This document shows, one piece after another, positions 1-64,000 of a stretch of DNA of 64,000 bases. The notes below the pieces were generated by a model that ran no database searches, was not told where the DNA came from, and saw only the letters and a list, made by a program, of their open reading frames with translations. The position numbers and the translations under genes were made by a program. Every line of letters starts with the position of its first letter. Position 1 is the stretch's first letter. Source of the DNA: Exiguobacterium sp. 9-2 (lineage in GTDB: Bacteria > Bacillota > Bacilli > Exiguobacteriales > Exiguobacteriaceae); assembly GCF_036287235.1 (NCBI RefSeq), contig NZ_CP142850.1:2323336-2387335 (forward strand), written 5' to 3'.

Positions 1-160
1 TCGCGAGCATCCAATCAAGGGCTCGTTTGACTTCTTGACCAAACGGTGCACCTTCTTCGATTGTTGATTCATCAAGTATACTCGGAATCCGCAGTAGTTC
101 TTTTAAATCCTCTAATAAGTCCTCGCGACGCGCGAGTACTTCTTCTTTCCAATTTACCAT
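1..160 (-). CDS. pepV: Dipeptidase PepV (M20 family), N-terminal fragment
   Basis: The window edge cuts this gene after its first 53 codons. The visible N-terminus (MVNWKEEVLARREDLLEDLK, then LLRIPSILDEST and GAPFGQEVKRALDWML) matches the start of PepV-type M20 dipeptidases, zinc enzymes that hydrolyse dipeptides in the cytoplasm. The zinc ligands lie beyond the edge and cannot be checked. An AAGGAG ribosome site at 170-175 supports the ATG at 158-160. It diverges from the DeoR-type gene, an arrangement also found for ytjP/pepV and ytzE in Bacillus. The family call rests on the N-terminus and this context. Confidence 0.8.
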   Translation of the reverse strand, partial: MVNWKEEVLARREDLLEDLKELLRIPSILDESTIEEGAPFGQEVKRALDWMLA

Positions 161-211
161 CTGATTTCGCTCCTTCATTCTAGGTTGAATTCGTTTCCTA
201 TACACCTTTCT

Positions 212-240
212 AGTATAGCGAATATTCGTTCAGATACGAA
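212..240 (-). promoter_or_regulatory. Candidate SigA promoter of pepV
   Basis: On the minus strand a perfect -10 box TATACT (212-217) lies 17 bases from a poor -35 box TTCGTA (235-240). It points toward the pepV start about 50 bases downstream. The weak -35 keeps this tentative. Confidence 0.4.
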
Positions 241-364
241 CATCCAAATTCTGTTTTCTTTTTTATTTGTTTAAATAACGAACATTAAACGATATTAAAA
301 CTCCAATTATCGACTTTACAATCTGTTTGAATATGTTTTTTATGCAAACGTTCGGTTAAATCAC

Positions 365-392
365 TTGCAATTTAACATCAAAACGTTATACT
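365..392 (+). promoter_or_regulatory. SigA-type promoter of the DeoR-like gene
   Basis: TTGCAA (365-370) and TATACT (387-392) are separated by 16 bases, upstream of the regulator gene at 480. The stretch 241-364 between the two divergent promoters is AT-rich and holds nothing else I can name. Confidence 0.6.
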
Positions 393-479
393 AAAGGCGA
401 AACAACTGGATATTGCATTGTCTTTTGTCACCCGAAGCTTTAGAACACTATTCTATCCATTGGGGGAGTGGTTATACCA

Positions 480-698
480 ATGAAAGATTCTACAGACCGT
501 ATGTTGACCCGGATTAAATCGATTTATCTCTACATCCAAGAGAACGGAGCTACTACGACAGCAGAGTTGGTTGAAGAGTTTGGCATCACTTCAAGGACCG
601 TTCAGCGGGATTTGAACGTGCTCGAATACAACAATCTCATTGTGAGCCCTCGACGCGGTACATGGACGTCGAGCAAGAAACAAAAGCAAGCGGGTTGA
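480..698 (+). CDS. DeoR-family HTH protein (YtzE-like)
   Basis: A 72-residue protein consisting almost only of a DeoR-type winged helix-turn-helix: RIKSIYLYIQENGATTTAEL, EEFGITSRTVQRDLNVLE, then a basic tail ending KKQKQAG. It has no C-terminal sugar-phosphate domain, so it matches the short YtzE type and not full-length DeoR repressors. The ATG at 480 is preferred over the GTG at 468 because the purine-rich site 462-468 would overlap that GTG but sits 11 bases before the ATG. It diverges from pepV and ends at a strong terminator. DNA binding is very likely; its target is unknown. Confidence 0.8.
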   Translation: MKDSTDRMLTRIKSIYLYIQENGATTTAELVEEFGITSRTVQRDLNVLEYNNLIVSPRRGTWTSSKKQKQAG

Positions 699-728
699 TC
701 CACTGTTTCACTATGTATATCTTTCGAT

Positions 729-753
729 GACGCGATTCTTCGCGTCTTTTTTT
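729..753 (+). terminator. Intrinsic terminator
   Basis: A GACGCG/CGCGTC stem with a 6-base loop is followed by seven T residues, just after the DeoR-like gene. Confidence 0.85.
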
Positions 754-806
754 GTTATCTTTTTTAAAACGTGGGGTATAGCTATTGGGAGAAGGAGTTG
801 AGAAGA

Positions 807-1439
807 ATGAATATTTTAATCATTGGAGCAAACGGAACGACTGGACGCAAGATGGTCGAATTGATCGCTAAACAAGGTGATCATCAAGCAATCGCGGTCG
901 TACGAGAAGAAAATCAAATCAACGATTTGATTGCACTCGGTGCATCTGAAGTCAGACTTGGGGATTTGACGAAGGATGTCAGTGGTGTCATCAGTAATGC
1001 GGACGTCGTCATCTTTGCAGCGGGTGCTGGTGGCGCATCAGACGAATTGACGCGCGCCGTCGATCAAGAAGGTGCAATTAAAGTCATCGATGCAGCAAAA
1101 GCCAACGGTATCGATCGTTTCCTGATGCTCAGTTCAGTAGGTACCGAAGAACCAAAAGGTGAATTGAAAGTATATCTCGAATCTAAAGCAACAGCAGACG
1201 CACACCTCCAGGAAAGCGGACTCAATTATACGATCGTACGTCCTGGTCCACTCAGCTACGACGACCCGGCAGGCACTGTCGAAACGAAAGAGCATTTCGA
1301 TTCATACGAAGATCGTAAGGTGTCGCGTGACGATATCGCAGCATTATTCGTTCACTTGATCGATCATCCGACACAATCTCGTGTATTCGAAGTACTCAGT
1401 GGTCCTTATCCAATCGCAGAAGCATTGCGTAATCAATAA
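807..1439 (+). CDS. NAD(P)-binding SDR-like protein (NmrA/YhfK type)
   Basis: A 210-residue atypical short-chain dehydrogenase. The N-terminal glycine-rich loop MNILIIGANGTTGRK binds NAD(P), and the segment FLMLSSVGTEEP followed by YTIVRPGPLSYDDP matches the NAD(P)H-binding (SDR_a5) group that includes YhfK and YwnB of Bacillus. The classical Tyr-x-x-x-Lys dyad is represented only by YLESK, so activity is uncertain. GAAGGAG at 791-797 fits the ATG at 807; an earlier in-frame start at 771 would add 12 residues before the nucleotide-binding strand and lacks a ribosome site. It is a single-gene unit with its own terminator. Substrate unknown. Confidence 0.8.
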   Translation: MNILIIGANGTTGRKMVELIAKQGDHQAIAVVREENQINDLIALGASEVRLGDLTKDVSGVISNADVVIFAAGAGGASDELTRAVDQEGAIKVIDAAKANGIDRFLMLSSVGTEEPKGELKVYLESKATADAHLQESGLNYTIVRPGPLSYDDPAGTVETKEHFDSYEDRKVSRDDIAALFVHLIDHPTQSRVFEVLSGPYPIAEALRNQ

Positions 1440-1457
1440 TCGAAACCCATAACAAAA

Positions 1458-1496
1458 GGCGATGGAATGTACGCTCATTCCACCGCCTTTTCGTTT
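1458..1496. terminator. Bidirectional intrinsic terminator
   Basis: A 12-base-pair stem (1458-1469 with 1476-1487, one mismatch) is flanked by T-rich sequence on the right and A-rich sequence on the left. It can serve both the SDR gene and the convergent pseudouridine synthase gene. Confidence 0.8.
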
Positions 1497-1499
1497 TGC

Positions 1500-2219
1500 T
1501 TATTCAGGTTGCCACTCAAACAAAGACAGTTCCGCTGGCGTCAGTTCACGATAATCTCCGAGCGCAAGTGCCGGATCGAGTTCCAAGCGGCCAATCGAGC
1601 GCCGTTTCAAGAACGTGACCTCTTTCCCGAGCGCAAGCATCATCCGTTTGACTTGATGGAACTTCCCTTCCGTGATCGTCAACTCAAGCGTTGAATCTGT
1701 TTCTGTCGTCGATAAGATGACAAGTTTTCCCGGCTTTGCTCGGTAGCCGTCTTCTAACGTGACGCCTGCCGCAACCGCTTCGATGTCTTCTTGCGTCAAC
1801 ACTCCTGTCACTTCTGCGTAATACGTTTTTTCGACGTGTTTCTTTGGAGACATTAAAGCGTGATTAAACGACCCATCATTCGTCAACAGCAATAGACCCT
1901 CTGTATCTTTATCGAGTCGTCCGACCGGGAACGGTTTGAAATACGTCACGTCTTCAAACAACAGATCAATGACGGTCTCATCTCGTTTATCTTCTGTTGC
2001 ACTAATGACACCCGGTGGTTTATTCATCATCAAGTAGATGTATTTTTGATACGTAACCGGTTCCCCATACATCAGAACCTGTTGCGTCTCGACATCGACA
2101 TGTTGTTTCGGATCACGCACGATCTCTCCATCGACTTGAATCGCCCCTGCCTTCAGCAGCAGCTTCACTTCTTTTCGGGAGCCTGCTCCCATGTTGGATA
2201 ACAATTTATCTAGACGCAT
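1500..2219 (-). CDS. Pseudouridine synthase, RsuA family
   Basis: A 239-residue RNA pseudouridine synthase. An N-terminal S4 domain (MRLDKLLSNMGAGSRKEVKL) is followed by the catalytic domain with the family motif GRLDKDTEGLLLLTNDG, whose aspartate is the nucleophile. Length and layout fit RsuA-type enzymes that modify 16S rRNA near position 516; the exact target is inferred. The start overlaps the end of the flippase gene by 14 bases, and a GAGGACG site precedes the ATG, so translation is probably coupled. In Bacillus the same pair is ytzG and ytgP. Confidence 0.9.
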   Translation of the reverse strand: MRLDKLLSNMGAGSRKEVKLLLKAGAIQVDGEIVRDPKQHVDVETQQVLMYGEPVTYQKYIYLMMNKPPGVISATEDKRDETVIDLLFEDVTYFKPFPVGRLDKDTEGLLLLTNDGSFNHALMSPKKHVEKTYYAEVTGVLTQEDIEAVAAGVTLEDGYRAKPGKLVILSTTETDSTLELTITEGKFHQVKRMMLALGKEVTFLKRRSIGRLELDPALALGDYRELTPAELSLFEWQPE

Positions 2220-3870
2220 GACCTCGTCCTCGTTTCAATGAAATTTTACGTCCTAATACGACTTCTGCTAAGCCACTCCAAATCGAGAGTCCTGCAAAAA
2301 TCACGATTCCGACTGCTGCCCCTACGATCAGAATCAATAGAGACGCCCATGTCGTCTCTGGCAAGATGGATACCATTCCCCACTTGACGAGCGCGACACC
2401 CGCTCCCATCATGGCACTGATGATCAAGATCAACGACGTCCGGCGTAAGACCGTACTGAATGGGAACTTCACCGTTTGTGTGATCCGGAAGAACATCAAA
2501 CCGGTCGCAACGAGATAGCCGATGATCGTCGCATATCCAGCACCTGTTCCATCACCCGTCAAATGAATCAACGGTGCATTCAAAAGATACTTCGCAAGTA
2601 ATCCAGCAAGTGTTGCGATGATCGTAAAGTACTGACGGTTAATCCCTTGAAGGACCGCTGCCGTGACTGAATAAAGGGCAAGGAACAAGGCACTTGGTGC
2701 ATAACTCAACAGATAGACCCATGCTGCTTGATCTTTCGGAAAGAGCACATGGAACGTTTCTTCACTGAGGAGAATCATTCCAACAACTGCCGGAATCGTC
2801 ACGAAGAAGACGAGTTGATAAATCTGCGAAATTTGAGCCCGTACTTTTCGCATATCTCCTTGCGTGAAGGAAGCTGTCAATAGTGGCGTCGCAGACAACG
2901 ATAAGCCTGTTGCGACCGAGACCGGAATCAAGACGATCTTATGACTATCCGCAATCAGATAGGCCGTCGCATTTCCGGCAGCTTCGAGCGTATAGCCAAT
3001 ACTTTGTAACGCGGCATTCATCGTGTTCTGATCGATGACTTGGTAAAGCGGCGTCGAAAGACCGACCATGACGATTGGAATCGCGTACGTCAATAATTCC
3101 TTATACAAATCCGTTAACGGGCGATCCGGCGAACGGACGATTTGTGTAGCGCGTAGTTCTTGTAAACCACTGGATCGTTTGCGGAAGTAATAGATGAGAA
3201 CCGCGACACTACCGATTGCACCAATGAATGCGCTGAACGTTGCAATCGTCGCTGCAAAGGCTACACCTGAATCAAATAAATAGATGGCGACGCTGACTCC
3301 TACGAGTAAGAAGATGATGCGGACGATTTGTTCTAGAATTTGCGAAATCGCAGTTGGACCCATCGATTGATACCCTTGGAAATATCCACGCGTCATACTC
3401 ATCGGTGGAATCAAGAGTAACGCAAAACTAACCCCTCGAATCGTCATCGTGACGGCATCGACGTACGAGGCTGAATCGACGTCACCGCCTGGAATCGCCC
3501 GGTGTGCTAAATACGGTGCAAGGAAGAATAAGGCGAGAAAAGAGACAACCCCGGTCAAGGACATGATTTTTAGACCAGACCGATACAAACGTTCACTCGT
3601 ATCATATTCTCCTAACGCATTGTATTTGGCGACGAATTTCGAGACGGCAACAGGAATCCCCGCTGTCGCAAGACCAATCATGATCGCATAGTAGTTGTAG
3701 GCATAGGTATAGAACATGATACCTGTCGCACCGACCATGAACTGAAACGGAAAGAGATAAATCAAACCCAGTGCGCGGGAAATCAGTGACGCACCGGACA
3801 GGAGCATCGTTCCACGAACGAATCCTGCATTGCCGGAAGAAGTAGACTGCTTATTACTGACTGTGGACAT
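2206..3870 (-). CDS. MVF/MATE-type lipid or polysaccharide flippase (YtgP-like)
   Basis: A 554-residue integral membrane protein with about 14 hydrophobic segments and the pattern of the SpoVB/MurJ/Wzx superfamily (GFVRGTMLLSGASLISRALG near the start, GYFQGYQSMGPTAISQILEQ in the middle). Such proteins flip undecaprenol-linked cell-wall or polysaccharide intermediates across the membrane; YtgP and MurJ-like relatives have been linked to lipid II. The ATG at 3870 follows AGGGATG at good spacing, while the GTG at 3885 does not. It is translationally coupled to the pseudouridine synthase gene downstream. The substrate cannot be read from the sequence. Confidence 0.85.
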   Translation of the reverse strand: MSTVSNKQSTSSGNAGFVRGTMLLSGASLISRALGLIYLFPFQFMVGATGIMFYTYAYNYYAIMIGLATAGIPVAVSKFVAKYNALGEYDTSERLYRSGLKIMSLTGVVSFLALFFLAPYLAHRAIPGGDVDSASYVDAVTMTIRGVSFALLLIPPMSMTRGYFQGYQSMGPTAISQILEQIVRIIFLLVGVSVAIYLFDSGVAFAATIATFSAFIGAIGSVAVLIYYFRKRSSGLQELRATQIVRSPDRPLTDLYKELLTYAIPIVMVGLSTPLYQVIDQNTMNAALQSIGYTLEAAGNATAYLIADSHKIVLIPVSVATGLSLSATPLLTASFTQGDMRKVRAQISQIYQLVFFVTIPAVVGMILLSEETFHVLFPKDQAAWVYLLSYAPSALFLALYSVTAAVLQGINRQYFTIIATLAGLLAKYLLNAPLIHLTGDGTGAGYATIIGYLVATGLMFFRITQTVKFPFSTVLRRTSLILIISAMMGAGVALVKWGMVSILPETTWASLLILIVGAAVGIVIFAGLSIWSGLAEVVLGRKISLKRGRGHASR

Positions 3871-4061
3871 GGTAACATCCCTCACGCTTTCTAATTTTTA
3901 AATCGACACTCTAATCGTGACTGTCTCATTATACAAGTTCTCTCGTACACAATTGCAAATCATTATACCGCTGTCTATCTTGAATTGAAAGAGACGGTTT
4001 GTTTACAGTCGCAACTTCTGCTAAAGTGAAACAAGCAGAATTCTATGAATGAGGTGACCTT

Positions 4062-5333
4062 ATGTACGATGTAATCGTAATCGGAGGCGGACCGAGCGGT
4101 TTGATGGCGACGCTCGCCTCTTTACAAGCCGGAGCCCGGACGCTCCTGCTCGATAAAGGAAATAAATTAGGACGAAAGCTCGCAATCTCTGGCGGCGGAC
4201 GGTGTAACGTCACGAACCGAAAGCCACTCGATGAGCTCGTCCAGTCGATTCCAGGAAACGGACGTTTCCTTTATAGCGCCTTTTCTCAATTTAATAATGA
4301 ATCGATCATCGATTTGTTCGAAGGATTTGGTGTCGCACTCAAAGAAGAGGATAACGGTCGGATGTTCCCGGTCTCGGATAAGGCGGCAGACGTCGTTCGT
4401 GTATTGATCGATCAAATCCGTGCACATGGCGCCGAGATTCAAACAGACGCGCAAGTCGCTACGCTCGACTTCCATCCAGATGGTTCTTTTGCAGCTGTCA
4501 TCTTAGAAAACGGCATGCGTCTTGAAGCAAAAAGTTGTATCGTAGCGGTCGGCGGACAATCTGTTCCGCACACGGGTTCGACGGGTGACGGCTATCCGTG
4601 GGCTGAAAAAGCTGGTCATACGATCACGGAACTTTTCCCAACGGAAGTCCCGATTTTGTTAGGTGATACGTTCATTCATGAAAAAACATTACAAGGACTG
4701 TCGTTGCGTGACGTTGCCTTAACGGTTCACGGTAAAAAGGACAAAGCAATCAAGACACATACGGGTGATCTACTGTTCACACACTTCGGTTTAAGTGGTC
4801 CGATCGCTTTACGGTGTAGCCAATATACGATCAAAGAGCGCAAACGATCGAAAGAGACGATCGTTCATCTATCGATCGATCTCTTCCCGGATGAGTCACT
4901 TGGTGCATTAACAGAACGCTTCCAGGCAGCACTTGCGGCAAATCCGAAGAAATCGGTTCGGAATGCCCTTCGTGGTTTTGTACCAGAACGATTGCTTGAA
5001 CTCCTGTTCGCTCGAATCGGCTTTGGCGATGAAGTTTGTACACAAGTAAAGAAACAGGACTGGACGGACTTCCTGCAACAATTGAAACGATTCCCACTCA
5101 AAGCAACAGGAACGCTCGATTTCGATAAGGCCTTCGTCACGGGTGGCGGTGTCTCGATTAAAGAGATTGATCCCAAAACGATGATGTCGAAAAAGGCGGA
5201 GCGATTATTCTTCGCTGGCGAAATTCTTGATATCCATGGCTATACAGGTGGATACAATATCACAGCTGCGTTCGTGACGGGTCATTGTGCCGGTAGTCAC
5301 GCTGCAGAGATGGCACGTGACACTGTCTCTTAA
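4062..5333 (+). CDS. FAD-dependent oxidoreductase, BaiN/HI0933 family
   Basis: A 423-residue flavoprotein. The N-terminus YDVIVIGGGPSGLMATLASL is an FAD-binding Rossmann motif, followed by the family signature SGGGRCNVTN. The C-terminal segment FFAGEILDIHGYTGGYNIT closes the FAD site. This family includes BaiN, YhiN and YtfP; the reactions are mostly unknown, so no substrate is proposed. GAGGTGA lies upstream of the ATG. It is a single-gene unit divergent from the flippase operon, ending at a strong hairpin shared with the next gene. Confidence 0.85.
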   Translation: MYDVIVIGGGPSGLMATLASLQAGARTLLLDKGNKLGRKLAISGGGRCNVTNRKPLDELVQSIPGNGRFLYSAFSQFNNESIIDLFEGFGVALKEEDNGRMFPVSDKAADVVRVLIDQIRAHGAEIQTDAQVATLDFHPDGSFAAVILENGMRLEAKSCIVAVGGQSVPHTGSTGDGYPWAEKAGHTITELFPTEVPILLGDTFIHEKTLQGLSLRDVALTVHGKKDKAIKTHTGDLLFTHFGLSGPIALRCSQYTIKERKRSKETIVHLSIDLFPDESLGALTERFQAALAANPKKSVRNALRGFVPERLLELLFARIGFGDEVCTQVKKQDWTDFLQQLKRFPLKATGTLDFDKAFVTGGGVSIKEIDPKTMMSKKAERLFFAGEILDIHGYTGGYNITAAFVTGHCAGSHAAEMARDTVS

Positions 5334-5336
5334 TAC

Positions 5337-5387
5337 AAAAAAGACCCGATTTGTCTCTGTTAATCAGAGAAATCGGGTCTTTTTTCT
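5337..5387. terminator. Bidirectional intrinsic terminator
   Basis: A long stem (AAGACCCGATTT paired with AAATCGGGTCTT, plus an inner TCTCTG/CAGAGA pair) has A- and T-tracts on the two sides, between convergent genes. Confidence 0.9.
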
Positions 5388-5390
5388 ACA

Positions 5391-6368
5391 TCAGTCAATC
5401 GGTGTGAACGATCGACTTGAGAATTTATCCGTGACGACTAAGGCGAACAATTCATTATCTTGTACAAAGATTCCTTTTGATCCATACACTTTCGGACTCG
5501 CTGTCTCCCCCGTAATCGTTTTCTCTTTCTGATCAATCGAATAAAGATAAAGTGCTTCTGAGTCTAACGTATAGATCCGACCTTGCCGTTCTGCAAGACC
5601 AATCGGACGGAATCTGGATTCAAATGCTTTTTTCGCATCACTTCGCATTCCGCTCGCCGCTTCGATTTTCTCTCGTTTGATGATCGACAAGTACGGTGGT
5701 TTTTGCTTTTTCTTTAAGGCACGCTTCTTCTTTTCCGAAGCATCTGGATCAATCTTGATTTTGTCCTCTTTCATTGCAAAGTAAGTCAATTCAACACGAC
5801 CAATCGAGCGAATTTGATTGATTGTATAGAATTCTTTTTTCTTCGCATCATATCCAAGACCATGGAAACTGTCTCGAATCGTCGTCCCTTGTACTTTTTC
5901 GCGTTTTTCTTCACTCCAGACGCCATCTTTTCGTTTAATCGTGACTAGAATTTGATTCGACGTCAATAAAGCGACTGTCTCTCCGTCAACGAGTGTCATC
6001 CCGTCAAGACCAGACAATAAGAGTTTCCCTTCTTCCAACTGAAACGTCGCATTGATGCGTTCTCCAGTTCCACTGATTTCAAAGAAACGGTAGTCCTCTG
6101 TTACGACGAGGTACGAACCTATGGAATCATCATATAACATCTGTTGAACATTTTTAATTAACGGTTCTTCTGGATTCGGAATGGCTGAAGGCGTTTTCGG
6201 TGGCACCTGTTTGACAGCTGCCTGATGCTTCGATTGCGTCTCGATTTTCGCGAACGTTTCCTGAATACGTGACAACGTCTCTGGCTTCGAGAAGACGAGC
6301 AGTATACAAAGAATCAACCCCGAAACGACAGCAAAAATCGTTGTATAGACTATATAAGATCGTTTCAT
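5391..6368 (-). CDS. Unknown protein with N-terminal membrane anchor
   Basis: A 325-residue protein not recognised. One hydrophobic segment at about residues 6-27 (YIVYTTIFAVVSGLILCILL) has no clear cleavage site, so the rest is probably anchored outside the membrane. A low-complexity Lys/Pro/Gln linker follows, then about 240 residues of alternating short beta-like segments (YLVVTEDYRFFEISGTGE, VETVALLTSNQILV type strings), interrupted by a very basic stretch EKKKRALKKKQKPP. The pattern suggests a beta-propeller-like fold, which is only an impression. It forms a single-gene unit between two terminators, convergent with the flavoprotein gene. Confidence 0.6.
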   Translation of the reverse strand: MKRSYIVYTTIFAVVSGLILCILLVFSKPETLSRIQETFAKIETQSKHQAAVKQVPPKTPSAIPNPEEPLIKNVQQMLYDDSIGSYLVVTEDYRFFEISGTGERINATFQLEEGKLLLSGLDGMTLVDGETVALLTSNQILVTIKRKDGVWSEEKREKVQGTTIRDSFHGLGYDAKKKEFYTINQIRSIGRVELTYFAMKEDKIKIDPDASEKKKRALKKKQKPPYLSIIKREKIEAASGMRSDAKKAFESRFRPIGLAERQGRIYTLDSEALYLYSIDQKEKTITGETASPKVYGSKGIFVQDNELFALVVTDKFSSRSFTPID

Positions 6369-6453
6369 TGATGATAATCGCCTTTCTTTCTCGGTTTCTG
6401 ATTCAGTGTAGCAGAAGGACGTTCAAAAAAAAAGCGGACTTGCGACGGAAATG

Positions 6454-6494
6454 AAGAAACCCCTTCCATTCGCATCAAGTGAATGAAAGGGGTT
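6454..6494 (-). terminator. Terminator of leuS
   Basis: An inverted repeat of about 15 bases (AACCCCTTTCATTC type stem) is followed on the minus strand by a short T-rich run, directly after the leuS stop. Confidence 0.65.
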
Positions 6495-6499
6495 ATGGC

Positions 6500-8905
6500 T
6501 TAGTTCGCCACGATATTGATCAATTTTTTCGGTACGACGATGACTTTCCGAACCGTCTTGTCGCCAATCCATTCTTGTGTCTTTTCATCAGCAAAGGCAA
6601 GTGCTTCGATTTCTTCTTTTGTCGCATCGATGTTGATTTCGATTTTCGAGCGAACTTTACCGTTCACTTGAATGACGAATTCCATCGTATCGCTGACAAG
6701 TTTTGATTCATCGAATGTTGGCCATGCCGCATACGTCAATGTCTCTTCAAAGCCAAGTTGTTCCCACAGTTCTTCACCAAGGTGCGGTGCGACCGGTGTT
6801 AACAATTGAATGAATCCACGAAGGAAGTGACGCGGGAGAACCGGCTGTTTATTCGCTTCGTTGACGAAGACCATGAGTTGCGAAATCCCGGTGTTGAACT
6901 GAATGTTCGCGAAGTCTTCCGTGACCTTCTTGACGGTCTGGTGGTATGTCCGTTCGAAGTCAGCATCGACTTCCGTGACGTCTTGAATGTCTGCTGTCCG
7001 TTCGAACAAGCGCCAAACGCGATCGAGGAAACGACGCGCTCCGTCAAGACCGTTCTCAGACCAGGCAACCGATGCATCGAGTGGTCCCATGAACATTTCG
7101 TATAAACGTAACGTATCAGCACCATGCGACTTGACGATTTCATCCGGGTTGATGACGTTACCGCGAGATTTTGACATTTTCTCGTTGTTCTCTCCAAGGA
7201 TCATTCCTTGGTTGTATAACTTCTGGAATGGTTCTTTTGTTGGTACGACGCCTGCATCATACAAGACTTTATGCCAGAACCGTGCATACAACAAATGGAG
7301 AACAGCATGCTCTGCCCCACCGATATAAATATCGACTGGAAGCCAGTATTTTAATTTTTCTGGATCCGCAATCGCTTCTTCATTGTGTGGATCGATGAAA
7401 CGAAGGTAGTACCAGCAGCTTCCGCCCCATTGTGGCATCGTATTCGTCTCGCGACGGCCTTTCATTCCTGTTTCAGGATCTGTGTAATCCAACCAGTCTT
7501 CAGCAAGCGCAAGTGGTGATTCGCCCGTACCAGACGGTTTGATTTCTGGAATGATTGGAAGTTCAAGCGGTAATTCCTCTTGATTGAGTGTTTTCATTGA
7601 ACCATCTTCCATATGAACGACTGGAATCGGCTCGCCCCAATACCGTTGACGACTGAACAACCAGTCTCGGAGTCGATACGTGATTTTTTTACGACCGACT
7701 TGGTTCGTTTCGAGTTCAGCGATCATCGTCTCGATTGCTTCTTGTTTCCCAAGTCCATCAAGCATATGCGAGTTGACGTGTTCGCCCTCTCCTGTGTAGG
7801 CTGCTTCGTCGACATTTCCACCCGCGACGACTTCAACGATCGGTAAGTCGAATTGTTTCGCGAATTCGTGGTCGCGCTCATCGTGTCCTGGAACAGCCAT
7901 GATCGCACCTGTTCCGTAAGAAGCAAGGACGTAATCAGCGATCCAGATTGGAAGACGATCGCCTGAGATCGGATTGACCGCAAAAGCACCCGTGAAGACA
8001 CCTGTTTTTTCCTTCGCTAAATCCGTTCGCTCGAGATCTGACTTCGTTTGGACTTGCGAAATGTACGCATCGACGGCTTCCTTGTGATCCGCTGTCGTGA
8101 TGTCAGTTACGAATGGATGCTCCGGTGCAAGTACTAGATACGTCGCACCGAAGATCGTGTCCGGACGTGTCGTAAAGACCGTGACTTGTTTTTTATGTCC
8201 ATCAATCGTGAAATCAATCTCAGCACCCTCAGATTTCCCGATCCAGTTGCGTTGCATCTCTTTGACAGAATCCGGCCAATCGAGATCATCCAGATCTTCA
8301 AGAAGGCGATCCGCATATTCCGTGATTTTCAAGACCCATTGACGCATCGGAACACGCACAACCGGATGATTTCCGCGTTCGGATAATCCGTCGATGACCT
8401 CTTCATTCGCAAGGACAGTTCCAAGTGCCGGGCACCAGTTGACTGCGACTTCGTCTACGAAGGCAAGTCCTTTTTCATACAACTTCGTAAAGATCCACTG
8501 CGTCCATTTGTAGTATTTTGGATCCGTTGTGTTGATTTCACGATCCCAGTCATACGAGAATCCAAGTTCTTTAAGCTGACGCTTGAACGTCTCGATGTTT
8601 TTCGCTGTGAATTCGCGTGGATCGTTTCCTGTATCGAGCGCGTATTGTTCTGCTGGTAATCCGAACGCATCCCATCCCATTGGGTGAAGGACATTGTATC
8701 CTTGCATCCGCTTCATCCGTGCGAGGATATCCGTTGCTGTGTAACCTTCCGGATGACCAACATGGAGTCCAGCACCTGACGGATACGGGAACATATCAAG
8801 GGCATAGAACCCTTCTTTTTCTGGATCTTCTGTCGTGACGAAGGCGTTGTCTTGATCCCAACGCGCCTGCCATTTCGGTTCAATTTCGCGATGATTGTAC
8901 GGCAT
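6500..8905 (-). CDS. leuS: Leucyl-tRNA synthetase
   Basis: An 801-residue class Ia aminoacyl-tRNA synthetase that charges tRNA-Leu. The HIGH box is HVGH at residues 48-51 within [16 protein letters not shown]. The editing domain follows in the middle, and the KMSKS loop is present as KMSKSRGNV. The C-terminal [12 protein letters not shown]-type anticodon and tail region is intact (here [12 protein letters not shown]). Length matches Bacillus LeuS (about 804). An AGGAGG site precedes the ATG. Expression is controlled by the T-box leader upstream, which reads uncharged tRNA-Leu. Confidence 0.98.
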
Positions 8906-8925
8906 GTCTTTTCCTCCTCTAATCT

Positions 8926-9186
8926 AAAAAAACCGGTCTTCCGCCCCTAAGAAAAGGGACGAAAGACCGGTTTGGCTTCCGCGGTACCACCCACGTTGTC
9001 TGTCTATGACAGACCGCTTGATTCACGGATAACGGTGTGAAAGACCGGATTCGCTACTACGACTTCACGAATCGTGCTCCCTGACGAGTTCACGGTTGTT
9101 ACCGACTGGTTCGCACCTTCCACCAGCTCTCTTGACGGCACCTTTCCCCTACTACTTCAGTTCCATGCATTTGACTATCTTTTTCT
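8926..9186 (-). promoter_or_regulatory. T-box leader (tRNA-Leu sensing) of leuS
   Basis: On the minus strand the leader shows the T-box order: Stem I with the AGAGAGCTGGTGG element and the GGTGCGAACC loop near 9110-9140, then the T-box core GGGTGGTACCGCG (8980-8992 region), then a long terminator hairpin (8926-8973, AAACCGGTCTT stem with seven T). The specifier is probably CTC (Leu) in the string GTGAACTCG. Binding of uncharged tRNA-Leu favours the antiterminator and leuS expression. The class and target are firm from motif and position; the exact specifier register is inferred. Confidence 0.92.
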
Positions 9187-9216
9187 AGTGTAATCTGTTT
9201 CTTCCTCAAGCGTCAA
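9187..9216 (-). promoter_or_regulatory. SigA promoter of the leuS T-box unit
   Basis: TTGACG (9211-9216) and TACACT (9187-9192) are 18 bases apart on the minus strand. The -35 box contains the TGA stop of the upstream phosphatase gene, so the two units are packed without a gap. Confidence 0.65.
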
Positions 9217-9857
9217 CGCTTCCGTAAAATTTCCTCGATTTCTGCGTGTGATTGCGCGACATGATCCGCTTGCTCTAAGCGTTGCGTTGGCATCCGGTCA
9301 TCAAGAAGCGCAATCACTTCCATGCCTGCTGCTTTCGCACCAATCATCCCGTTCGCAGCGTCTTCAATGACAAGACAGTTCTCGGGTGCGTGTCCAATCC
9401 GCTCTGCCGCAAGTCGAAAAATCGCGGGATCCGGTTTCGAACGGATGACTTCTTCTCCACTGACGTAGTGCGTGATCGGAAGCCCATAATGACGGATGAC
9501 ACGTTCGATTTTCTGAAGTGAACTCGAAGAAGCAATGCCGATATCGTAACCAAGAGTCGCCGCTTGTTCGATGACTTGTGTGACGCCTTTTTTTAATCCA
9601 CACTCCTCCGGCTTTGCATGAATTTGAAACAAGCGATGTTCTTCCTCAAGCAACGCACTAGCTGTTTCTTTCAGCTGATGCTGGGCGACGAGTTCTTCCC
9701 ACATTTCATCTCCTGTTTTTCCCATGAACGTCGCATACTGAACCGGATCAAGCGGAATCGATAACCTTTTGAACATCTGTTGATGCACTTCAAAGTAGCG
9801 AATCTCACTATCTAAGATAACCCCGTCCATATCAAAAATCAGACCGCGTTTTTTCAC
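9213..9857 (-). CDS. HAD-family phosphatase (beta-phosphoglucomutase-like)
   Basis: A 214-residue haloacid dehalogenase-type hydrolase. Motif I FDMDGVILDSE carries the nucleophilic aspartate; a helical cap follows; motif II is IASSSS; motif III/IV includes KPDPAIF and VIEDAANGMIGAKAAG. This arrangement marks the beta-phosphoglucomutase/phosphatase subgroup acting on small phosphorylated metabolites; the substrate is unknown. The start is taken as GTG at 9857, preceded by GGGGGAG at correct spacing. The longer frame to 9932 runs into the terminator hairpin of the preceding gene and has no ribosome site. Confidence 0.85.
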   Translation of the reverse strand: MKKRGLIFDMDGVILDSEIRYFEVHQQMFKRLSIPLDPVQYATFMGKTGDEMWEELVAQHQLKETASALLEEEHRLFQIHAKPEECGLKKGVTQVIEQAATLGYDIGIASSSSLQKIERVIRHYGLPITHYVSGEEVIRSKPDPAIFRLAAERIGHAPENCLVIEDAANGMIGAKAAGMEVIALLDDRMPTQRLEQADHVAQSHAEIEEILRKR

Positions 9858-9899
9858 GATAACTCCCCCTTTATTGATCGATCCTGACTTCAGCATATC

Positions 9900-9926
9900 A
9901 AAAAAACGACTACACGATGTAGTCGT
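9900..9926 (-). terminator. Intrinsic terminator
   Basis: An ACGACTACA/TGTAGTCGT stem (9906-9926, 3-base loop) is followed on the minus strand by a run of seven T, ending the FemAB-like gene. Confidence 0.8.
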
Positions 9927-9947
9927 TTTCATACTCTCATTATCTAT

Positions 9948-10982
9948 TTAACTAGTTGCCACCTGAATACCAGCTTGTCGATACGCCGGAAAATAATCGG
10001 AATCAGCATTTGATCCGTATCGTACGCAGAGCAAATCATATAGTGATGGCTGCAGGATGGATTTTCCTTGATGATACTCAAATAGTCGATATCCAGTGTA
10101 ACGGCATTTACTCTCAAAAAGACTATCCCGTTCTTGATACCCGCCCCCAAGATGTTGTTCGACGAGTCCTCGTGCTTTTGCCTGAAGAATTGCTTCGTAC
10201 TCAAGTCGCTGATTCGGGAACATCTTCTCTTCATCCCGCTTACAGCCGATCAAATGACCGTGGGCGTATTCTTTTCCAAGCAATACGAAGTATCCCCCAA
10301 CCGCTTTTCCGTCGATTTCCGCCATCAGTAATAAGGGCTCACAAAGTGGGTTCGTCTCCATCAATTGCTCAAAATACGTCGCGGTAAAATAATAATGAGC
10401 CGAGGCATTCTTCCGGTCCATCGTTTCATGATACAACGCTAAAAAAACAGGTAGATCGTCCCGTGTTCCTGTTCTGACGGTTAAGGGTGAAGCAAGCGAT
10501 TTACGAATCATGCTTCTCGTCTTCTTATGAAATGTCTGCATGATATCTTCAAGTGAAGGACGCAAATCAATACTCGTCGTATGACGGATGAAGGAAACTT
10601 TTGTCCAGTCCTGCATAAACCGTTCATTACCTGTTAATGGATTAAAGCGGATCATTTCCGAGACGATCGATTCTTGCTCCGCCCACCTCTCAAAGGATAA
10701 ACGAGCCTGCTGGATCTCGGACGCAGTCAGTCGACCGATGATTTCCGGTCCGCCATAGCCGTACGGGGTAATGAGATCTGAATAAGGCGTATCAAAAATA
10801 CGACGCTTCAAAAAAGGATAAAACAGTGTTCCTGCATGACCTTCATAAAGAAATAATACCGCTTGCTCAGACGGTCTAGCGTTGAGCGTGACGTATTGGT
10901 GACTATAGAAGATATCAAGAGGCTGTTTCTGTACGTGTGTCGTCCAAGTTGCGGCATCTGTGATGAATTGACACCTTTCCAT
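9948..10982 (-). CDS. FemAB/BioF2-like GNAT-fold protein
   Basis: A 344-residue protein with the layout of FemAB-type (double GNAT) transferases. An N-terminal half includes LFLYEGHAGTLFYPFLKRR and PYGYGGPEI. The C-terminal half resembles the acetyltransferase domain of FemAB and BioF2-like proteins: LLMAEIDGKAVGGYFVLLG, YAHGHLIGC, then YEAILQAKARGL and HLGGG. Known members add amino acids to lipid II using aminoacyl-tRNA, but many homologues act elsewhere, so function stays open. TGGAGGTG fits the ATG at 10982; the TTG at 11000 would place the ribosome site inside the gene. Single-gene unit. Confidence 0.75.
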   Translation of the reverse strand: MERCQFITDAATWTTHVQKQPLDIFYSHQYVTLNARPSEQAVLFLYEGHAGTLFYPFLKRRIFDTPYSDLITPYGYGGPEIIGRLTASEIQQARLSFERWAEQESIVSEMIRFNPLTGNERFMQDWTKVSFIRHTTSIDLRPSLEDIMQTFHKKTRSMIRKSLASPLTVRTGTRDDLPVFLALYHETMDRKNASAHYYFTATYFEQLMETNPLCEPLLLMAEIDGKAVGGYFVLLGKEYAHGHLIGCKRDEEKMFPNQRLEYEAILQAKARGLVEQHLGGGYQERDSLFESKCRYTGYRLFEYHQGKSILQPSLYDLLCVRYGSNADSDYFPAYRQAGIQVATS

Positions 10983-11120
10983 CCGTGCACCTCCAGTCAA
11001 AAAGAAGCAACGTTCATATGACCTTTCTTTTCAAGTTCTTGATTAGAAAGTACCCGTTTCTTTGCCGAAATATTCCATATTATTAAATGTTTGTTTTATA
11101 ATTTTCGAACGAATGATGTA

Positions 11121-11152
11121 ACAAAAGACAGCTGATCTATTGTCCGCTGTCT
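11121..11152 (-). terminator. Probable intrinsic terminator
   Basis: An AGACAGC/GCTGTCT stem with a 13-base loop is followed on the minus strand by TTTTGTT, after the MFS gene. The large loop lowers confidence. Confidence 0.55.
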
Positions 11153-11165
11153 CACAAGATAAAGC

Positions 11166-12344
11166 TCATGATGTGGTTTTAGGAATAGCACGAAGGAAAA
11201 CAACTCCTGCTAACAGGATCAATCCAATTAAGGTCAAGAAAACTGCTGACATACCTGATAAATCGTAGATCAAACCTCCAACTGTCGGACTGATCATCCG
11301 CCCTGCTGAAGCAGCGATATTAACGTATCCTTGGAATTCTCCTTCTTTTCCGATTGGCGCAAGTCGCGCCGCCATTGCAGGAACCGCTGGCCAGATGAAC
11401 ATCTCACCGATTGTCAGAATGATCATCGCCACGAGGAACATCTTGAAGCCGCCTGCAAACGGAACAATCAGATAAGAGAGAAGGAAGATGCCTGTCCCGG
11501 TCATCAGTTGGCGTTTCAAATCATCTCCAAACCAACGAAGAATTGGTGTTAATAAAGGTTGTGCGAACACGATAAGCGCTCCATTGATTGTCCAAAGAAT
11601 CGAGTACTCGGAAATCGTGACACCGAGCGATTTCGTATGGACAGCAAAGGTCCCTTGCCATTGCACATAAACGAACCAAAGTAAGGCATAACCGATCGAA
11701 ACGAGCAACATCGTCCGTGCGGATCCGCGCGAAAGTGGTGTGCGTGTCGTTTCGATCTCGTCATGTGCCGCATGCATCCGCGCTGGCGCCTGAATCCAGG
11801 ACAAACCGACAAACAAAATGATGGCAAAGACGATATAGAGAACGAGATTGGCGATGAAGATGTACTGAATCGAAAAAGCAGCAATTTGACCACTAACAGC
11901 TGTCCCGAGGGCTACACCGACGTTTTGCGCGACATAGATCGCATTAAAGGCGCGGCGTCCGCCTTCCGGCCAGATGACGCCCGTCATTGCGTAGATCGTT
12001 GGGAAAACCATCCCACCGACGAATCCAATCAATCCAAGCATCGCGACGTATCCAATATACGTCTGATGAAATAGCAACAAGCCGACGGAAGACAGGACAA
12101 GTCCGATGACACTGATGACAAGCGTCTTCTTTCCGCCGAGTCGGTCAAACGCTTTTCCGCCTAAGTAGTTCCCAACGATTGCTAAGGCTGAGTTGACGAA
12201 TAACGCCATTCCGGCTTTTGTCATCGACTCCCCTAAATATTCATGAATATATAATGTATTGAACGGCCATAAAAAAGAGGATCCCGTCGTATTGATGGCC
12301 ATCGCAAGGACGAGGATCCAGACCGCTTTTGGTAATTTTGGCAT
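11166..12344 (-). CDS. MFS transporter (YttB-like, 12 TM)
   Basis: A 392-residue major facilitator protein with about twelve hydrophobic segments and the motif A-like loop YLGGKAFDRLGGKKT between TM2 and TM3. Its location next to leuS matches yttB of Bacillus subtilis, a putative efflux carrier. AGGAGG sits just before the ATG. It diverges from mnmM and is followed by its own weak terminator. The family resemblance is to drug or metabolite exporters; no substrate can be inferred. Confidence 0.85.
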   Translation of the reverse strand: MPKLPKAVWILVLAMAINTTGSSFLWPFNTLYIHEYLGESMTKAGMALFVNSALAIVGNYLGGKAFDRLGGKKTLVISVIGLVLSSVGLLLFHQTYIGYVAMLGLIGFVGGMVFPTIYAMTGVIWPEGGRRAFNAIYVAQNVGVALGTAVSGQIAAFSIQYIFIANLVLYIVFAIILFVGLSWIQAPARMHAAHDEIETTRTPLSRGSARTMLLVSIGYALLWFVYVQWQGTFAVHTKSLGVTISEYSILWTINGALIVFAQPLLTPILRWFGDDLKRQLMTGTGIFLLSYLIVPFAGGFKMFLVAMIILTIGEMFIWPAVPAMAARLAPIGKEGEFQGYVNIAASAGRMISPTVGGLIYDLSGMSAVFLTLIGLILLAGVVFLRAIPKTTS

Positions 12345-12421
12345 ACCTTTGGTCCTCCTATTTCATTCTCAACCTTGCCACTTTACGCAATCCCTCCCCC
12401 GCCTGTCAAGCCACTTCACTT

Positions 12422-12450
12422 TTCGTCAATGACTCAAAAGATGGTATAAT
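12422..12450 (+). promoter_or_regulatory. Candidate promoter of mnmM
   Basis: A perfect TATAAT (12445-12450) lies 17 bases after a weak -35 TTCGTC (12422-12427), upstream of mnmM. Confidence 0.45.
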
Positions 12451-12521
12451 GCAGGAGGAATCATACATACGATGATCATGTATAAAGAGAAAAACAGCCC
12501 ATAGGAACAGGAGTCTATGCC

Positions 12522-13097
12522 ATGTCACTTGCCCGTGTACTACCTTATACGAAACAATTACTGGAGTCCGTCATCGAACCTGGTGACTGCGTCGTCGATA
12601 TGACTGCCGGAAATGGACATGATACGCAGTTCTTAGCAGAATGCGTCGGTCCAGAAGGTAGAGTCCTTGCGTTCGACGTCCAAGCTCAAGCCATCGAGGA
12701 ATCGACACGACGTCTCGACGAAGCCGGAATGTTAGAACGTGTCGATCTTTATCACGAAAGTCACATCCATGTTGGTGCGCGTCTTTCGGACGAACGACGG
12801 CCTGTTCGTGCCGGCGTCTTCAATCTCGGATACTTGCCTGGAAGTGATAAATCGATCACGACGACAGGTGAAGAGACGCTTGAAGCACTCGACGCTCTCC
12901 TCCCGGTACTTGCACCTGGTGGTCTTGTCGTCCTTGTCGTCTATCACGGTCATCTTGAAGGAAAACGGGAACGCGATGCTGTCCTAGATTACGTCACAGC
13001 CCTTGATCAGCAAGGTTATGCCGTTCTTCAGTACCGCTTCTTGAATCAACAGAATCATCCACCGTTCATCATCGCGATCGAGAAAAAAGTGCGCTGA
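12522..13097 (+). CDS. mnmM: tRNA methyltransferase MnmM (YtqB family)
   Basis: A 191-residue class I SAM-dependent methyltransferase. The SAM-binding motif is DMTAGNGHDT at residues 26-35, and the family-specific FNLGYLPG lies at 100-107. YtqB-type proteins have been reported as MnmM, which methylates nm5s2U to mnm5s2U at the wobble position of certain tRNAs in Gram-positive bacteria lacking MnmC. The assignment is from family motifs and from the neighbourhood of metK, which also carries ytqB in Bacillus. An AGGAG site precedes the ATG. Single-gene unit with a terminator. Confidence 0.85.
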   Translation: MSLARVLPYTKQLLESVIEPGDCVVDMTAGNGHDTQFLAECVGPEGRVLAFDVQAQAIEESTRRLDEAGMLERVDLYHESHIHVGARLSDERRPVRAGVFNLGYLPGSDKSITTTGEETLEALDALLPVLAPGGLVVLVVYHGHLEGKRERDAVLDYVTALDQQGYAVLQYRFLNQQNHPPFIIAIEKKVR

Positions 13098-13111
13098 CAG
13101 TAGAAATAAAG

Positions 13112-13149
13112 AAGTGATGGCTTCCGCTATGGAAACCATCACTTTTTTC
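13112..13149. terminator. Bidirectional intrinsic terminator
   Basis: An AAGTGATGG/CCATCACTT stem with an inner TTCC/GGAA pair is followed by a T-run on the plus strand; the minus-strand side is T-rich. It lies between convergent mnmM and the hydrolase gene. Confidence 0.75.
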
Positions 13150-13852
13150 ATTCTTCGACTAATTTAAAAAACAACAATAATTTTTCCGCAAACCGTGTAT
13201 TCAACCGTTCAAAGCTGAAATGCGGGAAACCGTGTAGACGTTGTAAGTAAATCTGATCGCCACCCATTTTCCGACATACTTCGAGTGTCAGTTTGACGTC
13301 TGCGAACTGATCGTCTGGTGCATAAAAACAAGCCAAGTTTACACGAGGCAGTTTTTTTCGTTCCTCGTCATGTACGACGATCTCTTCTTCGATTTCCCGG
13401 TACTGCGCATACGTCAGTTCACCGATGCGAACGGTATCTTCCGTACTTTGACCAAACGGCAACGTACCGAGTGGCGCATCGGGACGGAAACGATCAAACG
13501 CACTCGCGAAGACTTGTTTGACACCTCCGAGTTGTTTCGACGGATGCCAATCAAACAATGGTGAAACGAACGCAAGACTTGCGACTGGTAGTTCATATTC
13601 TTGCAACAGACGATTGACGACGAGTGCCCCCATGCTACAGGCGATGATATGAATCGGTAGCTTTCGTTTTCCTGCTTCGCGTAATGCTTCTTTTAACAGT
13701 TGACCGTGCTCTTCAAACGAAATGCGACGTGGTGCGTCGACGAGTAGCACTTCATACTCTCTTTCGAGTACTCGAATCAAAGCTTCACTCGGACGGGCAC
13801 GCAGTTGTAACGGATAGACTAATACGATGATTCCTGTTGGTTGTTCAACCAC
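13148..13852 (-). CDS. Alpha/beta-hydrolase family protein
   Basis: A 234-residue protein with an alpha/beta-hydrolase pattern. The strand GIIVLVYPLQ is followed by the nucleophile elbow ACSMGAL (serine near residue 90), an acid candidate in ACFYAPDDQFAD, and a late histidine in LHGFPHFSFE. It could be an esterase or lipase of small substrates; nothing fixes the substrate. Translation starts at a GTG at 13852 preceded by AGAGGTGA. It may share a transcript with the acetyltransferase gene upstream, since no terminator separates them. Confidence 0.75.
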   Translation of the reverse strand: MVEQPTGIIVLVYPLQLRARPSEALIRVLEREYEVLLVDAPRRISFEEHGQLLKEALREAGKRKLPIHIIACSMGALVVNRLLQEYELPVASLAFVSPLFDWHPSKQLGGVKQVFASAFDRFRPDAPLGTLPFGQSTEDTVRIGELTYAQYREIEEEIVVHDEERKKLPRVNLACFYAPDDQFADVKLTLEVCRKMGGDQIYLQRLHGFPHFSFERLNTRFAEKLLLFFKLVEE

Positions 13853-13930
13853 AAACTCACCTCTTCACTTCATACTTCCTTTTCACGATACCTTATTTCA
13901 AACGCAAACGAAACCGTCCCGAGACGGATT

Positions 13931-14419
13931 TCACGAGGCAACATGGCGAAGACGAACGACTGATTCCGCTTGCCCAAACACTTCTTCCGTCATCTCACTA
14001 AGTTCTTCAAAACCAAATGAGGTCAGGAATTGACGCGCTTTATAGTTACGTGCTTCCACGTAGACTTCGAGTGGGACGGCTCCTTGTCGTTCGAGTTCAC
14101 GAATCAGACGTCTTCCGATTCCGTTTTGCTGATATTCCGGCAAGACGTAAAGCCGAATGATTTCCCATGTTCCTTCGACATCAACAGCATGAATGAAACC
14201 GACGATTTCCTCGTCGATGATTCCGACATAAAAATACTCTCCCCGTGCTTCTTCCGCCGTCCGGATCGCACGAACGACTTCTTCTTGCGGATACGCCTCC
14301 TGCACGAAATGCGCTTTCGAACGTTCGGAATAGATTTCTTCATACGTATCCAACCAAGATGTGATAGCAATGTCATGAATACGTCCTGCATCAGCTGGAA
14401 TAGCTTCGCGTATTTCCAT
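13931..14419 (-). CDS. GNAT N-acetyltransferase
   Basis: A 162-residue Gcn5-related acetyltransferase. The acetyl-CoA-binding motif is YVLPEYQQNGIGRRLIRELE (R/Q-x-x-G-I-G form), preceded by the strand GFIHAVDVEGTWEIIRL and followed by VYVEARNYKARQFLTSFGFEE. The N-terminal IREAIPADAGRIHDI with SWLDTYEEIY resembles the YikC/YobR-like acetyltransferases. A GGGGGG ribosome site precedes the ATG. Substrate unknown. Confidence 0.85.
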   Translation of the reverse strand: MEIREAIPADAGRIHDIAITSWLDTYEEIYSERSKAHFVQEAYPQEEVVRAIRTAEEARGEYFYVGIIDEEIVGFIHAVDVEGTWEIIRLYVLPEYQQNGIGRRLIRELERQGAVPLEVYVEARNYKARQFLTSFGFEELSEMTEEVFGQAESVVRLRHVAS

Positions 14420-14514
14420 AATCGGAACCCCCCTTTATACTCATACAAATCGACTCATGTACTTTTACCCTTTTCTAGAAAAAACATTCGTTTCCTGCAA
14501 AGTTCCGCGGAAAC

Positions 14515-14554
14515 AAAAAAGCCCGAAAACCCACGTAGGATTTCCGGACTTTTT
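14515..14554 (-). terminator. Terminator of metK
   Basis: On the minus strand an AGTCCGGAAATCC-type stem pairs with GGGTTTTCGGGCT and is followed by six T, immediately after the metK stop. Confidence 0.8.
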
Positions 14555-14556
14555 GA

Positions 14557-15765
14557 TTATGCGAAACGTTTTGCTTGTTCTTCAAGAACTGCTGCTTTAT
14601 CTGTTTGCTCCCATGGAAGCTCAACATCTGTACGACCGAAGTGACCGTATGCAGCTGTTTGACGATAGATCGGACGACGGAGATCAAGCATGTTGATGAT
14701 TCCAGCCGGACGAAGATCGAAGTTTTCAGCAACCAATTCGACGAGTTGTGCTTCAGGAAGTTTTCCTGTGCCGAATGTATCAACTGCGATTGATACAGGG
14801 TGCGCGACACCGATTGCGTACGCAAGTTGAACTTCTGCTTTGTCTGCAAGACCTGCAGCAACGAGGTTCTTCGCGACGTAACGTGCTGCGTATGCAGCTG
14901 AACGGTCGACTTTTGTTGGATCTTTACCTGAGAATGCTCCACCGCCGTGGCGTGCGTATCCACCATACGTATCAACGATGATCTTACGACCAGTCAATCC
15001 AGCATCTCCTTGTGGTCCGCCAATGACGAAACGACCAGTTGGGTTGATGAAGAATTTCGTTGCTGCGTCGATGTATTCAGCCGGGATGACCGGTGTGATG
15101 ACGTGTTCTTTCAAATCAGCTTGGATTTGCTCAAGCGTAACTTCTTCCGCATGTTGTGTCGAGATGACGATCGTATCGACACGAACCGGCTCGTTGTTCT
15201 CGTTGTATTCGACCGTGACTTGTGTTTTTCCGTCCGGACGAAGGTAGTCGAGTTGACCGTTTTTACGCACTTCTGCCAAACGGCGTGCGAGACGGTGCGA
15301 AAGCGAAATTGGAAGTGGCATGAGTTCTGGTGTTTCTTTCGTTGCGTAACCGAACATAAGACCTTGGTCTCCTGCACCGATTGCATCGATTTCTGCATCA
15401 GACATGCTACCTTCACGTGCTTCAAGCGCTTGGTCGACACCAAGAGCGATATCTGCTGATTGCTCATCGATCGATGTCAATACAGCACATGTATCCGCAT
15501 CGAAACCGTATTTCGCGCGTGTGTAGCCGATTTCACGAATCGTTTCACGAACGACTTTTGGAATGTCGACGTAAGTGGATGTCGTGATCTCACCTGCAAC
15601 GAGAACGAGACCTGTTGTAACAGAAGTTTCTGCCGCAACACGTGCGTTTGGATCCGCTGCAAGAATCGCATCGAGGATTGAATCCGAAATTTGGTCACAG
15701 ATTTTATCTGGATGACCTTCAGTGACTGACTCCGACGTGAATAGTCGGCGATTAAGGTTTGTCAT
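14557..15765 (-). CDS. metK: S-adenosylmethionine synthetase
   Basis: A 402-residue methionine adenosyltransferase that makes SAM from methionine and ATP. Visible hallmarks are the N-terminal [15 protein letters not shown], the hexapeptide-type [12 protein letters not shown], and [19 protein letters not shown]. The ATG at 15765 follows GGGAGGG at proper spacing; the longer frame to 15855 would run into the riboswitch terminator. SAM produced here closes a feedback loop through the SAM-I riboswitch in the leader. Its neighbour pckA is divergent, as in Bacillus. Confidence 0.98.
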
Positions 15766-15833
15766 GTATGACCCTCCCAAAAAAGAATTTGACGGTGTAC
15801 TCATTTCCCCTAGTTGAGTGGGACGGTAAAATG

Positions 15834-16020
15834 AAAAAAACCTTTCCAAGTCCAAAAAATGGTCAGGGAAAGGTTGTGCGTTCTTCCTTTACCCTCTTAT
15901 CGTTCGAAGTGTTTACTTCGCTTCAGGAGAGCACCTTTTCCCTCATTAATATATGAATTAATGTAGGACGGTTGCCGGGTTTCTTCGGGCCTTGTTCCCT
16001 CCACCTGCTCAGAATAAGAG
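15834..16020 (-). promoter_or_regulatory. SAM-I riboswitch (S-box) of metK
   Basis: The aptamer spans 15894-16020 on the minus strand. P1 is CTCTTAT paired with ATAAGAG; then come GAGCAGGTGGAGGGA, a GGCCC/GAAACCCGGCAACC core and the P3/P4 helices, all diagnostic of the S-box. The expression platform is a terminator hairpin (AACCTTTCC with GGAAAGGTT, 15834-15875) followed by seven T. High SAM should stabilise the aptamer and stop transcription before metK. Confidence 0.97.
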
Positions 16021-16037
16021 TATCCGTTACGAATTAC

Positions 16038-16066
16038 ATGATATAAAGTTGTACCTACTCTGTCAA
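16038..16066 (-). promoter_or_regulatory. SigA promoter of metK
   Basis: A perfect TTGACA (16061-16066) is 17 bases from TATCAT (16038-16043) on the minus strand, just before the SAM-I aptamer. Confidence 0.8.
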
Positions 16067-16122
16067 GCAAGGTTTCAAATTCTAGTCGAAACTTTTTAAA
16101 AGAGATGTTAAACTATTAATGC

Positions 16123-16136
16123 TGAAAGCGTTTCCA
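16123..16136. promoter_or_regulatory. cre-like CcpA operator candidate
   Basis: TGAAAGCGTTTCCA agrees with the catabolite-responsive element consensus TGWAANCGNTNWCA at 13 of 14 positions. It lies between the divergent metK and pckA promoters, about 30 bases upstream of the pckA -35 box. Control of pckA by CcpA is the natural inference, but metK is equally near. Confidence 0.65.
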
Positions 16137-16165
16137 GATAAATAGAAATCAGCACTAGAAAATGA

Positions 16166-16195
16166 TTGCGCTCCCTTTAGTATGTCATATATAAT
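16166..16195 (+). promoter_or_regulatory. SigA promoter of pckA
   Basis: TTGCGC (16166-16171) and a perfect TATAAT (16190-16195) are 18 bases apart. The -10 region is covered by the first CcpN-like operator. Confidence 0.7.
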
Positions 16196-16209
16196 GAATG
16201 TGTCATACT
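16181..16209 (+). promoter_or_regulatory. Tandem CcpN operator candidates at pckA
   Basis: Two direct repeats, TATGTCATATA (16181-16191) and TGTGTCATACT (16199-16209), both match the reported CcpN consensus TRTGHYATAYW at all 11 positions and are offset by 18 bases. They cover the -10 box and the start-site region. CcpN represses pckA during glycolytic growth in Bacillus subtilis, so the same control is expected here. Confidence 0.75.
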
Positions 16210-16254
16210 AAATGCAGTGAGCCAAAACCAACGTAGGGGAAAGGTGGGGTCAGG

Positions 16255-17823
16255 ATGCCGATGACGGTCCTGAATATCGAAGAACTACTCAAGAAAGAGC
16301 ATGTGTTCAAACAACTATCTGTTGCTGAACTTGTCGAACATGCGATTCGAAACGAAGAAGGTGTCCTTGCTGAGAACGGCGCACTATCTGTAGAAACGGG
16401 GAAATTTACAGGTCGTTCACCAAAAGATAAGTTCATCGTCCGTGATTCTTCCTGCGAGTCTCACATTGATTGGGGTCATGTTAACCAACCGATGGATGGA
16501 GACAAATTTGAACAATTGTTACAAAAGGTTCTTCGTTACATGAACGAAGCCGATCAGCTCTACTACACAGAAGCTGCTGCTGGGGCAGATACGCACTTCA
16601 CCCTTCCGGTTCGTGTGCTCACACAATACGCTTGGCATAACCTGTTTGCCAAACAACTCTTTTTACGCGAGTATCCTGAAGTGGCTGCCTTCGAACCGTT
16701 CACGGTCGTCTACGCGCCACATTTCAAAGCAGATCCTACCGTTGACGGAACGAATTCCGAGACATTCATCGCCATGTCGTTTGAACACCGGATCGTCTTG
16801 ATCGGCGGAACCGAATATGCGGGCGAAATCAAAAAATCGATTTTTTCCGTCATGAACTACCTCTTACCACAAGAAAATGTCCTTTCGATGCACTGTTCAG
16901 CAAACGTCGGACACGAAGGCGACGTCGCCTTGTTCTTCGGTCTATCCGGTACTGGTAAGACCACCCTGTCAGCAGACGATAGCCGTCAATTGATCGGTGA
17001 CGATGAGCATGGTTGGTCGCATGACGGCGTCTTCAACATTGAAGGTGGATGTTATGCGAAGACGGTCAATCTGTCACGCGAAAAAGAACCGCAAATTTTT
17101 GATGCGATCCGTTTCGGAACTGTCCTTGAAAACGTCGTGCTCGATGAATCTCGTCATCCTGATTACGATGACACATCGTTGACAGAAAATACACGTGCTG
17201 CTTATCCGATCACAGCGATCGATAACATCGCTGTTCCATCACGGGCTGGTCATCCGAAGACGATTGTCTTCTTGACGGCTGATGCGTATGGCGTCTTGCC
17301 TCCGATCAGTAAATTGACGAAAGAACAAGCGATGTATCATTTCCTATCAGGTTATACATCAAAACTTGCTGGAACAGAGCGTGGTATCACGGAACCGGAA
17401 GCAACGTTCTCGACATGCTTCGGTTCACCATTTCTTCCACTGATACCTGAAAAGTATGCGACGATGCTCGGAGAACTGATTGATCGTCACGGTGTGACCG
17501 TTTATCTCGTCAACACAGGCTGGACAGGCGGTGCTTACGGGACAGGTAGTCGAATGAAGCTATCGTATACACGGACGATGGTCAACGCTGCCGTCAACGG
17601 AACACTTGCAGCGATTCCAACAGAAGAGCACCCAATCTTCGGACTTCATATGCCACTTGAAGTTCCTGGTGTTCCAAGTGAATTACTCAATCCGGTACGC
17701 GTCTGGTCAAATCCTGACGAATACAACACACAAGCGCGTTCGCTTGCTGAGAAATTCCAACATAATTTCCTTCGTTTCGAAAGTGCGACGGATGCGATCA
17801 AGTCAGCAGGTCCATGTCTATAA
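16255..17823 (+). CDS. pckA: Phosphoenolpyruvate carboxykinase (ATP)
   Basis: A 522-residue PckA that converts oxaloacetate and ATP to phosphoenolpyruvate, the entry step of gluconeogenesis. The N-terminal [15 protein letters not shown], the P-loop GLSGTGKTT at residues 229-237 and the kinase-2-like segment IGDDEHGW are all intact. AAGGTGG seven bases before the ATG at 16255 supports this start; an ATG two codons later is an alternative. Control by tandem CcpN sites and a nearby cre is suggested by the upstream sequence. It forms a single-gene unit divergent from metK. Confidence 0.97.
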
Positions 17824-17851
17824 AAAAAAGAGCCTCAGGGCTCTTTTTTTT
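17822..17851. terminator. Bidirectional intrinsic terminator
   Basis: A GAGCC/GGCTC stem with a 4-base loop lies between runs of eight A and at least seven T, between convergent pckA and the EAL-HDOD gene. Confidence 0.9.
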
Positions 17852-19103
17852 ATAGAATGGCATCTGTCTCTTCTTGAAGATGCACCTCTTTTTGCATAAG
17901 CCACTCCTGACTTTCCGTCAGTAACGCATATGCTCGCGGAAGTGATACACCTAACCGTTGACTGAGCAATTCGAACTGTTCGAAATCACCGCGATCTGCG
18001 CTGATCGCAAGCACTAGACAATCCCGGAACGGATGGTCTTTTCCTTGGAGGACAATCTTCAAGGAATCCTCGATTGGCAATTGATCGATGATGTCGTCAA
18101 TATCAACGGACAATAACGCATCGATATGCGATAACAAGCCGATCATATAGGCACTCTCTTGTTGCAGCGTCCTTGTTTCTGTTGCAAACAACTCACAGAG
18201 CTTTGCGCAATGTAAGGAAGAACGCAGCAACTCATTCGACCATTCATAAGGACTTGCGAGCTTCATTTCACGTAAGACAATCAACGAAATCCAGCTTTTA
18301 AGTTGAGCGAAGCCAAGTAGTGAGATCGCTTGACGAACGGAACTAACTGTATTGCGTAATCCCACTCCCGGAGAATTGATTAGTTGTAATACCTGGATGC
18401 TGATATACGGATTGGCTTCGATTTCATCAATGACTTCATCGTACTTCTCATCCGTATCAAGCCACTTCAGCATCTTTAACAACACCGGCAATTGTGGTGG
18501 AACAGCTTTCCCTTTCATCAGCATCGGTTTAGCATAAAAATAGCCTTGGAACCAGTCATACCCCATATCAAGACAACGTGTATGATCCTCGTGCGTCTCG
18601 ACACGTTCAGCAAGCATCTTAATATGAGGATAATTACGTCGAACGATATGCAAAATGGCACTTTGCTCGCGAGGGGAAATTGCCTCGATGTCGATTTTAA
18701 TTAAATCGATCAACGCAAACAATTCCGCTCCGTGCTGTCGAAGTAAATCTGTCACAAAATCATCTAGTGCTAATGTGAAGCCTGCTTCTTTCCAACTATG
18801 CAGAACCGACAACATTTCAGTATCAATATCAACTGTCTCTAAAATTTCAATGACGAATCGGTTAGGATCTAAATAATGAATCAGATCACTTTTCAACAAA
18901 TCTGACGTAAAGTTGACGAAAAGTTTTTTTCCTTCCGCGACATGTTCCACCCCCATATGGACGAGTGTATTCGTCAATACATCCATCGTCGCTAAATCCC
19001 CATCAAAAATAGTCATTTGTTCAATCGAACGATACAATAATTCAAATGCATCAATTGATCCAACTCGATTAACGATGGGTTGACGTGCTAATAGGATATC
19101 CAT
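17850..19103 (-). CDS. EAL-HDOD signalling protein (YuxH-like)
   Basis: A 417-residue two-domain protein. Residues about 1-200 form an EAL-like domain with a changed signature (AFELLYR instead of EAL-x-R); several other conserved elements are recognisable: EILET, LALDDFVT, LIKIDIE and MLAERVET. Residues about 205-395 form an HDOD domain (QVLQLINSPGVGLRNTVSSV, AISLLGFAQLKSWISLIVL). This fusion is typical of YuxH. Whether it still hydrolyses cyclic di-GMP is doubtful; a binding or scaffold role is as likely. Single-gene unit, convergent with pckA. Confidence 0.85.
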   Translation of the reverse strand: MDILLARQPIVNRVGSIDAFELLYRSIEQMTIFDGDLATMDVLTNTLVHMGVEHVAEGKKLFVNFTSDLLKSDLIHYLDPNRFVIEILETVDIDTEMLSVLHSWKEAGFTLALDDFVTDLLRQHGAELFALIDLIKIDIEAISPREQSAILHIVRRNYPHIKMLAERVETHEDHTRCLDMGYDWFQGYFYAKPMLMKGKAVPPQLPVLLKMLKWLDTDEKYDEVIDEIEANPYISIQVLQLINSPGVGLRNTVSSVRQAISLLGFAQLKSWISLIVLREMKLASPYEWSNELLRSSLHCAKLCELFATETRTLQQESAYMIGLLSHIDALLSVDIDDIIDQLPIEDSLKIVLQGKDHPFRDCLVLAISADRGDFEQFELLSQRLGVSLPRAYALLTESQEWLMQKEVHLQEETDAIL

Positions 19104-19234
19104 CGTTCTCCTGCCCCCTCCATTGTCCTCAGATGGTTTCTATTATATCAAAGTTTACTTTTTAGGAGATTATTGTTTTTTACAATGTATCAATGGTCTG
19201 TTTTTTCAATCTCTATGCTTCATCTTCCAAAATA

Positions 19235-19266
19235 CAAAAAGCAATACGACAAACGTCGTATTGCTT
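19235..19266 (-). terminator. Intrinsic terminator
   Basis: A GCAATACGAC/GTCGTATTGC stem is followed on the minus strand by TTTTTG, just after the ytmA-like gene. Confidence 0.8.
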
Positions 19267-19269
19267 GAA

Positions 19270-20034
19270 TCATGTATCATATCGGTTCCAAATGCCTGTC
19301 TCGAACCAAGTCAAAATATCACGCGTCACACGTAATTTTTCATGGATCGGGAACTGATGTGCATACGCATAAGTCTGAAGCAGGGTTTGGTCGGGATGAC
19401 GTGCAGCATAAGCCGTCGCATGTCGTAAACGAACGTTCTCATCATACGCACCGTGAATCAATAATACTTCACCTTGAGGAGCGACATGAAGCGGCGAGCG
19501 CACCTTATACGCCTCAGGTACGGTGTCTGGTGTCCCCCCCGTATAGCGACGCAACATTTTTTGCATCGTCTTCTGCTCCTCGTAGGTCCATGTCAACTCG
19601 GTCACGCCTGCCCACGACACCGTCCGCGAAACTGGACGATGATGAGCCAGGAGTAATGCCATTTGCCCCCCACGAGAAAATCCGAATGCATGAACATGCG
19701 AGACACGTTGTTGCAACCAATCGAAAGCACTGCATGCGTCTTCGACATCCCGATGTCCGAAATCTTCTTTTCCTGTTCCGCCTAAGTTTCCCCGATAGAA
19801 AGGTGCCATGACGAAAAAACCAGCCTGCGCGAACGCGAGCAGCCGTGTCGGTCGAACCATTCCGATAGATCGTGTGCCACCTCGCAAGTAGAGAATCCCC
19901 TGTCCGTTCGCGACTTGCGGAAGTACGATATAGGCACCGACGCGCTCCCCGTCTGTCGTCGTATAGAACATCCGAAACGTCCGAAACGGACCTTGCCGCG
20001 GAAGTTCAAACCAATCGGCGTTCGCTAAGTACAC
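19270..20034 (-). CDS. Prolyl-oligopeptidase-like alpha/beta hydrolase (YtmA-like)
   Basis: A 254-residue serine hydrolase. The oxyanion region LYLRGGTRSIGMVRP precedes APFYRGNLGGTGKEDFGHRD; the nucleophile elbow is GFSRGG, the acid lies in HGAYDENV and the histidine in YAHQFP. It belongs to the S9/dienelactone-hydrolase-like superfamily and, by sequence pattern and position near pckA, to YtmA. It starts at a GTG (20034) that overlaps the end of ytkD by 29 bases, so the two genes form one operon. A clear ribosome site for this GTG is missing, so the start is less certain. Substrate unknown. Confidence 0.8.
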   Translation of the reverse strand: MYLANADWFELPRQGPFRTFRMFYTTTDGERVGAYIVLPQVANGQGILYLRGGTRSIGMVRPTRLLAFAQAGFFVMAPFYRGNLGGTGKEDFGHRDVEDACSAFDWLQQRVSHVHAFGFSRGGQMALLLAHHRPVSRTVSWAGVTELTWTYEEQKTMQKMLRRYTGGTPDTVPEAYKVRSPLHVAPQGEVLLIHGAYDENVRLRHATAYAARHPDQTLLQTYAYAHQFPIHEKLRVTRDILTWFETGIWNRYDT

Positions 20035-20479
20035 GGAGTGTCTCTGGAAGGACGCGGTCCTTCATCATGAAACTGTATTGTCGGTTCGTATCGAGACGAT
20101 CAGGGAGTTCCTCGAACAGAAAAGCACCATCTGTTTCATCTACAGCCAAATGGGATGACAGCGATTCGATTTGCGCGAAGTAGATATTTTTAATGATCGT
20201 ATCCCCTTTTCCGGCAACACGATATTGCCCGATGTACTTCAAGGAATCGATTTTTCCGCCTGTCTCTTCCATCACTTCACGACGTGCGGCTTCTTCTGCC
20301 GTTTCACCCGGTTCAACCTTCCCACCCGGAAATTCATATCCGCGTTGCTTATGATGGGTCAGCAACCATTTCCCTTCGTACACGGCAATGACCCACACAT
20401 GTAGAGGGCGATCCGAGAACGGATGGTCCTCAAAACTTAACTCCACTTGATTTTGATAATAATCCAAGAATGTAATCAC
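20006..20479 (-). CDS. ytkD: Nudix hydrolase YtkD (MutT-like)
   Basis: A 157-residue Nudix protein. The Nudix box GGKVEPGETAEEAARREVMEETG is spread over about 23 residues with all catalytic glutamates present. YtkD of Bacillus hydrolyses oxidised dGTP and other nucleoside triphosphates, guarding DNA and RNA. The start is set at GTG 20479 because its N-terminus aligns with that of Bacillus YtkD and CACCTC (20487-20492) gives GAGGTG seven bases upstream; frames to 20494 or 20512 would include the ribosome site. It is the first gene of the operon with the ytmA-like gene. Confidence 0.88.
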   Translation of the reverse strand: MITFLDYYQNQVELSFEDHPFSDRPLHVWVIAVYEGKWLLTHHKQRGYEFPGGKVEPGETAEEAARREVMEETGGKIDSLKYIGQYRVAGKGDTIIKNIYFAQIESLSSHLAVDETDGAFLFEELPDRLDTNRQYSFMMKDRVLPETLRVLSERRLV

Positions 20480-20602
20480 GTACGTGCACCTCATTTCTTC
20501 TTCTAACTTCACTTTACCTGTTTCACGGGTATTCTAAAAGTGAAAACGCTAGGATTGCCTATAAATCTGGAAAATGATTACTCGTCCTCATCTCGTGAAC
20601 GT

Positions 20603-20643
20603 AAAAAAAACAGCCGATGTTCCACTAAGGAACAATCGACTGT
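20603..20643 (-). terminator. Terminator of pgi
   Basis: An ACAGTCGATTGTTCC-type stem pairs with GGAACATCGGCTGT around a 4-base loop, followed on the minus strand by eight T. Confidence 0.9.
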
Positions 20644-20652
20644 CGTTTTGTA

Positions 20653-22002
20653 TTACTTCAAACGTGCTTCGAGTTCTGCTTTTTCTGCTTCGAATCCTGG
20701 TTTTCCAAGAAGAGCGAACATATTTTTCTTGTACGCTTCGACGCCTGGCTGATCGAATGGATTTACTCCAAGGAGGTAACCACTCATCGCACATGCTTTT
20801 TCGAAGAAGTAGAACAGGAATCCGAGGTGATACGGTGTCATCTCTGGAAGTTCGACTGTCAGGTTCGGAACTTGTCCGTCCGTGTGCGCAAGCAATGTGC
20901 CTTCTGCTGCCTTATCGTTGACGAACTGAATCGACTGTCCTGCGAGGAAGTTCAATCCATCAAGGTCCTGAGCGTCTTCTTCAATCGTCAACGCGTGACG
21001 CGCTTGTCCGACTTTAATGACTGTCTCAAACAGATCACGACGACCTTCTTGGACATATTGTCCCATTGAATGAAGATCGGTCGAGAAATCAACTGCTGCT
21101 GGGAAAATCCCTTTGAAGTCTTTTCCTTCAGATTCGCCGTACAATTGCTTCCACCACTCTGATACGTAATGAAGTGCTGGTTCGTAGTTGACGAGTAGCT
21201 CGATCGTTTTCCCTTTCGCATACAATGCATTTCGGACGACTGCGTATTGGTACGCTTCGTTGTCAGCTAAGTTTTCGCTCGCGTAGCGCTCTTGTGCGTC
21301 ACGTGCCCCTTGCATTAACTCTTCGATCGAAATTCCTGCTGCTGCGATCGGTAATAGACCAACTGGCGTTAACACAGAGAAACGTCCGCCGACATCATCT
21401 GGAATAACGAATGTTTCGTATCCTTCAGAATCTGCGAGTGTTTTTAATGCACCGCGGGCTTTGTCCGTTGTTGCGTAAATCCGGTGTTTCGCTTCTGCTT
21501 TACCGTACTTTTCTTCCATGAATGCTTTCAAGAGACGGAACGAGATTGCTGGTTCTGTCGTCGTACCTGATTTCGAGATAATGTTGACCGATACATCTTT
21601 TCCTTCAAGTACTTCAAATAAATCATGCAGATACGTTGATGAGATATTATGCCCTGCATAGATGATTTGTGGTGCTTTACGCTCGTCTTTTGATAACAAG
21701 TTATGGAATGAGTGTCCGAGCATCTCGATTGCCGCACGTGCACCGAGATACGAACCGCCGATTCCGACGACTAGCAACACATCAGAATCCGACTTGATTT
21801 TTTCTGCAGACGCTTGGATACGTGCAAACTCCGCTTGATCGTAGTTCGTCGGAAGATCTACCCATCCTAAGAAATCACTTCCTGCACCTGTTCCTGCATG
21901 AATCGCATGGTGGAGCGTCTTTACGGTCTCCGTCATGTGTTCTACTTCATGTTGACCTACGAATTGTAGGGCTTTCGAATAATCAAAACGTACTGTTGAC
22001 AT
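20653..22002 (-). CDS. pgi: Glucose-6-phosphate isomerase
   Basis: A 449-residue phosphoglucose isomerase interconverting glucose 6-phosphate and fructose 6-phosphate. The signatures [34 protein letters not shown] and [17 protein letters not shown] are intact, as is the late [19 protein letters not shown]. Length matches Bacillus Pgi (about 450). The ATG at 22002 has AAGGAGG upstream; the longer frame to 22062 starts inside an inverted repeat. It follows the alcohol dehydrogenase gene as in the pgi/yug region of Bacillus. Confidence 0.98.
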
Positions 22003-22036
22003 GCCATCGTCCTCCTTATTCATTCGCAACGAAATG

Positions 22037-22074
22037 CGACCTTCCTTTTCATTAAAACGCAAGAAGGAAGGTCG
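22037..22074. repeat. 11-base perfect inverted repeat upstream of pgi
   Basis: CGACCTTCCTT (22037-22047) and AAGGAAGGTCG (22064-22074) are perfect complements with a 16-base spacer. There is no T-run on either side, so it is a poor intrinsic terminator. It lies in the pgi leader and could be an RNA hairpin or protein site. Confidence 0.8.
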
Positions 22075-22115
22075 TTCAAGTCTTTTGTGAAAAGATTAGC
22101 AAATGTTACGAGTTG

Positions 22116-23282
22116 TTATAGGGCAGCTGTCACGATTTGACGAACATCCTCGTTTCCGAGTGATTTGAAGTTTCCGAAGTCGCCGCGAGTCATTGCTGAC
22201 TTGACGATTGAATCGACTGTATCTTCTTTGATGTCGTAATCCGCAAGACGGTTTGGTGCGCCGAGTGATGTCCAGAAAGCACTAATCGCGTCGATTGTCG
22301 CATGTGCTGCTTCCATCTCTGATTTACCTTCCGTGTCGACGTTAAAGACGTTCTCACCGAGTGTGACGAAACGATGTGCGTTTGATTCGTCGAGTACGTG
22401 GCGCATCCAGTTCGGGAAGAGAATGGCGAGTCCACCTGCATGTGGGATGTCATGAACAGCCGAGACAGCATGTTCGATGTTGTGTGATGCCCAGTCGCCG
22501 CGTGCTCCCATTTGAAGAACACCGTTGAGCGCCATCGTACCAGCGAAGAGAATTGTTCCACGAAGTTCCACGTTTTCGAGATCGTTAACGAGTTTTGGTG
22601 CTGCTTCGACGACTGCTTTCATGACACCTTCTGTCATGCGTTCTTGAACCGGTGCATGTGCAGGATGGAAGTATTGTTCGAGACAGTGACTCATCATATC
22701 GACGATACCGTAGATCGTTTGATCTTTCGGTACGCTGACTGTGTATTTTGGATCAAGAATTGAGAATGTTGGGTACGTAAGCGGACTACCCCAACCATAT
22801 TTCTCTTGTGTTTTCCAGTTCGTGATGACCGATCCTGAGTTCATCTCAGAACCTGTTGCTGCAAGCGTCAAGACTGTTCCGAATGGGATGACTGTTTTGG
22901 GTGTCGCTTTACCGATGACGAGATCCCATGCTTCGCCTTCATACGGGATACCTGCTGCGATCAATTTCGTGCAGTCGATGACAGAACCGCCACCAAGTGC
23001 AAGTAATGCGTCAACGCCTGCTTCACGTGCAATTTTTATTCCGCGTTCTGCAGTTTCGATGCGCGGGTTCGGTTCGACACCGTCGCATTCGACGTACTCG
23101 ATTCCTGCCGCATTGAGTTCACGTGTGACATCATCGTAGACGCCGTTACGTTTAATACTTCCACCGCCAAAGACGAGCATGACTTTCTTCGCACCGAGTG
23201 CTTCGAGTTGTGGTTTCAGTTGGCTGACTTGACCGTCACCAAAAATAAGTCTTGTTGGATTGCGATATTCAAAGTTTTCCAT
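22116..23282 (-). CDS. Iron-containing alcohol dehydrogenase (YugJ/butanol dehydrogenase type)
   Basis: A 388-residue group III alcohol dehydrogenase. The nucleotide motif [18 protein letters not shown] and the metal-site segments HCLEQYFHP and [16 protein letters not shown] (histidine ligands) are present. The group reduces aldehydes with NAD(P)H, for example butyraldehyde. In Bacillus the neighbours pgi and yugI flank yugJ/yugK genes of this kind. The ATG at 23282 has GAGGAGG upstream; the longer frame to 23561 crosses the yugI terminator and overlaps the yugI coding region, and is rejected. Confidence 0.92.
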
Positions 23283-23376
23283 CTGTGTTGCCTCCTCAAT
23301 AAGTAATGAACACCTTACATTATCCACACATTCCCCTTTCGCATCTAATTTAATGCTTATTGTATGTAACAATCGC

Positions 23377-23410
23377 AAAAAAAAAGAGAACCGACCGATG
23401 TCGATTCTCT
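23377..23410 (-). terminator. Terminator of the S1-domain gene
   Basis: A GAGAA-CGA/TCG-TTCTC stem with a 6-base loop is followed on the minus strand by nine T. Confidence 0.8.
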
Positions 23411-23418
23411 CATGTGGC

Positions 23419-23811
23419 TTATTTTTGGAAGTTTGATTTTTCAATCCATTCTTCCAATTTACCTTTAAGAACGTTGAATCCAGGTGCTTCTTCTTGTTTG
23501 AAAGCAGGACCTGCATCGCGACGTCCAGCGTTTTTGCGTGGACCTTTCGCGCGTGCTTCACGTTTTGGAGCTTCCTGAGTTGCTTTGATCGAAAGCTTCA
23601 TTTTTTTGTTAGCTTCGTCGATGTCGAGAACTTTAACAGTTACTTCATCGCCAACTTTTACGTAATCGTTGATGTCTTTTACGTAATCGTGTGAGATTTC
23701 TGAAATGTGGACGAGACCTTGTGTTTGCTCGTCAAGTGCTACGAAAGCACCGAAGTTTTGAATACCAGTTACTTTACCAGTAACGACTTGGTCTTTTTCA
23801 AAGTTTGCCAT
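23419..23811 (-). CDS. yugI: S1-domain RNA-binding protein (YugI/GSP13-like)
   Basis: A 130-residue protein. Residues 1-75 form a full S1 RNA-binding domain ([47 protein letters not shown]). A basic linker rich in Arg and Lys follows ([17 protein letters not shown]), then a short acidic-helical tail. This is the layout of YugI, general stress protein 13, which associates with ribosomes. A TATAAT-like stretch lies upstream near 23850. It is a single-gene unit ahead of the alcohol dehydrogenase gene. Confidence 0.9.
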
Positions 23812-24060
23812 AATGTATACACTCCCTAACTAAATTCATCAACTTATAATAACACACTTTTCTTGTATCGTAAAAAATATTTTTGGAATTTGTTTATTTT
23901 TTATTTCACAAGGGAACATTTTAGTAGCAAGACTTCAAGTATTCCCCCTGATTCTGCCGAACTTTCCGAGTTCGGCCCTTTTTTTGTTCTTTTACTCAAT
24001 TGACCTAAAAAACAGATACCGAAAAGTGATGTGAGCGACTTTCAAAACGCTCTAATAAAA
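23812..24060. other. Non-coding AT-rich stretch with an orphan plus-strand terminator
   Basis: No open reading frame with a ribosome site is visible here. 23840-23930 is strongly AT-rich. A strong plus-strand terminator at 23956-23985 has no plus-strand gene upstream, which raises the possibility of a small RNA between about 23880 and 23985. Confidence 0.5.
23956..23985 (+). terminator. Orphan intrinsic terminator
   Basis: GCCGAACT and AGTTCGGC form a perfect 8-base-pair stem around a TTCCG loop, followed by CC and seven T. The minus strand has no T-run. No annotated plus-strand gene precedes it. Confidence 0.85.
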
Positions 24061-24185
24061 ACAGACAGTCTCGGTCTGCTCGCTTTCCGCGGACAAGCCC
24101 TCATGCCGCTTCAGATGCGTCGCATCTTCCAGGGTCATGACGACTTGTTTTTCCGCAGGAGTCGAGCAGAACCTCACCTGTCCTA
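24061..24185. repeat. Interspersed palindromic element, copy 1
   Basis: An imperfect palindrome. Outer arms CTGCTCG (24076-24082) and CGAGCAG (24163-24169) pair, ACAAG pairs with CTTGT further in, and AGATGCG/CGCATCT forms a perfect apical stem (24113-24127). The parts CGCTTTCCGCGG on one side and TTCCGCAGGAGTC on the other recur, in opposite orientation, in the element at 47512-47640. As far as I recall, similar elements occur between genes in many Bacillaceae. It lies about 50 bases beyond the nrdB stop. Confidence 0.7.
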
Positions 24186-24236
24186 GCGTAAAGGAAATAT
24201 AGAGTAGAAGCAATCATCAATTGATCTAATTAATCC

Positions 24237-25280
24237 TTACAGGTCATCGAATCCATTCGCATCCGTTACTTTCGCATATGAACGTGATTTTTGTTCGAAG
24301 AAGTCTGATTTCGTCGCGTTCATCGAATCATCTGAATACGCCCGAATCCATGGCATGACGTCTTCGTCGTGTCCTTCGTAAAGATCCGACAAACCGATAA
24401 CGCGAAGACGTTTATTCGCGAGATATTTGACGTAGTCACGCATTTCACTAACATCAAGACCATCTAGATCACGCAAGACATATTCGCTCCACTCGATTTC
24501 AAGATCCACGGCACGCTTGAACGTGTCGTAGACGAATTGTGTGAATGAGCCATCTGCATCGATTTCTGGATGCTCCGACAAGACAGCACGTAATAACTGG
24601 CTGATGAAGTACGAGTGTTGCAATTCATCACGTTGAATATAGCTGATCATCGTCGATGTTCCGACCATCTTCTGATGGCGCGCTAGGTTATAGAAGAAAG
24701 CAAAGCCAGAATAGAAGTTGATCCCTTCAAGAACGATTGAAGCAACGAGTGATTTCGCGAAGTTCTCTGGCGTCCGGTCATTTTGGAAATCTTCGTATAA
24801 ATCAAGAATGAATGCATTACGCTTCATGACCATGTCATCGTCTTTCGCGATATCGAAAATCCGGTTTTGTTCAGCCAATGGAACTAAGCTGGATAAGACG
24901 TAGCTATACGATTGATTATGAACTACTTCCTGTTGTGCGATGATGGCGAGAATCGCATGAACGGATGAATCCGATGTAAACATCGCTGATTCCAAGATGT
25001 AGCGTGTCTGAACCGAGTCAAGGATCGAGAGTAGCCCAATGATTCGTTTGAATGCATCTTGTTCCCGTTCGCTCAGTTGATTCCATTGTTGCATGTCTTT
25101 TGACATTGAAATCTCATCTGGAATCCAAAAGTTCGATAACAGTTGTTTGTAAATCGAATAAAACTGTGGATACGCAATGTCGTTCCAGTTGACGATGGCA
25201 CTTGTTTCGCCACCGATGATCGCTGTCGCGCGATTTGGATGACGTGCATCAAGCAGTTTGATTTTTTGTAGCTGTTCCAT
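24237..25280 (-). CDS. nrdB: Ribonucleotide reductase, small (beta) subunit, class I
   Basis: A 347-residue radical-generating subunit. The six metal ligands can be placed: D88, E118, H121, E185, E219 and H222, with the radical tyrosine Y125 in HNQSYSYV. Together with the large subunit it makes deoxyribonucleotides. The C-terminal tail (ending VTDANGFDDL) would contact the alpha subunit. The ATG overlaps the end of the flavodoxin gene by 32 bases and has an AAGGAG site, so it is the third gene of one operon. Iron or manganese use cannot be told from sequence. Confidence 0.92.
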   Translation of the reverse strand: MEQLQKIKLLDARHPNRATAIIGGETSAIVNWNDIAYPQFYSIYKQLLSNFWIPDEISMSKDMQQWNQLSEREQDAFKRIIGLLSILDSVQTRYILESAMFTSDSSVHAILAIIAQQEVVHNQSYSYVLSSLVPLAEQNRIFDIAKDDDMVMKRNAFILDLYEDFQNDRTPENFAKSLVASIVLEGINFYSGFAFFYNLARHQKMVGTSTMISYIQRDELQHSYFISQLLRAVLSEHPEIDADGSFTQFVYDTFKRAVDLEIEWSEYVLRDLDGLDVSEMRDYVKYLANKRLRVIGLSDLYEGHDEDVMPWIRAYSDDSMNATKSDFFEQKSRSYAKVTDANGFDDL

Positions 25281-25737
25281 GTGCTTCGACTCCTTCTTGC
25301 TGTAATTGAAGAATGGTCCGTCTTGTCCATTCCTTGACGAGATGCGGGCGATTGCGTGGTGACTGTTCGATTTTCAACAGTTCTCCGGCAAGCGGGACCC
25401 CGAATTTCGAGAGGTGATACGCCATCTCATCGACGGCGCGACAATATTTGACGAACATCTTATCCCCTGTTCCAAAAACAGCTGCCTGCGGAATCGCATG
25501 CGTGCTCTCCTTCAAAACCGTTCTAAGACAGTCGCGCATATCGTCGGGTAATTGCCCATCTCCCCACGTATACGAACCAAAATAGACGATATCATAAGGC
25601 ATTAACTGATACGTCGTCACTTCGTCCGCAAACAACATCGTCGGCTCGATTCCCATCTCAGAACACGTCTTCGCGACGAGTTCTGCCACCTCCTCCGTGT
25701 TTCCACTCAATGACGCATATACGATTGCTGCCTTCAT
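25249..25737 (-). CDS. Flavodoxin inside the nrd operon
   Basis: A 162-residue flavodoxin. The FMN phosphate loop is YASLSGNTEEVAELV near the N-terminus; the aromatic loop segment GSYTWGDGQLPDDMRD and the GTGDKMFVKYCRAVDEM segment follow. These features match long-type flavodoxins and differ from Bacillus NrdI, which lacks the TWGDG loop. Its place between the large and small reductase genes suggests electron delivery for cofactor assembly or repair of the radical subunit. It is followed by nrdB with a 32-base overlap and preceded by nrdA at 18 bases. Confidence 0.88.
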   Translation of the reverse strand: MKAAIVYASLSGNTEEVAELVAKTCSEMGIEPTMLFADEVTTYQLMPYDIVYFGSYTWGDGQLPDDMRDCLRTVLKESTHAIPQAAVFGTGDKMFVKYCRAVDEMAYHLSKFGVPLAGELLKIEQSPRNRPHLVKEWTRRTILQLQQEGVEAHGTATKNQTA

Positions 25738-25755
25738 GATATCGTCCTCCTTATC

Positions 25756-28023
25756 TTATGATGAACACGATTCACATTCGTCGATCTCAACCGTCGTCGA
25801 ACGCGTGTAGTAGATCGTCTTCATCCCAAGTTGCCATGCTTCCATGTGCATCTCGAGTAATTCTTTTGCTTTGACGTTATTTTTAACGTACAGGTTAAAG
25901 CTGATCGCTTGGTCGATGTGACGCTGACGCGAAGCATTTTGACGAATGCTCCATAACTGGTCAATCTCAAACGCTGATTTATAGAACCAGTTCGTTTCCG
26001 GTGTTAAATCCGGAACGGTAACTGGGATCTTATAGTTTTTCTTCTCTTCTGAGTAGACTTTTTTATAGATTGGATCAATCGATGCCGTACTTCCCGCAAT
26101 GATCGCCGTCGATGAGTTCGGTGCGACTGCCATCAAGTAAGCGTTCCGCATCCCGTGCGCCGTGATGTCGGCTTGGAGACGATCCCAATCGAGTTCATCC
26201 GTCGTTTTGTAGTGGCGACGTTTGATGTACTCTCCTGTTTGCCATTCTGAACCTTCAAAGAGACGGTACGCGCCTTTCTCTTTCGCAAGTTGCATCGACG
26301 CATCGATCGTCAAGTAAGCGATTTTCTCGTAGAGACGGTCTGCGTATTGCACCGCTTCGACCGATTCCCAACGGATACCTTCGAGCGCGAGCAGATGATG
26401 CCAACCGAATGTTCCAAGACCAACGGCACGGTATTTTTGATTCGTCAATTGTGCTTGCGGAACATCGATCGTATTCAAGTCGATGACGTTATCAAGCATC
26501 CGCATTTGAATCGGAATCAATCGTTCGAGAACATCTGAACGAACCGCACGTGCAAGCGCAATCGATGATAAGTTACAGACGACGAAGTCACCTGGTGTCT
26601 TCGTGACGATGATTTTACCGTCTTCTGTATATTCTTCTGTCACGGTCGTCGGACTCATGTTTTGCATGATTTCCGAGCACAGGTTTGATGAATAGATCAT
26701 GCCTGCATGTTTATTCGGATTCGCACGGTTAACGGCGTCACGGAAGAACATGTATGGCGTCCCTGTCTCAAGTTGCGAACGCATGTAGCGTTTGACGAGA
26801 TCAATCGCTGGGACTGTTTTTTTGCTGAGACGCGGTTCGTTGACACATGCTTCGTATCGTTCCGTGAAGCTACCGCCTTGTTCTGTCTCATCGAAATAAT
26901 CTTCAAGGCTGAAGCCCATAATCGTCCGAATTTCGTGTGGGTCAAACAGGTGCCAGTCTTCTCGTGCTTCTACGGCACGCATGAAGCGGTCTGGTAAGTT
27001 AACGCCCGTGAACAAGTCATGTGTCCGAAGTCGCTCGTCCCCATTGTTGAGCTTCGCATCTAAGAACTCGAGGATGTCCTTATGCCAGATGTCAAGATAC
27101 ACGGCGATTGATCCTTGGCGCATACCGAGCTGATCGACGCTGACTGCCGTATTGTTCAATTGTTTCATCCATGGGATGACACCACTTGAAACACCTTTAA
27201 AGCCTTTGATGTCTGATCCACGTGAGCGAATTTTCCCCATGTAGACACCGATTCCGCCGCCACCCTTAGAAAGTGTCGCTACATCCGTGTTCGAGTCATA
27301 GATGCCGCGTAGCGAATCATCGACTGTATCGATGAAGCATGATGAGAGTTGACCATATGATTTACCGGCGTTCGAAAGCGTCGGTGTCGCGACCGTCATG
27401 TAGAGGTTCGACAATGCCCAGTAGGCTTCTTTGACGAGTTCTAAACGACGTTCCTTCGGTTCGTTCTGCATCAGCGTCATCGCGATGACCATGAATCGTT
27501 CCTGCGGTAGCTCGTACAAATTTTTGACGTGATCACGTGCAAGATACCGGTCTGCCAGTGTCCGAAGGCCAATGTATGTGAACAGGTGGTCGCGGGAAGG
27601 ATCAATCGTTGCCGACAGTTCGTTGATGTCTTCTTTCGAATACGCATCCAGTAAATGTTTCGTGAAGATACCGATTTCTGTCAGCTTTTCAATCAATGTA
27701 TACAGCGAACCATATCGTTCTTCCGCTGCATATCCGCGGTTTTCACCCGCTTCTAGATATAACCGATTTAAGTAAGTCGCTGTCGCTACGAATGTCCAGT
27801 TCGGCTCTTCTGCCTTCAACATATCGAGTGCATGCATCGTTAACAGTTCATAGACTTGATCTGCTTGTAAGGACTTCCCTTCAAGCGCTCGGATGGCACG
27901 TTCTGTATAGCGGTCGATATCAAGTTCCGGATACGTTTCCGTCGCTTGTCGAATCACGACATATACGTCTTCTATTGTCATTGCACCCTTAAAGATGCGT
28001 GCTGTATTCAGTGGAGATGCCAC
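25756..28023 (-). CDS. nrdA: Ribonucleotide reductase, large (alpha) subunit, class I
   Basis: A 755-residue catalytic subunit. The redox and thiyl cysteines appear in QLSSCFID, NLCSEI and FVVCNLSSI; the radical-transfer tyrosine pair is in KTIYYTRS; the C-terminal redox pair is ECESCSS. The N-terminus starts at about the middle of an ATP-cone: the basic KRDG hairpin that binds the allosteric nucleotide in E. coli NrdA is absent. A GTG start with GGGAGTGG upstream is used; no in-frame start lies further upstream. First gene of the nrdA-flavodoxin-nrdB operon, with NrdR-box candidates in its promoter. Confidence 0.93.
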   Translation of the reverse strand: MASPLNTARIFKGAMTIEDVYVVIRQATETYPELDIDRYTERAIRALEGKSLQADQVYELLTMHALDMLKAEEPNWTFVATATYLNRLYLEAGENRGYAAEERYGSLYTLIEKLTEIGIFTKHLLDAYSKEDINELSATIDPSRDHLFTYIGLRTLADRYLARDHVKNLYELPQERFMVIAMTLMQNEPKERRLELVKEAYWALSNLYMTVATPTLSNAGKSYGQLSSCFIDTVDDSLRGIYDSNTDVATLSKGGGGIGVYMGKIRSRGSDIKGFKGVSSGVIPWMKQLNNTAVSVDQLGMRQGSIAVYLDIWHKDILEFLDAKLNNGDERLRTHDLFTGVNLPDRFMRAVEAREDWHLFDPHEIRTIMGFSLEDYFDETEQGGSFTERYEACVNEPRLSKKTVPAIDLVKRYMRSQLETGTPYMFFRDAVNRANPNKHAGMIYSSNLCSEIMQNMSPTTVTEEYTEDGKIIVTKTPGDFVVCNLSSIALARAVRSDVLERLIPIQMRMLDNVIDLNTIDVPQAQLTNQKYRAVGLGTFGWHHLLALEGIRWESVEAVQYADRLYEKIAYLTIDASMQLAKEKGAYRLFEGSEWQTGEYIKRRHYKTTDELDWDRLQADITAHGMRNAYLMAVAPNSSTAIIAGSTASIDPIYKKVYSEEKKNYKIPVTVPDLTPETNWFYKSAFEIDQLWSIRQNASRQRHIDQAISFNLYVKNNVKAKELLEMHMEAWQLGMKTIYYTRSTTVEIDECESCSS

Positions 28024-28097
28024 TATGAACCACTCCCATTCTCTATCGTTAAACAGGTTCGCATTACACGATGAAATACGCTAAACTAAAAAAAGAC

Positions 28098-28145
28098 GTC
28101 CTACATATAGAAAGAACTCTACAAGTATCACTCTATATATAGACG
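28098..28145 (-). promoter_or_regulatory. Tandem NrdR-box candidates at the nrd promoter
   Basis: Two near-palindromes, CTACATATAG (28101-28110) and CTATATATAG (28133-28142), have centres exactly 32 bases apart, three helical turns, which is the usual spacing of paired NrdR boxes. Extended to 16 bases, the second agrees with the NrdR consensus ACACWATATATWGTGT at about 12 positions. A possible minus-strand promoter (GTGATA, 16 bases, TATATG) overlaps the first box. NrdR represses reductase genes when dATP is high. Confidence 0.65.
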
Positions 28146-28484
28146 TTTTAGACGTTTTTAAACCTGTTAATGTACAAGATATAGGTTATCACTGAAATCT
28201 AAAAAAATAACCCCTTGCTTTGAAATTCAGGTCAAACAATTTGAAAAAGGCATCATGACGCCTTTTGAGATATATTGAGATAGCGAGTAAAACATATTAT
28301 AAGTTCACGCGAACCCTTAAAATAAAGATGAGTCATTTCTCCTATCAGAAGAAAAATAATCTCTTCGAATTTTCTGATATACTGAACGTATCGATCTTCC
28401 GTTTGGAGGAAGAAGGATTGAATCCAACTATCACGAAAAGATGACATATGGCATATACGTATGTACGTTGAAAGGAGCTTACCT
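28146..28484. other. Divergent intergenic region, nrdA and Nfu-like gene
   Basis: Beyond the NrdR-box area this stretch holds a small hairpin (AAAGGC/GCCTTT, 28245-28266) with five T on the minus strand, and a TATACT box (28378-28383) that may serve the Nfu-like gene on the plus strand. A minus-strand frame of 64 codons at 28253-28447 lacks a ribosome site, and its stop falls inside the hairpin, so I do not call it. Confidence 0.5.
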
Positions 28485-28724
28485 ATGCAAGTCGATTACA
28501 CACCAAACCCGAATTCCGTCAAAATCACGCTCGAGGAACAGCGCTTCGGTGCGAAAAGTACGAGTGTCAAAAAAGAAGATACACCGGAAGATACGTTGCT
28601 CGCATCTTTGATCGCGATCGACGGCATCGATAATCTATTCGCTTACGGCGACTTCGTGACGGTCACGAAAGAACCAGAAGCAGAATGGAATGAGCTGCTA
28701 CCACGTATCGAAGCAAACATGTAA
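28485..28724 (+). CDS. Nfu/NifU N-terminal domain protein
   Basis: A 79-residue protein made of the Scaffold Nfu/NifU N-terminal domain only: MQVDYTPNPNSVKITLEEQR, then TLLASLIAIDGIDNLFAYGDFVT. It has no cysteines of the CxxC type, so it is not itself a cluster carrier; the domain usually accompanies Nfu proteins. An AAGGAG site precedes the ATG at 28485. The gene ends in a hairpin terminator that reaches to within 20 bases of the glycosyltransferase start. Confidence 0.85.
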   Translation: MQVDYTPNPNSVKITLEEQRFGAKSTSVKKEDTPEDTLLASLIAIDGIDNLFAYGDFVTVTKEPEAEWNELLPRIEANM

Positions 28725-28733
28725 AAAAACAAG

Positions 28734-28764
28734 AAGACACCTGTTCCTGAACAGGTGTCTTTGT
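28734..28764 (+). terminator. Intrinsic terminator or attenuator hairpin
   Basis: A perfect stem AAGACACCTGTTC paired with GAACAGGTGTCTT (2-base loop) is followed by TTTGTTC. It lies directly before the ribosome site of the next gene. Confidence 0.75.
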
Positions 28765-28781
28765 TCAAGGAGCGATCGCTG

Positions 28782-29576
28782 ATGCCAACCGTATCCATCA
28801 TCATCCCGACATACAATCGTCCTCGCGAACTAGCAGAAGCGCTAGAAGCGTTGACACGTCAACACTATCAGGACTTCGATGTCATCGTCCTAAACAATAA
28901 TGGCGACGATGTCTCAGCAGTGACCTCTGCCTATCAGGATCGCCTGCAGATCACATATGTCGAGTTACCTGAAAATCATCACGTCCGTGCTCGAAATCAC
29001 GGTGTCATGCTCGCTTCCGGTCGGTATATCTTACTTCATGATGACGATGACCTCTTATTACCGAGTCATCTCGAAGAGGCAGTCGGTGATCTCGAAGCCG
29101 GCGCGGATCTAACGTATACGGACGCGGAGCTCTTTACGTATCGCTGGGAAGACGGTCACCGGATTGCACTCCATTCCGAACCGTTCGCGTACCCGTATGA
29201 TCCGGAGACGATCCGAGAAGACTCGACGTACATTCCGTCCGGATCGCTCTACCGTAAATCGCTCCACGATCAACTCGGTCTGTTTGATGAAGACGTCTTC
29301 AACTACTGGGACTGGGACTGGATTTTACGCGTCGGTAAGGATCATTTAGTGTTACATCCGGCACGAGCAACCGTCCTGTACGCCTTCAACCCGTCCGGCA
29401 ATCATGAGTCGGCACGACAAGACGCAACGCGACGCGTCTATTTTGACCGCCTGGTCGAAAAACATCAACTTCCGACACGTGAAATGAAGAACTTCCATAT
29501 TGTTCAGGAAGAACGACGCGCACGATTGCGACAGACACGCCGTACCTTCAATGGTCAATTGACAGAAAGTGAGTGA
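28782..29576 (+). CDS. Glycosyltransferase family 2
   Basis: A 264-residue GT-A fold enzyme. The N-terminus VSIIIPTYNRPRELAEALEAL binds the nucleotide sugar; the metal-binding DXD-type motif is HDDDD in LLHDDDDLLLPSHLEE; NYWDWDWILRV resembles the acceptor or catalytic-base region (ED/WDW type). No membrane segments are visible, so it is probably cytoplasmic or peripheral. The ATG at 28782 has AAGGAG upstream; the GTG at 28755 lies within the terminator stem. It ends 4 bases before the alaR start, so the three genes may be one unit. Sugar and acceptor unknown. Confidence 0.88.
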   Translation: MPTVSIIIPTYNRPRELAEALEALTRQHYQDFDVIVLNNNGDDVSAVTSAYQDRLQITYVELPENHHVRARNHGVMLASGRYILLHDDDDLLLPSHLEEAVGDLEAGADLTYTDAELFTYRWEDGHRIALHSEPFAYPYDPETIREDSTYIPSGSLYRKSLHDQLGLFDEDVFNYWDWDWILRVGKDHLVLHPARATVLYAFNPSGNHESARQDATRRVYFDRLVEKHQLPTREMKNFHIVQEERRARLRQTRRTFNGQLTESE

Positions 29577-29580
29577 TTCC

Positions 29581-30078
29581 ATGTACACCGAAAAACAACT
29601 CGAATTATTAGCACTATTAACACAAAATGGTCCGATGGACGTAAACTTACTTGCGCAGATGCTCGATTGGGAAGCGTCAGAAGTAGCAGCTTCGATCGAA
29701 ACATTCAAACGTGACGGTGTCCTACTCGGCTATACCGCCGTCATTGACTGGCAAAAGATTCATGCCCATCACGGCGTGACAGCTTTCATCGATGTCAAAG
29801 TCACACCAAAACGGGGACGCGGCTTTGATGAAGTCGCAGAGCGGATCCATCGTTTCCCGGAAGTGACGTCCCTGTATCTGATGTCAGGCGCATATGACTT
29901 ACAAGTCGTACTTGATGGCAAATCGCTACAAGAAGTGTCTCAATTCGTTTCTGAAAAATTATCAACACTCGACTCCGTCATCTCGACGACGACCCATTTC
30001 CGCTTAAAGACGTATAAGCACGATGGCGTTCTCTTCAGTCAGGATGATGACGACAAACGATTGAAGGTGTCTCCATGA
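29581..30078 (+). CDS. alaR: Lrp/AsnC-family regulator (AlaR/YugG-like)
   Basis: A 165-residue Lrp-type regulator. An N-terminal helix-turn-helix (residues about 1-55, LLALLTQNGPMDVNLLAQML) is followed by the RAM/AsnC ligand domain (VTAFIDVKVTPKRGRGFDEV, VTSLYLMSGAYDLQVVLDG). Its immediate overlap (ATGA) with an aminotransferase gene is the arrangement of yugG-yugH in Bacillus subtilis, where they have been described as alaR-alaT, the regulator activating alanine transaminase synthesis. The ATG at 29581 is preferred over GTG 29569. The effector is inferred to be alanine, not shown. Confidence 0.85.
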   Translation: MYTEKQLELLALLTQNGPMDVNLLAQMLDWEASEVAASIETFKRDGVLLGYTAVIDWQKIHAHHGVTAFIDVKVTPKRGRGFDEVAERIHRFPEVTSLYLMSGAYDLQVVLDGKSLQEVSQFVSEKLSTLDSVISTTTHFRLKTYKHDGVLFSQDDDDKRLKVSP

Positions 30079-31265
30079 AATCTTTATCAACACGTGTCGA
30101 ACAGCTAGCCCCATCCGGCATTCGTCGTTTCTTTGATTTAGCCGGATCGATGGAAGATGTCATCTCACTTGGTGTCGGTGAACCCGATTTCGTCACGCCA
30201 TGGAACGTCCGAGAAGCAAGCTTTGCAGCACTTGAACAGGGCTACACCGCATACAGTGCTAACGCCGGTTTACTCGAGTTACGTCAGGAAATCGCGCTTT
30301 ACATGCAAGAAAAGTTCGCCATCTCCTATTCGACGACGGAAGAGATCATCGTCACGACCGGAGCTTCGGAAGGACTTGACCTTGCGTTTCGTAGTTTGAT
30401 CAATCCGGGAGATGAAGTCATCGTCGTTGAACCGGCGTTCGTTTCATATGCCCCTTTGATCGAACTTGCTGGAGGAATTCCTGTCGCCGCTGCATGTCAC
30501 GCAGAAGACGGTTTTGCGATTCAACCGGAAACGATCGAACAGTTGCTGACGGACAAAACGAAAGCAATCATTTTCTGTTTCCCATCGAATCCGACAGGCT
30601 CGACGATGACACGCGATCAATTAGCGGACCTCGCGTTACTTGTTCAAAAGCATGATTTATATGTCATCAGTGATGAAATCTATGCGGAGCTATCCTACGA
30701 AACGGAAGCGATTTGTTTTGCGACCCTTCCTGGTATGCGGGAGCGGACAATCATCATCAATGGTTTCTCGAAAGCCTTCGCGATGACGGGCTGGCGGCTT
30801 GGCTTCACTTGCGCACCACCTGCGATCACGCAATCGATGCTGAAGGTCCACCAATATGGAATGATGTGTGCACCAACACTCGTCCAGTTTGCAGGAATTG
30901 AAGCGCTCCGTTCTCGTCATAAGACGGTCCCTGATATGGTGACAAGTTATCGCCAACGCCGGAATTACTTCGTCAAGGCGTTAAACGATGCGGGTCTCCC
31001 GACGCACTTACCAGGCGGTGCCTTTTATGCTTTTCCGTACATTGGTCATACCGGGCTGACGAGTGAGCAGTTCGCCGAGCAATTGTTGCTCGCTGAGCGC
31101 GTCGCCGTCGTTCCAGGATCCGTCTTCGGAGCAAGCGGTGAAGGCTATGTCCGAGCAAGTTACGCGAGTTCAATCGAACAACTGCAAGAAGCCATCGCGC
31201 GCATTCAGCGCTTCATGAAAAAATGGCAGACTCAGGATGAGACAACATCGTCTCATTCACACTAA
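30075..31265 (+). CDS. alaT: Aminotransferase class I (AlaT/YugH-like)
   Basis: A 396-residue PLP enzyme of fold type I. The Schiff-base lysine is K233 in NGFSKAFAMTGWRLG; the PLP-phosphate and ring contacts FPSNPTG and SDEIYAEL precede it, and the substrate arginine is in EGYVRASYA. Context with the Lrp-type regulator points to the AlaT (YugH) type, which transfers amino groups between alanine and glutamate; aspartate or aromatic specificity remains possible. Start and stop overlap with alaR as ATGA. A long hairpin ends the unit. Confidence 0.88.
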   Translation: MKSLSTRVEQLAPSGIRRFFDLAGSMEDVISLGVGEPDFVTPWNVREASFAALEQGYTAYSANAGLLELRQEIALYMQEKFAISYSTTEEIIVTTGASEGLDLAFRSLINPGDEVIVVEPAFVSYAPLIELAGGIPVAAACHAEDGFAIQPETIEQLLTDKTKAIIFCFPSNPTGSTMTRDQLADLALLVQKHDLYVISDEIYAELSYETEAICFATLPGMRERTIIINGFSKAFAMTGWRLGFTCAPPAITQSMLKVHQYGMMCAPTLVQFAGIEALRSRHKTVPDMVTSYRQRRNYFVKALNDAGLPTHLPGGAFYAFPYIGHTGLTSEQFAEQLLLAERVAVVPGSVFGASGEGYVRASYASSIEQLQEAIARIQRFMKKWQTQDETTSSHSH

Positions 31266-31305
31266 AAATAAGCCGCTTGCTCAAACGAGCAGGCGGCTTA
31301 TTTTT
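31264..31305. terminator. Bidirectional intrinsic terminator
   Basis: A 19-base-pair stem with one or no mismatches (AAATAAGCCGC and GCGGCTTATTT plus inner TGCTC/GAGCA) with T-runs on both strands, between convergent genes. Confidence 0.9.
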
Positions 31306-32191
31306 AATCGACATAGAAAACAAGAAACATCCAATAGTCGTCTTCCGCATGATACGGCGAGACTGGACCGAGTTGTGGCGCAAAGACTTCCAACCGATAC
31401 GGTGAGTCCTTAAAGTCAAGCGGTGTCCGTTCCTTGATCAAACGTCCCATTTCATCCGCCAGCTCTTTGACTTCAACTAGACTACGCGAGCGTTCCATCG
31501 GTGCTTCGAAGACGAACGCCTCGATTCCTTCAATCGTTGCACAACGTAGGAAACGCCGGAGCGAAGGGAGTGCCGTCTCCATATTCTCCTTTAGCGTTTG
31601 ATCCTCTTCGTACGCAGGGGCTCCCCAGAGACGTGCCTCACTTCCTGTCGCACTCCGGAAGTGATCAATCGTTTTTTCGGTAATGGGATCACGTGTCAAG
31701 GCAAAGCGTGTTTTATCCCGCTTGAGATTCTTTTCATTCGTCCGATCGATTTCCGACAGTAAATCGAGTTGAAGTGGTCGTGCTAAACGAAATAATTCCC
31801 GTTGCAGACGTGCGATAGAATGACCGATTGGAACAATTGTATCCTTCGCTTTAGGCGGTTTATCCCCTTCGTATCCATTCATGACGCGTGCGACTTGACC
31901 AGCTTCATGCACAAGTCGATAAAAGGAACCATCCTGATCATCGTTTACCGTTCCGAGTGTCTCATGTTGCACCGCAAGATCCGTCACGTATTGATTGGCA
32001 AGACACGTCGAGATCATCAAAACGTCGACAAGTTCTGAACGAAGAGCTTCTTGATCTCTTTGTTCGAGTGCTTCGCCGACTTCACCGATTTCTTCTGTCA
32101 AGCGTGCGAGACCAGATAGCGGTCGAAAATAACCTCCGAGTGAACGAATCGTCGCATCAACCTTTTGTTGCAGTATCTTCATCTGTTCCAT
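31304..32191 (-). CDS. MazG-like protein with extra C-terminal domain
   Basis: A 295-residue protein. Residues 20-70 form a MazG-like pyrophosphohydrolase core (GGYFRPLSGLARLTEEIGEV, then ELVDVLM) with the metal-binding glutamates E33, E34, E37, and E53/D56. Residues 90-165 look like a second, degenerate copy (RLVHEAGQVARVMNGYEG, NEKNLKRDKTRF). Residues about 175-295 are unassigned, with conserved-looking FRSATGSEARLWG and PYHAEDDYWMFLVF. Nucleotide pyrophosphatase activity is plausible for the first part only. GGAGG precedes the ATG at 32191. It overlaps the small membrane protein gene upstream. Confidence 0.75.
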   Translation of the reverse strand: MEQMKILQQKVDATIRSLGGYFRPLSGLARLTEEIGEVGEALEQRDQEALRSELVDVLMISTCLANQYVTDLAVQHETLGTVNDDQDGSFYRLVHEAGQVARVMNGYEGDKPPKAKDTIVPIGHSIARLQRELFRLARPLQLDLLSEIDRTNEKNLKRDKTRFALTRDPITEKTIDHFRSATGSEARLWGAPAYEEDQTLKENMETALPSLRRFLRCATIEGIEAFVFEAPMERSRSLVEVKELADEMGRLIKERTPLDFKDSPYRLEVFAPQLGPVSPYHAEDDYWMFLVFYVD

Positions 32192-32342
32192 CTGTCTGAT
32201 CCTCCATGATTGCTTGACGTACTTGCGCCTCCGTCTCTTGTTTGACACGTTTGGCAAACGCCTGATTTTTCTTCCATTCTCGGATTCCAACGGATGTCGC
32301 AGCAATCAATGCAGCAAATAATCCGATTTCTCTTTTACGCAT
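32157..32342 (-). CDS. Small single-pass membrane protein, unknown
   Basis: A 61-residue protein: one hydrophobic segment (EIGLFAALIAATSVGIREWK) and then a charged helix-prone tail rich in Lys, Gln and Glu ending DEDTATKG. It is not recognised. A very good ribosome site (AGGAGGAG, 5 bases before the ATG) supports translation. Its last 35 bases overlap the start of the MazG-like gene, so the two are probably translated in a coupled way. No stop-codon or frame problem is seen. Confidence 0.75.
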   Translation of the reverse strand: MRKREIGLFAALIAATSVGIREWKKNQAFAKRVKQETEAQVRQAIMEDQTDGTDEDTATKG

Positions 32343-32431
32343 CGCTTTCTCCTCCTTTTGAATGACTCGTTCCCTACCTAAACATGATATGATGATATCA
32401 ATTCTACATAATCCAGTAAGAGGTGTTGCTT

Positions 32432-33556
32432 GTGTCGACTGAACGTCTTTGGCAAATGGCCCGGTTCTTGACGGTGATCTTCGCCTTCGTAGCTGTTGGA
32501 TGGTTACTCATCCGCCTCTCGTCCATTTTGTACCCGTTTGTCTTTGCGTTTCTGCTTGCTCTTTTCAGCCGTCCGCTCGTCGATTTCTTTCAAAAGCGAT
32601 TACGGATCAATCGTGGATGGGGTGCGTTGTTGTCCATCATTTTGATCAGTGGTTTATTGATCGGTTCGCTTGCCTTGATCATCATGCAGTTGATTCGCGG
32701 TCTCGTATTTGTCGCCAATCAATTACCGGCACAAATCCAGGAGTTGAGTCTGTATTTTCAAAAGCTATACAACGAAAAACTGGCACCGATTTGGAACGAT
32801 GCGTCCGAAGCATTACGTTCATTAGAACCATCCCAACAAAATACGGTCCAAAACAGTATTCAATCGCTCGGTAGTTCGCTTGCGAGTGCGATTGGAGAAG
32901 GCTCAAAAAGTGTTGCGATGATGCTTCAATCTGTTCTTGCGACTTTGCCATCGATTGCGTTGATTTTCGTCATCGTCTTACTCGCTTGGTTCTTTATCGC
33001 AAAGGATTGGCACCAGTACGAAATGCGATTGAAGCGCTACGAGATGCTTCCTTGGTTCGCTCGTGTCGAGTCGGTCTTCTTGAGCTTACGATCTGCCTTA
33101 TTCGGCTATCTTAAAGCGCAGCTCACGTTGATCACGATCACGTTTTTCATCGTCTTGATTGGTTTGTTCATCATTGGTGTCGATCATCCATTCGCAGTTG
33201 CTTTCATCGCTGCCTTCTTCGACATCTTACCGTATCTCGGTACTGGTTCCGTCTTCCTGCCTTGGATCGCCTACTCGGTGATTACTGGAGATACGACGCT
33301 TGCGATTGGACTTGGCATTTTGTACGCCATCGTCATTCTCCAGCGCAACATCATGGAACCGAAGATCGTCGGCGATAACATCGGCATTCAACCGATTACG
33401 GCATTGATTGCGTTGTTCGTCGGTATCAAATTCTTCGGCGTCTTCGGGTTAATCCTTGGACCATTGATTGCCGTCATCTTAAAAGCACTCTACAATGCAC
33501 AAATTTTCCATTACATCTGGGACTTCGTGAAAGGATCACCCACACCATTTCGGTGA
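32432..33556 (+). CDS. AI-2E/PerM-family membrane protein (YtvI-like)
   Basis: A 374-residue membrane protein of the PerM (AI-2 exporter-like) family with about eight membrane segments and the typical soluble middle part. The C-terminal signature FFDILPYLGTGSVFLPWIAY and NIMEPKIVGDNIGIQPITAL followed by KFFGVFGLILGPLIAVI is present. In Bacillus the closest annotated group is YtvI, named for sporulation, but nothing here suggests sporulation. GTG at 32432 is chosen as start because AGAGGTG lies 7 bases upstream. Its 3' end overlaps the DUF429 gene by 21 bases. Transported substrate unknown. Confidence 0.85.
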   Translation: MSTERLWQMARFLTVIFAFVAVGWLLIRLSSILYPFVFAFLLALFSRPLVDFFQKRLRINRGWGALLSIILISGLLIGSLALIIMQLIRGLVFVANQLPAQIQELSLYFQKLYNEKLAPIWNDASEALRSLEPSQQNTVQNSIQSLGSSLASAIGEGSKSVAMMLQSVLATLPSIALIFVIVLLAWFFIAKDWHQYEMRLKRYEMLPWFARVESVFLSLRSALFGYLKAQLTLITITFFIVLIGLFIIGVDHPFAVAFIAAFFDILPYLGTGSVFLPWIAYSVITGDTTLAIGLGILYAIVILQRNIMEPKIVGDNIGIQPITALIALFVGIKFFGVFGLILGPLIAVILKALYNAQIFHYIWDFVKGSPTPFR

Positions 33557-33568
33557 GGGTGATTTTTT
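33535..33568 (+). terminator. Terminator overlapping the gene end
   Basis: ATCACCC and GGGTGAT pair around an ACACC/GGTG inner stem and are followed by six T. It lies inside the last codons of the PerM-like gene and the last codons of the convergent DUF429 gene. Confidence 0.75.
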
Positions 33569-34204
33569 GGGTACAGCGGCATATAAAGGATACCCTTCCG
33601 TGTCCACTGGTTGACTTGCTGGAAAGTAATCGCATGGAAAACGTGCACCGGTCGCAAGCAGACAAGCATCAAGCCAATCATCAATCGCGACGTTCGGCTG
33701 ACGCTGTTCCCATAACGGGGGACAATCGTATTGTTCAAGTAATTCGATTCGTTCCGCGATGCCTTCCTTTGTTTTCTTGGAAAAACGTGCCGGATGACCG
33801 GCGAGGCGTGCAAAGCAGACTTCCGGATGTGATTCGATCATTTCAGATCGATACGCATGACGGACTTCTCGGATTTTCGGCAATAGATACCACGCTTGTT
33901 TCGAAAGTCCGATACCAGCATGTTGTTTCGCTAAATCATTTGCTTCCATATAACTTGATGTTGTCAACGCACTGAGAAATGGTGCATTAAAGACACTACT
34001 CGTTCGTCCGGGGCGCAGTTCCTGTCGCAACAGCTGATCTGTTTCGCGTCGTCCTTCCATCAAACCGATCGGCATATCGATCCAAATTCGGTCGGCTGGC
34101 GGGACCTGTCCAAGCGTCGGTTCGATTGATCCTGAGTACGTCTCATTTTCGTACCTGACGACGACCCATCCTGCCTTTGCCGCATCAATCCCGATGACGT
34201 GCAT
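33536..34204 (-). CDS. DUF429 protein (predicted RNase H-fold nuclease)
   Basis: A 222-residue protein with the DUF429 pattern: N-terminal HVIGIDAAKAGWVVV with the acidic residue expected in an RNase H-like fold, IWIDMPIGL with a second acidic site, GRTSSVFNAP, and ESHPEVCFARLAG, then DDWLDACLLA near the end. The family is only predicted to contain nucleases. The ATG at 34204 has GGGAGAAG upstream; the frame to 34294 lacks a ribosome site. It is third in an operon behind leucyl aminopeptidase and a 56-residue membrane protein, overlapping the latter by 20 bases. Confidence 0.8.
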   Translation of the reverse strand: MHVIGIDAAKAGWVVVRYENETYSGSIEPTLGQVPPADRIWIDMPIGLMEGRRETDQLLRQELRPGRTSSVFNAPFLSALTTSSYMEANDLAKQHAGIGLSKQAWYLLPKIREVRHAYRSEMIESHPEVCFARLAGHPARFSKKTKEGIAERIELLEQYDCPPLWEQRQPNVAIDDWLDACLLATGARFPCDYFPASQPVDTEGYPLYAAVPKKSPSPKWCG

Positions 34205-34355
34205 TCGTCTTCTCCCGGAAAGAACGCAGTAGTGATAAGACCGTGAAGATACCGATAAATGTCGCAAGACCGAGCGATAGACGATCTCGTGCATCCAAGT
34301 ACCAGACGACGGTAAGAATCGTCAACAAGACGCCGAGTAGATTCCAACGTCTCAT
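34185..34355 (-). CDS. Small two-segment membrane protein (56 aa)
   Basis: Translating the gap between the aminopeptidase and DUF429 genes gives a 56-residue protein: MRRWNLLGVLLTILTVVWYL, then DARDRLSLGLATFIGIFTVL and a basic tail SLLRSFREKTNARHRD. Two hydrophobic segments are joined by a short charged loop. The ATG overlaps the aminopeptidase stop as ATGA, and the end overlaps the DUF429 start by 20 bases. Both overlaps support genuine, coupled translation although the ribosome site is weak. The family is not recognised. Confidence 0.7.
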   Translation of the reverse strand: MRRWNLLGVLLTILTVVWYLDARDRLSLGLATFIGIFTVLSLLRSFREKTNARHRD

Positions 34356-35764
34356 TTTTCTTGCTCGACGAATCGATACAGACTACGAACCATGACACCC
34401 GTTGCTCCTTTTGGACCAATCTCAGACGCTTGATTCTGTTCCGATGTTCCCGCGATATCGAGGTGCAACCATGGTGTGTCGCCGACGAATTCCCCGACGA
34501 ACGCACCACCGAAGATCATGTGTCCCATGCGTCCCGGTGAGTTATTCAAATCTGCGACATCTGAGCGGCGGACTTGTTTGATGAACGCATCGACATATGG
34601 CATTTGCCAAACCATCTCGTTCGTCTCTTTCGTCACCTGTTCAAAGCGTTCGTAAAGTGACGCATCATTCGTCAACGCACCTGTGATTTCTGTTCCAAGG
34701 GCGACAAGGACACCACCTGTCAATGTTGCGAGGTCGATGATGGCTTTCGGCTGGTACTCTTTCACGTACGTGACTGCATCTGCGAGGACAAGTCGTCCTT
34801 CTGCATCCGTGTTCAAGACTTCAATCGTTTTTCCTGCCATCGATGTGATGACATCATCCGGTTTGAAAGCATCCCCAGAAATCATGTTATCCGTTGCCGG
34901 AATGACGCCAATGACGTGAACATCAGGTTTGAGTTGACCGAGTGCTTCAAACAGACCAAGAACTGCTGCTGCGCCTCCCATATCTCCTTTCATCCCGACG
35001 ATCCCGTCTTTTGGTTTGATCGAATAACCACCTGTATCGAACGTGACACCTTTTCCGACGACAGCAATCGGTGCTTCTACTGAGCCTTTGTATTCAAGGA
35101 CGATCAACTTCGGCGGAATGACCGATCCTTGATTGACGGCAAGCAAGGCACCCATGCCAAGTGCTTCCATCTCTTCCTTATCGATGATTCGGAGATCATG
35201 TCCATGACGCTCCGCGATGAAGCGTGCTTCGTCCGCAAGCGCTGGCGCCGTCAAAAGATTTCCCGGCATCGTTACGAGACGTCGCGCCAAGTTCGTTGCT
35301 TCCCCTAAGGCTTTTCCGCGACGCACTGCCTCGTCTTCAGAAGGTAAGACCGTCAGATGAAGCGTGTATGCTTTAGAAGGAGATGTTTTATAATGTTTGA
35401 CCTCATATGTAGCGAGGGTGAATGTCTCAGCAATCAGTTCGACCGGTTGACCTGGAAACGTCGTCGCGTCGACTGTCACCTGTTCTAAGCGGCGTGCTTT
35501 GACATGTTGTGCGGCTTTTCCGAGCAAACGGCGCAAGTTGTCTTGCGAGAGTTGATCGACTTTCCCAAGTCCGACGAACAGCACACGTGCGACGTCTCCC
35601 GATAACGTCGGCAACAGACGAAGTTCTCCCCGTTTCGTTGAGATATCACCTTGACGGACCCACTCTTCTAGTTTGTCACCATACAGTGCTTGTAATCGTT
35701 CATCAAGCGGTTGATTCCCTGATATCCCGACGATCAGTACGTCTACGGGTTGATTCGTTTGCAT
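34352..35764 (-). CDS. pepA: Leucyl aminopeptidase (M17, PepA/YuiE)
   Basis: A 470-residue cytosol aminopeptidase. The metal and catalytic residues appear in GKGVTFDTGGYSIKP, MKGDMGGAAAVLG and the M17 signature NTDAEGRLVLADA; a variable N-terminal macro-like domain precedes them. It removes N-terminal residues, mainly leucine, using two metal ions. GGGGGAA lies before the ATG. It is the first gene of an operon with a small membrane protein and a DUF429 protein, linked by overlapping start and stop codons. Confidence 0.95.
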   Translation of the reverse strand: MQTNQPVDVLIVGISGNQPLDERLQALYGDKLEEWVRQGDISTKRGELRLLPTLSGDVARVLFVGLGKVDQLSQDNLRRLLGKAAQHVKARRLEQVTVDATTFPGQPVELIAETFTLATYEVKHYKTSPSKAYTLHLTVLPSEDEAVRRGKALGEATNLARRLVTMPGNLLTAPALADEARFIAERHGHDLRIIDKEEMEALGMGALLAVNQGSVIPPKLIVLEYKGSVEAPIAVVGKGVTFDTGGYSIKPKDGIVGMKGDMGGAAAVLGLFEALGQLKPDVHVIGVIPATDNMISGDAFKPDDVITSMAGKTIEVLNTDAEGRLVLADAVTYVKEYQPKAIIDLATLTGGVLVALGTEITGALTNDASLYERFEQVTKETNEMVWQMPYVDAFIKQVRRSDVADLNNSPGRMGHMIFGGAFVGEFVGDTPWLHLDIAGTSEQNQASEIGPKGATGVMVRSLYRFVEQEK

Positions 35765-36116
35765 AAAAATTCCCCCTTTATCTAATACCTATTAGTATGA
35801 AGTGTTTTCAGTCATTTTCCAACTGATAGCCTCTCAACGAACAGCAAACGCTTACATGATTCTTGTTTGCCAATTTGTCGAAATGCTTGGTTTCAAACAA
35901 TTGTTGCCCGTTTCACAATATGATAGGATTAAACAGGTGAAATATTGAGACACTTCAAGAAACGATGCGTTTGCTGTTCCGGGAAATGTCTACGTTTTCA
36001 TTCAAGGGAGAGTGCGCAGAAGGCTCGTTAAGAGAGAGGCGTTTATGGGTATCTATAGATAGCTAAGAAACGAAGTCGTCGCGTTAAAAAAACTTACTGA
36101 AAAGAGGGTAATGCAC
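35765..36116. other. Region between pepA and ptsI with long ptsI leader
   Basis: The region holds a cre-like site (35843-35856) and a weak promoter guess for ptsI (TTGTTG 35901-35906, 17 bases, TAGGAT 35924-35929), leaving a leader of about 180 bases. In the leader a 33-codon frame (35965-36066, starting MRLLFREMST) is open but has no good ribosome site. No ptsH gene is present. Confidence 0.5.
35843..35856. promoter_or_regulatory. cre-like CcpA operator candidate upstream of ptsI
   Basis: Read on the minus strand, TGTAAGCGTTTGCT matches the cre consensus TGWAANCGNTNWCA at 12 of 14 positions. It lies between the divergent pepA and ptsI genes, upstream of the presumed ptsI promoter. Confidence 0.5.
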
Positions 36117-37841
36117 ATGGCACAACACATCAAAGGAATTGGCGCTTCTGCAGGGATCGCGATTGCAAAGGCATTCGTGATGGAAACACCGGTCTTTGAG
36201 ATTCCATCGCACAAAATCGAGGATGCGGCTGCGGAAAAAGAACGTTTCCAAGCAGCGATCGCAAAATCGAAGACGGAACTCGAAGTCATTCGTGAAAATA
36301 CCTTAAAAGAATTAGGTCCAGATAAAGCGGAGATCTTCTCGGCTCACCTTCTAATCCTAGAAGATCCGGAAATCGTTAGTCAGGTGAACGCAAAAATCGA
36401 GGACGAGCAAGCAAATGCTGCGAAAGCACTCGATGAAGTCGCGAACATGATGGTCATGATTTTCGAATCAATGGATAACGAATACATGCGTGAACGTGCA
36501 GCGGACGTCCGCGACGTCACGAAACGGACGATGGCTCACCTTCTCGGTATCACGTTCGTCACTCCAGCTCAAATTAACGAAGAAGTCATCATCATCGCGG
36601 AAGACTTGACTCCTTCAGATACGGCACAATTGAATCGTAAGTATGCTAAAGGTTTCGCAACGAACATTGGTGGCCGGACATCGCACTCTGCCATTATGTC
36701 ACGTTCACTCGAAATCCCAGCAGTCGTCGGAACAAAAGTTGTCTTGACGGACGTTAAACACGGCGATCTTCTCATCCTTGACGGTGCGGAAGGTGATGTC
36801 ATCGTCAACCCAAGTGAAGAGCAAGTCGCTGAGTATGAAGCAAAACGTGCAGCATACATCGCACAAAAAGAAGAGTGGAAAAAACTCAAGAACGAAAAAA
36901 CAATGACGGCTGACGGTCACCACGTCGAGCTCGCTGCAAACATCGGTACACCAAACGATGTCAAAGGCGTGCTTGAAAACGGAGCAGAAGCTGTCGGTCT
37001 CTACCGTACAGAATTCCTCTACATGGATGCAGAGACATTCCCAACGGAAGACGAGCAGTTCACAGCATATAAAACAGTTCTCGAGTCAATGGGCGATAAA
37101 AAAGTCGTCATTCGGACGCTCGATATCGGTGGCGACAAAGAATTGTCGTACCTTGATCTCCCACACGAGATGAACCCGTTCCTCGGTTACCGTGCGATCC
37201 GTCTCTGTCTCGATCAAACAGACTTGTTCCGTACACAATTGCGCGCACTTCTTCGTGCAAGTGCATACGGTAAACTCGCTGTCATGTTCCCAATGATCGC
37301 AACAATCGAAGAGTTCCGTTCTGCAAAAGCACTTCTCCTTGAAGAGAAAGCAAATCTCCAAGGTGAAGGTGTCACTGTATCAGAAGACATCGAAGTCGGT
37401 ATGATGGTCGAGATCCCAGCAACTGCGGTCATGGCTCGTCAGTTCGCAAAAGAAGTCGACTTCTTCTCTGTCGGAACGAACGATTTGATTCAATACACGA
37501 TGGCGGCAGACCGGATGAACGAAAAAGTATCGTACCTGTACCAACCGTTCAATCCTGCGATCTTGAACCTCTTGAACAACGTCATCACAGAAGCACACAA
37601 AGCAGGCAAATGGGTCGGCATGTGTGGTGAGATGGCAGGAGAAGAATTGGCACTCCCAATCCTTCTTGGGCTTGGTCTTGATGAGTTCTCGATGTCTGCT
37701 TCATCTGTCCTTCGCGCACGTAGCTTGATGACACGCCTCAACAAGTCAGAATGTGAAGCAATCGTCGAGCAAGTGCTTGATATGGATACAGCAGAAGAAG
37801 TCGTCGACTTCCTCAGCACGACATTCGATATCAAAAAATAA
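36117..37841 (+). CDS. ptsI: PTS enzyme I
   Basis: A 574-residue phosphoenolpyruvate-protein phosphotransferase, the first component of the sugar PTS; it passes phosphate from PEP to HPr. The phosphorylated histidine is H190 in [20 protein letters not shown]. The PEP-binding barrel has [21 protein letters not shown] and the C-terminal [15 protein letters not shown] upstream fits the ATG at 36117 better than that at 36111. Unlike the usual ptsHI operon, no HPr gene precedes it; HPr must be encoded elsewhere. A terminator follows. Confidence 0.97.
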
Positions 37842-37850
37842 TTTCTGTTA

Positions 37851-37885
37851 GACGAATCTGGAGTAATCCAGGTTCGTCTTTTTTT
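37851..37885 (+). terminator. Terminator of ptsI
   Basis: A GACGAATCTGG/CCAGGTTCGTC stem (one mismatch) is followed by a run of nine T. Confidence 0.9.
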
Positions 37886-37897
37886 ATGCCGATTAAC

Positions 37898-37940
37898 AAA
37901 AAAACAACGCCCTCTTTTAATAAGAAAGAAGGCGTTGTTG
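37898..37940 (-). terminator. Terminator of the DHA2 exporter gene
   Basis: CAACGCC pairs with GGCGTTG around an A/T-rich inner stem; on the minus strand seven T follow. Confidence 0.8.
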
Positions 37941-37948
37941 AAACCTGA

Positions 37949-39466
37949 TTATTGAGCTTGTTTTTTCTTCTCTGGGGTCGCTTGTTCCGATAAAATCGGA
38001 CGCTCGTTCCCCATTAAGAAGATAAAGATGACACCGAGTACTGCTGGAATCAAGGCCCAGAAATAGACGGTAGAGATGGATTCTGCAAGCGACGTCTTGA
38101 TTGCTGCCGCGACTTCTGGTGGCATCTTCGCAAAGGCAGCTGCCGTCGGGAACTGTCCACCCGACGGCGCTCCACCTTGCGGCAATCGATCCGCTACAGC
38201 CGATGTGAACGTCCGTGATTGAATGATTCCGAGGACTGTGACACCAAGAGTCATCCCGATCGTCCGGAATGTCGATCCCATCGACGTCGCAGCACCACGA
38301 CGTTGCATCTCGATCCCATTGATGCTTGCTAGGTTCAACAACGAGAAGCTGAAGCCAACACCGAACCCAAGAATGATCATATAGATCGTTACCGCTGTAC
38401 GCGATGTCTCAAGCGTCATTGTACTGAGGAGATAGACACCGAGTAGGAAAAAGACAGCTGAGACGATCATGACATTTCGGAAACCAAACTTATTCGGCAA
38501 CTGGCCACCGAGCTGCGCCGAGATGACTGAGGCAATCAACATCGGCATCAGGATCAGACCGGAGTTCGTCGCACTGCCACCAAAGACACCTTGAACGAAG
38601 ATTGGAATGAACACACTCGCCGAGATGAAGACGAATCCATAAAAGAACGCAACGCCTTGTGTTGCCGCAAATAAACGACGACGGAACAGACTGAATGTAA
38701 TAACTGGATCCGCGGCACGGCGTTCAGCGAATGCGAAGGCAACGAACGCGACGAGTGCTGCTCCGAACAGACCAAGAATTTGTGGTGAGGACCATGCATA
38801 CTCTTTCCCACCCATTTCGAGCGCGAGTAAGAATAAAACCAATCCTGCAACAAGCGTGAAGGCACCGACGTAGTCGATTTTCTGTGTCCGGTGAACTGGT
38901 GATTCCTGATAGAAGACCGTCACGAGACCAAGGGCAATCAATCCGAGTGGGATGTTGATATAAAATACCCAGCGCCAGTCGAGGGAATCCGTCAATACGG
39001 CACCAAGCAACGGTCCGAAGATACTCGAAATCCCGAAGACCGCTCCGAACAATCCACTGACTTTCCCACGTTTCTCCGGTGGGAAGATATCAAAAATAAT
39101 CGTAAAGGCGATCGGCATCAACGCACCGCCACCAAGCCCTTGCAAGGCACGATACGCAGATAATTCAATGATTGAGTCTGCCATTCCACACAAGATACTC
39201 CCTATCATGAAGATAAGCATCCCAAAGAGGAAGAAGCGTTTTCTTCCATACATGTCGCTCAATTTACCGAAAATCGGCATCCCGGCAACGGTTGCGATCA
39301 TGTAAGCCGACGTGACCCAAGCGTACTGATCAAACCCATTCAGTTCACTGACGATCGTCGGCATCGCCGTCGCAACGATCGTGTTATCCATCGCTGCGAC
39401 TAAAATCCCAATCAATAATCCGATGACGACAGGTGTCGTATTCGTTTTTGTTGTAGTCGAAGACAT
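37949..39466 (-). CDS. MFS multidrug exporter, DHA2 (EmrB/QacA) family
   Basis: A 505-residue proton-driven exporter with about 14 membrane segments. Motif A is [15 protein letters not shown]; motif C-like [25 protein letters not shown] is typical of DHA2 proteins. The Gly-rich segment [11 protein letters not shown] fits motif B. Substrates are probably hydrophobic drugs or cations. In front of the gene an exact 10-base direct repeat looks like an operator, suggesting local repression by a MarR- or TetR-type protein encoded elsewhere. It has its own terminator. Confidence 0.9.
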   Translation of the reverse strand: [505 protein letters not shown]

Positions 39467-39490
39467 CGACGCACCTCATTTCTAAAAAAT

Positions 39491-39516
39491 TAGCTAACTC
39501 TTATAATAGCTAACTC
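39491..39516. promoter_or_regulatory. Direct-repeat operator candidate before the DHA2 exporter
   Basis: The decamer TAGCTAACTC occurs twice without mismatch, at 39491-39500 and 39507-39516, a period of 16 bases. The repeats flank a TTATAA-like core about 25-50 bases upstream of the exporter start, where a repressor would act. Confidence 0.6.
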
Positions 39517-39575
39517 ATTGTATCATCATATGTGCAAAATCTCACTATCAAATGTGCTTTATGATATTTTCACAT

Positions 39576-39607
39576 AAAAAAGACGGATCGTTCGTGACGA
39601 TCCGTCG
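39576..39607 (-). terminator. Terminator of the IICBA permease gene
   Basis: A GACGGATCGT/ACGATCCGTC stem with a short loop is followed on the minus strand by six T. Confidence 0.9.
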
Positions 39608-39618
39608 CTTTTCTTCCT

Positions 39619-41736
39619 TTACTCTACACGATACGAAATCGCTTCTCCGGCTTCGACCGTCTGTCCGACATCGACGTCGACTTTTCGATCGCCAATGTTC
39701 GTGACGATGATCGGTGTCAGTAACGATGGCACGAGTGGTCGTACTTGCTCGAGATCGACATTGAGAAGTGGTGTCCCCGGTTCGACACGATCTCCAGCTT
39801 TCGCTAATGCCTCAAATCCTGTTCCTTCAAGTGACACTGTATCAATACCGATGTGAATTAAGATCTCATCTCCGTTATCTGCAAGAATACCGATTGCGTG
39901 TTTTGTTGGGAAGAAGGTTGTGATCTCACCAGAGACGGGAGAGACGACATATCCTTCCGTCGGTTCGATCGCATATCCGTCACCCATCATACGACCGGAG
40001 AATACTTGATCCGGTACATCATCCAGAGAACGAATGATACCGCTCAGTGGTGCGACGTATCCATCTTCAGGCACATAAGCACCCCCACGATCTCCAGCGA
40101 GTGGTCCCGTATCGGTTGTACCCGATCCAGAAGTTCGCGCTTCATCTCCTGTTGGAACTTGTGGAATCGGATCAGCTTCCGGTGTCTCTTTCGGTTTGTA
40201 ATTTGGATCTTTCATGATATCTGCCATTTCTGACTTGATCCCATCGGATTTCGGTCCAAAGATTGCCTGGACGTTATCTCCGACTTCAAGGACACCGGCA
40301 GCACCGAGCTCTTTCAAGCGATCCTTGTTGACACCTGATTTATCATTGACGGTAATCCGAAGACGCGTGATACAGGCATCGAGGTGCTTGATGTTCGATG
40401 GACCACCAAACGCTTGCAGGATTTCATACGGAAGATCACCTGCTTGTGCCGTCGATGTCGCAGCACCTTCTTTAATCGCTTCACGTCCTGGAATCTTCAG
40501 ATCGAATTTCGTGATGACGAAACGGAAACCGAAGTAATAAATGACGGCGAAAACGAGACCGACTGGAATGACAAGCCACCACGAAGTGCGATTCGGTAAA
40601 ATCCCGAACAACGTGTAGTCAATTAATCCGCCGGAGAACGTCATCCCAATCTTAACGTTTAGCAAGTCCATAATCATGAACGATAGACCTGCAAAAACAG
40701 CGTGCACAGCGAACAAAAGCGGTGCAACGAATACGAATGAGAACTCGACTGGCTCCGTGATCCCAGTTAGGAAAGACGTCAATGCAGCTGAGAAGTAAAG
40801 ACCTTCAACAGCTTTTCGACGATCTTTTGCGACAGTATGGTACATTGCAAGACAGGCTGCTGGCAAACCGAACATCATGAATGGATATTTCCCAGTCATA
40901 TATGTCCCTGCCGTGAACGGTACACCGTCCTTTAATTGTGCAAAGAAGATTCGCTGGTCCCCATTGATGATCGTTCCTGCTTTATCCGTATATTCACCGA
41001 ATTGGAACCAAAAGCTTGAGTACCAAATATGGTGAAGACCGAACGGAATCAATGAACGTTCGACGAGTCCAAAGATGAAGGCAGACAACGGTTCGTTCGC
41101 TTCGATGATTGTTTTGGAGAACGTATTGATGCCTGTTCCGATCGGTGGCCAAATATATGACAAAGCAAAACCTGCGACAAGACTGAACAAGGCGGTCGCA
41201 ATCGGAACGAAACGTTTACCTGCAAAGAATCCAAGGAAATCAGGCAGTTTGATTTTAAAGAATTTATTATAACTGTACGCTGCTATCAAACCGGCAATGA
41301 TCCCCCCGAATACCCCCATTTGCAAGGTCGGTATCCCAAGGACCGTCGCATACGACAAATCACTCGCCTTTTGTGCTTCTGTGATTTTTTCTGGTGTAAT
41401 CTGCAAGAATGAACTGATGACCTTGTTCATGATCAGGAAACCAACGATGGCTGCTAAGCCGGCGACCCCTTCTCCGTTCGCAAGGCCAATTGCGACCCCT
41501 ACAGCGAACAATAATCCGAGGTTCGCAAAGATGATGTCACCCGCATCCTGCATGACTCGCCAGATGACGACAAGCGAATCGTTCTCCAGAAACGGTAAAT
41601 ATTGTGTTAAGTTCGGGTTTTGAAACGCTGTCCCGAACGCAAGCAATAATCCCGCTGCCGGCAAAATCGCTACCGGTAACATCAGGGCCTTACCGATCCG
41701 CTGTAAGACACCAAACACGTTTTTCCACATGCGCAT
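39619..41736 (-). CDS. ptsG: PTS glucose-type permease, EIICBA
   Basis: A 705-residue three-domain sugar permease. The IIC membrane domain (residues about 1-400; [33 protein letters not shown]) is followed by IIB with the phosphorylated cysteine in [13 protein letters not shown], a long Pro/Thr/Glu-rich linker, and a full IIA domain with the histidine in [14 protein letters not shown]. It imports and phosphorylates glucose or a related sugar; N-acetylglucosamine cannot be excluded. AGGAGG precedes the ATG. It lies downstream of a shorter paralogue, separated by a terminator, and shows no RAT sequence of its own. Confidence 0.93.
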
Positions 41737-41814
41737 ATTCCCTCCTTTTTTTAAACAAACTACTTAATTCATACCCTAAAATATTCTAGTGCAAAACGAT
41801 TCTAAACGATTTCG

Positions 41815-41849
41815 AAAAAAAAATGAGCCCTTCCGCAGAAGGACTCATC
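41815..41849 (-). terminator. Terminator of the IICB permease gene
   Basis: An ATGAGTCCTTC/GAAGGGCTCAT stem is followed on the minus strand by nine T. Confidence 0.9.
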
Positions 41850-41859
41850 TTAAAAAACA

Positions 41860-43383
41860 TTAGACTGTTTTTTCTTGTTTACGTGACGCGATGACAGCTT
41901 GAATCTCAGACTTGATGTTGTCTGATTTCGGTCCATAGATCGCTTGGACGTTGTTACCAACTTCAAGGACACCAGCAGCACCTAATTTTTTCAACTCATC
42001 TTTGTTGACTTTCGATTTGTCGAGAACTTCAACACGAAGACGTGTGATACATGCATCCAAGTGTTTGATGTTCGACTCTGAACCGAGTGCGTCGAGGATA
42101 CCTTCAGCAAGTTCAGAACCTTGAGCAGATGAAGTCTCTTGAACTGCATCTTCACGACCTGGAGTTTTCAGGTTGAATTTGCGGATTGCGAAACGGAATC
42201 CAACATAGTAGATGACAGAAAGTGCAAGACCGACGACGATGACAAGCCACCACTGCGTGCGTCCTGGAAGAACACCGAAGAGAAGGAAGTCGATCAAACC
42301 ACCAGAGAATGTCATACCGATCTTAACGTTCAACAATTGCATTGTCATGAACGAAAGACCTGCGAAAACTGCGTGAACTGCGAACAAGATTGGAGCTACG
42401 AATAAGAACGCGAATTCGATTGGCTCTGTGATACCTGTCAAGAATGCTGTAAGTGCTGCTGATCCAAGAAGACCACCAACGACTGCACGACGCTCTGGGC
42501 GAGCTTCGTGGTACATTGCGAGTGCTGCTGCTGGAAGACCGAACATCATGAACGGGAATTTACCAGTCATGAACGTACCAGCTGTTAATTTTGCGTTGTC
42601 TTTCAATTGTGCGAAGAAGATCGCTTGGTCACCATGAACGACTGTTCCTGCTGCATTCTTATACGAACCGAATTCGAACCAGAATGGTGCATAGAAGATA
42701 TGGTGAAGACCGAATGGAATCAACGAACGTTCGATGAGACCGAAGACGAATGCTGCGAGTGTTGGGTTTTTCTCCATCATGAAGTGAGAGAACGTGTTCA
42801 ATCCATCTTGCGCGAACGGCCAGACGAATACGAGAACGAGACCTGCAACCAATGAAACAACTGCTGTGACGATTGGAACGAAACGTTTACCAGCAAAGAA
42901 TCCAAGGAACTGTGGCAATTCGAGATTATGATACTTCCCGTACGCCCAAGCTGCGATTAAACCGATGATGATACCACCGAATACCCCAGTTTGAAGTGTT
43001 GGGATACCGAGTACGTTTGCATATCCTTGACCGTTAGCAACCATTTCAGGTGTAACGCCGAGCCATACGCTCATTGTTTTGTTCATGATCAAGAATCCGA
43101 CGATTGCCGCAAGTCCGGCTGCGCCGTCCCCTGCAAGACCAATCGCGACACCGACCGCGAATAAGAGTGCTAAGTTACCGAAGATGATATCCCCGGCTGC
43201 TTCCATCAATTTTGCAATCTTGATGATTGCATCATTTTTTAAGAACTCGAGTTTTGACGTCAAGTTCGGATTTTGCATCGCGTTACCGAATCCGAGTAGG
43301 ATACCGGCAGCTGGCAAAATCGCTACAGGAAGCATCAACGCTTTACCGACACGTTGAAGAACAGCAAAAATCTGTTTGAACAT
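41860..43383 (-). CDS. PTS glucose-type permease, EIICB without IIA
   Basis: A 507-residue paralogue of the neighbouring permease with the same IIC domain ([33 protein letters not shown]) and IIB domain ([15 protein letters not shown]), but it ends at RKQEKTV without a IIA domain. It must borrow phosphate from a separate IIA or from the IIA domain of the IICBA protein next door. Its leader carries a GlcT-type RNA antitermination site with two terminators, and glcT itself is the next gene upstream, so this is the GlcT-controlled permease. Confidence 0.92.
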
Positions 43384-43444
43384 GTGTGTTTCCTCCTTTT
43401 CCTGTTAAGAGCGAAGTATGATGAATAATGCCAATGATTGAGAC

Positions 43445-43467
43445 GAAAAAAGTCAGACATCTGACCG
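43445..43467 (-). terminator. Second leader hairpin with T-run
   Basis: On the minus strand GTCAGA/TCTGAC is followed by six T, about 15 bases after the RAT-linked terminator in the same leader. Confidence 0.7.
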
Positions 43468-43478
43468 TTTTTTTACAG

Positions 43479-43577
43479 AAAAAAATCAGGCACGAGCGGA
43501 TTGTAGACAATAGACTTATCCCGTTGCATAACGGAAATAAAGCTTCTTGCCCGACATCCCACTCATGCCTGATCGTA
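43479..43577 (-). terminator. RAT-controlled terminator of the IICB permease leader
   Basis: On the minus strand ATCAGGCATGAG at the start of the hairpin pairs with CTCGTGCCTGAT at its end, followed by seven T. The 5' arm overlaps the antiterminator site, so binding of GlcT there would prevent this terminator. Confidence 0.85.
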
Positions 43578-43585
43578 TCAGTAAC
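43549..43585 (-). promoter_or_regulatory. Ribonucleic antiterminator (RAT) site for GlcT
   Basis: The minus strand reads TTACTGATACGATCAGGCAT followed by GAGTGGGATGTCGGGC, matching the conserved RAT of BglG/GlcT-controlled sugar genes, including the GATCAGGCATGAG portion that overlaps the terminator. Its position 10-50 bases after glcT and before a ptsG-like gene is that of the Bacillus ptsG leader. Confidence 0.88.
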
Positions 43586-43600
43586 ACGTAGTCCGTGCGG

Positions 43601-44458
43601 TCATTTACCTGAATCGTACTGCACTAAGCGTTGCAGATGCATCGTAAGATACGTCGCCTCACCGCGCGGTACCGCTTTCTTCAACTGACGTTCCATGATG
43701 GACATCAGCTCCCAAGCAGTATCATAGCATAGCGGATATTCTTCACGCAATAGCTTTTCTACTTTTTCTGGAGCCTCTAGATACTCCCCATTGGAAACCC
43801 TTTCAATCGCTGAACGAAGGTGCCGAATCAGACGCTTGTAATCAAGCGATTTTCGGTCGATTTTAATCTCCAGTCGCTGTTCGATATGACTAGCAATTAA
43901 ACCGACGAGCTGATGATGGCGGTTAACTTCAAGTACGTCTTTGAAGTTCGTCGCAGAATGAATATGAAGTGCAATGAATCCTATCTCGGCTGGAGGCAGG
44001 TAAAAATTCATCTCGGCACTGATGAACTCGACGATTTCTTCTGCAAGTGCGTACTCTTCCGGATACAAGGCTTCCGTTTCGGCAAGAAACGGATTGGTGA
44101 CTTCCATTCCTTGTTCCAGTCGTTTGAACGTAAACGTCAAATGATCCGTTAATCCGATATGGATATGTTCATCGACTTTTTTTCCAAACCGTGTCTCGAT
44201 CATTGAAACGATTTCATTCATCAACGCGATGAAATTTTCATCGAGGTGACCGACGAGCGCCTTATATTGATCCTGTTCTTCTTTATCCTTCAACGTGTAG
44301 ACTTTTTCCAACTTGTCGAGATCTGTCAGTTGATCGCCTGGCTTCCGACCGAAGCCAATCCCTTTCGCGAGGATAATGACTTCCTGATTCGCACCAGTTG
44401 AACAAATGACGACATTATTATTCAATACCTTGATAACGTGGTACATTTGTTTATCCAT
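43601..44458 (-). CDS. glcT: Transcription antiterminator GlcT (BglG family)
   Basis: A 285-residue RNA-binding antiterminator. The N-terminal CAT domain (residues 1-56, IKVLNNNVVICSTGANQEVI, KGIGFGRKPGDQL) binds the RAT; two PRD domains follow, with conserved histidines in DEHIHIGLTDHL and ALHIHSATNF, whose phosphorylation by PTS proteins controls dimer activity. The adjacent RAT and ptsG-like genes fix the GlcT assignment. The start at 44458 has a GAGAG site; an ATG four codons on is an alternative. Confidence 0.92.
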   Translation of the reverse strand: MDKQMYHVIKVLNNNVVICSTGANQEVIILAKGIGFGRKPGDQLTDLDKLEKVYTLKDKEEQDQYKALVGHLDENFIALMNEIVSMIETRFGKKVDEHIHIGLTDHLTFTFKRLEQGMEVTNPFLAETEALYPEEYALAEEIVEFISAEMNFYLPPAEIGFIALHIHSATNFKDVLEVNRHHQLVGLIASHIEQRLEIKIDRKSLDYKRLIRHLRSAIERVSNGEYLEAPEKVEKLLREEYPLCYDTAWELMSIMERQLKKAVPRGEATYLTMHLQRLVQYDSGK

Positions 44459-44532
44459 TCGCTCTCAACCCAATCTGCTCTTACACATTTATTTAAAGAC
44501 ATTGTTTTTATTATAACGGTTTTTCAAGCACG

Positions 44533-44561
44533 AAAAAAGCCTACTTACTCAAGTAGACTTT
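44533..44561 (-). terminator. Terminator of yuiB
   Basis: An AGTCTACTT/AAGTAGGCT stem is followed on the minus strand by six T. Confidence 0.8.
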
Positions 44562-44877
44562 AAAACATTTGGTAACCGCTCTTACGCAAGAAGCGAATCG
44601 ATAGACCGGCGATGATGATTCCAGCAAACCCAGCTGCGAACATCGTGATATCCGCTGCCTGCAGTCCAGCAATCCGGTCCCCAAGATTCGGAATCGCTTC
44701 ACGAGCATTCGTGAAGTATTCGAGCGTAGATTGGTTATCGATCATCATGATGAGGATGATCGGATAGAGTACGAGCATCACCCATGTACTCCGTAACAAC
44801 ATGTTTAAAATGAATCCGATACTAAAGAACATGACGAGATAAAGCACACTCCCGATCACGGCTTGAATGATATGCAT
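44560..44877 (-). CDS. yuiB: YuiB-like membrane protein
   Basis: A 105-residue membrane protein with three or four hydrophobic segments (IIQAVIGSVLYLVMFFSIGF, TWVMLVLYPIILIMMID, FAAGFAGIIIAGLSI). Sequence pattern and its place next to the yumB-type NADH dehydrogenase match YuiB of Bacillus, whose role is unknown. AAAGGGGG precedes the ATG at 44877; the longer frame to 44931 would run through the upstream terminator. Confidence 0.8.
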   Translation of the reverse strand: MHIIQAVIGSVLYLVMFFSIGFILNMLLRSTWVMLVLYPIILIMMIDNQSTLEYFTNAREAIPNLGDRIAGLQAADITMFAAGFAGIIIAGLSIRFLRKSGYQMF

Positions 44878-44914
44878 ACTGTTCCCCCTTTGAATCTCTT
44901 CTAGTATAACCGAC

Positions 44915-44947
44915 AAAAAAGGCAAATGCACGAGTGTACATTTGCCT
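44915..44947 (-). terminator. Terminator of the NDH-2 gene
   Basis: AGGCAAATG pairs with CATTTGCCT around a 10-base loop; six T follow on the minus strand. Confidence 0.8.
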
Positions 44948-44958
44948 AAAACGTGAAC

Positions 44959-46170
44959 TTAGAACTTCCCTTTTTTGATCGCAAGACCAAGTTTTTTCAG
45001 TTCAAAGAAGTGTTTGTTGTCGATGACTTTTTTCATGAACGATGCGTTACGACCGTAAATCTTCTTGCCGAAGACCATGCCGATACCATCTTTATGACCA
45101 AGTGAAGCGACCGTTCCTTTGTTCTCGTACGTGAACGTCGATGTTTGACGACCCGCGATGAGTGCTGCGATGTTCTCAGCGACTTTGTGTGCTTGTTGTG
45201 TCGCGATTTGTGCAGTTGGTGGGTACGGACGGTTCGAACTTGGATCCATGACTGCTGAACAGTCACCGATCATGAAGACGTTATCGTGTCCTGGAACACG
45301 AAGATCTTCTTCGACGACGACACGGTTACGCATCGCTTCGAAACCAGATGCTGCAACGACAGGGTTACCGCTGACGCCACCTGTCCAGATGATCGTACTT
45401 GCTTCGATCGTTTCAGTCGCGTCGCCTTGAAGCGGACCGAACGTGACGCTTCCTGGTCCACATTCCTTGATGCCGTTACCGAGTTTGAACTCGACGCCTT
45501 GGCGCTCAAGCCATTTGTGTGCGTAGTTGACGAGATCAGCATCGAATCCTGGAAGGACTGTTGGCGCTGCCTCGATGTTAACGACACGAACGAGTTCGCG
45601 TGGGATATCATATTGTTTGCACAGTTCTGGAATACGGTTGACGAGCTCACCCATGAACTCGATTCCTGTGAATCCAGCACCACCGACGACGATCGTCAAG
45701 AGTGAACGATCTTGTGATCCTGTTGTTTTGTACTGTGCGAATGAGTAATCGATATGTTCCTTGATTTTACGGACGCTGTTCAACGAGCTGATCGTTAATG
45801 CGTGTTCCTTCAATCCTTTGATACCGAATGTTTCAGGAACGCCACCGAGAGCAACGACGACGTAATCGTAAGGAACTGTTCCGCCATCTTGTAAAAGAAC
45901 TGTTTTAGCAGCCGTGTCGACTTTCTCAACGATCCCTTTGACAAGTTTGACGCGTGACGGGTTGATGACATCATTGATGTAGATGCGTGCTTGCTCCGCA
46001 GACATCGTACCTGCAGCTGGTTCATGCAACCAAGTTGTTTGGTAATGATAGTCGTGTTTATTAATCAACGTGATGTTCGCTTGATCGACGCCGAGTTTCT
46101 TTTGAAGGTTGACTGCTGTGATCAATCCACCGTAGCCCGCTCCAAGAATAACAATGTTAGGTGTGTTCAT
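44959..46170 (-). CDS. Type II NADH dehydrogenase (YumB/Ndh-like)
   Basis: A 403-residue FAD protein of the NDH-2 family. The FAD motif NIVILGAGYGGLITAV and the NADH motif TIVVGGAGFTGIEFMGEL are present, with the second FAD contact NVFMIGDCSAVMDP and the quinone-side segment YPPTAQIATQQAHKVAENI. It would pass electrons from NADH to menaquinone at the membrane. Gene order next to yuiB and a yumC-type gene suggests the YumB member. AAGGAG precedes the ATG at 46170. A Rex-type palindrome sits in its leader. Confidence 0.92.
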   Translation of the reverse strand: MNTPNIVILGAGYGGLITAVNLQKKLGVDQANITLINKHDYHYQTTWLHEPAAGTMSAEQARIYINDVINPSRVKLVKGIVEKVDTAAKTVLLQDGGTVPYDYVVVALGGVPETFGIKGLKEHALTISSLNSVRKIKEHIDYSFAQYKTTGSQDRSLLTIVVGGAGFTGIEFMGELVNRIPELCKQYDIPRELVRVVNIEAAPTVLPGFDADLVNYAHKWLERQGVEFKLGNGIKECGPGSVTFGPLQGDATETIEASTIIWTGGVSGNPVVAASGFEAMRNRVVVEEDLRVPGHDNVFMIGDCSAVMDPSSNRPYPPTAQIATQQAHKVAENIAALIAGRQTSTFTYENKGTVASLGHKDGIGMVFGKKIYGRNASFMKKVIDNKHFFELKKLGLAIKKGKF

Positions 46171-46201
46171 GTTCTGATACTCCTTACGAATCGTAGTTTT
46201 G

Positions 46202-46219
46202 TTGTGATTTTCTTCACAT
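46202..46219. promoter_or_regulatory. Rex operator candidate before the NDH-2 gene
   Basis: TTGTGATTTTCTTCACAT has the half-sites TTGTGA and TCACAT separated by six bases, against the Rex consensus TTGTGAANNNNTTCACAA. It lies 32 bases upstream of the start codon. Rex senses NADH/NAD+ and controls ndh in Bacillus. Confidence 0.6.
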
Positions 46220-46353
46220 TCAATTACAGACGAATGTTCAAAAACTTTGTTCAAATAATGTTCACATGTCTATAAGCCTATTGAAACACTTTTTAAGAAT
46301 GATTGCAAAAGAAAAATGTAATTTCCTTTAAAAAAATGTGAGATGTTCCGTAC

Positions 46354-46384
46354 TTGCACCTGAACCCCCTACTTCCTATATAAT
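46354..46384 (+). promoter_or_regulatory. SigA-type promoter of the ferredoxin-NADP reductase gene
   Basis: TTGCAC (46354-46359) is 19 bases from a perfect TATAAT (46379-46384); a TATATA two bases earlier would give 17. It is immediately upstream of the gene. Confidence 0.6.
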
Positions 46385-46413
46385 AGACCTATCCAATGCT
46401 AGGAGGGAATCAG

Positions 46414-47412
46414 ATGTACCAACCATATGATGTCACGATCATCGGCGGCGGTCCGGTCGGACTGTTCACCGCGTTTTATTCAGGAATGCGCCAGATGAAG
46501 ACGAAGGTCATCGAGAGTCTACCTCAATTAGGTGGTCAACTCGCTACGCTTTATCCTGAAAAATATATATACGATATCGCCGGTTTTCCAAAAGTAAAAG
46601 CGCAGGAACTAGTCGATCGGCTACTTGAACAGGCGAATGAATTTGATCCGACGTATGTGCTCGGTGAGACAGTCATCGCTTATGAACGGATGGATGATGG
46701 GATCATCCGCCTCGTCACGAACAAAGGCGAGCATTATACGAAGACCGTCATCTTGACAGCAGGGAACGGTTCGTTCGCTGCGCGCCCACTCGGTGTCGCG
46801 GACGCGGAACGCTTCGAGGAAACAAACTTGCACTATTTCGTCAACGACATGGAACGTTTCAAGGATCGTCAAGTCGTCCTGCTTGGTGGTGGCGATTCAG
46901 CAGTCGACTGGTCATTGATGCTTGAACCGATTGCGAAATCCGTCACGCTCGTCCACCGTCGCGATAAGTTCCGTGCCCATGAACATTCGGTCGAACTATT
47001 ACACGACTCATCCGTTAACGTCATGACGCCGTATACGCTCGAATCGGTCACAGGTGAGACGCACATCGAGACGATGACGTTCAAACATGCTGAAAGTGGC
47101 GAAGTCGTCGTCGTTGCTGCTGACGATGTCGTCTGCAACTTTGGTTTCGTCTCGTCACTTGGGCCGCTCAAAGAATGGGAAGTCGAGTTCGAACGCAATT
47201 CGATTCGCGTCAACTCGAAGATGGAGACTGCGATTCCAGGCGTCTTCGCTTGTGGAGATATTGCGACTTACGAAGGACGCGTCAAATTGATCGCAACAGG
47301 CTTCGGTGAAGCACCGATTGCCGTCAACCAGGCGAAACTTCTTGTCGATCCATCGGCTCGTCACCCGCAACACTCGACAAGTCTGTTCGAAAAAGTAACG
47401 AATCATTCTTGA
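46414..47412 (+). CDS. yumC: Ferredoxin/flavodoxin-NADP+ reductase (YumC type)
   Basis: A 332-residue thioredoxin-reductase-like flavoprotein. FAD binds at [19 protein letters not shown] and in [18 protein letters not shown] binds at [13 protein letters not shown]. The CxxC redox pair of thioredoxin reductase is absent, which marks the YumC ferredoxin-NADP+ reductases of Firmicutes. It could supply reduced flavodoxin or ferredoxin, for example to the flavodoxin of the nrd operon. The ATG at 46414 follows AGGAGGGA. Divergent from the NDH-2 gene. Confidence 0.92.
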
Positions 47413-47433
47413 GATAAATGAATGGCTGCAAAC

Positions 47434-47484
47434 AAATAAGAGGTCGAATTCTGGATAACATACCGGAGTCCGACCTCTTATTTT
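47434..47484. terminator. Intrinsic terminator
   Basis: AATAAGAGGTCG pairs with CGACCTCTTATT across a 24-base apical part and is followed by TTTTG on the plus strand. Confidence 0.8.
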
Positions 47485-47511
47485 GATGGAATCACACCTA
47501 GGACGTGACCA

Positions 47512-47640
47512 AACATCTTTGACTCCTACAGGAAAAGGAAGCACGATGTGTGCTTCCGTCAGGGATAAGGAAGACCCGATAGATCACATGGAATGGGAAC
47601 TGGCGCGGCTTACATCCCGCCTGAGGAAAGCGAAGATGTT
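47512..47640. repeat. Interspersed palindromic element, copy 2
   Basis: Perfect 8-base terminal arms AACATCTT (47512-47519) and AAGATGTT (47633-47640) enclose GACTCCTACAGGAAAA at one side and TGAGGAAAGCG at the other, with GCGGC inside. These blocks correspond to the reverse complement of copy 1 (24061-24185). A perfect GGAAGCAC/GTGCTTCC hairpin lies at 47537-47557. The element sits between the yumC terminator and the 3' end of the acetyltransferase gene. Confidence 0.7.
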
Positions 47641-47653
47641 GAAACGTCCGATT

Positions 47654-48145
47654 TCATACGAATGATCTTTTAACAGGCATCCGGTAAACCCGCTGCACGA
47701 GTTCCACCCCACCACGCTCAATCATCGATTCTTCGAAGAGCTGACCGCCGAATCGCTCGTAAAACTGGCACGCCGGATTATCCCGCAAGACAGAAACCTG
47801 CATTGACTCGTATTCCGCCAAGTCCTCGATGATACGTTGAAACAATGCCTTCCCGAGCCCCTGCCCTTGAGAAGCTCGCAAAACATAAATCGCGTAGAGT
47901 TCTCCTTCACGCGCATCCCTTCGATTTGGTCCACCTTGCGCAAAGCCAACGACTTCGTCTTCTAACTCCACAACATACACGCGCTGATCGACTAACGTCT
48001 GCTCCCATTGTTTCGTCCGTTTCTCGTAAGACAACTGTGCTAAATAAGGATCAGGGATGATCCCTTGATATGTCTCCCGCCAGGCATCGATATGAACGCG
48101 CGCAATGGTCGACGCATCTTCAAGACGTGCTTCACGGATGATCAT
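47654..48145 (-). CDS. GNAT N-acetyltransferase
   Basis: A 163-residue acetyltransferase. The acetyl-CoA motif is YVLRASQGQGLGKALFQRII (Q-x-x-G-L-G), preceded by EDEVVGFAQGGPNR and followed by QVSVLRDNPACQFYERFGGQ. The N-terminal IREARLEDASTIARVHIDAW with TYQGIIPDPYL is typical of YkkB/YjcF-like small-molecule acetyltransferases. It overlaps the upstream acetyltransferase gene by 4 bases (ATGA) and so is part of a three-gene operon. Substrate unknown. Confidence 0.87.
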   Translation of the reverse strand: MIIREARLEDASTIARVHIDAWRETYQGIIPDPYLAQLSYEKRTKQWEQTLVDQRVYVVELEDEVVGFAQGGPNRRDAREGELYAIYVLRASQGQGLGKALFQRIIEDLAEYESMQVSVLRDNPACQFYERFGGQLFEESMIERGGVELVQRVYRMPVKRSFV

Positions 48146-48645
48146 AACGGGATGATGAAGCGACGTGTCTCGCGTCCATTACGAACAGTCGGCTCAATTT
48201 CTCGTCCGCCGTTCGCCAAGATGACACGGCGAGATGCTAGATTATCAACGCCACACGTCAACAGCACTTGATCGAGTCCACGTTGCCGCGCTTCTTCAAG
48301 CGCCAATCGAAGACCGGTCGTCGCATATCCTTTCTGACGCTCGGATGGTCGGATGCCGTATCCGATATGTCCGCCGTACAATTTTAAGTTCTCCGTCAAG
48401 TCATGCCGGAAGTTTAACGCGCCGACGATTCGTTGTCCGTCGACCATCCAGTACGTCGAATGCGTGACAAGACCTTCTCTGACTGTCGTTTCCATTTCTT
48501 TAAGCTCCGCGAAATAGGTAGCGAGCGGTTCATACGTATCCCCGACCGCTTCCGGTACGATCGTTTCGCCCGACTCTCGCCAGTCTTCTAAAAAGGCGCG
48601 GTATTCTGTCTCCCATGCAAGAGTTGGTTTCATCAACTGCATCAT
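48142..48645 (-). CDS. GNAT N-acetyltransferase (YesJ/RimJ-like)
   Basis: A 167-residue acetyltransferase of another GNAT subgroup: GGHIGYGIRPSERQKGYATT with the acetyl-CoA loop, then LEEARQRGLDQVLLTCGVDN and ASRRVILANGGREIE. The central segment YWMVDGQRIVGALNFRHDL is the beta4 strand region. It overlaps its neighbours on both sides by 4 bases, a sign of coupled translation of epimerase-like protein, this protein and the next acetyltransferase. Substrate unknown. Confidence 0.87.
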   Translation of the reverse strand: MMQLMKPTLAWETEYRAFLEDWRESGETIVPEAVGDTYEPLATYFAELKEMETTVREGLVTHSTYWMVDGQRIVGALNFRHDLTENLKLYGGHIGYGIRPSERQKGYATTGLRLALEEARQRGLDQVLLTCGVDNLASRRVILANGGREIEPTVRNGRETRRFIIPL

Positions 48646-49508
48646 TGGTGATTGCGCACCTCCTCTTCAATCAAACGATCAAGCCAGTCATCGACATGTT
48701 GGAACAGATAGCCCGCTTGTTTTGCGGCTGTCGTATCCATATAAAAATCGCGTTCTGGCGCAAGAGGCGATTCATCCTCTCCTTTTGCGACGATTTGGCT
48801 CGTCGTTCCCGCAATACGGTCGATTTTATCCATCAGGTCTTGAATCGATAGGACGCCGTCACTCGCAGCGTTGATCGGTCCTGTCAATTCCGAACGACCA
48901 CACCATTCAAGAAAGGCAGCGGCTTCGTAACTTGAGATGTAGCCCATCTTCGCATAGTTGTTTTCAGCGATAATCGGACGACCGTCAAGCCCGCGTTTGA
49001 TATGGAAGACAAGTCGTTCCGTATAATCGTCTGGTCCGAGGACAACAGGAAAACGAACGGCAACGACAGGGAAGGTCGCGCGTTGGAAGAAATAACTCTC
49101 CGCTTGGCGCTTTCCTTCGCCATACCCATGTTCCTTCTCAAGATCATATTTCCCGGGAAACGGATTGTAGGCACGTTCCGTGATATTCGCACCACCGTCT
49201 TCATAAACAGACATCGTCGACGTCAACACATAGCGTCCGACTTTTCCTTCAAACGCGTCGATCGCGAGCTTTGCTTGATACGGCGTGAAGCAAATGTTGT
49301 CATAGATGACATCCCAGTGCTGTTGGCTTAAATCCTTCATCGTACTACTTGACGTCCGGTCTCCTTTGAAAAATGTCAAGCCCTTCGCGACGGGTGGAGT
49401 ATGCTCACCGCGTGTGACGATCGTCACATCATCCCCCGAATCGGCTAAACGAATTGCTAAGCGTCGTCCGAAATAGCGTGTTCCCCCGAAGATCAATACT
49501 TTTCTCAT
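48642..49508 (-). CDS. NAD-dependent epimerase/dehydratase-like protein
   Basis: A 288-residue extended SDR protein. The NAD(P) loop is VLIFGGTRYFGRRLAIRL; VTIVTRGEHTPP follows; the catalytic region has STMSVYED and YGEGKRQAE, so a Y-x-x-x-K site is likely in HGYGEGKRQ. The pattern GTRYFGR is shared with chloroplast RNA-binding-like/isoflavone-reductase-like SDRs of Firmicutes. AGGGAGGG precedes the ATG at 49508; the frame to 49730 crosses a terminator. First gene of an operon with two acetyltransferases. Substrate unknown. Confidence 0.82.
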   Translation of the reverse strand: MRKVLIFGGTRYFGRRLAIRLADSGDDVTIVTRGEHTPPVAKGLTFFKGDRTSSSTMKDLSQQHWDVIYDNICFTPYQAKLAIDAFEGKVGRYVLTSTMSVYEDGGANITERAYNPFPGKYDLEKEHGYGEGKRQAESYFFQRATFPVVAVRFPVVLGPDDYTERLVFHIKRGLDGRPIIAENNYAKMGYISSYEAAAFLEWCGRSELTGPINAASDGVLSIQDLMDKIDRIAGTTSQIVAKGEDESPLAPERDFYMDTTAAKQAGYLFQHVDDWLDRLIEEEVRNHQ

Positions 49509-49592
49509 CCTGAAGCCCTCCCTATTCGTAGTAGCATTCACTCTCTGTAATATTTCGAGTAAACTCAACAAGTCTCCTGTATGAGAGCAACA

Positions 49593-49620
49593 AAAAAATC
49601 GTGGACGATGTCCACGATTG
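49593..49620 (-). terminator. Terminator of the IscA-type gene
   Basis: A perfect ATCGTGGAC/GTCCACGAT stem with a 3-base loop is followed on the minus strand by seven T. Confidence 0.9.
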
Positions 49621-49626
49621 GATTCA

Positions 49627-49977
49627 TTAACAGCCACCTGGTGTCCCGGCATTCGTTGCTGTCCGGAATGATGTTCCGCAACCACACGTTGCGATGGCAT
49701 TCGGATTCGTGATCGTGAATCCGCCACCAAGCATTGACTGTTTATAATCGATTTCCAGTCCTTTGACGACCGGATAATCCTTTTCGTCCACGATGACGGT
49801 CACGCCGTGCTGTTCAAAAACGAGATCCGTTTCTTTTTGTTGATCGAATCCCATTCCGTACGACAGACCACTACATCCACCACCTTGGACGAGCATCCGA
49901 AGATTTCGTTCATCTGCTGGTGCCTGCGCCATCATGTCCTGGACTTGTAGCGCTGCTGCCTCCGTTAAATGGATCAT
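49627..49977 (-). CDS. yutM: A-type iron-sulfur carrier (YutM/HesB family)
   Basis: A 116-residue HesB/IscA-type protein. The three cluster cysteines are C35 (QGGGCSGLSYGM), C98 and C100 (ATCGCGTSF); an extra cysteine closes the protein at C116. It delivers iron-sulfur clusters to target enzymes, in line with lipA and suf genes nearby. Order next to yuzB, yutJ, yuzD and yutI matches the Bacillus yut cluster. Single-gene unit with its own terminator. Confidence 0.93.
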   Translation of the reverse strand: MIHLTEAAALQVQDMMAQAPADERNLRMLVQGGGCSGLSYGMGFDQQKETDLVFEQHGVTVIVDEKDYPVVKGLEIDYKQSMLGGGFTITNPNAIATCGCGTSFRTATNAGTPGGC

Positions 49978-50090
49978 GTCATCACCTTCCTTTTCTTTAG
50001 TATACGCAACTTCTGAGCGAATCGAAACCTAGTTGCTTGAAACTATCTTGAATTCGTTGTATAAATGGTATGTACAATAAAATAATCGTT

Positions 50091-50325
50091 CCATCTTCAG
50101 GGCAGGGTGAAATTCCCGACCGGCGGTAAACAACTCTTTTTAAGTTGAAGCCCGCGAGCGAATAGGGCGCTATTTGCTGATTCTGTGTAATTCAGGAGCC
50201 GACAGTACAGTCTGGATGGGAGAAGATGGCGGCATGAGTTTGAATTTGATCGATTTTGCAATAATCGATTAGGTTTATTTAATGCGGACTTCTCCCCTGT
50301 TGATCTGATCAATAGGGGTTTCTTT
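50091..50325 (+). promoter_or_regulatory. FMN riboswitch (RFN element) of ribU
   Basis: The aptamer spans 50091-50229: P1 is CCATCTTC paired with GAAGATGG, enclosing GGGCAGGGTGAAATTCCCGA, CCGGCGGT, AGCCCGCGAGCG and GAGCCGACAGT with TCTGGATGGGAGAAG, all RFN hallmarks. The platform is a terminator (CCCCTGTTGAT paired with ATCAATAGGGG, 50294-50318, with TTTCTTT). TTCTCCC before it can pair with GGGAGAA of the aptamer, giving the antiterminator. High FMN should stop ribU expression. Confidence 0.97.
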
Positions 50326-50385
50326 ATGGTCGCAGTCATGCCAATACTTCATCGAGAGGAACGAGCAAAAGGAGACAATACTCGT

Positions 50386-50952
50386 ATGAAACGCACACAA
50401 AAAATGGTCACTCTGTCAATGTTAGGTTCAATCTCGTTTGTTCTTATGCTTATCAATTTTCCACTACCGTTCTTACCAAACTATCTGAAGATCGACTTCA
50501 GTGACGTTCCTGCTCTTGTCGCAGCGATCATGTTCTCACCGGTCGCAGGTGTCATCGTCGAAGCATTGAAGAACGTGTTATACTACATTTTCCGCGGAAG
50601 TGGTGTTCCGGTCGGAGAATTCGCGAACTTCGCTGCAGGCGTCGCATTCGTACTACCTGTCAGCTGGTTCTACCACAAAAAGAAATCAACACAAGGTCTC
50701 GCAACTGGTCTCGTCGCTGGTACGATCACGATGGCACTCGGTCTTGCGATCCTCAACTATATCTTGATCCTTCCAGCGTATGCATGGTTCCTCGGTATGG
50801 ATTACATGGCGGATCCAGCTGTCAAATGGACAGCGATCACTGCCGGTATCTTACCGTTTAACGTCATCAAGGCTTTGTTCATCTCGGCACTCTTCATTCC
50901 ATTGTTCTTGAAACTACGCCCATGGATGATGCGCCGTCAACAATCTGCCTGA
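50386..50952 (+). CDS. ribU: Riboflavin ECF transporter substrate-binding subunit RibU
   Basis: A 188-residue membrane protein with six hydrophobic segments of the ECF S-component type. Sequence features include MVTLSMLGSISFVLMLINFP, LKIDFSDVPALVAAIMFSPV and EALKNVLYYIFRGSGVPVGE, characteristic of RibU. It captures riboflavin and works with the shared energising module EcfAA'T encoded elsewhere. AAAGGAG supports the ATG at 50386, downstream of the FMN riboswitch; the frame from 50326 begins in the terminator. Confidence 0.96.
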   Translation: MKRTQKMVTLSMLGSISFVLMLINFPLPFLPNYLKIDFSDVPALVAAIMFSPVAGVIVEALKNVLYYIFRGSGVPVGEFANFAAGVAFVLPVSWFYHKKKSTQGLATGLVAGTITMALGLAILNYILILPAYAWFLGMDYMADPAVKWTAITAGILPFNVIKALFISALFIPLFLKLRPWMMRRQQSA

Positions 50953-50982
50953 TCCGAAAAGCTGCGCCCGCTGACGGACACG

Positions 50983-51017
50983 AATCCCCTCGTTCAGACG
51001 AACGAGGGGATTTTTTG
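50983..51017 (+). terminator. Terminator of ribU
   Basis: A perfect ATCCCCTCGTT/AACGAGGGGAT stem is followed by six T; convergent with yuzB. Confidence 0.9.
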
Positions 51018-51028
51018 GCTGTCCATGC

Positions 51029-51262
51029 TCACAGCTCATTCTCTTCGATTTTCAGGTAAATCTTTTCAAGCAACTCTTCCGGCGTTTCACCTACGACGGT
51101 CTCACCATCTACGAGACAAAAATGGTCAAGCGAACAAATCCCGCAATAACCGAGGCAACCGTATTCGACGACGTCAACATTCGGGTCACGTTCAAGTTGC
51201 TCCATGACGACCTGTGTACCAGCCGCTAAGTTACTAATACAAAATTCAATAATCGGATTCAC
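51029..51262 (-). CDS. yuzB: YuzB-like small protein (DUF1450)
   Basis: A 77-residue protein of the DUF1450/YuzB family. It has cysteines in EFCISNLA, EYGCLGYCGICSLDHFCLVD, a pattern reminiscent of metal or iron-sulfur binding, but no function is established. It lies in the yut gene cluster, convergent with ribU and divergent from yutJ. The ribosome site is GGAGG about 9 bases before the ATG. Confidence 0.88.
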   Translation of the reverse strand: MNPIIEFCISNLAAGTQVVMEQLERDPNVDVVEYGCLGYCGICSLDHFCLVDGETVVGETPEELLEKIYLKIEENEL

Positions 51263-51354
51263 TTTTTTTCCTCCTTCAAGCAGGAAACGACCTGCCTCAT
51301 GTCGTATTATACAAGGTCAGACTGATTTAGGGGAACTAAGGGGGATTTTACGTT

Positions 51355-52407
51355 ATGAAGCAATTGATCGTACTCGGCGGAGGTTATGGTGGAATGCGGA
51401 TTTGTGAGCGATTCAAGGACGAGGAAGTTGCCGTCACGCTCGTCGACCGTCTACCGTACCACGCACTCAAAACGGAATACTACGCACTCGCAGCAGGTAC
51501 ATTATCAGATCGGGATGTCCGGATTGAATTTCCGGAGGGGAAACATCTTACCTATAAATATGGACATGTCATCAAAATCTCACCAGAGACGAATACAGTC
51601 CATCTGCAGGACGGATCAGAATTATTCTATGATGACTTAATCATCGCCCTCGGTTGCGAGGATAAATACCACAACATTCCGGGTGCTCAAGAATTTACAT
51701 ACAGCATCCAGACACTAGAAGAATCACGGAAGACACAACAAGCGATTTATGGTCTGTCACCGGAATCCGTTGTCTCGATCGTCGGTGCTGGTCTATCTGG
51801 TGTCGAACTCGCCAGTGAACTACATGAGAGCCGGAAGGATTTGACGATTCGTCTATTCGACCGCGGTCCATCCGTCTTGTCGTTCTTATCCGATAAAGTC
51901 TCGTCTTACGTTCAGGAATGGTTCGAGGAACATGACGTTGAAGTCATCAACAACTCGAATGTCACGCTCGTCACAGCGGACGATGTGCGAAATGGCGACG
52001 ATACGTATCCATCCGACTTAACGATTTGGACAGCTGGTACGCAGCCGGTCAAAGTTGTACGCGATCTCGGCTTTGCTGCGGATAGTGGCGGTCGGATCAA
52101 ATTGACGGAACATCATCACGTACCGGAATACGATAACGTCTTCGTCATCGGTGATTGTGCAAGTCTACCGTATGCACCAAGTGGTCAACTCGCAGAACAT
52201 CAGGCAGAACAAGTCGTCGATGTCTTACAAGCCAAGTGGCAAGGAAAGAAATTACCGAAGCTGCCAGAAATTAAACTGCGCGGGATGCTCGGTTCACTCG
52301 GAAAATCAGATGGTTTCGGAATCGTCATGGGCAAACAAGCACTGACGGGGAAAGTCCCACGTCTCTTGAAGTCCGGTGTCTTATGGAAACACAAAAAGAT
52401 TAAATGA
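51355..52407 (+). CDS. yutJ: NADH dehydrogenase-like flavoprotein (YutJ)
   Basis: A 350-residue FAD/NAD(P)H protein related to NDH-2. KQLIVLGGGYGGMRICERF binds FAD, VSIVGAGLSGVELASEL binds the pyridine nucleotide, and NVFVIGDCASLPYAPSGQLAEHQAEQ closes the FAD site. It differs from the yumB-type protein at 44959 by a shorter C-terminus. Position in the yut cluster matches YutJ. AAGGGGGA precedes the ATG. Electron acceptor unknown. Confidence 0.9.
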   Translation: MKQLIVLGGGYGGMRICERFKDEEVAVTLVDRLPYHALKTEYYALAAGTLSDRDVRIEFPEGKHLTYKYGHVIKISPETNTVHLQDGSELFYDDLIIALGCEDKYHNIPGAQEFTYSIQTLEESRKTQQAIYGLSPESVVSIVGAGLSGVELASELHESRKDLTIRLFDRGPSVLSFLSDKVSSYVQEWFEEHDVEVINNSNVTLVTADDVRNGDDTYPSDLTIWTAGTQPVKVVRDLGFAADSGGRIKLTEHHHVPEYDNVFVIGDCASLPYAPSGQLAEHQAEQVVDVLQAKWQGKKLPKLPEIKLRGMLGSLGKSDGFGIVMGKQALTGKVPRLLKSGVLWKHKKIK

Positions 52408-52409
52408 GC

Positions 52410-52446
52410 AAAAGAGGTGTCCCAAGCTTTGGGATACCTCTTTTTC
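52410..52446. terminator. Bidirectional intrinsic terminator
   Basis: An AAAAGAGGTGTCCC/GGGATACCTCTTTT stem (one mismatch) is followed by five T on the plus strand, between convergent yutJ and yuzD. Confidence 0.85.
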
Positions 52447-52448
52447 GT

Positions 52449-52745
52449 TCATCCCGCCTGATTCAGCTTCGCATCGATTGCCGCTGTGATCGTCTTGAGT
52501 TTGACGTACCCCTCATCAATCATCTCATCATCGAGCACGATCAGTGGATAAAAATAGACATCCTCTTTCAGCGCTTCCGTCCATTGATCTGATGTTGCTG
52601 TCTCGAAATCAACATAGCGAAGCGTCATCGCTTGCTCATATTTCCGCACGAGGACGGCTTGTAGCCAACTGAATGTCTCTTCCGAGCTAGGTGCCCCAAC
52701 ACAACTCGGACAGGTGACCGCTGTTCCGTAAACCGTGATTTCCAT
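52449..52745 (-). CDS. yuzD: YuzD-like protein (DUF1462)
   Basis: A 98-residue protein with a thioredoxin-like start: [20 protein letters not shown], in which CPSC gives a redox-type cysteine pair, and a [15 protein letters not shown] segment. It matches the DUF1462/YuzD group, known only structurally. It is divergent from yutI, an Nfu-type carrier, so a redox role tied to iron-sulfur metabolism is possible but unproven. A GGGGGA site precedes the ATG. Confidence 0.87.
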
Positions 52746-52797
52746 CTTGAAGTCCCCCTTTTCAATTCACTCCTCTTTAGTATACAAGTTTTCCAGA

Positions 52798-52826
52798 TTG
52801 AGAACATTTTTCAACCCTGTTACAAT
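52798..52826 (+). promoter_or_regulatory. SigA promoter of yutI
   Basis: TTGAGA (52798-52803) and TACAAT (52821-52826) are exactly 17 bases apart, 29 bases before the yutI start codon. Confidence 0.7.
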
Positions 52827-52854
52827 GAAACTATACGAAAGGATGTGTTTACGC

Positions 52855-53082
52855 ATGGAAATGTTTGATCAAGTGAATGAAGTTCTTGAAAAATTGCGTC
52901 CGTTCCTTCTTCGTGATGGAGGAGACGTTGAACTCGTAGATGTAGAAGACGGAATCGTAAAACTCCGTTTGATGGGAGCTTGTGGTAGCTGCCCAAGTTC
53001 AACAATCACATTGAAGGCCGGTATCGAACGTGCCCTTCTTGAAGAAGTCGCTGGCGTCGTCGAAGTCGAACAAGTCTTCTAA
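52855..53082 (+). CDS. yutI: Nfu-type iron-sulfur carrier (YutI)
   Basis: A 75-residue protein equal to the C-terminal domain of NifU/Nfu. The cluster-binding pair is C43 and C46 in [35 protein letters not shown] leads the domain. The ATG at 52855 has AAAGGATG upstream; earlier in-frame ATGs lack a site. It probably transfers 4Fe-4S clusters, for instance to lipoyl synthase encoded nearby. Single-gene unit with a terminator. Confidence 0.93.
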
Positions 53083-53088
53083 TACATC

Positions 53089-53121
53089 AAATCCCGAACG
53101 AATTCTCGTTCGGGATTTTTT
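53089..53121 (+). terminator. Terminator of yutI
   Basis: A perfect AAATCCCGAACGA/TCGTTCGGGATTT stem (53089-53117) has a T-run at its right, between convergent yutI and yutF. Confidence 0.9.
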
Positions 53122-53124
53122 GAT

Positions 53125-53889
53125 TCATAGAATCCATTCAGCTAACGTATCAACCATGTATGTCGGTTGACGATCCTGCCCTTGAATGAAGACTGGTGTA
53201 TGGACGCCAGAATTGACGTGCATCGTCCGGATACCTCCATTGATCCCGAAAAGAATGTCCGTATGGTAGTTGTCTCCGACCATGATGACGTCTTCTTTTG
53301 ACAGACCAATCATTTCTGTCGCGATATCGACCATGACTGGTTCTGGTTTACCGATGAAGAACGGTTCCTTCTCCGTCGTCACGCGCAGGACGGACGTCAA
53401 AGCACCATTACCTGGCAGGAAACCACGTTCGGTCGGAATCGCGATATCACCGTTCGTTGAAATAAACCGGGCACCGGCACGAATCGCAAGTGCACCAACA
53501 GCGAGTTTTTCGTACGTGATTTGACGATCGAGACCGATGACGACGTAATCTGCCGCTTCGGTTGCGACGACGTCTAACCCTTCTCGTTCAAGCGCGTCGA
53601 TCAGTCCTGTTTCTCCGATCGCATAGACGCGCGCTTTTGGTGACAGGTCAGCAATATAACGACCAGTCGCCATCGCACTCGTCAAAACGTGTTTCGCATC
53701 GGAATGAACACCCATCCCGCGTAGTTTCTCTGCCACGGCTTCTGCCGTCATCGACGCGTTATTCGTCACGAACAAGTACGGAATGCCCTCTGCTTGCAGA
53801 CGATTGACGAAATCGACCGCTTCTTTTACCGGTTCCGTTCCGTTATACATCGTTCCATCTAAATCAAATAAATAGCCTTTTGCCTTCAT
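53125..53889 (-). CDS. yutF: HAD phosphatase, NagD-like (YutF)
   Basis: A 254-residue HAD phosphatase with a class IIA cap. Motif I is YLFDLDGTMYNGTEP, motif II LFVTNNAS, and the late motifs GKPEPVMVDIA and MVGDNYHTDILFG are complete. It fits the NagD/YutF group acting on sugar phosphates or nucleotides in vitro; the natural substrate is unknown. It is downstream of yutE with a 6-base gap, in the Bacillus order. Confidence 0.92.
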   Translation of the reverse strand: MKAKGYLFDLDGTMYNGTEPVKEAVDFVNRLQAEGIPYLFVTNNASMTAEAVAEKLRGMGVHSDAKHVLTSAMATGRYIADLSPKARVYAIGETGLIDALEREGLDVVATEAADYVVIGLDRQITYEKLAVGALAIRAGARFISTNGDIAIPTERGFLPGNGALTSVLRVTTEKEPFFIGKPEPVMVDIATEMIGLSKEDVIMVGDNYHTDILFGINGGIRTMHVNSGVHTPVFIQGQDRQPTYMVDTLAEWIL

Positions 53890-53895
53890 CCTGAC

Positions 53896-54339
53896 TCACT
53901 CCTCGTTTGGTAAAAATGCAGACACCGGTCCGAGTTCTGTCTCGATATACCGGCGAATCGCTTCCGGAAAACGACGTAGTTCTGCTTCCTCTGTCTCAAG
54001 TATAGCCCGAATCTCCGCCATACTCGACTGTGTGAATGACCGGACGATCAACGTACGTAACGCAACGAGCTTTTTTAGACTCGTCGCAAGCGGTCCATCA
54101 ATCACCTTCTCATCTTCTAGGATGAGGATGATATCTTCATAACTTCCCGGATCCCGCATGATGAATCCATCAATCATACTGTTTCCGATATCGATGACAC
54201 TCTCGATGACTAAAAAACCGATCCGCTCCATAGCCAGTGCCGTCGTTACCGGATCCCCCGTAACTTCCTTACTTTGTCGAAGTGCTGTCTCATAACAGAC
54301 GACCGTCTCTTCGATTTTTTGACGATTGACGAAATACAT
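53896..54339 (-). CDS. yutE: DUF86/HepT-like protein (YutE)
   Basis: A 147-residue helical protein of the DUF86/HepT group (ALAMERIGFLVIESVIDIGN, MIDGFIMRDPGSYEDIILIL, LRTLIVRSFTQSS). HepT proteins can be RNase-type toxins paired with MntA nucleotidyltransferases with the motif R-x(4-6)-H/Y; here RTLIVRSF lacks a clear RX4HXY motif, and no antitoxin gene is next to it. It is therefore more likely a chromosomal housekeeping member, as in Bacillus. The second ATG (54339) fits the GGGGGA site. Confidence 0.85.
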   Translation of the reverse strand: MYFVNRQKIEETVVCYETALRQSKEVTGDPVTTALAMERIGFLVIESVIDIGNSMIDGFIMRDPGSYEDIILILEDEKVIDGPLATSLKKLVALRTLIVRSFTQSSMAEIRAILETEEAELRRFPEAIRRYIETELGPVSAFLPNEE

Positions 54340-54404
54340 CTTCATTCCCCCTCACATTCTCCATTTTATCGTTATCCAGCAATCCTGAAAAGCAGAAAGG
54401 TCAT

Positions 54405-54433
54405 TTGCATCACATTCCCCAATGTGTTATCCT
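54405..54433 (+). promoter_or_regulatory. SigA promoter of glpX with internal palindrome
   Basis: TTGCAT (54405-54410) and TATCCT (54428-54433) are exactly 17 bases apart. The spacer contains the perfect palindrome CACATTCCCCAATGTG (54411-54426), an operator candidate. A second inverted repeat GTCAC/GTGAC lies at 54462-54475. Confidence 0.65.
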
Positions 54434-54490
54434 CAATTTAGATTTTTGCTGAAAATAGTATGTCACATTGGTGACGTGGAGGTTATATAC

Positions 54491-55471
54491 ATGGAACGGG
54501 AACTCGCACTGGAAATCGTACGCGCTACGGAAGCAGCAGCACTAGCTTCTGCTCAATGGATTGGTCGCGGTAAGAAAAATGAAGCGGATGACGCAGCAAC
54601 GACTGCGATGCGCGAAGTCTTGAACACGGTCAACATGAACGGAACAGTCGTCATCGGTGAAGGTGAACTTGACGAAGCACCAATGCTCTTCATCGGTGAA
54701 CGTGTCGGAACAGCGAACGGTCCAATCGTTGATATCGCCGTCGATCCGCTCGAAGGTACGAACATCGTCGCTAAAGGACTTGGCAATGCGATGGTCGTCA
54801 TCGCCGTCGCCGATCAAGGCGCCCTGCTCCACGCACCCGATATGTATATGGATAAATTAACAGTCGGACCGAACTTGAAAGGGCACGTCTCACTCGACGA
54901 CCCGCTTGAAGTCATCATCGAAAAGGCAGCACAATATAACAATAAACGGATCGAGGACGTCACGGTCATCATGCAGGACCGTCCACGTCATGATCACTTC
55001 CGCGAAGCAGCGATGCGGATGGGCGCACGCGTCCGTCTGTTTGAAGACGGTGATGTCTCAGCTGGAATCGCACCACTTTCTCCTACGACAGGAATTGATA
55101 TCTTCATCGGAACAGGCGGTGCGCCTGAAGGTGTCATCACGGCTGCTGCCGTCAAAGCGATGGGTGGCGATATGCAAGCACGCTTACATCCATTGAACGA
55201 AGAAGAAACAGCTCGCGTCATCCGAATGGGTCTAGCGGATCCACTTCAACTCTTAACGCTCGACGACCTGATCAAAAGCGACGACTGCATCTTCGCAGCA
55301 ACAGGCGTCACGACAGGCGAAATGCTCGATGGCGTGAAGTTCTTGACGGATGATATCGTTGAAACGACATCTCTCGTCATGCGTTCGAAAACACGGACAA
55401 TCCGAAAAGTGATCGCCGAGCATAGCTTATCGCGTAAACCATACTTGCAAAAAGTCCCCCAAACCCTTTAA
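54491..55471 (+). CDS. glpX: Fructose-1,6-bisphosphatase class II
   Basis: A 326-residue GlpX-type phosphatase that converts fructose 1,6-bisphosphate to fructose 6-phosphate, a gluconeogenic step. The metal site IDVAVDPLEGTN appears as IVDIAVDPLEGTNIVAKGL; GEGELDEAPMLFIGE and SAGIAPLSPTTGIDIFIGTG complete the active site. GTGGAGG precedes the ATG at 54491; the longer frame from 54422 begins in the promoter. It starts a unit with a DUF3055 gene. It works in the same direction as pckA. Confidence 0.96.
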   Translation: MERELALEIVRATEAAALASAQWIGRGKKNEADDAATTAMREVLNTVNMNGTVVIGEGELDEAPMLFIGERVGTANGPIVDIAVDPLEGTNIVAKGLGNAMVVIAVADQGALLHAPDMYMDKLTVGPNLKGHVSLDDPLEVIIEKAAQYNNKRIEDVTVIMQDRPRHDHFREAAMRMGARVRLFEDGDVSAGIAPLSPTTGIDIFIGTGGAPEGVITAAAVKAMGGDMQARLHPLNEEETARVIRMGLADPLQLLTLDDLIKSDDCIFAATGVTTGEMLDGVKFLTDDIVETTSLVMRSKTRTIRKVIAEHSLSRKPYLQKVPQTL

Positions 55472-55507
55472 TCTGAAACAGACGTTAGGGAAATGAGGGA
55501 AGCTGAA

Positions 55508-55783
55508 ATGATGGAAGAACGTGATTTTTTATACGATGATGTCGAACAAACAAAGACACGCTTCGTCAGTTGGATTGGGGAAGCAAGTCGCTTTGATCTC
55601 GCCATCACGCATTCGGAACATTTTTACGGTAAGATTCTCGTCTTGAATCTCTTATCGAATCGGTATGCAATCATCGGCGCGGATGATTTCGATGAACCCG
55701 GCTACATCGCAACGGCGTTTGACGTCGAAGACGATGCGGCAACGGAACTCGAAATGTATCTTCGCGCTTATATCGGTCTATGA
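55508..55783 (+). CDS. DUF3055-like small protein
   Basis: A 91-residue acidic protein: EERDFLYDDVEQTKTRFVSW, then FDLAITHSEHFYGKILVLNL and RYAIIGADDFDEPGYIATAF. The pattern corresponds to the DUF3055 group as I recall it; no function is known. The ATG at 55508 has GAGGGA 7 bases upstream. It is 36 bases behind glpX without a terminator between, so both are likely on one transcript. Confidence 0.75.
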   Translation: MMEERDFLYDDVEQTKTRFVSWIGEASRFDLAITHSEHFYGKILVLNLLSNRYAIIGADDFDEPGYIATAFDVEDDAATELEMYLRAYIGL

Positions 55784-55815
55784 AAAAAGCCTTCGTCGCG
55801 GACGAAGGCTTTTTT
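55783..55815. terminator. Bidirectional intrinsic terminator
   Basis: A perfect AAAAAAGCCTTCGTC/GACGAAGGCTTTTTT stem with a 3-base loop lies between convergent genes. Confidence 0.92.
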
Positions 55816-55818
55816 GTC

Positions 55819-56265
55819 TTATAAGAGACGATCGTTTCGTTCATTTAGTGTGTTCGGTCCGCTAAAGACATTCGTATTATCTGACTCGTCATGAGCACGG
55901 CGCTCTGAATGCTGATCCGCTTCATCACCGACAAGTAACACGAACTGACCACTTTCGACTGCATGATTCGCACGATCGACGTCTTCCTTCGTCAAGCCAC
56001 TTCCGTGGATGGCATCTCCATGAGAGACCGATTCATCTTTTTTGAAGATACTCTTGATTTCCTGCCATAGATTACGATGATCTTCCTGCGATAGACGCGT
56101 GGATGTCTGTTGGTTGTTTAGATCCGCCAATTCCTCGATTTGTTCGAGATCGTATTTGTCGTGTGCTAAGACTTTTAAATCAGTCGAGACGACACCCGCA
56201 ACACGGAGATCGTGCACGGCACTGACGACTTCTGGTACGGATGAGTAAATTCCAACGATTCGCAT
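55819..56265 (-). CDS. General stress protein 17M-like protein (YflT domain)
   Basis: A 148-residue protein whose first 100 residues match the general stress protein 17M/YflT-like fold (MRIVGIYSSVPEVVSAVHDL, DLKVLAHDKYDLE, DVDRANHAVESGQFVLLVGD). The acidic, His-rich tail (ADQHSERRAHDESDNTN) is variable. In Bacillus such genes belong to the SigB regulon, and here a SigB-like promoter lies 38 bases upstream. AGGAGG precedes the ATG. Molecular role unknown. Confidence 0.85.
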   Translation of the reverse strand: MRIVGIYSSVPEVVSAVHDLRVAGVVSTDLKVLAHDKYDLEQIEELADLNNQQTSTRLSQEDHRNLWQEIKSIFKKDESVSHGDAIHGSGLTKEDVDRANHAVESGQFVLLVGDEADQHSERRAHDESDNTNVFSGPNTLNERNDRLL

Positions 56266-56302
56266 GGATGATTCCTCCTATAGGTACGTGATACTTATAG
56301 TA

Positions 56303-56328
56303 ATAGCCGAATTCCTTCCAATAAAAAC
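56303..56328 (-). promoter_or_regulatory. SigB-type promoter candidate
   Basis: On the minus strand GTTTTT (56323-56328), a 14-base spacer and GGCTAT (56303-56308) approximate the SigB consensus GTTTAA-N12-15-GGGTAT, directly before a general stress gene. Confidence 0.55.
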
Positions 56329-56350
56329 GCTTTTCTGTATGACAGTTTGA

Positions 56351-56728
56351 TTACTCGCCTTCCGTCTTGTCTGGTGCAGGTGCGAACTTCCGTTTCAACT
56401 TCAACGTATTGGATGAAGAACCGTCGAAGCGAGGTGGTGCTTCTTCTCCTTCTACCAATCCGACCTTCTTGACGATGAAATAGGCACATCCGAAGTTACA
56501 GTATTCGTAGAGATAATCAGCCACATGCGAAATCTTCGTATCGAATGTCGCTTTCTCGTGTTGATCCTCATAGAAGCCACGTAGTCGTAATTGACCGTGC
56601 CCCCAGTCGCCCACGATATAATCATATTTTTCAAGGACATCGCTGAAACGACCGATGAAGGCTTCTTCATTAAAGCCTTCCCGTTTCTCTTCGACGACTT
56701 CATAACGTTCCCGATTGACTTGTATCAT
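56351..56728 (-). CDS. yutD: YutD-family protein (DUF1027)
   Basis: A 125-residue protein of the YutD/DUF1027 family: IQVNRERYEVVEEKREGFNE, DYIVGDWGHGQLRLRGFYED and LYEYCNFGCAYFIVKKV. The function is unknown; the protein is a core gene in Bacillales next to lipA and yutF. GGAGGTGGG fits the ATG at 56728. A basic C-terminal tail (LKLKRKFAPAPDKTEGE) extends past the conserved part. Confidence 0.9.
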   Translation of the reverse strand: MIQVNRERYEVVEEKREGFNEEAFIGRFSDVLEKYDYIVGDWGHGQLRLRGFYEDQHEKATFDTKISHVADYLYEYCNFGCAYFIVKKVGLVEGEEAPPRFDGSSSNTLKLKRKFAPAPDKTEGE

Positions 56729-56783
56729 TATTCCCACCTCCTGCTGTTCTTATCATAGCATATTCCATTTCTCCTGACAGACG

Positions 56784-56814
56784 AAAAACCGTCCGAGTCA
56801 GCTGCTCGAACGGT
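56784..56814 (-). terminator. Terminator of lipA
   Basis: An ACCGTTCGAG/CTCGGACGGT stem is followed on the minus strand by five T. Confidence 0.75.
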
Positions 56815-56823
56815 CGTTGATCG

Positions 56824-57723
56824 TTAGTCGATCGGAAGTGCTGTTTTATTCTTTTTCGCTGCGTTGACTTGCTCATCTGCATGATACGATGAACGAACGA
56901 GTGGACCAGCTTCACAGTGTGAGAAGCCTTTACCAAGCGCAATCTGTTTCAGTTCAGCGAATTCTTGCGGTGTATAGTACTTGATGACGTCGAGGTGCTT
57001 TTTCGTCGGTTGGAGATACTGACCGATCGTCATGATGTCGACGTTGTTTGCGCGAAGATCATCCATCGTTTCGAGAATCTCTTCCCATGTCTCACCAAGA
57101 CCAAGCATCAAGCTCGACTTCGTTGGAATTTCAGGTGCGAGCTCCTTCGAACGACGAAGGAATTCAAGCGTCCGGTCGTATGTGGCTTTTGCACGAACAG
57201 TTGGTGTCAGACGGCGAACCGTCTCGATGTTATGGTTCATAATGTCTGGTTGTGCGTCAATCAATGTTTTCAGAGCTTCGAAATTCCCACCCATGTCTGA
57301 AGGTAAGACTTCGATTGATGTCTCCGGGTTCATCCGACGAACTTCACGAACCGTCTCAGCGTAAACGCCTGCTCCGAAATCATTCAGATCATCGCGTGCG
57401 ACCGCTGTGATGACCGCGTGCTTCAGGTTCATCAAACGGACCGATTCCGCGACACGTTTTGGTTCTTCGAGATCGAGTTCGTTCGGACGTCCTGTCGTCA
57501 CGGCGCAAAAACGGCACGCACGTGTACAGATACTTCCGAGGATCATGAACGTCGCCGTCCGGCGTACCGCCCAACACTCGTGGATATTCGGACACTTTGC
57601 TTCCTCACAGACAGTATGTAGCTTTTTCTCGCGCATCATACTCTTTAATTCTGTGTAGGTCTCATTCGTATTCAGCTTGATTTTCAACCATTCCGGTTTA
57701 CGTTGGATTTCTCCGCGTCCCAT
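56824..57723 (-). CDS. lipA: Lipoyl synthase
   Basis: A 299-residue radical SAM enzyme that inserts two sulfur atoms into octanoyl groups. The auxiliary cluster cysteines are C39, C44 and C50 ([12 protein letters not shown]) and the radical SAM cysteines C66, C70 and C73 (CTRACRFC). The auxiliary-cluster serine lies in [12 protein letters not shown]. All are intact. It depends on iron-sulfur donors such as those encoded by yutI, yutM and suf in this window. A terminator separates it from yutD. Confidence 0.98.
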
Positions 57724-57784
57724 GGTTTCGCTTCCCCCTTCATCCCCAAAAAGTCAATTAAGTCTGCTTTAGTATAACAAACAA

Positions 57785-59086
57785 TCAGGGTTTGCGAACA
57801 TGCAATTCATTATATTCCGACTTCTCCGATAAGCGTTCAAACAACAAATCACGCAACAATTCAGGCATGAAATATTCTTTTGGCATCTCTTTGATGGCCG
57901 GGAATAATGGACCGAACGTAAACATATCCGGCAAGACGACAGAATAATCGCGTGTTAGCTCAAGCGGTTGATGATCCGCCAAACCAGCATAATGCATCCG
58001 TCCCATCAGCTTTCCTCGGAATCCAAGACCACGAACCTTTAAGTGCTCGAACTGTTCTTTGTTGACTTCATCGAGGAATGTTTGTAATTCCATTCCTGTC
58101 ATCGTGACTTTACAAGGATTGATCGGATGTGGACAGAGTCGATGTAAATCAAAGGCAGAGACGGGGCCTGGTGGAAGCGACCCGAGCAGAATACCGGCTG
58201 GTACACAAGCGATATCTGCCTCACACCAGTCGCGCATCGTCTCGACGAGCAACTGTGAAAACGGCGACTCACTGAACCAATCATTGGCTAGACCCGCTGT
58301 CTCGCCAATCGGTTCCTTCATCTGTTGTTCCGCCAGATATTGTTCTCGATCGAGTAATTTCGCTGTTACCTCATCCTCAACGTAATCGTGTAGGGAATGA
58401 AGTACTGCTTCTTTCTCACCCGTATCCGTATTCATATAAATCTCACCTGCATACTGACCGTGTTTTCCGGCTTGCGTGATTAAGACACCGTTCTTGACGA
58501 CACCATCATCGAGGACATGATGCGTATGCGCACCGATGATTAAATCAAGTTCTGGAAAGCGCATCGCAAGTTCTTCATCCTGATAAAATCCGAGGTGACT
58601 TAAACAAATCAGGACGTCGACTTCCTGGCGCAAACGTTCGATCTCGCGCGCCGCGACGTCAAATGGTTCTTCGATCGTCCAACCGAGTAATCCGTATAGT
58701 TCAATATAAGGTGCCGTCAGACCAAAAACACCGACTTTTCCCGTCGGTAACTCATGAATGACACCTTGCTTGGCGAATGGTGCTTCTAAATTCGAGACAA
58801 GGACTGGAAAGTCTGCTTCCGTATAGAGGTCTGCTAACCAGTCGTGCGGAAACGTAATCCCTTCATTGTTTCCGATCGTCACAGCAGTCGGCATCAACGC
58901 GTTCAATAAATGCGTATTAATTTTTCCTTTTGTCGCTTCCGTCGCTGGATCGACACGGTCAGCATGATCGCCTAAATCAAAAACAAGCGAATCATACGTC
59001 CGGTGTTCCTTGACGAATGACATGTAGCGAGGCCACATGTCGAAGTGTGAGTGCAAATCATTATAGTGAATGATGTGTAACTTCAT
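57785..59086 (-). CDS. yunD: 5'-nucleotidase/metallophosphatase (YunD)
   Basis: A 433-residue two-domain phosphatase. The calcineurin-like N-terminal domain has HYNDLHSHF, FDLGDHAD, IGNNEGI, CLSHLGF and GAHTHHV, the full set of di-metal ligands. The C-terminal 5'-nucleotidase domain (ADIACVPAGILLGSLPPG, KVTMTGMELQTFLDEV) binds the nucleotide. There is no signal peptide, so it acts in the cytoplasm. Its place between lipA and yunF corresponds to YunD. Confidence 0.92.
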   Translation of the reverse strand: MKLHIIHYNDLHSHFDMWPRYMSFVKEHRTYDSLVFDLGDHADRVDPATEATKGKINTHLLNALMPTAVTIGNNEGITFPHDWLADLYTEADFPVLVSNLEAPFAKQGVIHELPTGKVGVFGLTAPYIELYGLLGWTIEEPFDVAAREIERLRQEVDVLICLSHLGFYQDEELAMRFPELDLIIGAHTHHVLDDGVVKNGVLITQAGKHGQYAGEIYMNTDTGEKEAVLHSLHDYVEDEVTAKLLDREQYLAEQQMKEPIGETAGLANDWFSESPFSQLLVETMRDWCEADIACVPAGILLGSLPPGPVSAFDLHRLCPHPINPCKVTMTGMELQTFLDEVNKEQFEHLKVRGLGFRGKLMGRMHYAGLADHQPLELTRDYSVVLPDMFTFGPLFPAIKEMPKEYFMPELLRDLLFERLSEKSEYNELHVRKP

Positions 59087-59107
59087 GCAGAAGCCCCCCT
59101 TGATGAT

Positions 59108-59950
59108 TTAAAACAAAGAGATTTGTCGCGGCGCGAGTTCATAGTCGAGATCAAGAATTTCGATTAATCGTTTCGCATTCGGGGCAGCATCTCCTGCTGA
59201 GTTGTTATTGAAAAAGACATAGACATCCTTTGCTTCCGCTGCAACGTCGCGGACGTGACTTGCAAGTTCCTGTAGCTCATCTTCTGAGTAACGATAGAGA
59301 CAGCGGACTTTTCGCCAATCGTCACTACTTTGACCCGGTTTCTTTAACCAACCGGCCTTGTTTCGTCCATGTAATCGAATGAATGCCGTCTCCTGCGTCA
59401 CGACAGGTACGAATGGTACGGAACCGTCTTCCGTCTGCGGTTCATCACAAATCGTATGGATGAACTGATGTTCCTTCAAAAAACGGAGCGTCCGCTCACG
59501 ATAGGCTTCCGAGTACCACGATGGATTTCGGAATTCGATCGCGACTGGCAGTCCAGCAAGCGATTTTCGGATCGTTTGCAAGTATTCCAAGTGCAATTTA
59601 CTGACATCGAACCATGGTGGAAGTTGGACAAGGATTGCCGCAATTTTTCCACTCTTACGCATCGGTTCAATCGACGTGATATATTGTTCAAAAATTGGTC
59701 CGAGCGGATCTTTATTTTCCCGGTCGTGCCCACTCATCGCGCGGTGGACCTTAACGATGAAGCGGAAACCGTCCGGTGTCTCAGATACCCATTTCTCATA
59801 GTTTCGTTCTGGTTGAATCGCATAGAACGTCGAGTCGACCTCAACTGCTGGAAAATGCCTAGCATAGGCAGCTAGTTTTTCTTTTCGATCTTGCGGGGTC
59901 AAGTAGAGACTATCATGATCTCCCCAGCCCGTGACACCGATATATATCAT
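59108..59950 (-). CDS. DUF72 protein (YunF-like)
   Basis: A 280-residue TIM-barrel-like DUF72 protein: MIYIGVTGWGDHDSLYLTPQ, VEVDSTFYAIQ, FIVKVHRAMSGHDRE, ILVQLPPWFD, AIEFRNPSWY and VYVFFNNNSAGDA. All family hallmarks are present. The biochemical role of DUF72 proteins is not established. It is 21 bases upstream of yunD and probably cotranscribed. Confidence 0.9.
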   Translation of the reverse strand: MIYIGVTGWGDHDSLYLTPQDRKEKLAAYARHFPAVEVDSTFYAIQPERNYEKWVSETPDGFRFIVKVHRAMSGHDRENKDPLGPIFEQYITSIEPMRKSGKIAAILVQLPPWFDVSKLHLEYLQTIRKSLAGLPVAIEFRNPSWYSEAYRERTLRFLKEHQFIHTICDEPQTEDGSVPFVPVVTQETAFIRLHGRNKAGWLKKPGQSSDDWRKVRCLYRYSEDELQELASHVRDVAAEAKDVYVFFNNNSAGDAAPNAKRLIEILDLDYELAPRQISLF

Positions 59951-60051
59951 GCTCTCTTCCCCCTCGCGTGTTCTATTCTACCTATTTATCATAGCATAGC
60001 AGAATCCAGGATTTCTTCTTCAATGCTTCCTGAGCAAACACTCTTTTTCAG

Positions 60052-60100
60052 AAAAAAGACATCCCTCTCCCCCTGCTCATGCAGGAAGAAAAAGGATGTC
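60052..60100 (-). terminator. Terminator of the acyltransferase gene
   Basis: GACATCC pairs with GGATGTC around an inner CCTGC/GCAGG stem; six T follow on the minus strand. Confidence 0.8.
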
Positions 60101-60116
60101 TAGTTAACGATTTTCA

Positions 60117-61190
60117 TTATGAAGCAGAAGTCTGTGCCTCAACGATTTTTGGAGCAGGCGCTCTTCGTTTCGGTACCGGAACGATATAGTTACCGTAGGG
60201 CAATAGACTGATGACATACGATACAGAAATCGAAGCTGCAAGCGTGACGATCATCGCACAAACGAACATGCTCGCAGAGTCGAAGTAAGCAAAGAGATCC
60301 GTTCGACCGATTCCGCGGATGACGAGCGGATGGATCAGGTAAATCCCCATCGAATGTGTTCCAATCGTTTGAAAGAGTCGCATTGCTGTCGTATCTCTCT
60401 GCACATATTGAAAAGCATAATTCAAAACGACAAGAACGAACGGGATATACACGAGGTTCGCAAGATTCGTCGAAGTATAAATTCGGTTCAAATCAATACT
60501 GACCCAAATATCAACCAAAATCAATCCACTGATGAGCAACAAGATCGTCCGGTGACGTTTTAGAATCTGTTGTATTTCTTCATAATAAACAGCGTATGTA
60601 ATTCCCATCATGAAATACGCGATCCAGTTGAGTAAGAAAGAGCGACTGTTGACGACTTGATTGAGGAAGTCATTATTCGTCGTTAAGCTTCCTGACGTCA
60701 GCCAGAAATAGTTGACGCCCATCGCAACCACAGTTGCAACAAGTAGCATGGTTCCTTTCTTGAATCTTACGAGAAATGGAAAGACGACATAAAACTGAAG
60801 CACAGTCAAAATGAAGTACAAATGGAAGTTCGCCGTTCCATAAAGGAAGTACTCCGATAACGGCACACCCGGCTTCAAACTATCTTCTACATGAAAACGA
60901 TACACGAGATAGACGGTACTCCAAATCAGATAAGGGATGAAAATTTTAGAAAAACGCGATTTAACGAATGTTCCAAGATTAAATCCTTTGCGCTGGACCA
61001 TCGACATCAATAGAAAAGCACTGATGATGGCAAAAATCGGCGTACCGATTCGAGCAAACTGGTTGATATAACCGATTGCCTCGTTTGTAAATTCTCCTTG
61101 AGAATAATAGAGACCAGCGATGACATGGACAGCGACGACCAAAATTGCCGCAATCGATCGAATGACTGGAATTTCCTGATAAAATTTCAT
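60117..61190 (-). CDS. Acyltransferase family 3 (OafA-like) membrane protein
   Basis: A 357-residue protein with about ten membrane segments and the acyltransferase-3 pattern: PVIRSIAAILVVAVHVIAGL (the conserved R/H near TM1), GTPIFAIISAFLLM, FIPYLIWSTVYL and MGIYLIHPLVI. Such enzymes transfer acetyl or other acyl groups to surface polysaccharides or lipids. A Pro/Arg-rich cytoplasmic tail ends the protein. Single-gene unit; the acceptor is unknown. Confidence 0.87.
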   Translation of the reverse strand: MKFYQEIPVIRSIAAILVVAVHVIAGLYYSQGEFTNEAIGYINQFARIGTPIFAIISAFLLMSMVQRKGFNLGTFVKSRFSKIFIPYLIWSTVYLVYRFHVEDSLKPGVPLSEYFLYGTANFHLYFILTVLQFYVVFPFLVRFKKGTMLLVATVVAMGVNYFWLTSGSLTTNNDFLNQVVNSRSFLLNWIAYFMMGITYAVYYEEIQQILKRHRTILLLISGLILVDIWVSIDLNRIYTSTNLANLVYIPFVLVVLNYAFQYVQRDTTAMRLFQTIGTHSMGIYLIHPLVIRGIGRTDLFAYFDSASMFVCAMIVTLAASISVSYVISLLPYGNYIVPVPKRRAPAPKIVEAQTSAS

Positions 61191-61291
61191 TTTTTCACAC
61201 CTTAATCAGTTTTATAGATTTTTTACAAAAGTTATTATAATCTATTTTCGCCCATATTAAATGAAAATATCCAAATTTTATTGAATGTCAC

Positions 61292-61327
61292 AAAAAAAAG
61301 AATCTCTGTTGAAATAAGAGACTCTTT
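61292..61327 (-). terminator. Terminator of the RibD-C-like gene
   Basis: An AGAGTCTCT/AGAGATTCT stem (one mismatch) is followed on the minus strand by eight T. Confidence 0.8.
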
Positions 61328-61336
61328 TTATAAAGA

Positions 61337-61888
61337 CTAGATTTTTTCGTAAGATAACACGATACATCCCGATTTAAAGACGTGTGTCTCGACTAACCGT
61401 AGCGCTTGTGATTGATCAAACACTGGAAACATTCGTTTCCCATCTCCGAGTAGAACAGGATAGATCACAACATGATAGCGATCGACGAGTCCAAGCTCAA
61501 TCGCTTCAGCAGCAAGTGTCGCCCCCCCGATCGCAATCTGCTTCCCAGGTAGGGCTTTTAGTGCTTGAAGTTCCTCGGCAAGCGACGTGGTCGCTAGACG
61601 TGCCTTTCCTTCGACAGCGTCGAGCGTTCGCGAGAAGACAATCTTCTCAAGCGCCTGCCACGTTTTAGCATACTCAACGATGATCGGCTCGTCTTCTTGA
61701 TCCGCTGTCTCCCAGTACTGCATCATTTCATACAAACGACGTCCATAGACATGGGTATCGAACGCTCTCTCATAATCGTTGAAGTATTGATGCAGTTCCG
61801 CATCCGGTGAAGCGAAATCGATGCTGCCTGACGCATCCTCGATATAACCGTCAAGTGAGACTTGAAAGGAATAAACGATGTCACGCAT
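61337..61888 (-). CDS. Dihydrofolate reductase-like RibD C-terminal domain protein
   Basis: A 183-residue single-domain protein of the RibD C-terminal/DHFR-like fold: VYSFQVSLDGYIEDASGSID, VYGRRLYEMMQYWE, KIVFSRTLDAVE, IAIGGATLAAEAIELGLVDR and IYPVLLGDGKRMF. It belongs to the YyaP/YwjB-like group found across bacteria; the NADPH-dependent substrate is unknown and it is not a bona fide dihydrofolate reductase. AGGAGGGG precedes the ATG at 61888. Confidence 0.88.
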   Translation of the reverse strand: MRDIVYSFQVSLDGYIEDASGSIDFASPDAELHQYFNDYERAFDTHVYGRRLYEMMQYWETADQEDEPIIVEYAKTWQALEKIVFSRTLDAVEGKARLATTSLAEELQALKALPGKQIAIGGATLAAEAIELGLVDRYHVVIYPVLLGDGKRMFPVFDQSQALRLVETHVFKSGCIVLSYEKI

Positions 61889-61935
61889 AGTAACCCCTCC
61901 TTTTTCCCTCCTATACCCGTTTTCCTCCAACCATG

Positions 61936-61966
61936 AAAAAACTCCCTCATCCGCAGATGAGAGAGT
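61936..61966 (-). terminator. Terminator of the suf operon
   Basis: CTCTCTCATC pairs with GATGAGGGAG; six T follow on the minus strand just after sufB. Confidence 0.85.
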
Positions 61967-61974
61967 AAGACGAA

Positions 61975-63372
61975 TTATCCGATTGAACCTTCCATCTCGA
62001 ACTTGATGAGACGGTTCATTTCGACCGCATATTCCATTGGAAGTTCTTTTGTGAACGGCTCGATGAAGCCCATAACGATCATTTCCGTTGCTTCCTCTTG
62101 TGAAATCCCGCGGCTCATGAGGTAGAACAATTGTTCTTCCGAGACCTTCGAGACTTTCGCTTCGTGCTCGAGCGAAATGTTATCGTTGAGGATTTCGTTG
62201 TACGGAATCGTATCCGATGTCGATTGGTTATCCATGATGAGCGTATCACATTCGATGTTCGAACGTGCGCCTGTCGCTTTACGTCCGAAGTGAACGATAC
62301 CGCGGTACGTGACTTTACCACCGTGTTTTGAGATCGACTTCGAGACGATCGTCGACGATGTGTTCGGTGCTAAGTGAATCATTTTCGCACCCGCATCTTG
62401 GTGTTGGCCTTTACCAGCGATTGCGATCGACAATGTCATACCACGTGAACCTTCACCTTTGAGGATGACGGCTGGGTATTTCATCGTCAGTTTCGAACCG
62501 ATGTTACCATCGACCCATTCCATCGTTGCGCCAGCTTCACAGATCGCACGTTTCGTAACGAGGTTGTAGACGTTGTTCGCCCAGTTTTGGATCGTCGTGT
62601 AACGGCAGTAAGCGTTCTTGTTGATGAAGATCTCAACGACCGCTGAGTGAAGCGAGTTCGTCGTGTAGACCGGTGCTGTACATCCTTCGACGTAATGAAC
62701 CGATGCTTCGTCATCAACGATGATCAACGTCCGCTCGAATTGACCCATGTTTTCCGAGTTGATCCGGAAGTAGGCTTGAAGCGGCGTGTCGACTTTAACG
62801 CCTTTTGGTACGTAGATGAACGATCCACCTGACCAGACCGCTGTGTTCAAGGCTGCGAACTTGTTGTCTGTTGGCGGGATCAATTTTCCGAAGTACTCAC
62901 GGAAGATATCTTCGTTCTCTTTTAAGGCTGTATCTGTATCTTTGAAGACGACACCGATTTCTTCGAGGTCTTCCTTCATGTTGTGATAGACAACCTCTGA
63001 CTCGTACTGAGCCGAGACACCTGCCAAGTATTTTTGCTCTGCTTCTGGGATACCGAGTTTGTCAAACGTACGTTTGATTTCTTCCGGTACTTCATCCCAC
63101 GATTTCTCTGCACGTTCAGACGGCTTAACGTAGTACGTGATATCGTCGAAGTTCAATTCTGAGAGATCGCCACCCCACGCTGGCATTGCTTGTTCGTTGA
63201 AGATCTTGAGTGATTTCAAACGGAAATCAAGCATCCATTGTGGTTCTTCCTTCATTTTCGAGATCGTTTCGACGACTTCAGTCGTCAAGCCACGTCCAGA
63301 ACGGAAGATCGAGATATCGCGATCGTGGAAACCATATTTATAATCGCCAATTTCCGGCATGTTCTTTGCCAT
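61975..63372 (-). CDS. sufB: Iron-sulfur cluster scaffold SufB
   Basis: A 465-residue SufB subunit of the SufBCD scaffold, where clusters are built. The N-terminal [20 protein letters not shown] matches Bacillus SufB closely, as do [20 protein letters not shown] and [20 protein letters not shown]. The ATG at 63372 gives 9 bases from GAGGAGG, while that at 63378 would be too near. Last gene of the suf operon (order sufS-sufU-sufB visible), with a terminator following. Confidence 0.98.
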
Positions 63373-63408
63373 GTTCATTTCCTCCTCTTACTTGCTTGTG
63401 ACCGAAGT

Positions 63409-64000
<592 letters not shown>

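Follow-up and report, generated by a model that had tools for sequence, protein, structure and literature searches.

Between two converging genes, a 64,000-nucleotide stretch of Exiguobacterium sp. 9-2 DNA (the window) contains a palindromic element, which raises the question of what such an element is and what it does at the ends of genes. A sequence-only reading had described perfect 8-base arms around two internal blocks and left three options: a structured RNA, a 3'-end stabilizer or a passively mobilized repeat. The arms (AACATCTT and AAGATGTT) and, between them, the blocks GACTCCTACAGG and GAGGAAAGCG are all found in the DNA (Table 1). The closing stem is longer than those ends imply, with GGACGT (47501-47506) able to pair with ACGTCC (47644-47649). 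The palindrome belongs to a family of dispersed, structured repeats. The family, its structure, and its location and orientation at gene ends are established here. Two of the proposed options gained support, the 3'-end element from location and a terminator motif and the mobilized repeat from larger units that carry the element.

Table 1. Coordinates of the element, its parts, its neighbors and its sibling in the window.
Feature	Position	Strand	Remarks
Whole element	47501-47649	+	Reads GACTCCT...GGAAAGCG; includes outer pairs GGACGT/ACGTCC; from fold and model match
P1, 5' arm	47512-47519	+	AACATCTT; partner 47633-47640
P1, 3' arm	47633-47640	+	AAGATGTT
Conserved block, 5' strand of P2	47521-47532	+	GACTCCTACAGG; partner 47620-47632
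AAAA	47533-47536	+	Three positions invariant in alignment; UUUU after P3 on minus strand
Hairpin P3	47537-47557	-	With UUUU, intrinsic-terminator motif on the strand of the GNAT-like gene
Long hairpin P4	47562-47618	+	GGGAT...ATCCC
Conserved block, 3' strand of P2 and internal loop	47620-47632	+	CCTGAGGAAAGCG
Separate terminator hairpin	47434-47483		Between plus-strand gene and element; A-rich before, T-rich after
Upstream gene	46396-47412	+	Presumably ferredoxin-NADP reductase-like
Converging gene	47654-48145	-	Presumably GNAT acetyltransferase-like; stop codon 4 nt from element
Sibling element	24075-24170	-	Other subfamily, without P3; downstream of nrdF-like gene 24237-25280, same orientation
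Terminator motif at 3' edge of sibling	24059-24081	-	In direction of nrdF-like gene

BLAST and pattern searches detected about two dozen relatives of the element in its own 3.06-Mb single-contig genome. A covariance model was built from 36 copies of several species, orthologs included, and identified 14 to 131 copies per genome in 19 of 19 Exiguobacterium genomes searched. A genome-wide collection of copies had been called for in the sequence-only reading, and many further copies exist. The model matches the window copy, a member of the training set, at 47495-47656 with E = 4.2e-43. The sibling, which is absent from that set, is found with E = 1.3e-11, and the internal blocks and arms (CTGCTCG/CGAGCAG) attributed to it are present on the minus strand. 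In a sample of the class, matches occur in 53 of 300 genomes and 17 of 118 genera, the home genus counted in. Those outside Exiguobacterium are weaker relatives that lack hairpin P3, many with GACTCCTGCGGGAAAAGCG...CCCGCGGAAAGCG. Rfam 15 gave no match at the gathering score for the window element, its copies or the Bacillales relatives, which rules out a known RNA family, and a literature search by sequence string returned no relevant paper on the sequence of the repeat. The family appears to be uncatalogued. Elsewhere in the window, an FMN riboswitch (50089-50231, plus strand), a SAM riboswitch (15894-16020, minus strand) and a T-box leader (8952-9174, minus strand) score above the gathering threshold. 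Short derivatives in the same genome (L018, L022, L029 and L044) keep the outer stem with the core partly or wholly missing, and are probably internal deletions between GGAAA repeats.

The consensus fold of the 36 copies has a multi-helix core of about 130 to 150 nt. It consists of the outer arms P1, the helix P2 (UCC/GGA and CAGG/CCUG), the hairpin P3 and the long hairpin P4. Double changes occur in 28 of the 36 pairs. Paired cells amount to 94.2%, compared to 78% in shuffled and less than 50% in slid alignments, the slid control favoring the fold because the structure was derived from that same alignment, orthologs included. The UCC/GGA pairs of P2 are invariant across the 36 sequences, and unpaired GAC, AAAA and GUCA are conserved beside the covarying helices. 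The window copy folds on the plus strand better than shuffled sequences (z = -5.0; 0 of 200 shuffles as good), and the sibling does so on its own strand (z = -6.2). An inner GGAAGCAC/GTGCTTCC hairpin had been considered unique to the window copy. It is P3, which is conserved and covarying in most copies of the family and absent from the subfamily of the sibling.

Comparison of 38 disjoint ortholog pairs distinguishes the core from the arms. Per-base change is 2.1% in P2, 2.9% in P3 and 3.1% in P4, whereas unpaired positions, with the flanks of the model counted among them, reach 9.7%. P1 has a rate of 8.3%; 2 of its changes are compensatory, 21 lead to G-U and 20 are single and disruptive, and at 3 sites both bases changed and pairing was lost. 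The core is thus kept in place and the near-neutral arms much less so. The core is under stronger selection in place than the outer arms, on which the earlier reading had laid its emphasis. That reading took arms that differ in sequence yet stay complementary as the mark of a selected stem. The arms do covary between copies, with double changes in 9 of 9 P1 pairs, but they drift almost neutrally among orthologs, which weakens their covariation as proof of selection in place. That the arms of different paralogs are complementary may go back to the origin of each individual copy.

The balance of G-U against A-C combinations hints at which strand folds as RNA, and it leans toward the GACUCCU strand without settling the choice. 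The orthologs give 22:13 in P2-P4 (p = 0.18) and 21:11 in P1 (p = 0.11), or 43:24 in sum, and the weighted count over 121 copies is 92.8 to 45.6, mostly from P4. A strong bias in a first ortholog count (16 versus about 3) shrank to 22:13 with independent pairs. This lean would suit a structured RNA made from the strand reading GACUCCU...GGAAAGCG, acting for example as a barrier to transcripts arriving from the opposite side or as a stabilizing 3' structure. The sibling reads that way from its upstream gene, and in some copies an A-tract, the outer stem and a T-tract make a terminator in that direction. The G-U excess is small, however, is non-significant per helix group in orthologs and is due in part to one or two pairs of P4. 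Compared with the swapped-partner control, outer T-tails are moderately more frequent (57% versus 39%, one class), and with this modest excess and its presence in some copies only, a terminator built from the outer stem and T-tract was rejected. The window copy has no outer T-tract and adjoins the separate hairpin at 47434-47483. We consider a function of the GACUCCU strand unlikely.

Near-neutral change of the outer stem in orthologs and the lack of a strong G-U bias would also be compatible with a fold that serves the DNA. Single-stranded or cruciform hairpins would then be used for transposition, and the arms would be kept by template-switch correction of quasi-palindromes. Template switching alone would not be expected to conserve the unpaired bases beside covarying helices or to impose constraint on old immobile copies, and a fold at the DNA level is quite improbable.

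The location of the family was surveyed in six 400-kb regions with 85 occupied gaps, counted per genome so that orthologous sites enter more than once. The gene map came from a simple home-made caller trained on the surveyed regions, which reproduced the genes of the window. Occupied gaps are convergent in 54 cases, tandem in 31 and divergent in none, whereas the shares among background gaps of 100 nt or more are 13, 57 and 29%, in that order. This bias has p ~1e-22 to 1e-26 with orthologous sites common to several genomes treated as separate. No copy lies inside a called gene in the six regions. An association with gene ends, which had been put forward as a check on the palindrome, is borne out, with copies located at gene 3' ends. 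Of 70 copies in convergent settings, 60 have their 3' end, not their 5' end, closer to a stop codon; among 35 tandem copies, 27 run opposite to their gene. Overall, the stop codon of the gene beside the 3' end of the element faces the element in 97 of 105 copies, so the transcript of that gene would read the element in antisense. The antisense-reading neighbor in the window is the GNAT-like gene ending at 47654. The sibling has the orientation of its upstream gene and is an exception to the antisense rule. Head-to-head pairs of members are frequent in single convergent gaps (L004, L002, L155, L144 and others), the 3' end of each member pointing toward a gene end.

The antisense strand has a distinctive arrangement in which P3 is followed directly by UUUU, the complement of the conserved AAAA. 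On the minus strand of the window copy, 47557-47537 reads GGAAGCACACATCGTGCTTCC and then TTTT, a GC-rich hairpin with a U-tract as in intrinsic terminators. Judging by the adjacent gene, this strand would be transcribed. Among 105 copies, 89 have a terminator motif on the strand of the neighboring gene and 12 on the opposite one; shuffled elements have it in 9 of 525 cases. P4 takes the place of P3 as the terminator stem in 15 of 19 members lacking P3, its stem leading into T-rich sequence of the same strand.

Location at gene ends might also be the residue of a passive mobile repeat with no host role, through losses elsewhere or because the unit targets terminators. Copy number varies from 14 to 131 between species, some copies occur in tandem arrays or in units with inverted ends and duplicated targets (see below), and the enrichment of pneumococcal repeats and insertion sequences in convergent gaps has been taken as tolerance (PMC3049150). 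Passivity does not account for P2-P4 being kept in orthologs at about one-fourth to one-third of the unpaired rate, or for the copies (46 of 97) that have no further terminator motif in the interval from the stop codon to the element. A purely passive repeat is fairly unlikely.

The favored reading, which we hold to be somewhat probable, is that the element, as a copy of the dispersed structured repeat, serves as a 3'-end module of transcripts. From the sequence features, the repeat probably helps to stop transcription at head-on gene ends. In the window, polymerase leaving the GNAT-like gene on the minus strand would stop at or near P3-UUUU, and the hairpin at 47434-47483 would be a second stop, common to the opposing gene. 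Several observations count against this reading. The G-U/A-C balance does not favor the strand of the adjacent gene, the sibling has the other orientation, the U-tract is short (UUUU and then CC), and the window copy has no unit ends or direct repeats. Parts of P2 and P1 fall past the proposed stop, so that termination alone does not account for the conservation of these helices.

Evidence for mobility comes from relatives in other genomes. In two sister genomes (G015 and G008), the element lies inside MITE-like units of 270 to 400 bp with the ends CAGCGTGTAGACAAAC...GTTTGTCTACAG. Both inverted ends were found in 16 of 41 M-class units of the relatives and in a few others; none were recognized for the window copy. 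Direct repeats of at least 9 bp flank 20 of 23 units in these two genomes, compared to 7 of 435 with shuffled partners. The repeats vary in length, and most are host terminator hairpins in full. For six sites, the sister genome lacks the unit at the orthologous position and has one hairpin, and the flanks overlap by 22 to 41 bp. A unit of a type found in the window's own genome shows the same hairpin duplication (L205 in G001). These data support a mode of insertion in the two sister genomes in which the units land at host terminators and the entire hairpin is duplicated. Duplication of an entire hairpin also suggests recognition of hairpin or cruciform DNA, a point in favor of a fold that serves the DNA. 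Comparison of the unit ends, covering roughly 100 of the 121 ends in G015, revealed no evident autonomous partner carrying these inverted ends. Tandem arrays of 3 to 4 units, spaced by about 240 to 370 bp and with a structured element in each, occur in G008 (L291:10436-11399 and L290:4560-5466). B-type copies in the window's own genome (L030, L031 and L035) lie in units that are bounded by GGCTGACTCA/TGAGTCAGCC and contain an additional hairpin, GATAAGGGTGGCAGA...TCTGCCACCCTTATC.

Direct repeats were found in 0 of 16 A-type copies, the type of the window copy, and in none of 39 B-type copies, so the insertion history of the window copy is one that we infer. Several species have copies at sites orthologous to the window element. 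The locus in G002 keeps the 3' arm and is therefore a deletion, not an empty site, and two further apparent empty sites are internal deletions as well. In G016 (L066, L055), the orthologous site is occupied by another member of the family, oppositely oriented, with an IS-like insertion beside it. Older copies like that of the window would descend from insertions resembling those in the sister genomes, the duplicate having been lost and the copy kept as a terminator. We give about an even chance to the wider proposal in which a mobile family targets terminator hairpins and duplicates the whole hairpin (22-41 bp, a length set by the hairpin). Both sides would keep a terminator and the family would carry a conserved structured terminator core. 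It would thus spread harmlessly between convergent genes and leave behind domesticated terminators such as the window copy. Group IIC introns are mobile and also recognize intrinsic-terminator hairpins; they are placed next to the hairpin through reverse transcription and do not duplicate it. Inverted ends and a duplicated hairpin set the present units apart.

The family was compared with known repeats and terminators. The SPRITE, BOX and RUP elements of Streptococcus pneumoniae are dispersed structured repeats with MITE features, and SPRITE is intrinsic-terminator-like and enriched between convergent genes near the 3' ends of coding sequences (PMC3049150). The Exiguobacterium family resembles SPRITE in this location and in its terminator likeness. 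SPRITE, however, consists of a simple 18-bp duplex, a U-rich tract and AAAA/TTTT ends, and no target duplication was established for it (PMC3049150), whereas the present family has a four-helix covarying fold, conserved blocks, other ends, a home in another clade and, in sister species, units that duplicate a host terminator hairpin. REP/BIME sequences are extragenic palindromes often found between convergent genes (PMC1525189), and REPs measure 20-40 bp (PMC3733652). REPs have a GTAG or CGTC foot and are linked to Y1 transposases. No match to Y1_Tnp (PF01797) was found in the window's own genome, although control genomes gave matches, and with a core of about 130 to 150 bp a REP/RAYT system is ruled out. 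Intrinsic terminators of Bacillus cereus consist of a hairpin and a U-tract, are in some cases common to convergent genes and keep their stems paired through compensatory change (PMC5381666). They are treated as single-locus hairpins, unlike the present repeat family with its conserved multi-helix core. Bhal-1 of Bacillus halodurans (Bacillaceae) is an intergenic stem-loop family of 74 bp with 36 copies (PMC2267715) and, from its description, might be a Bacillaceae relative lacking P3.

The analysis describes a structured repeat that occurs in all searched genomes of the genus, is recognizable in other genera of the class and provides gene ends with terminator motifs. Duplicated targets in the sister species suggest a safe-landing strategy of mobile DNA: the target is a terminator hairpin, which is copied whole. 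How bacterial genomes gain new terminators thereby becomes directly testable.
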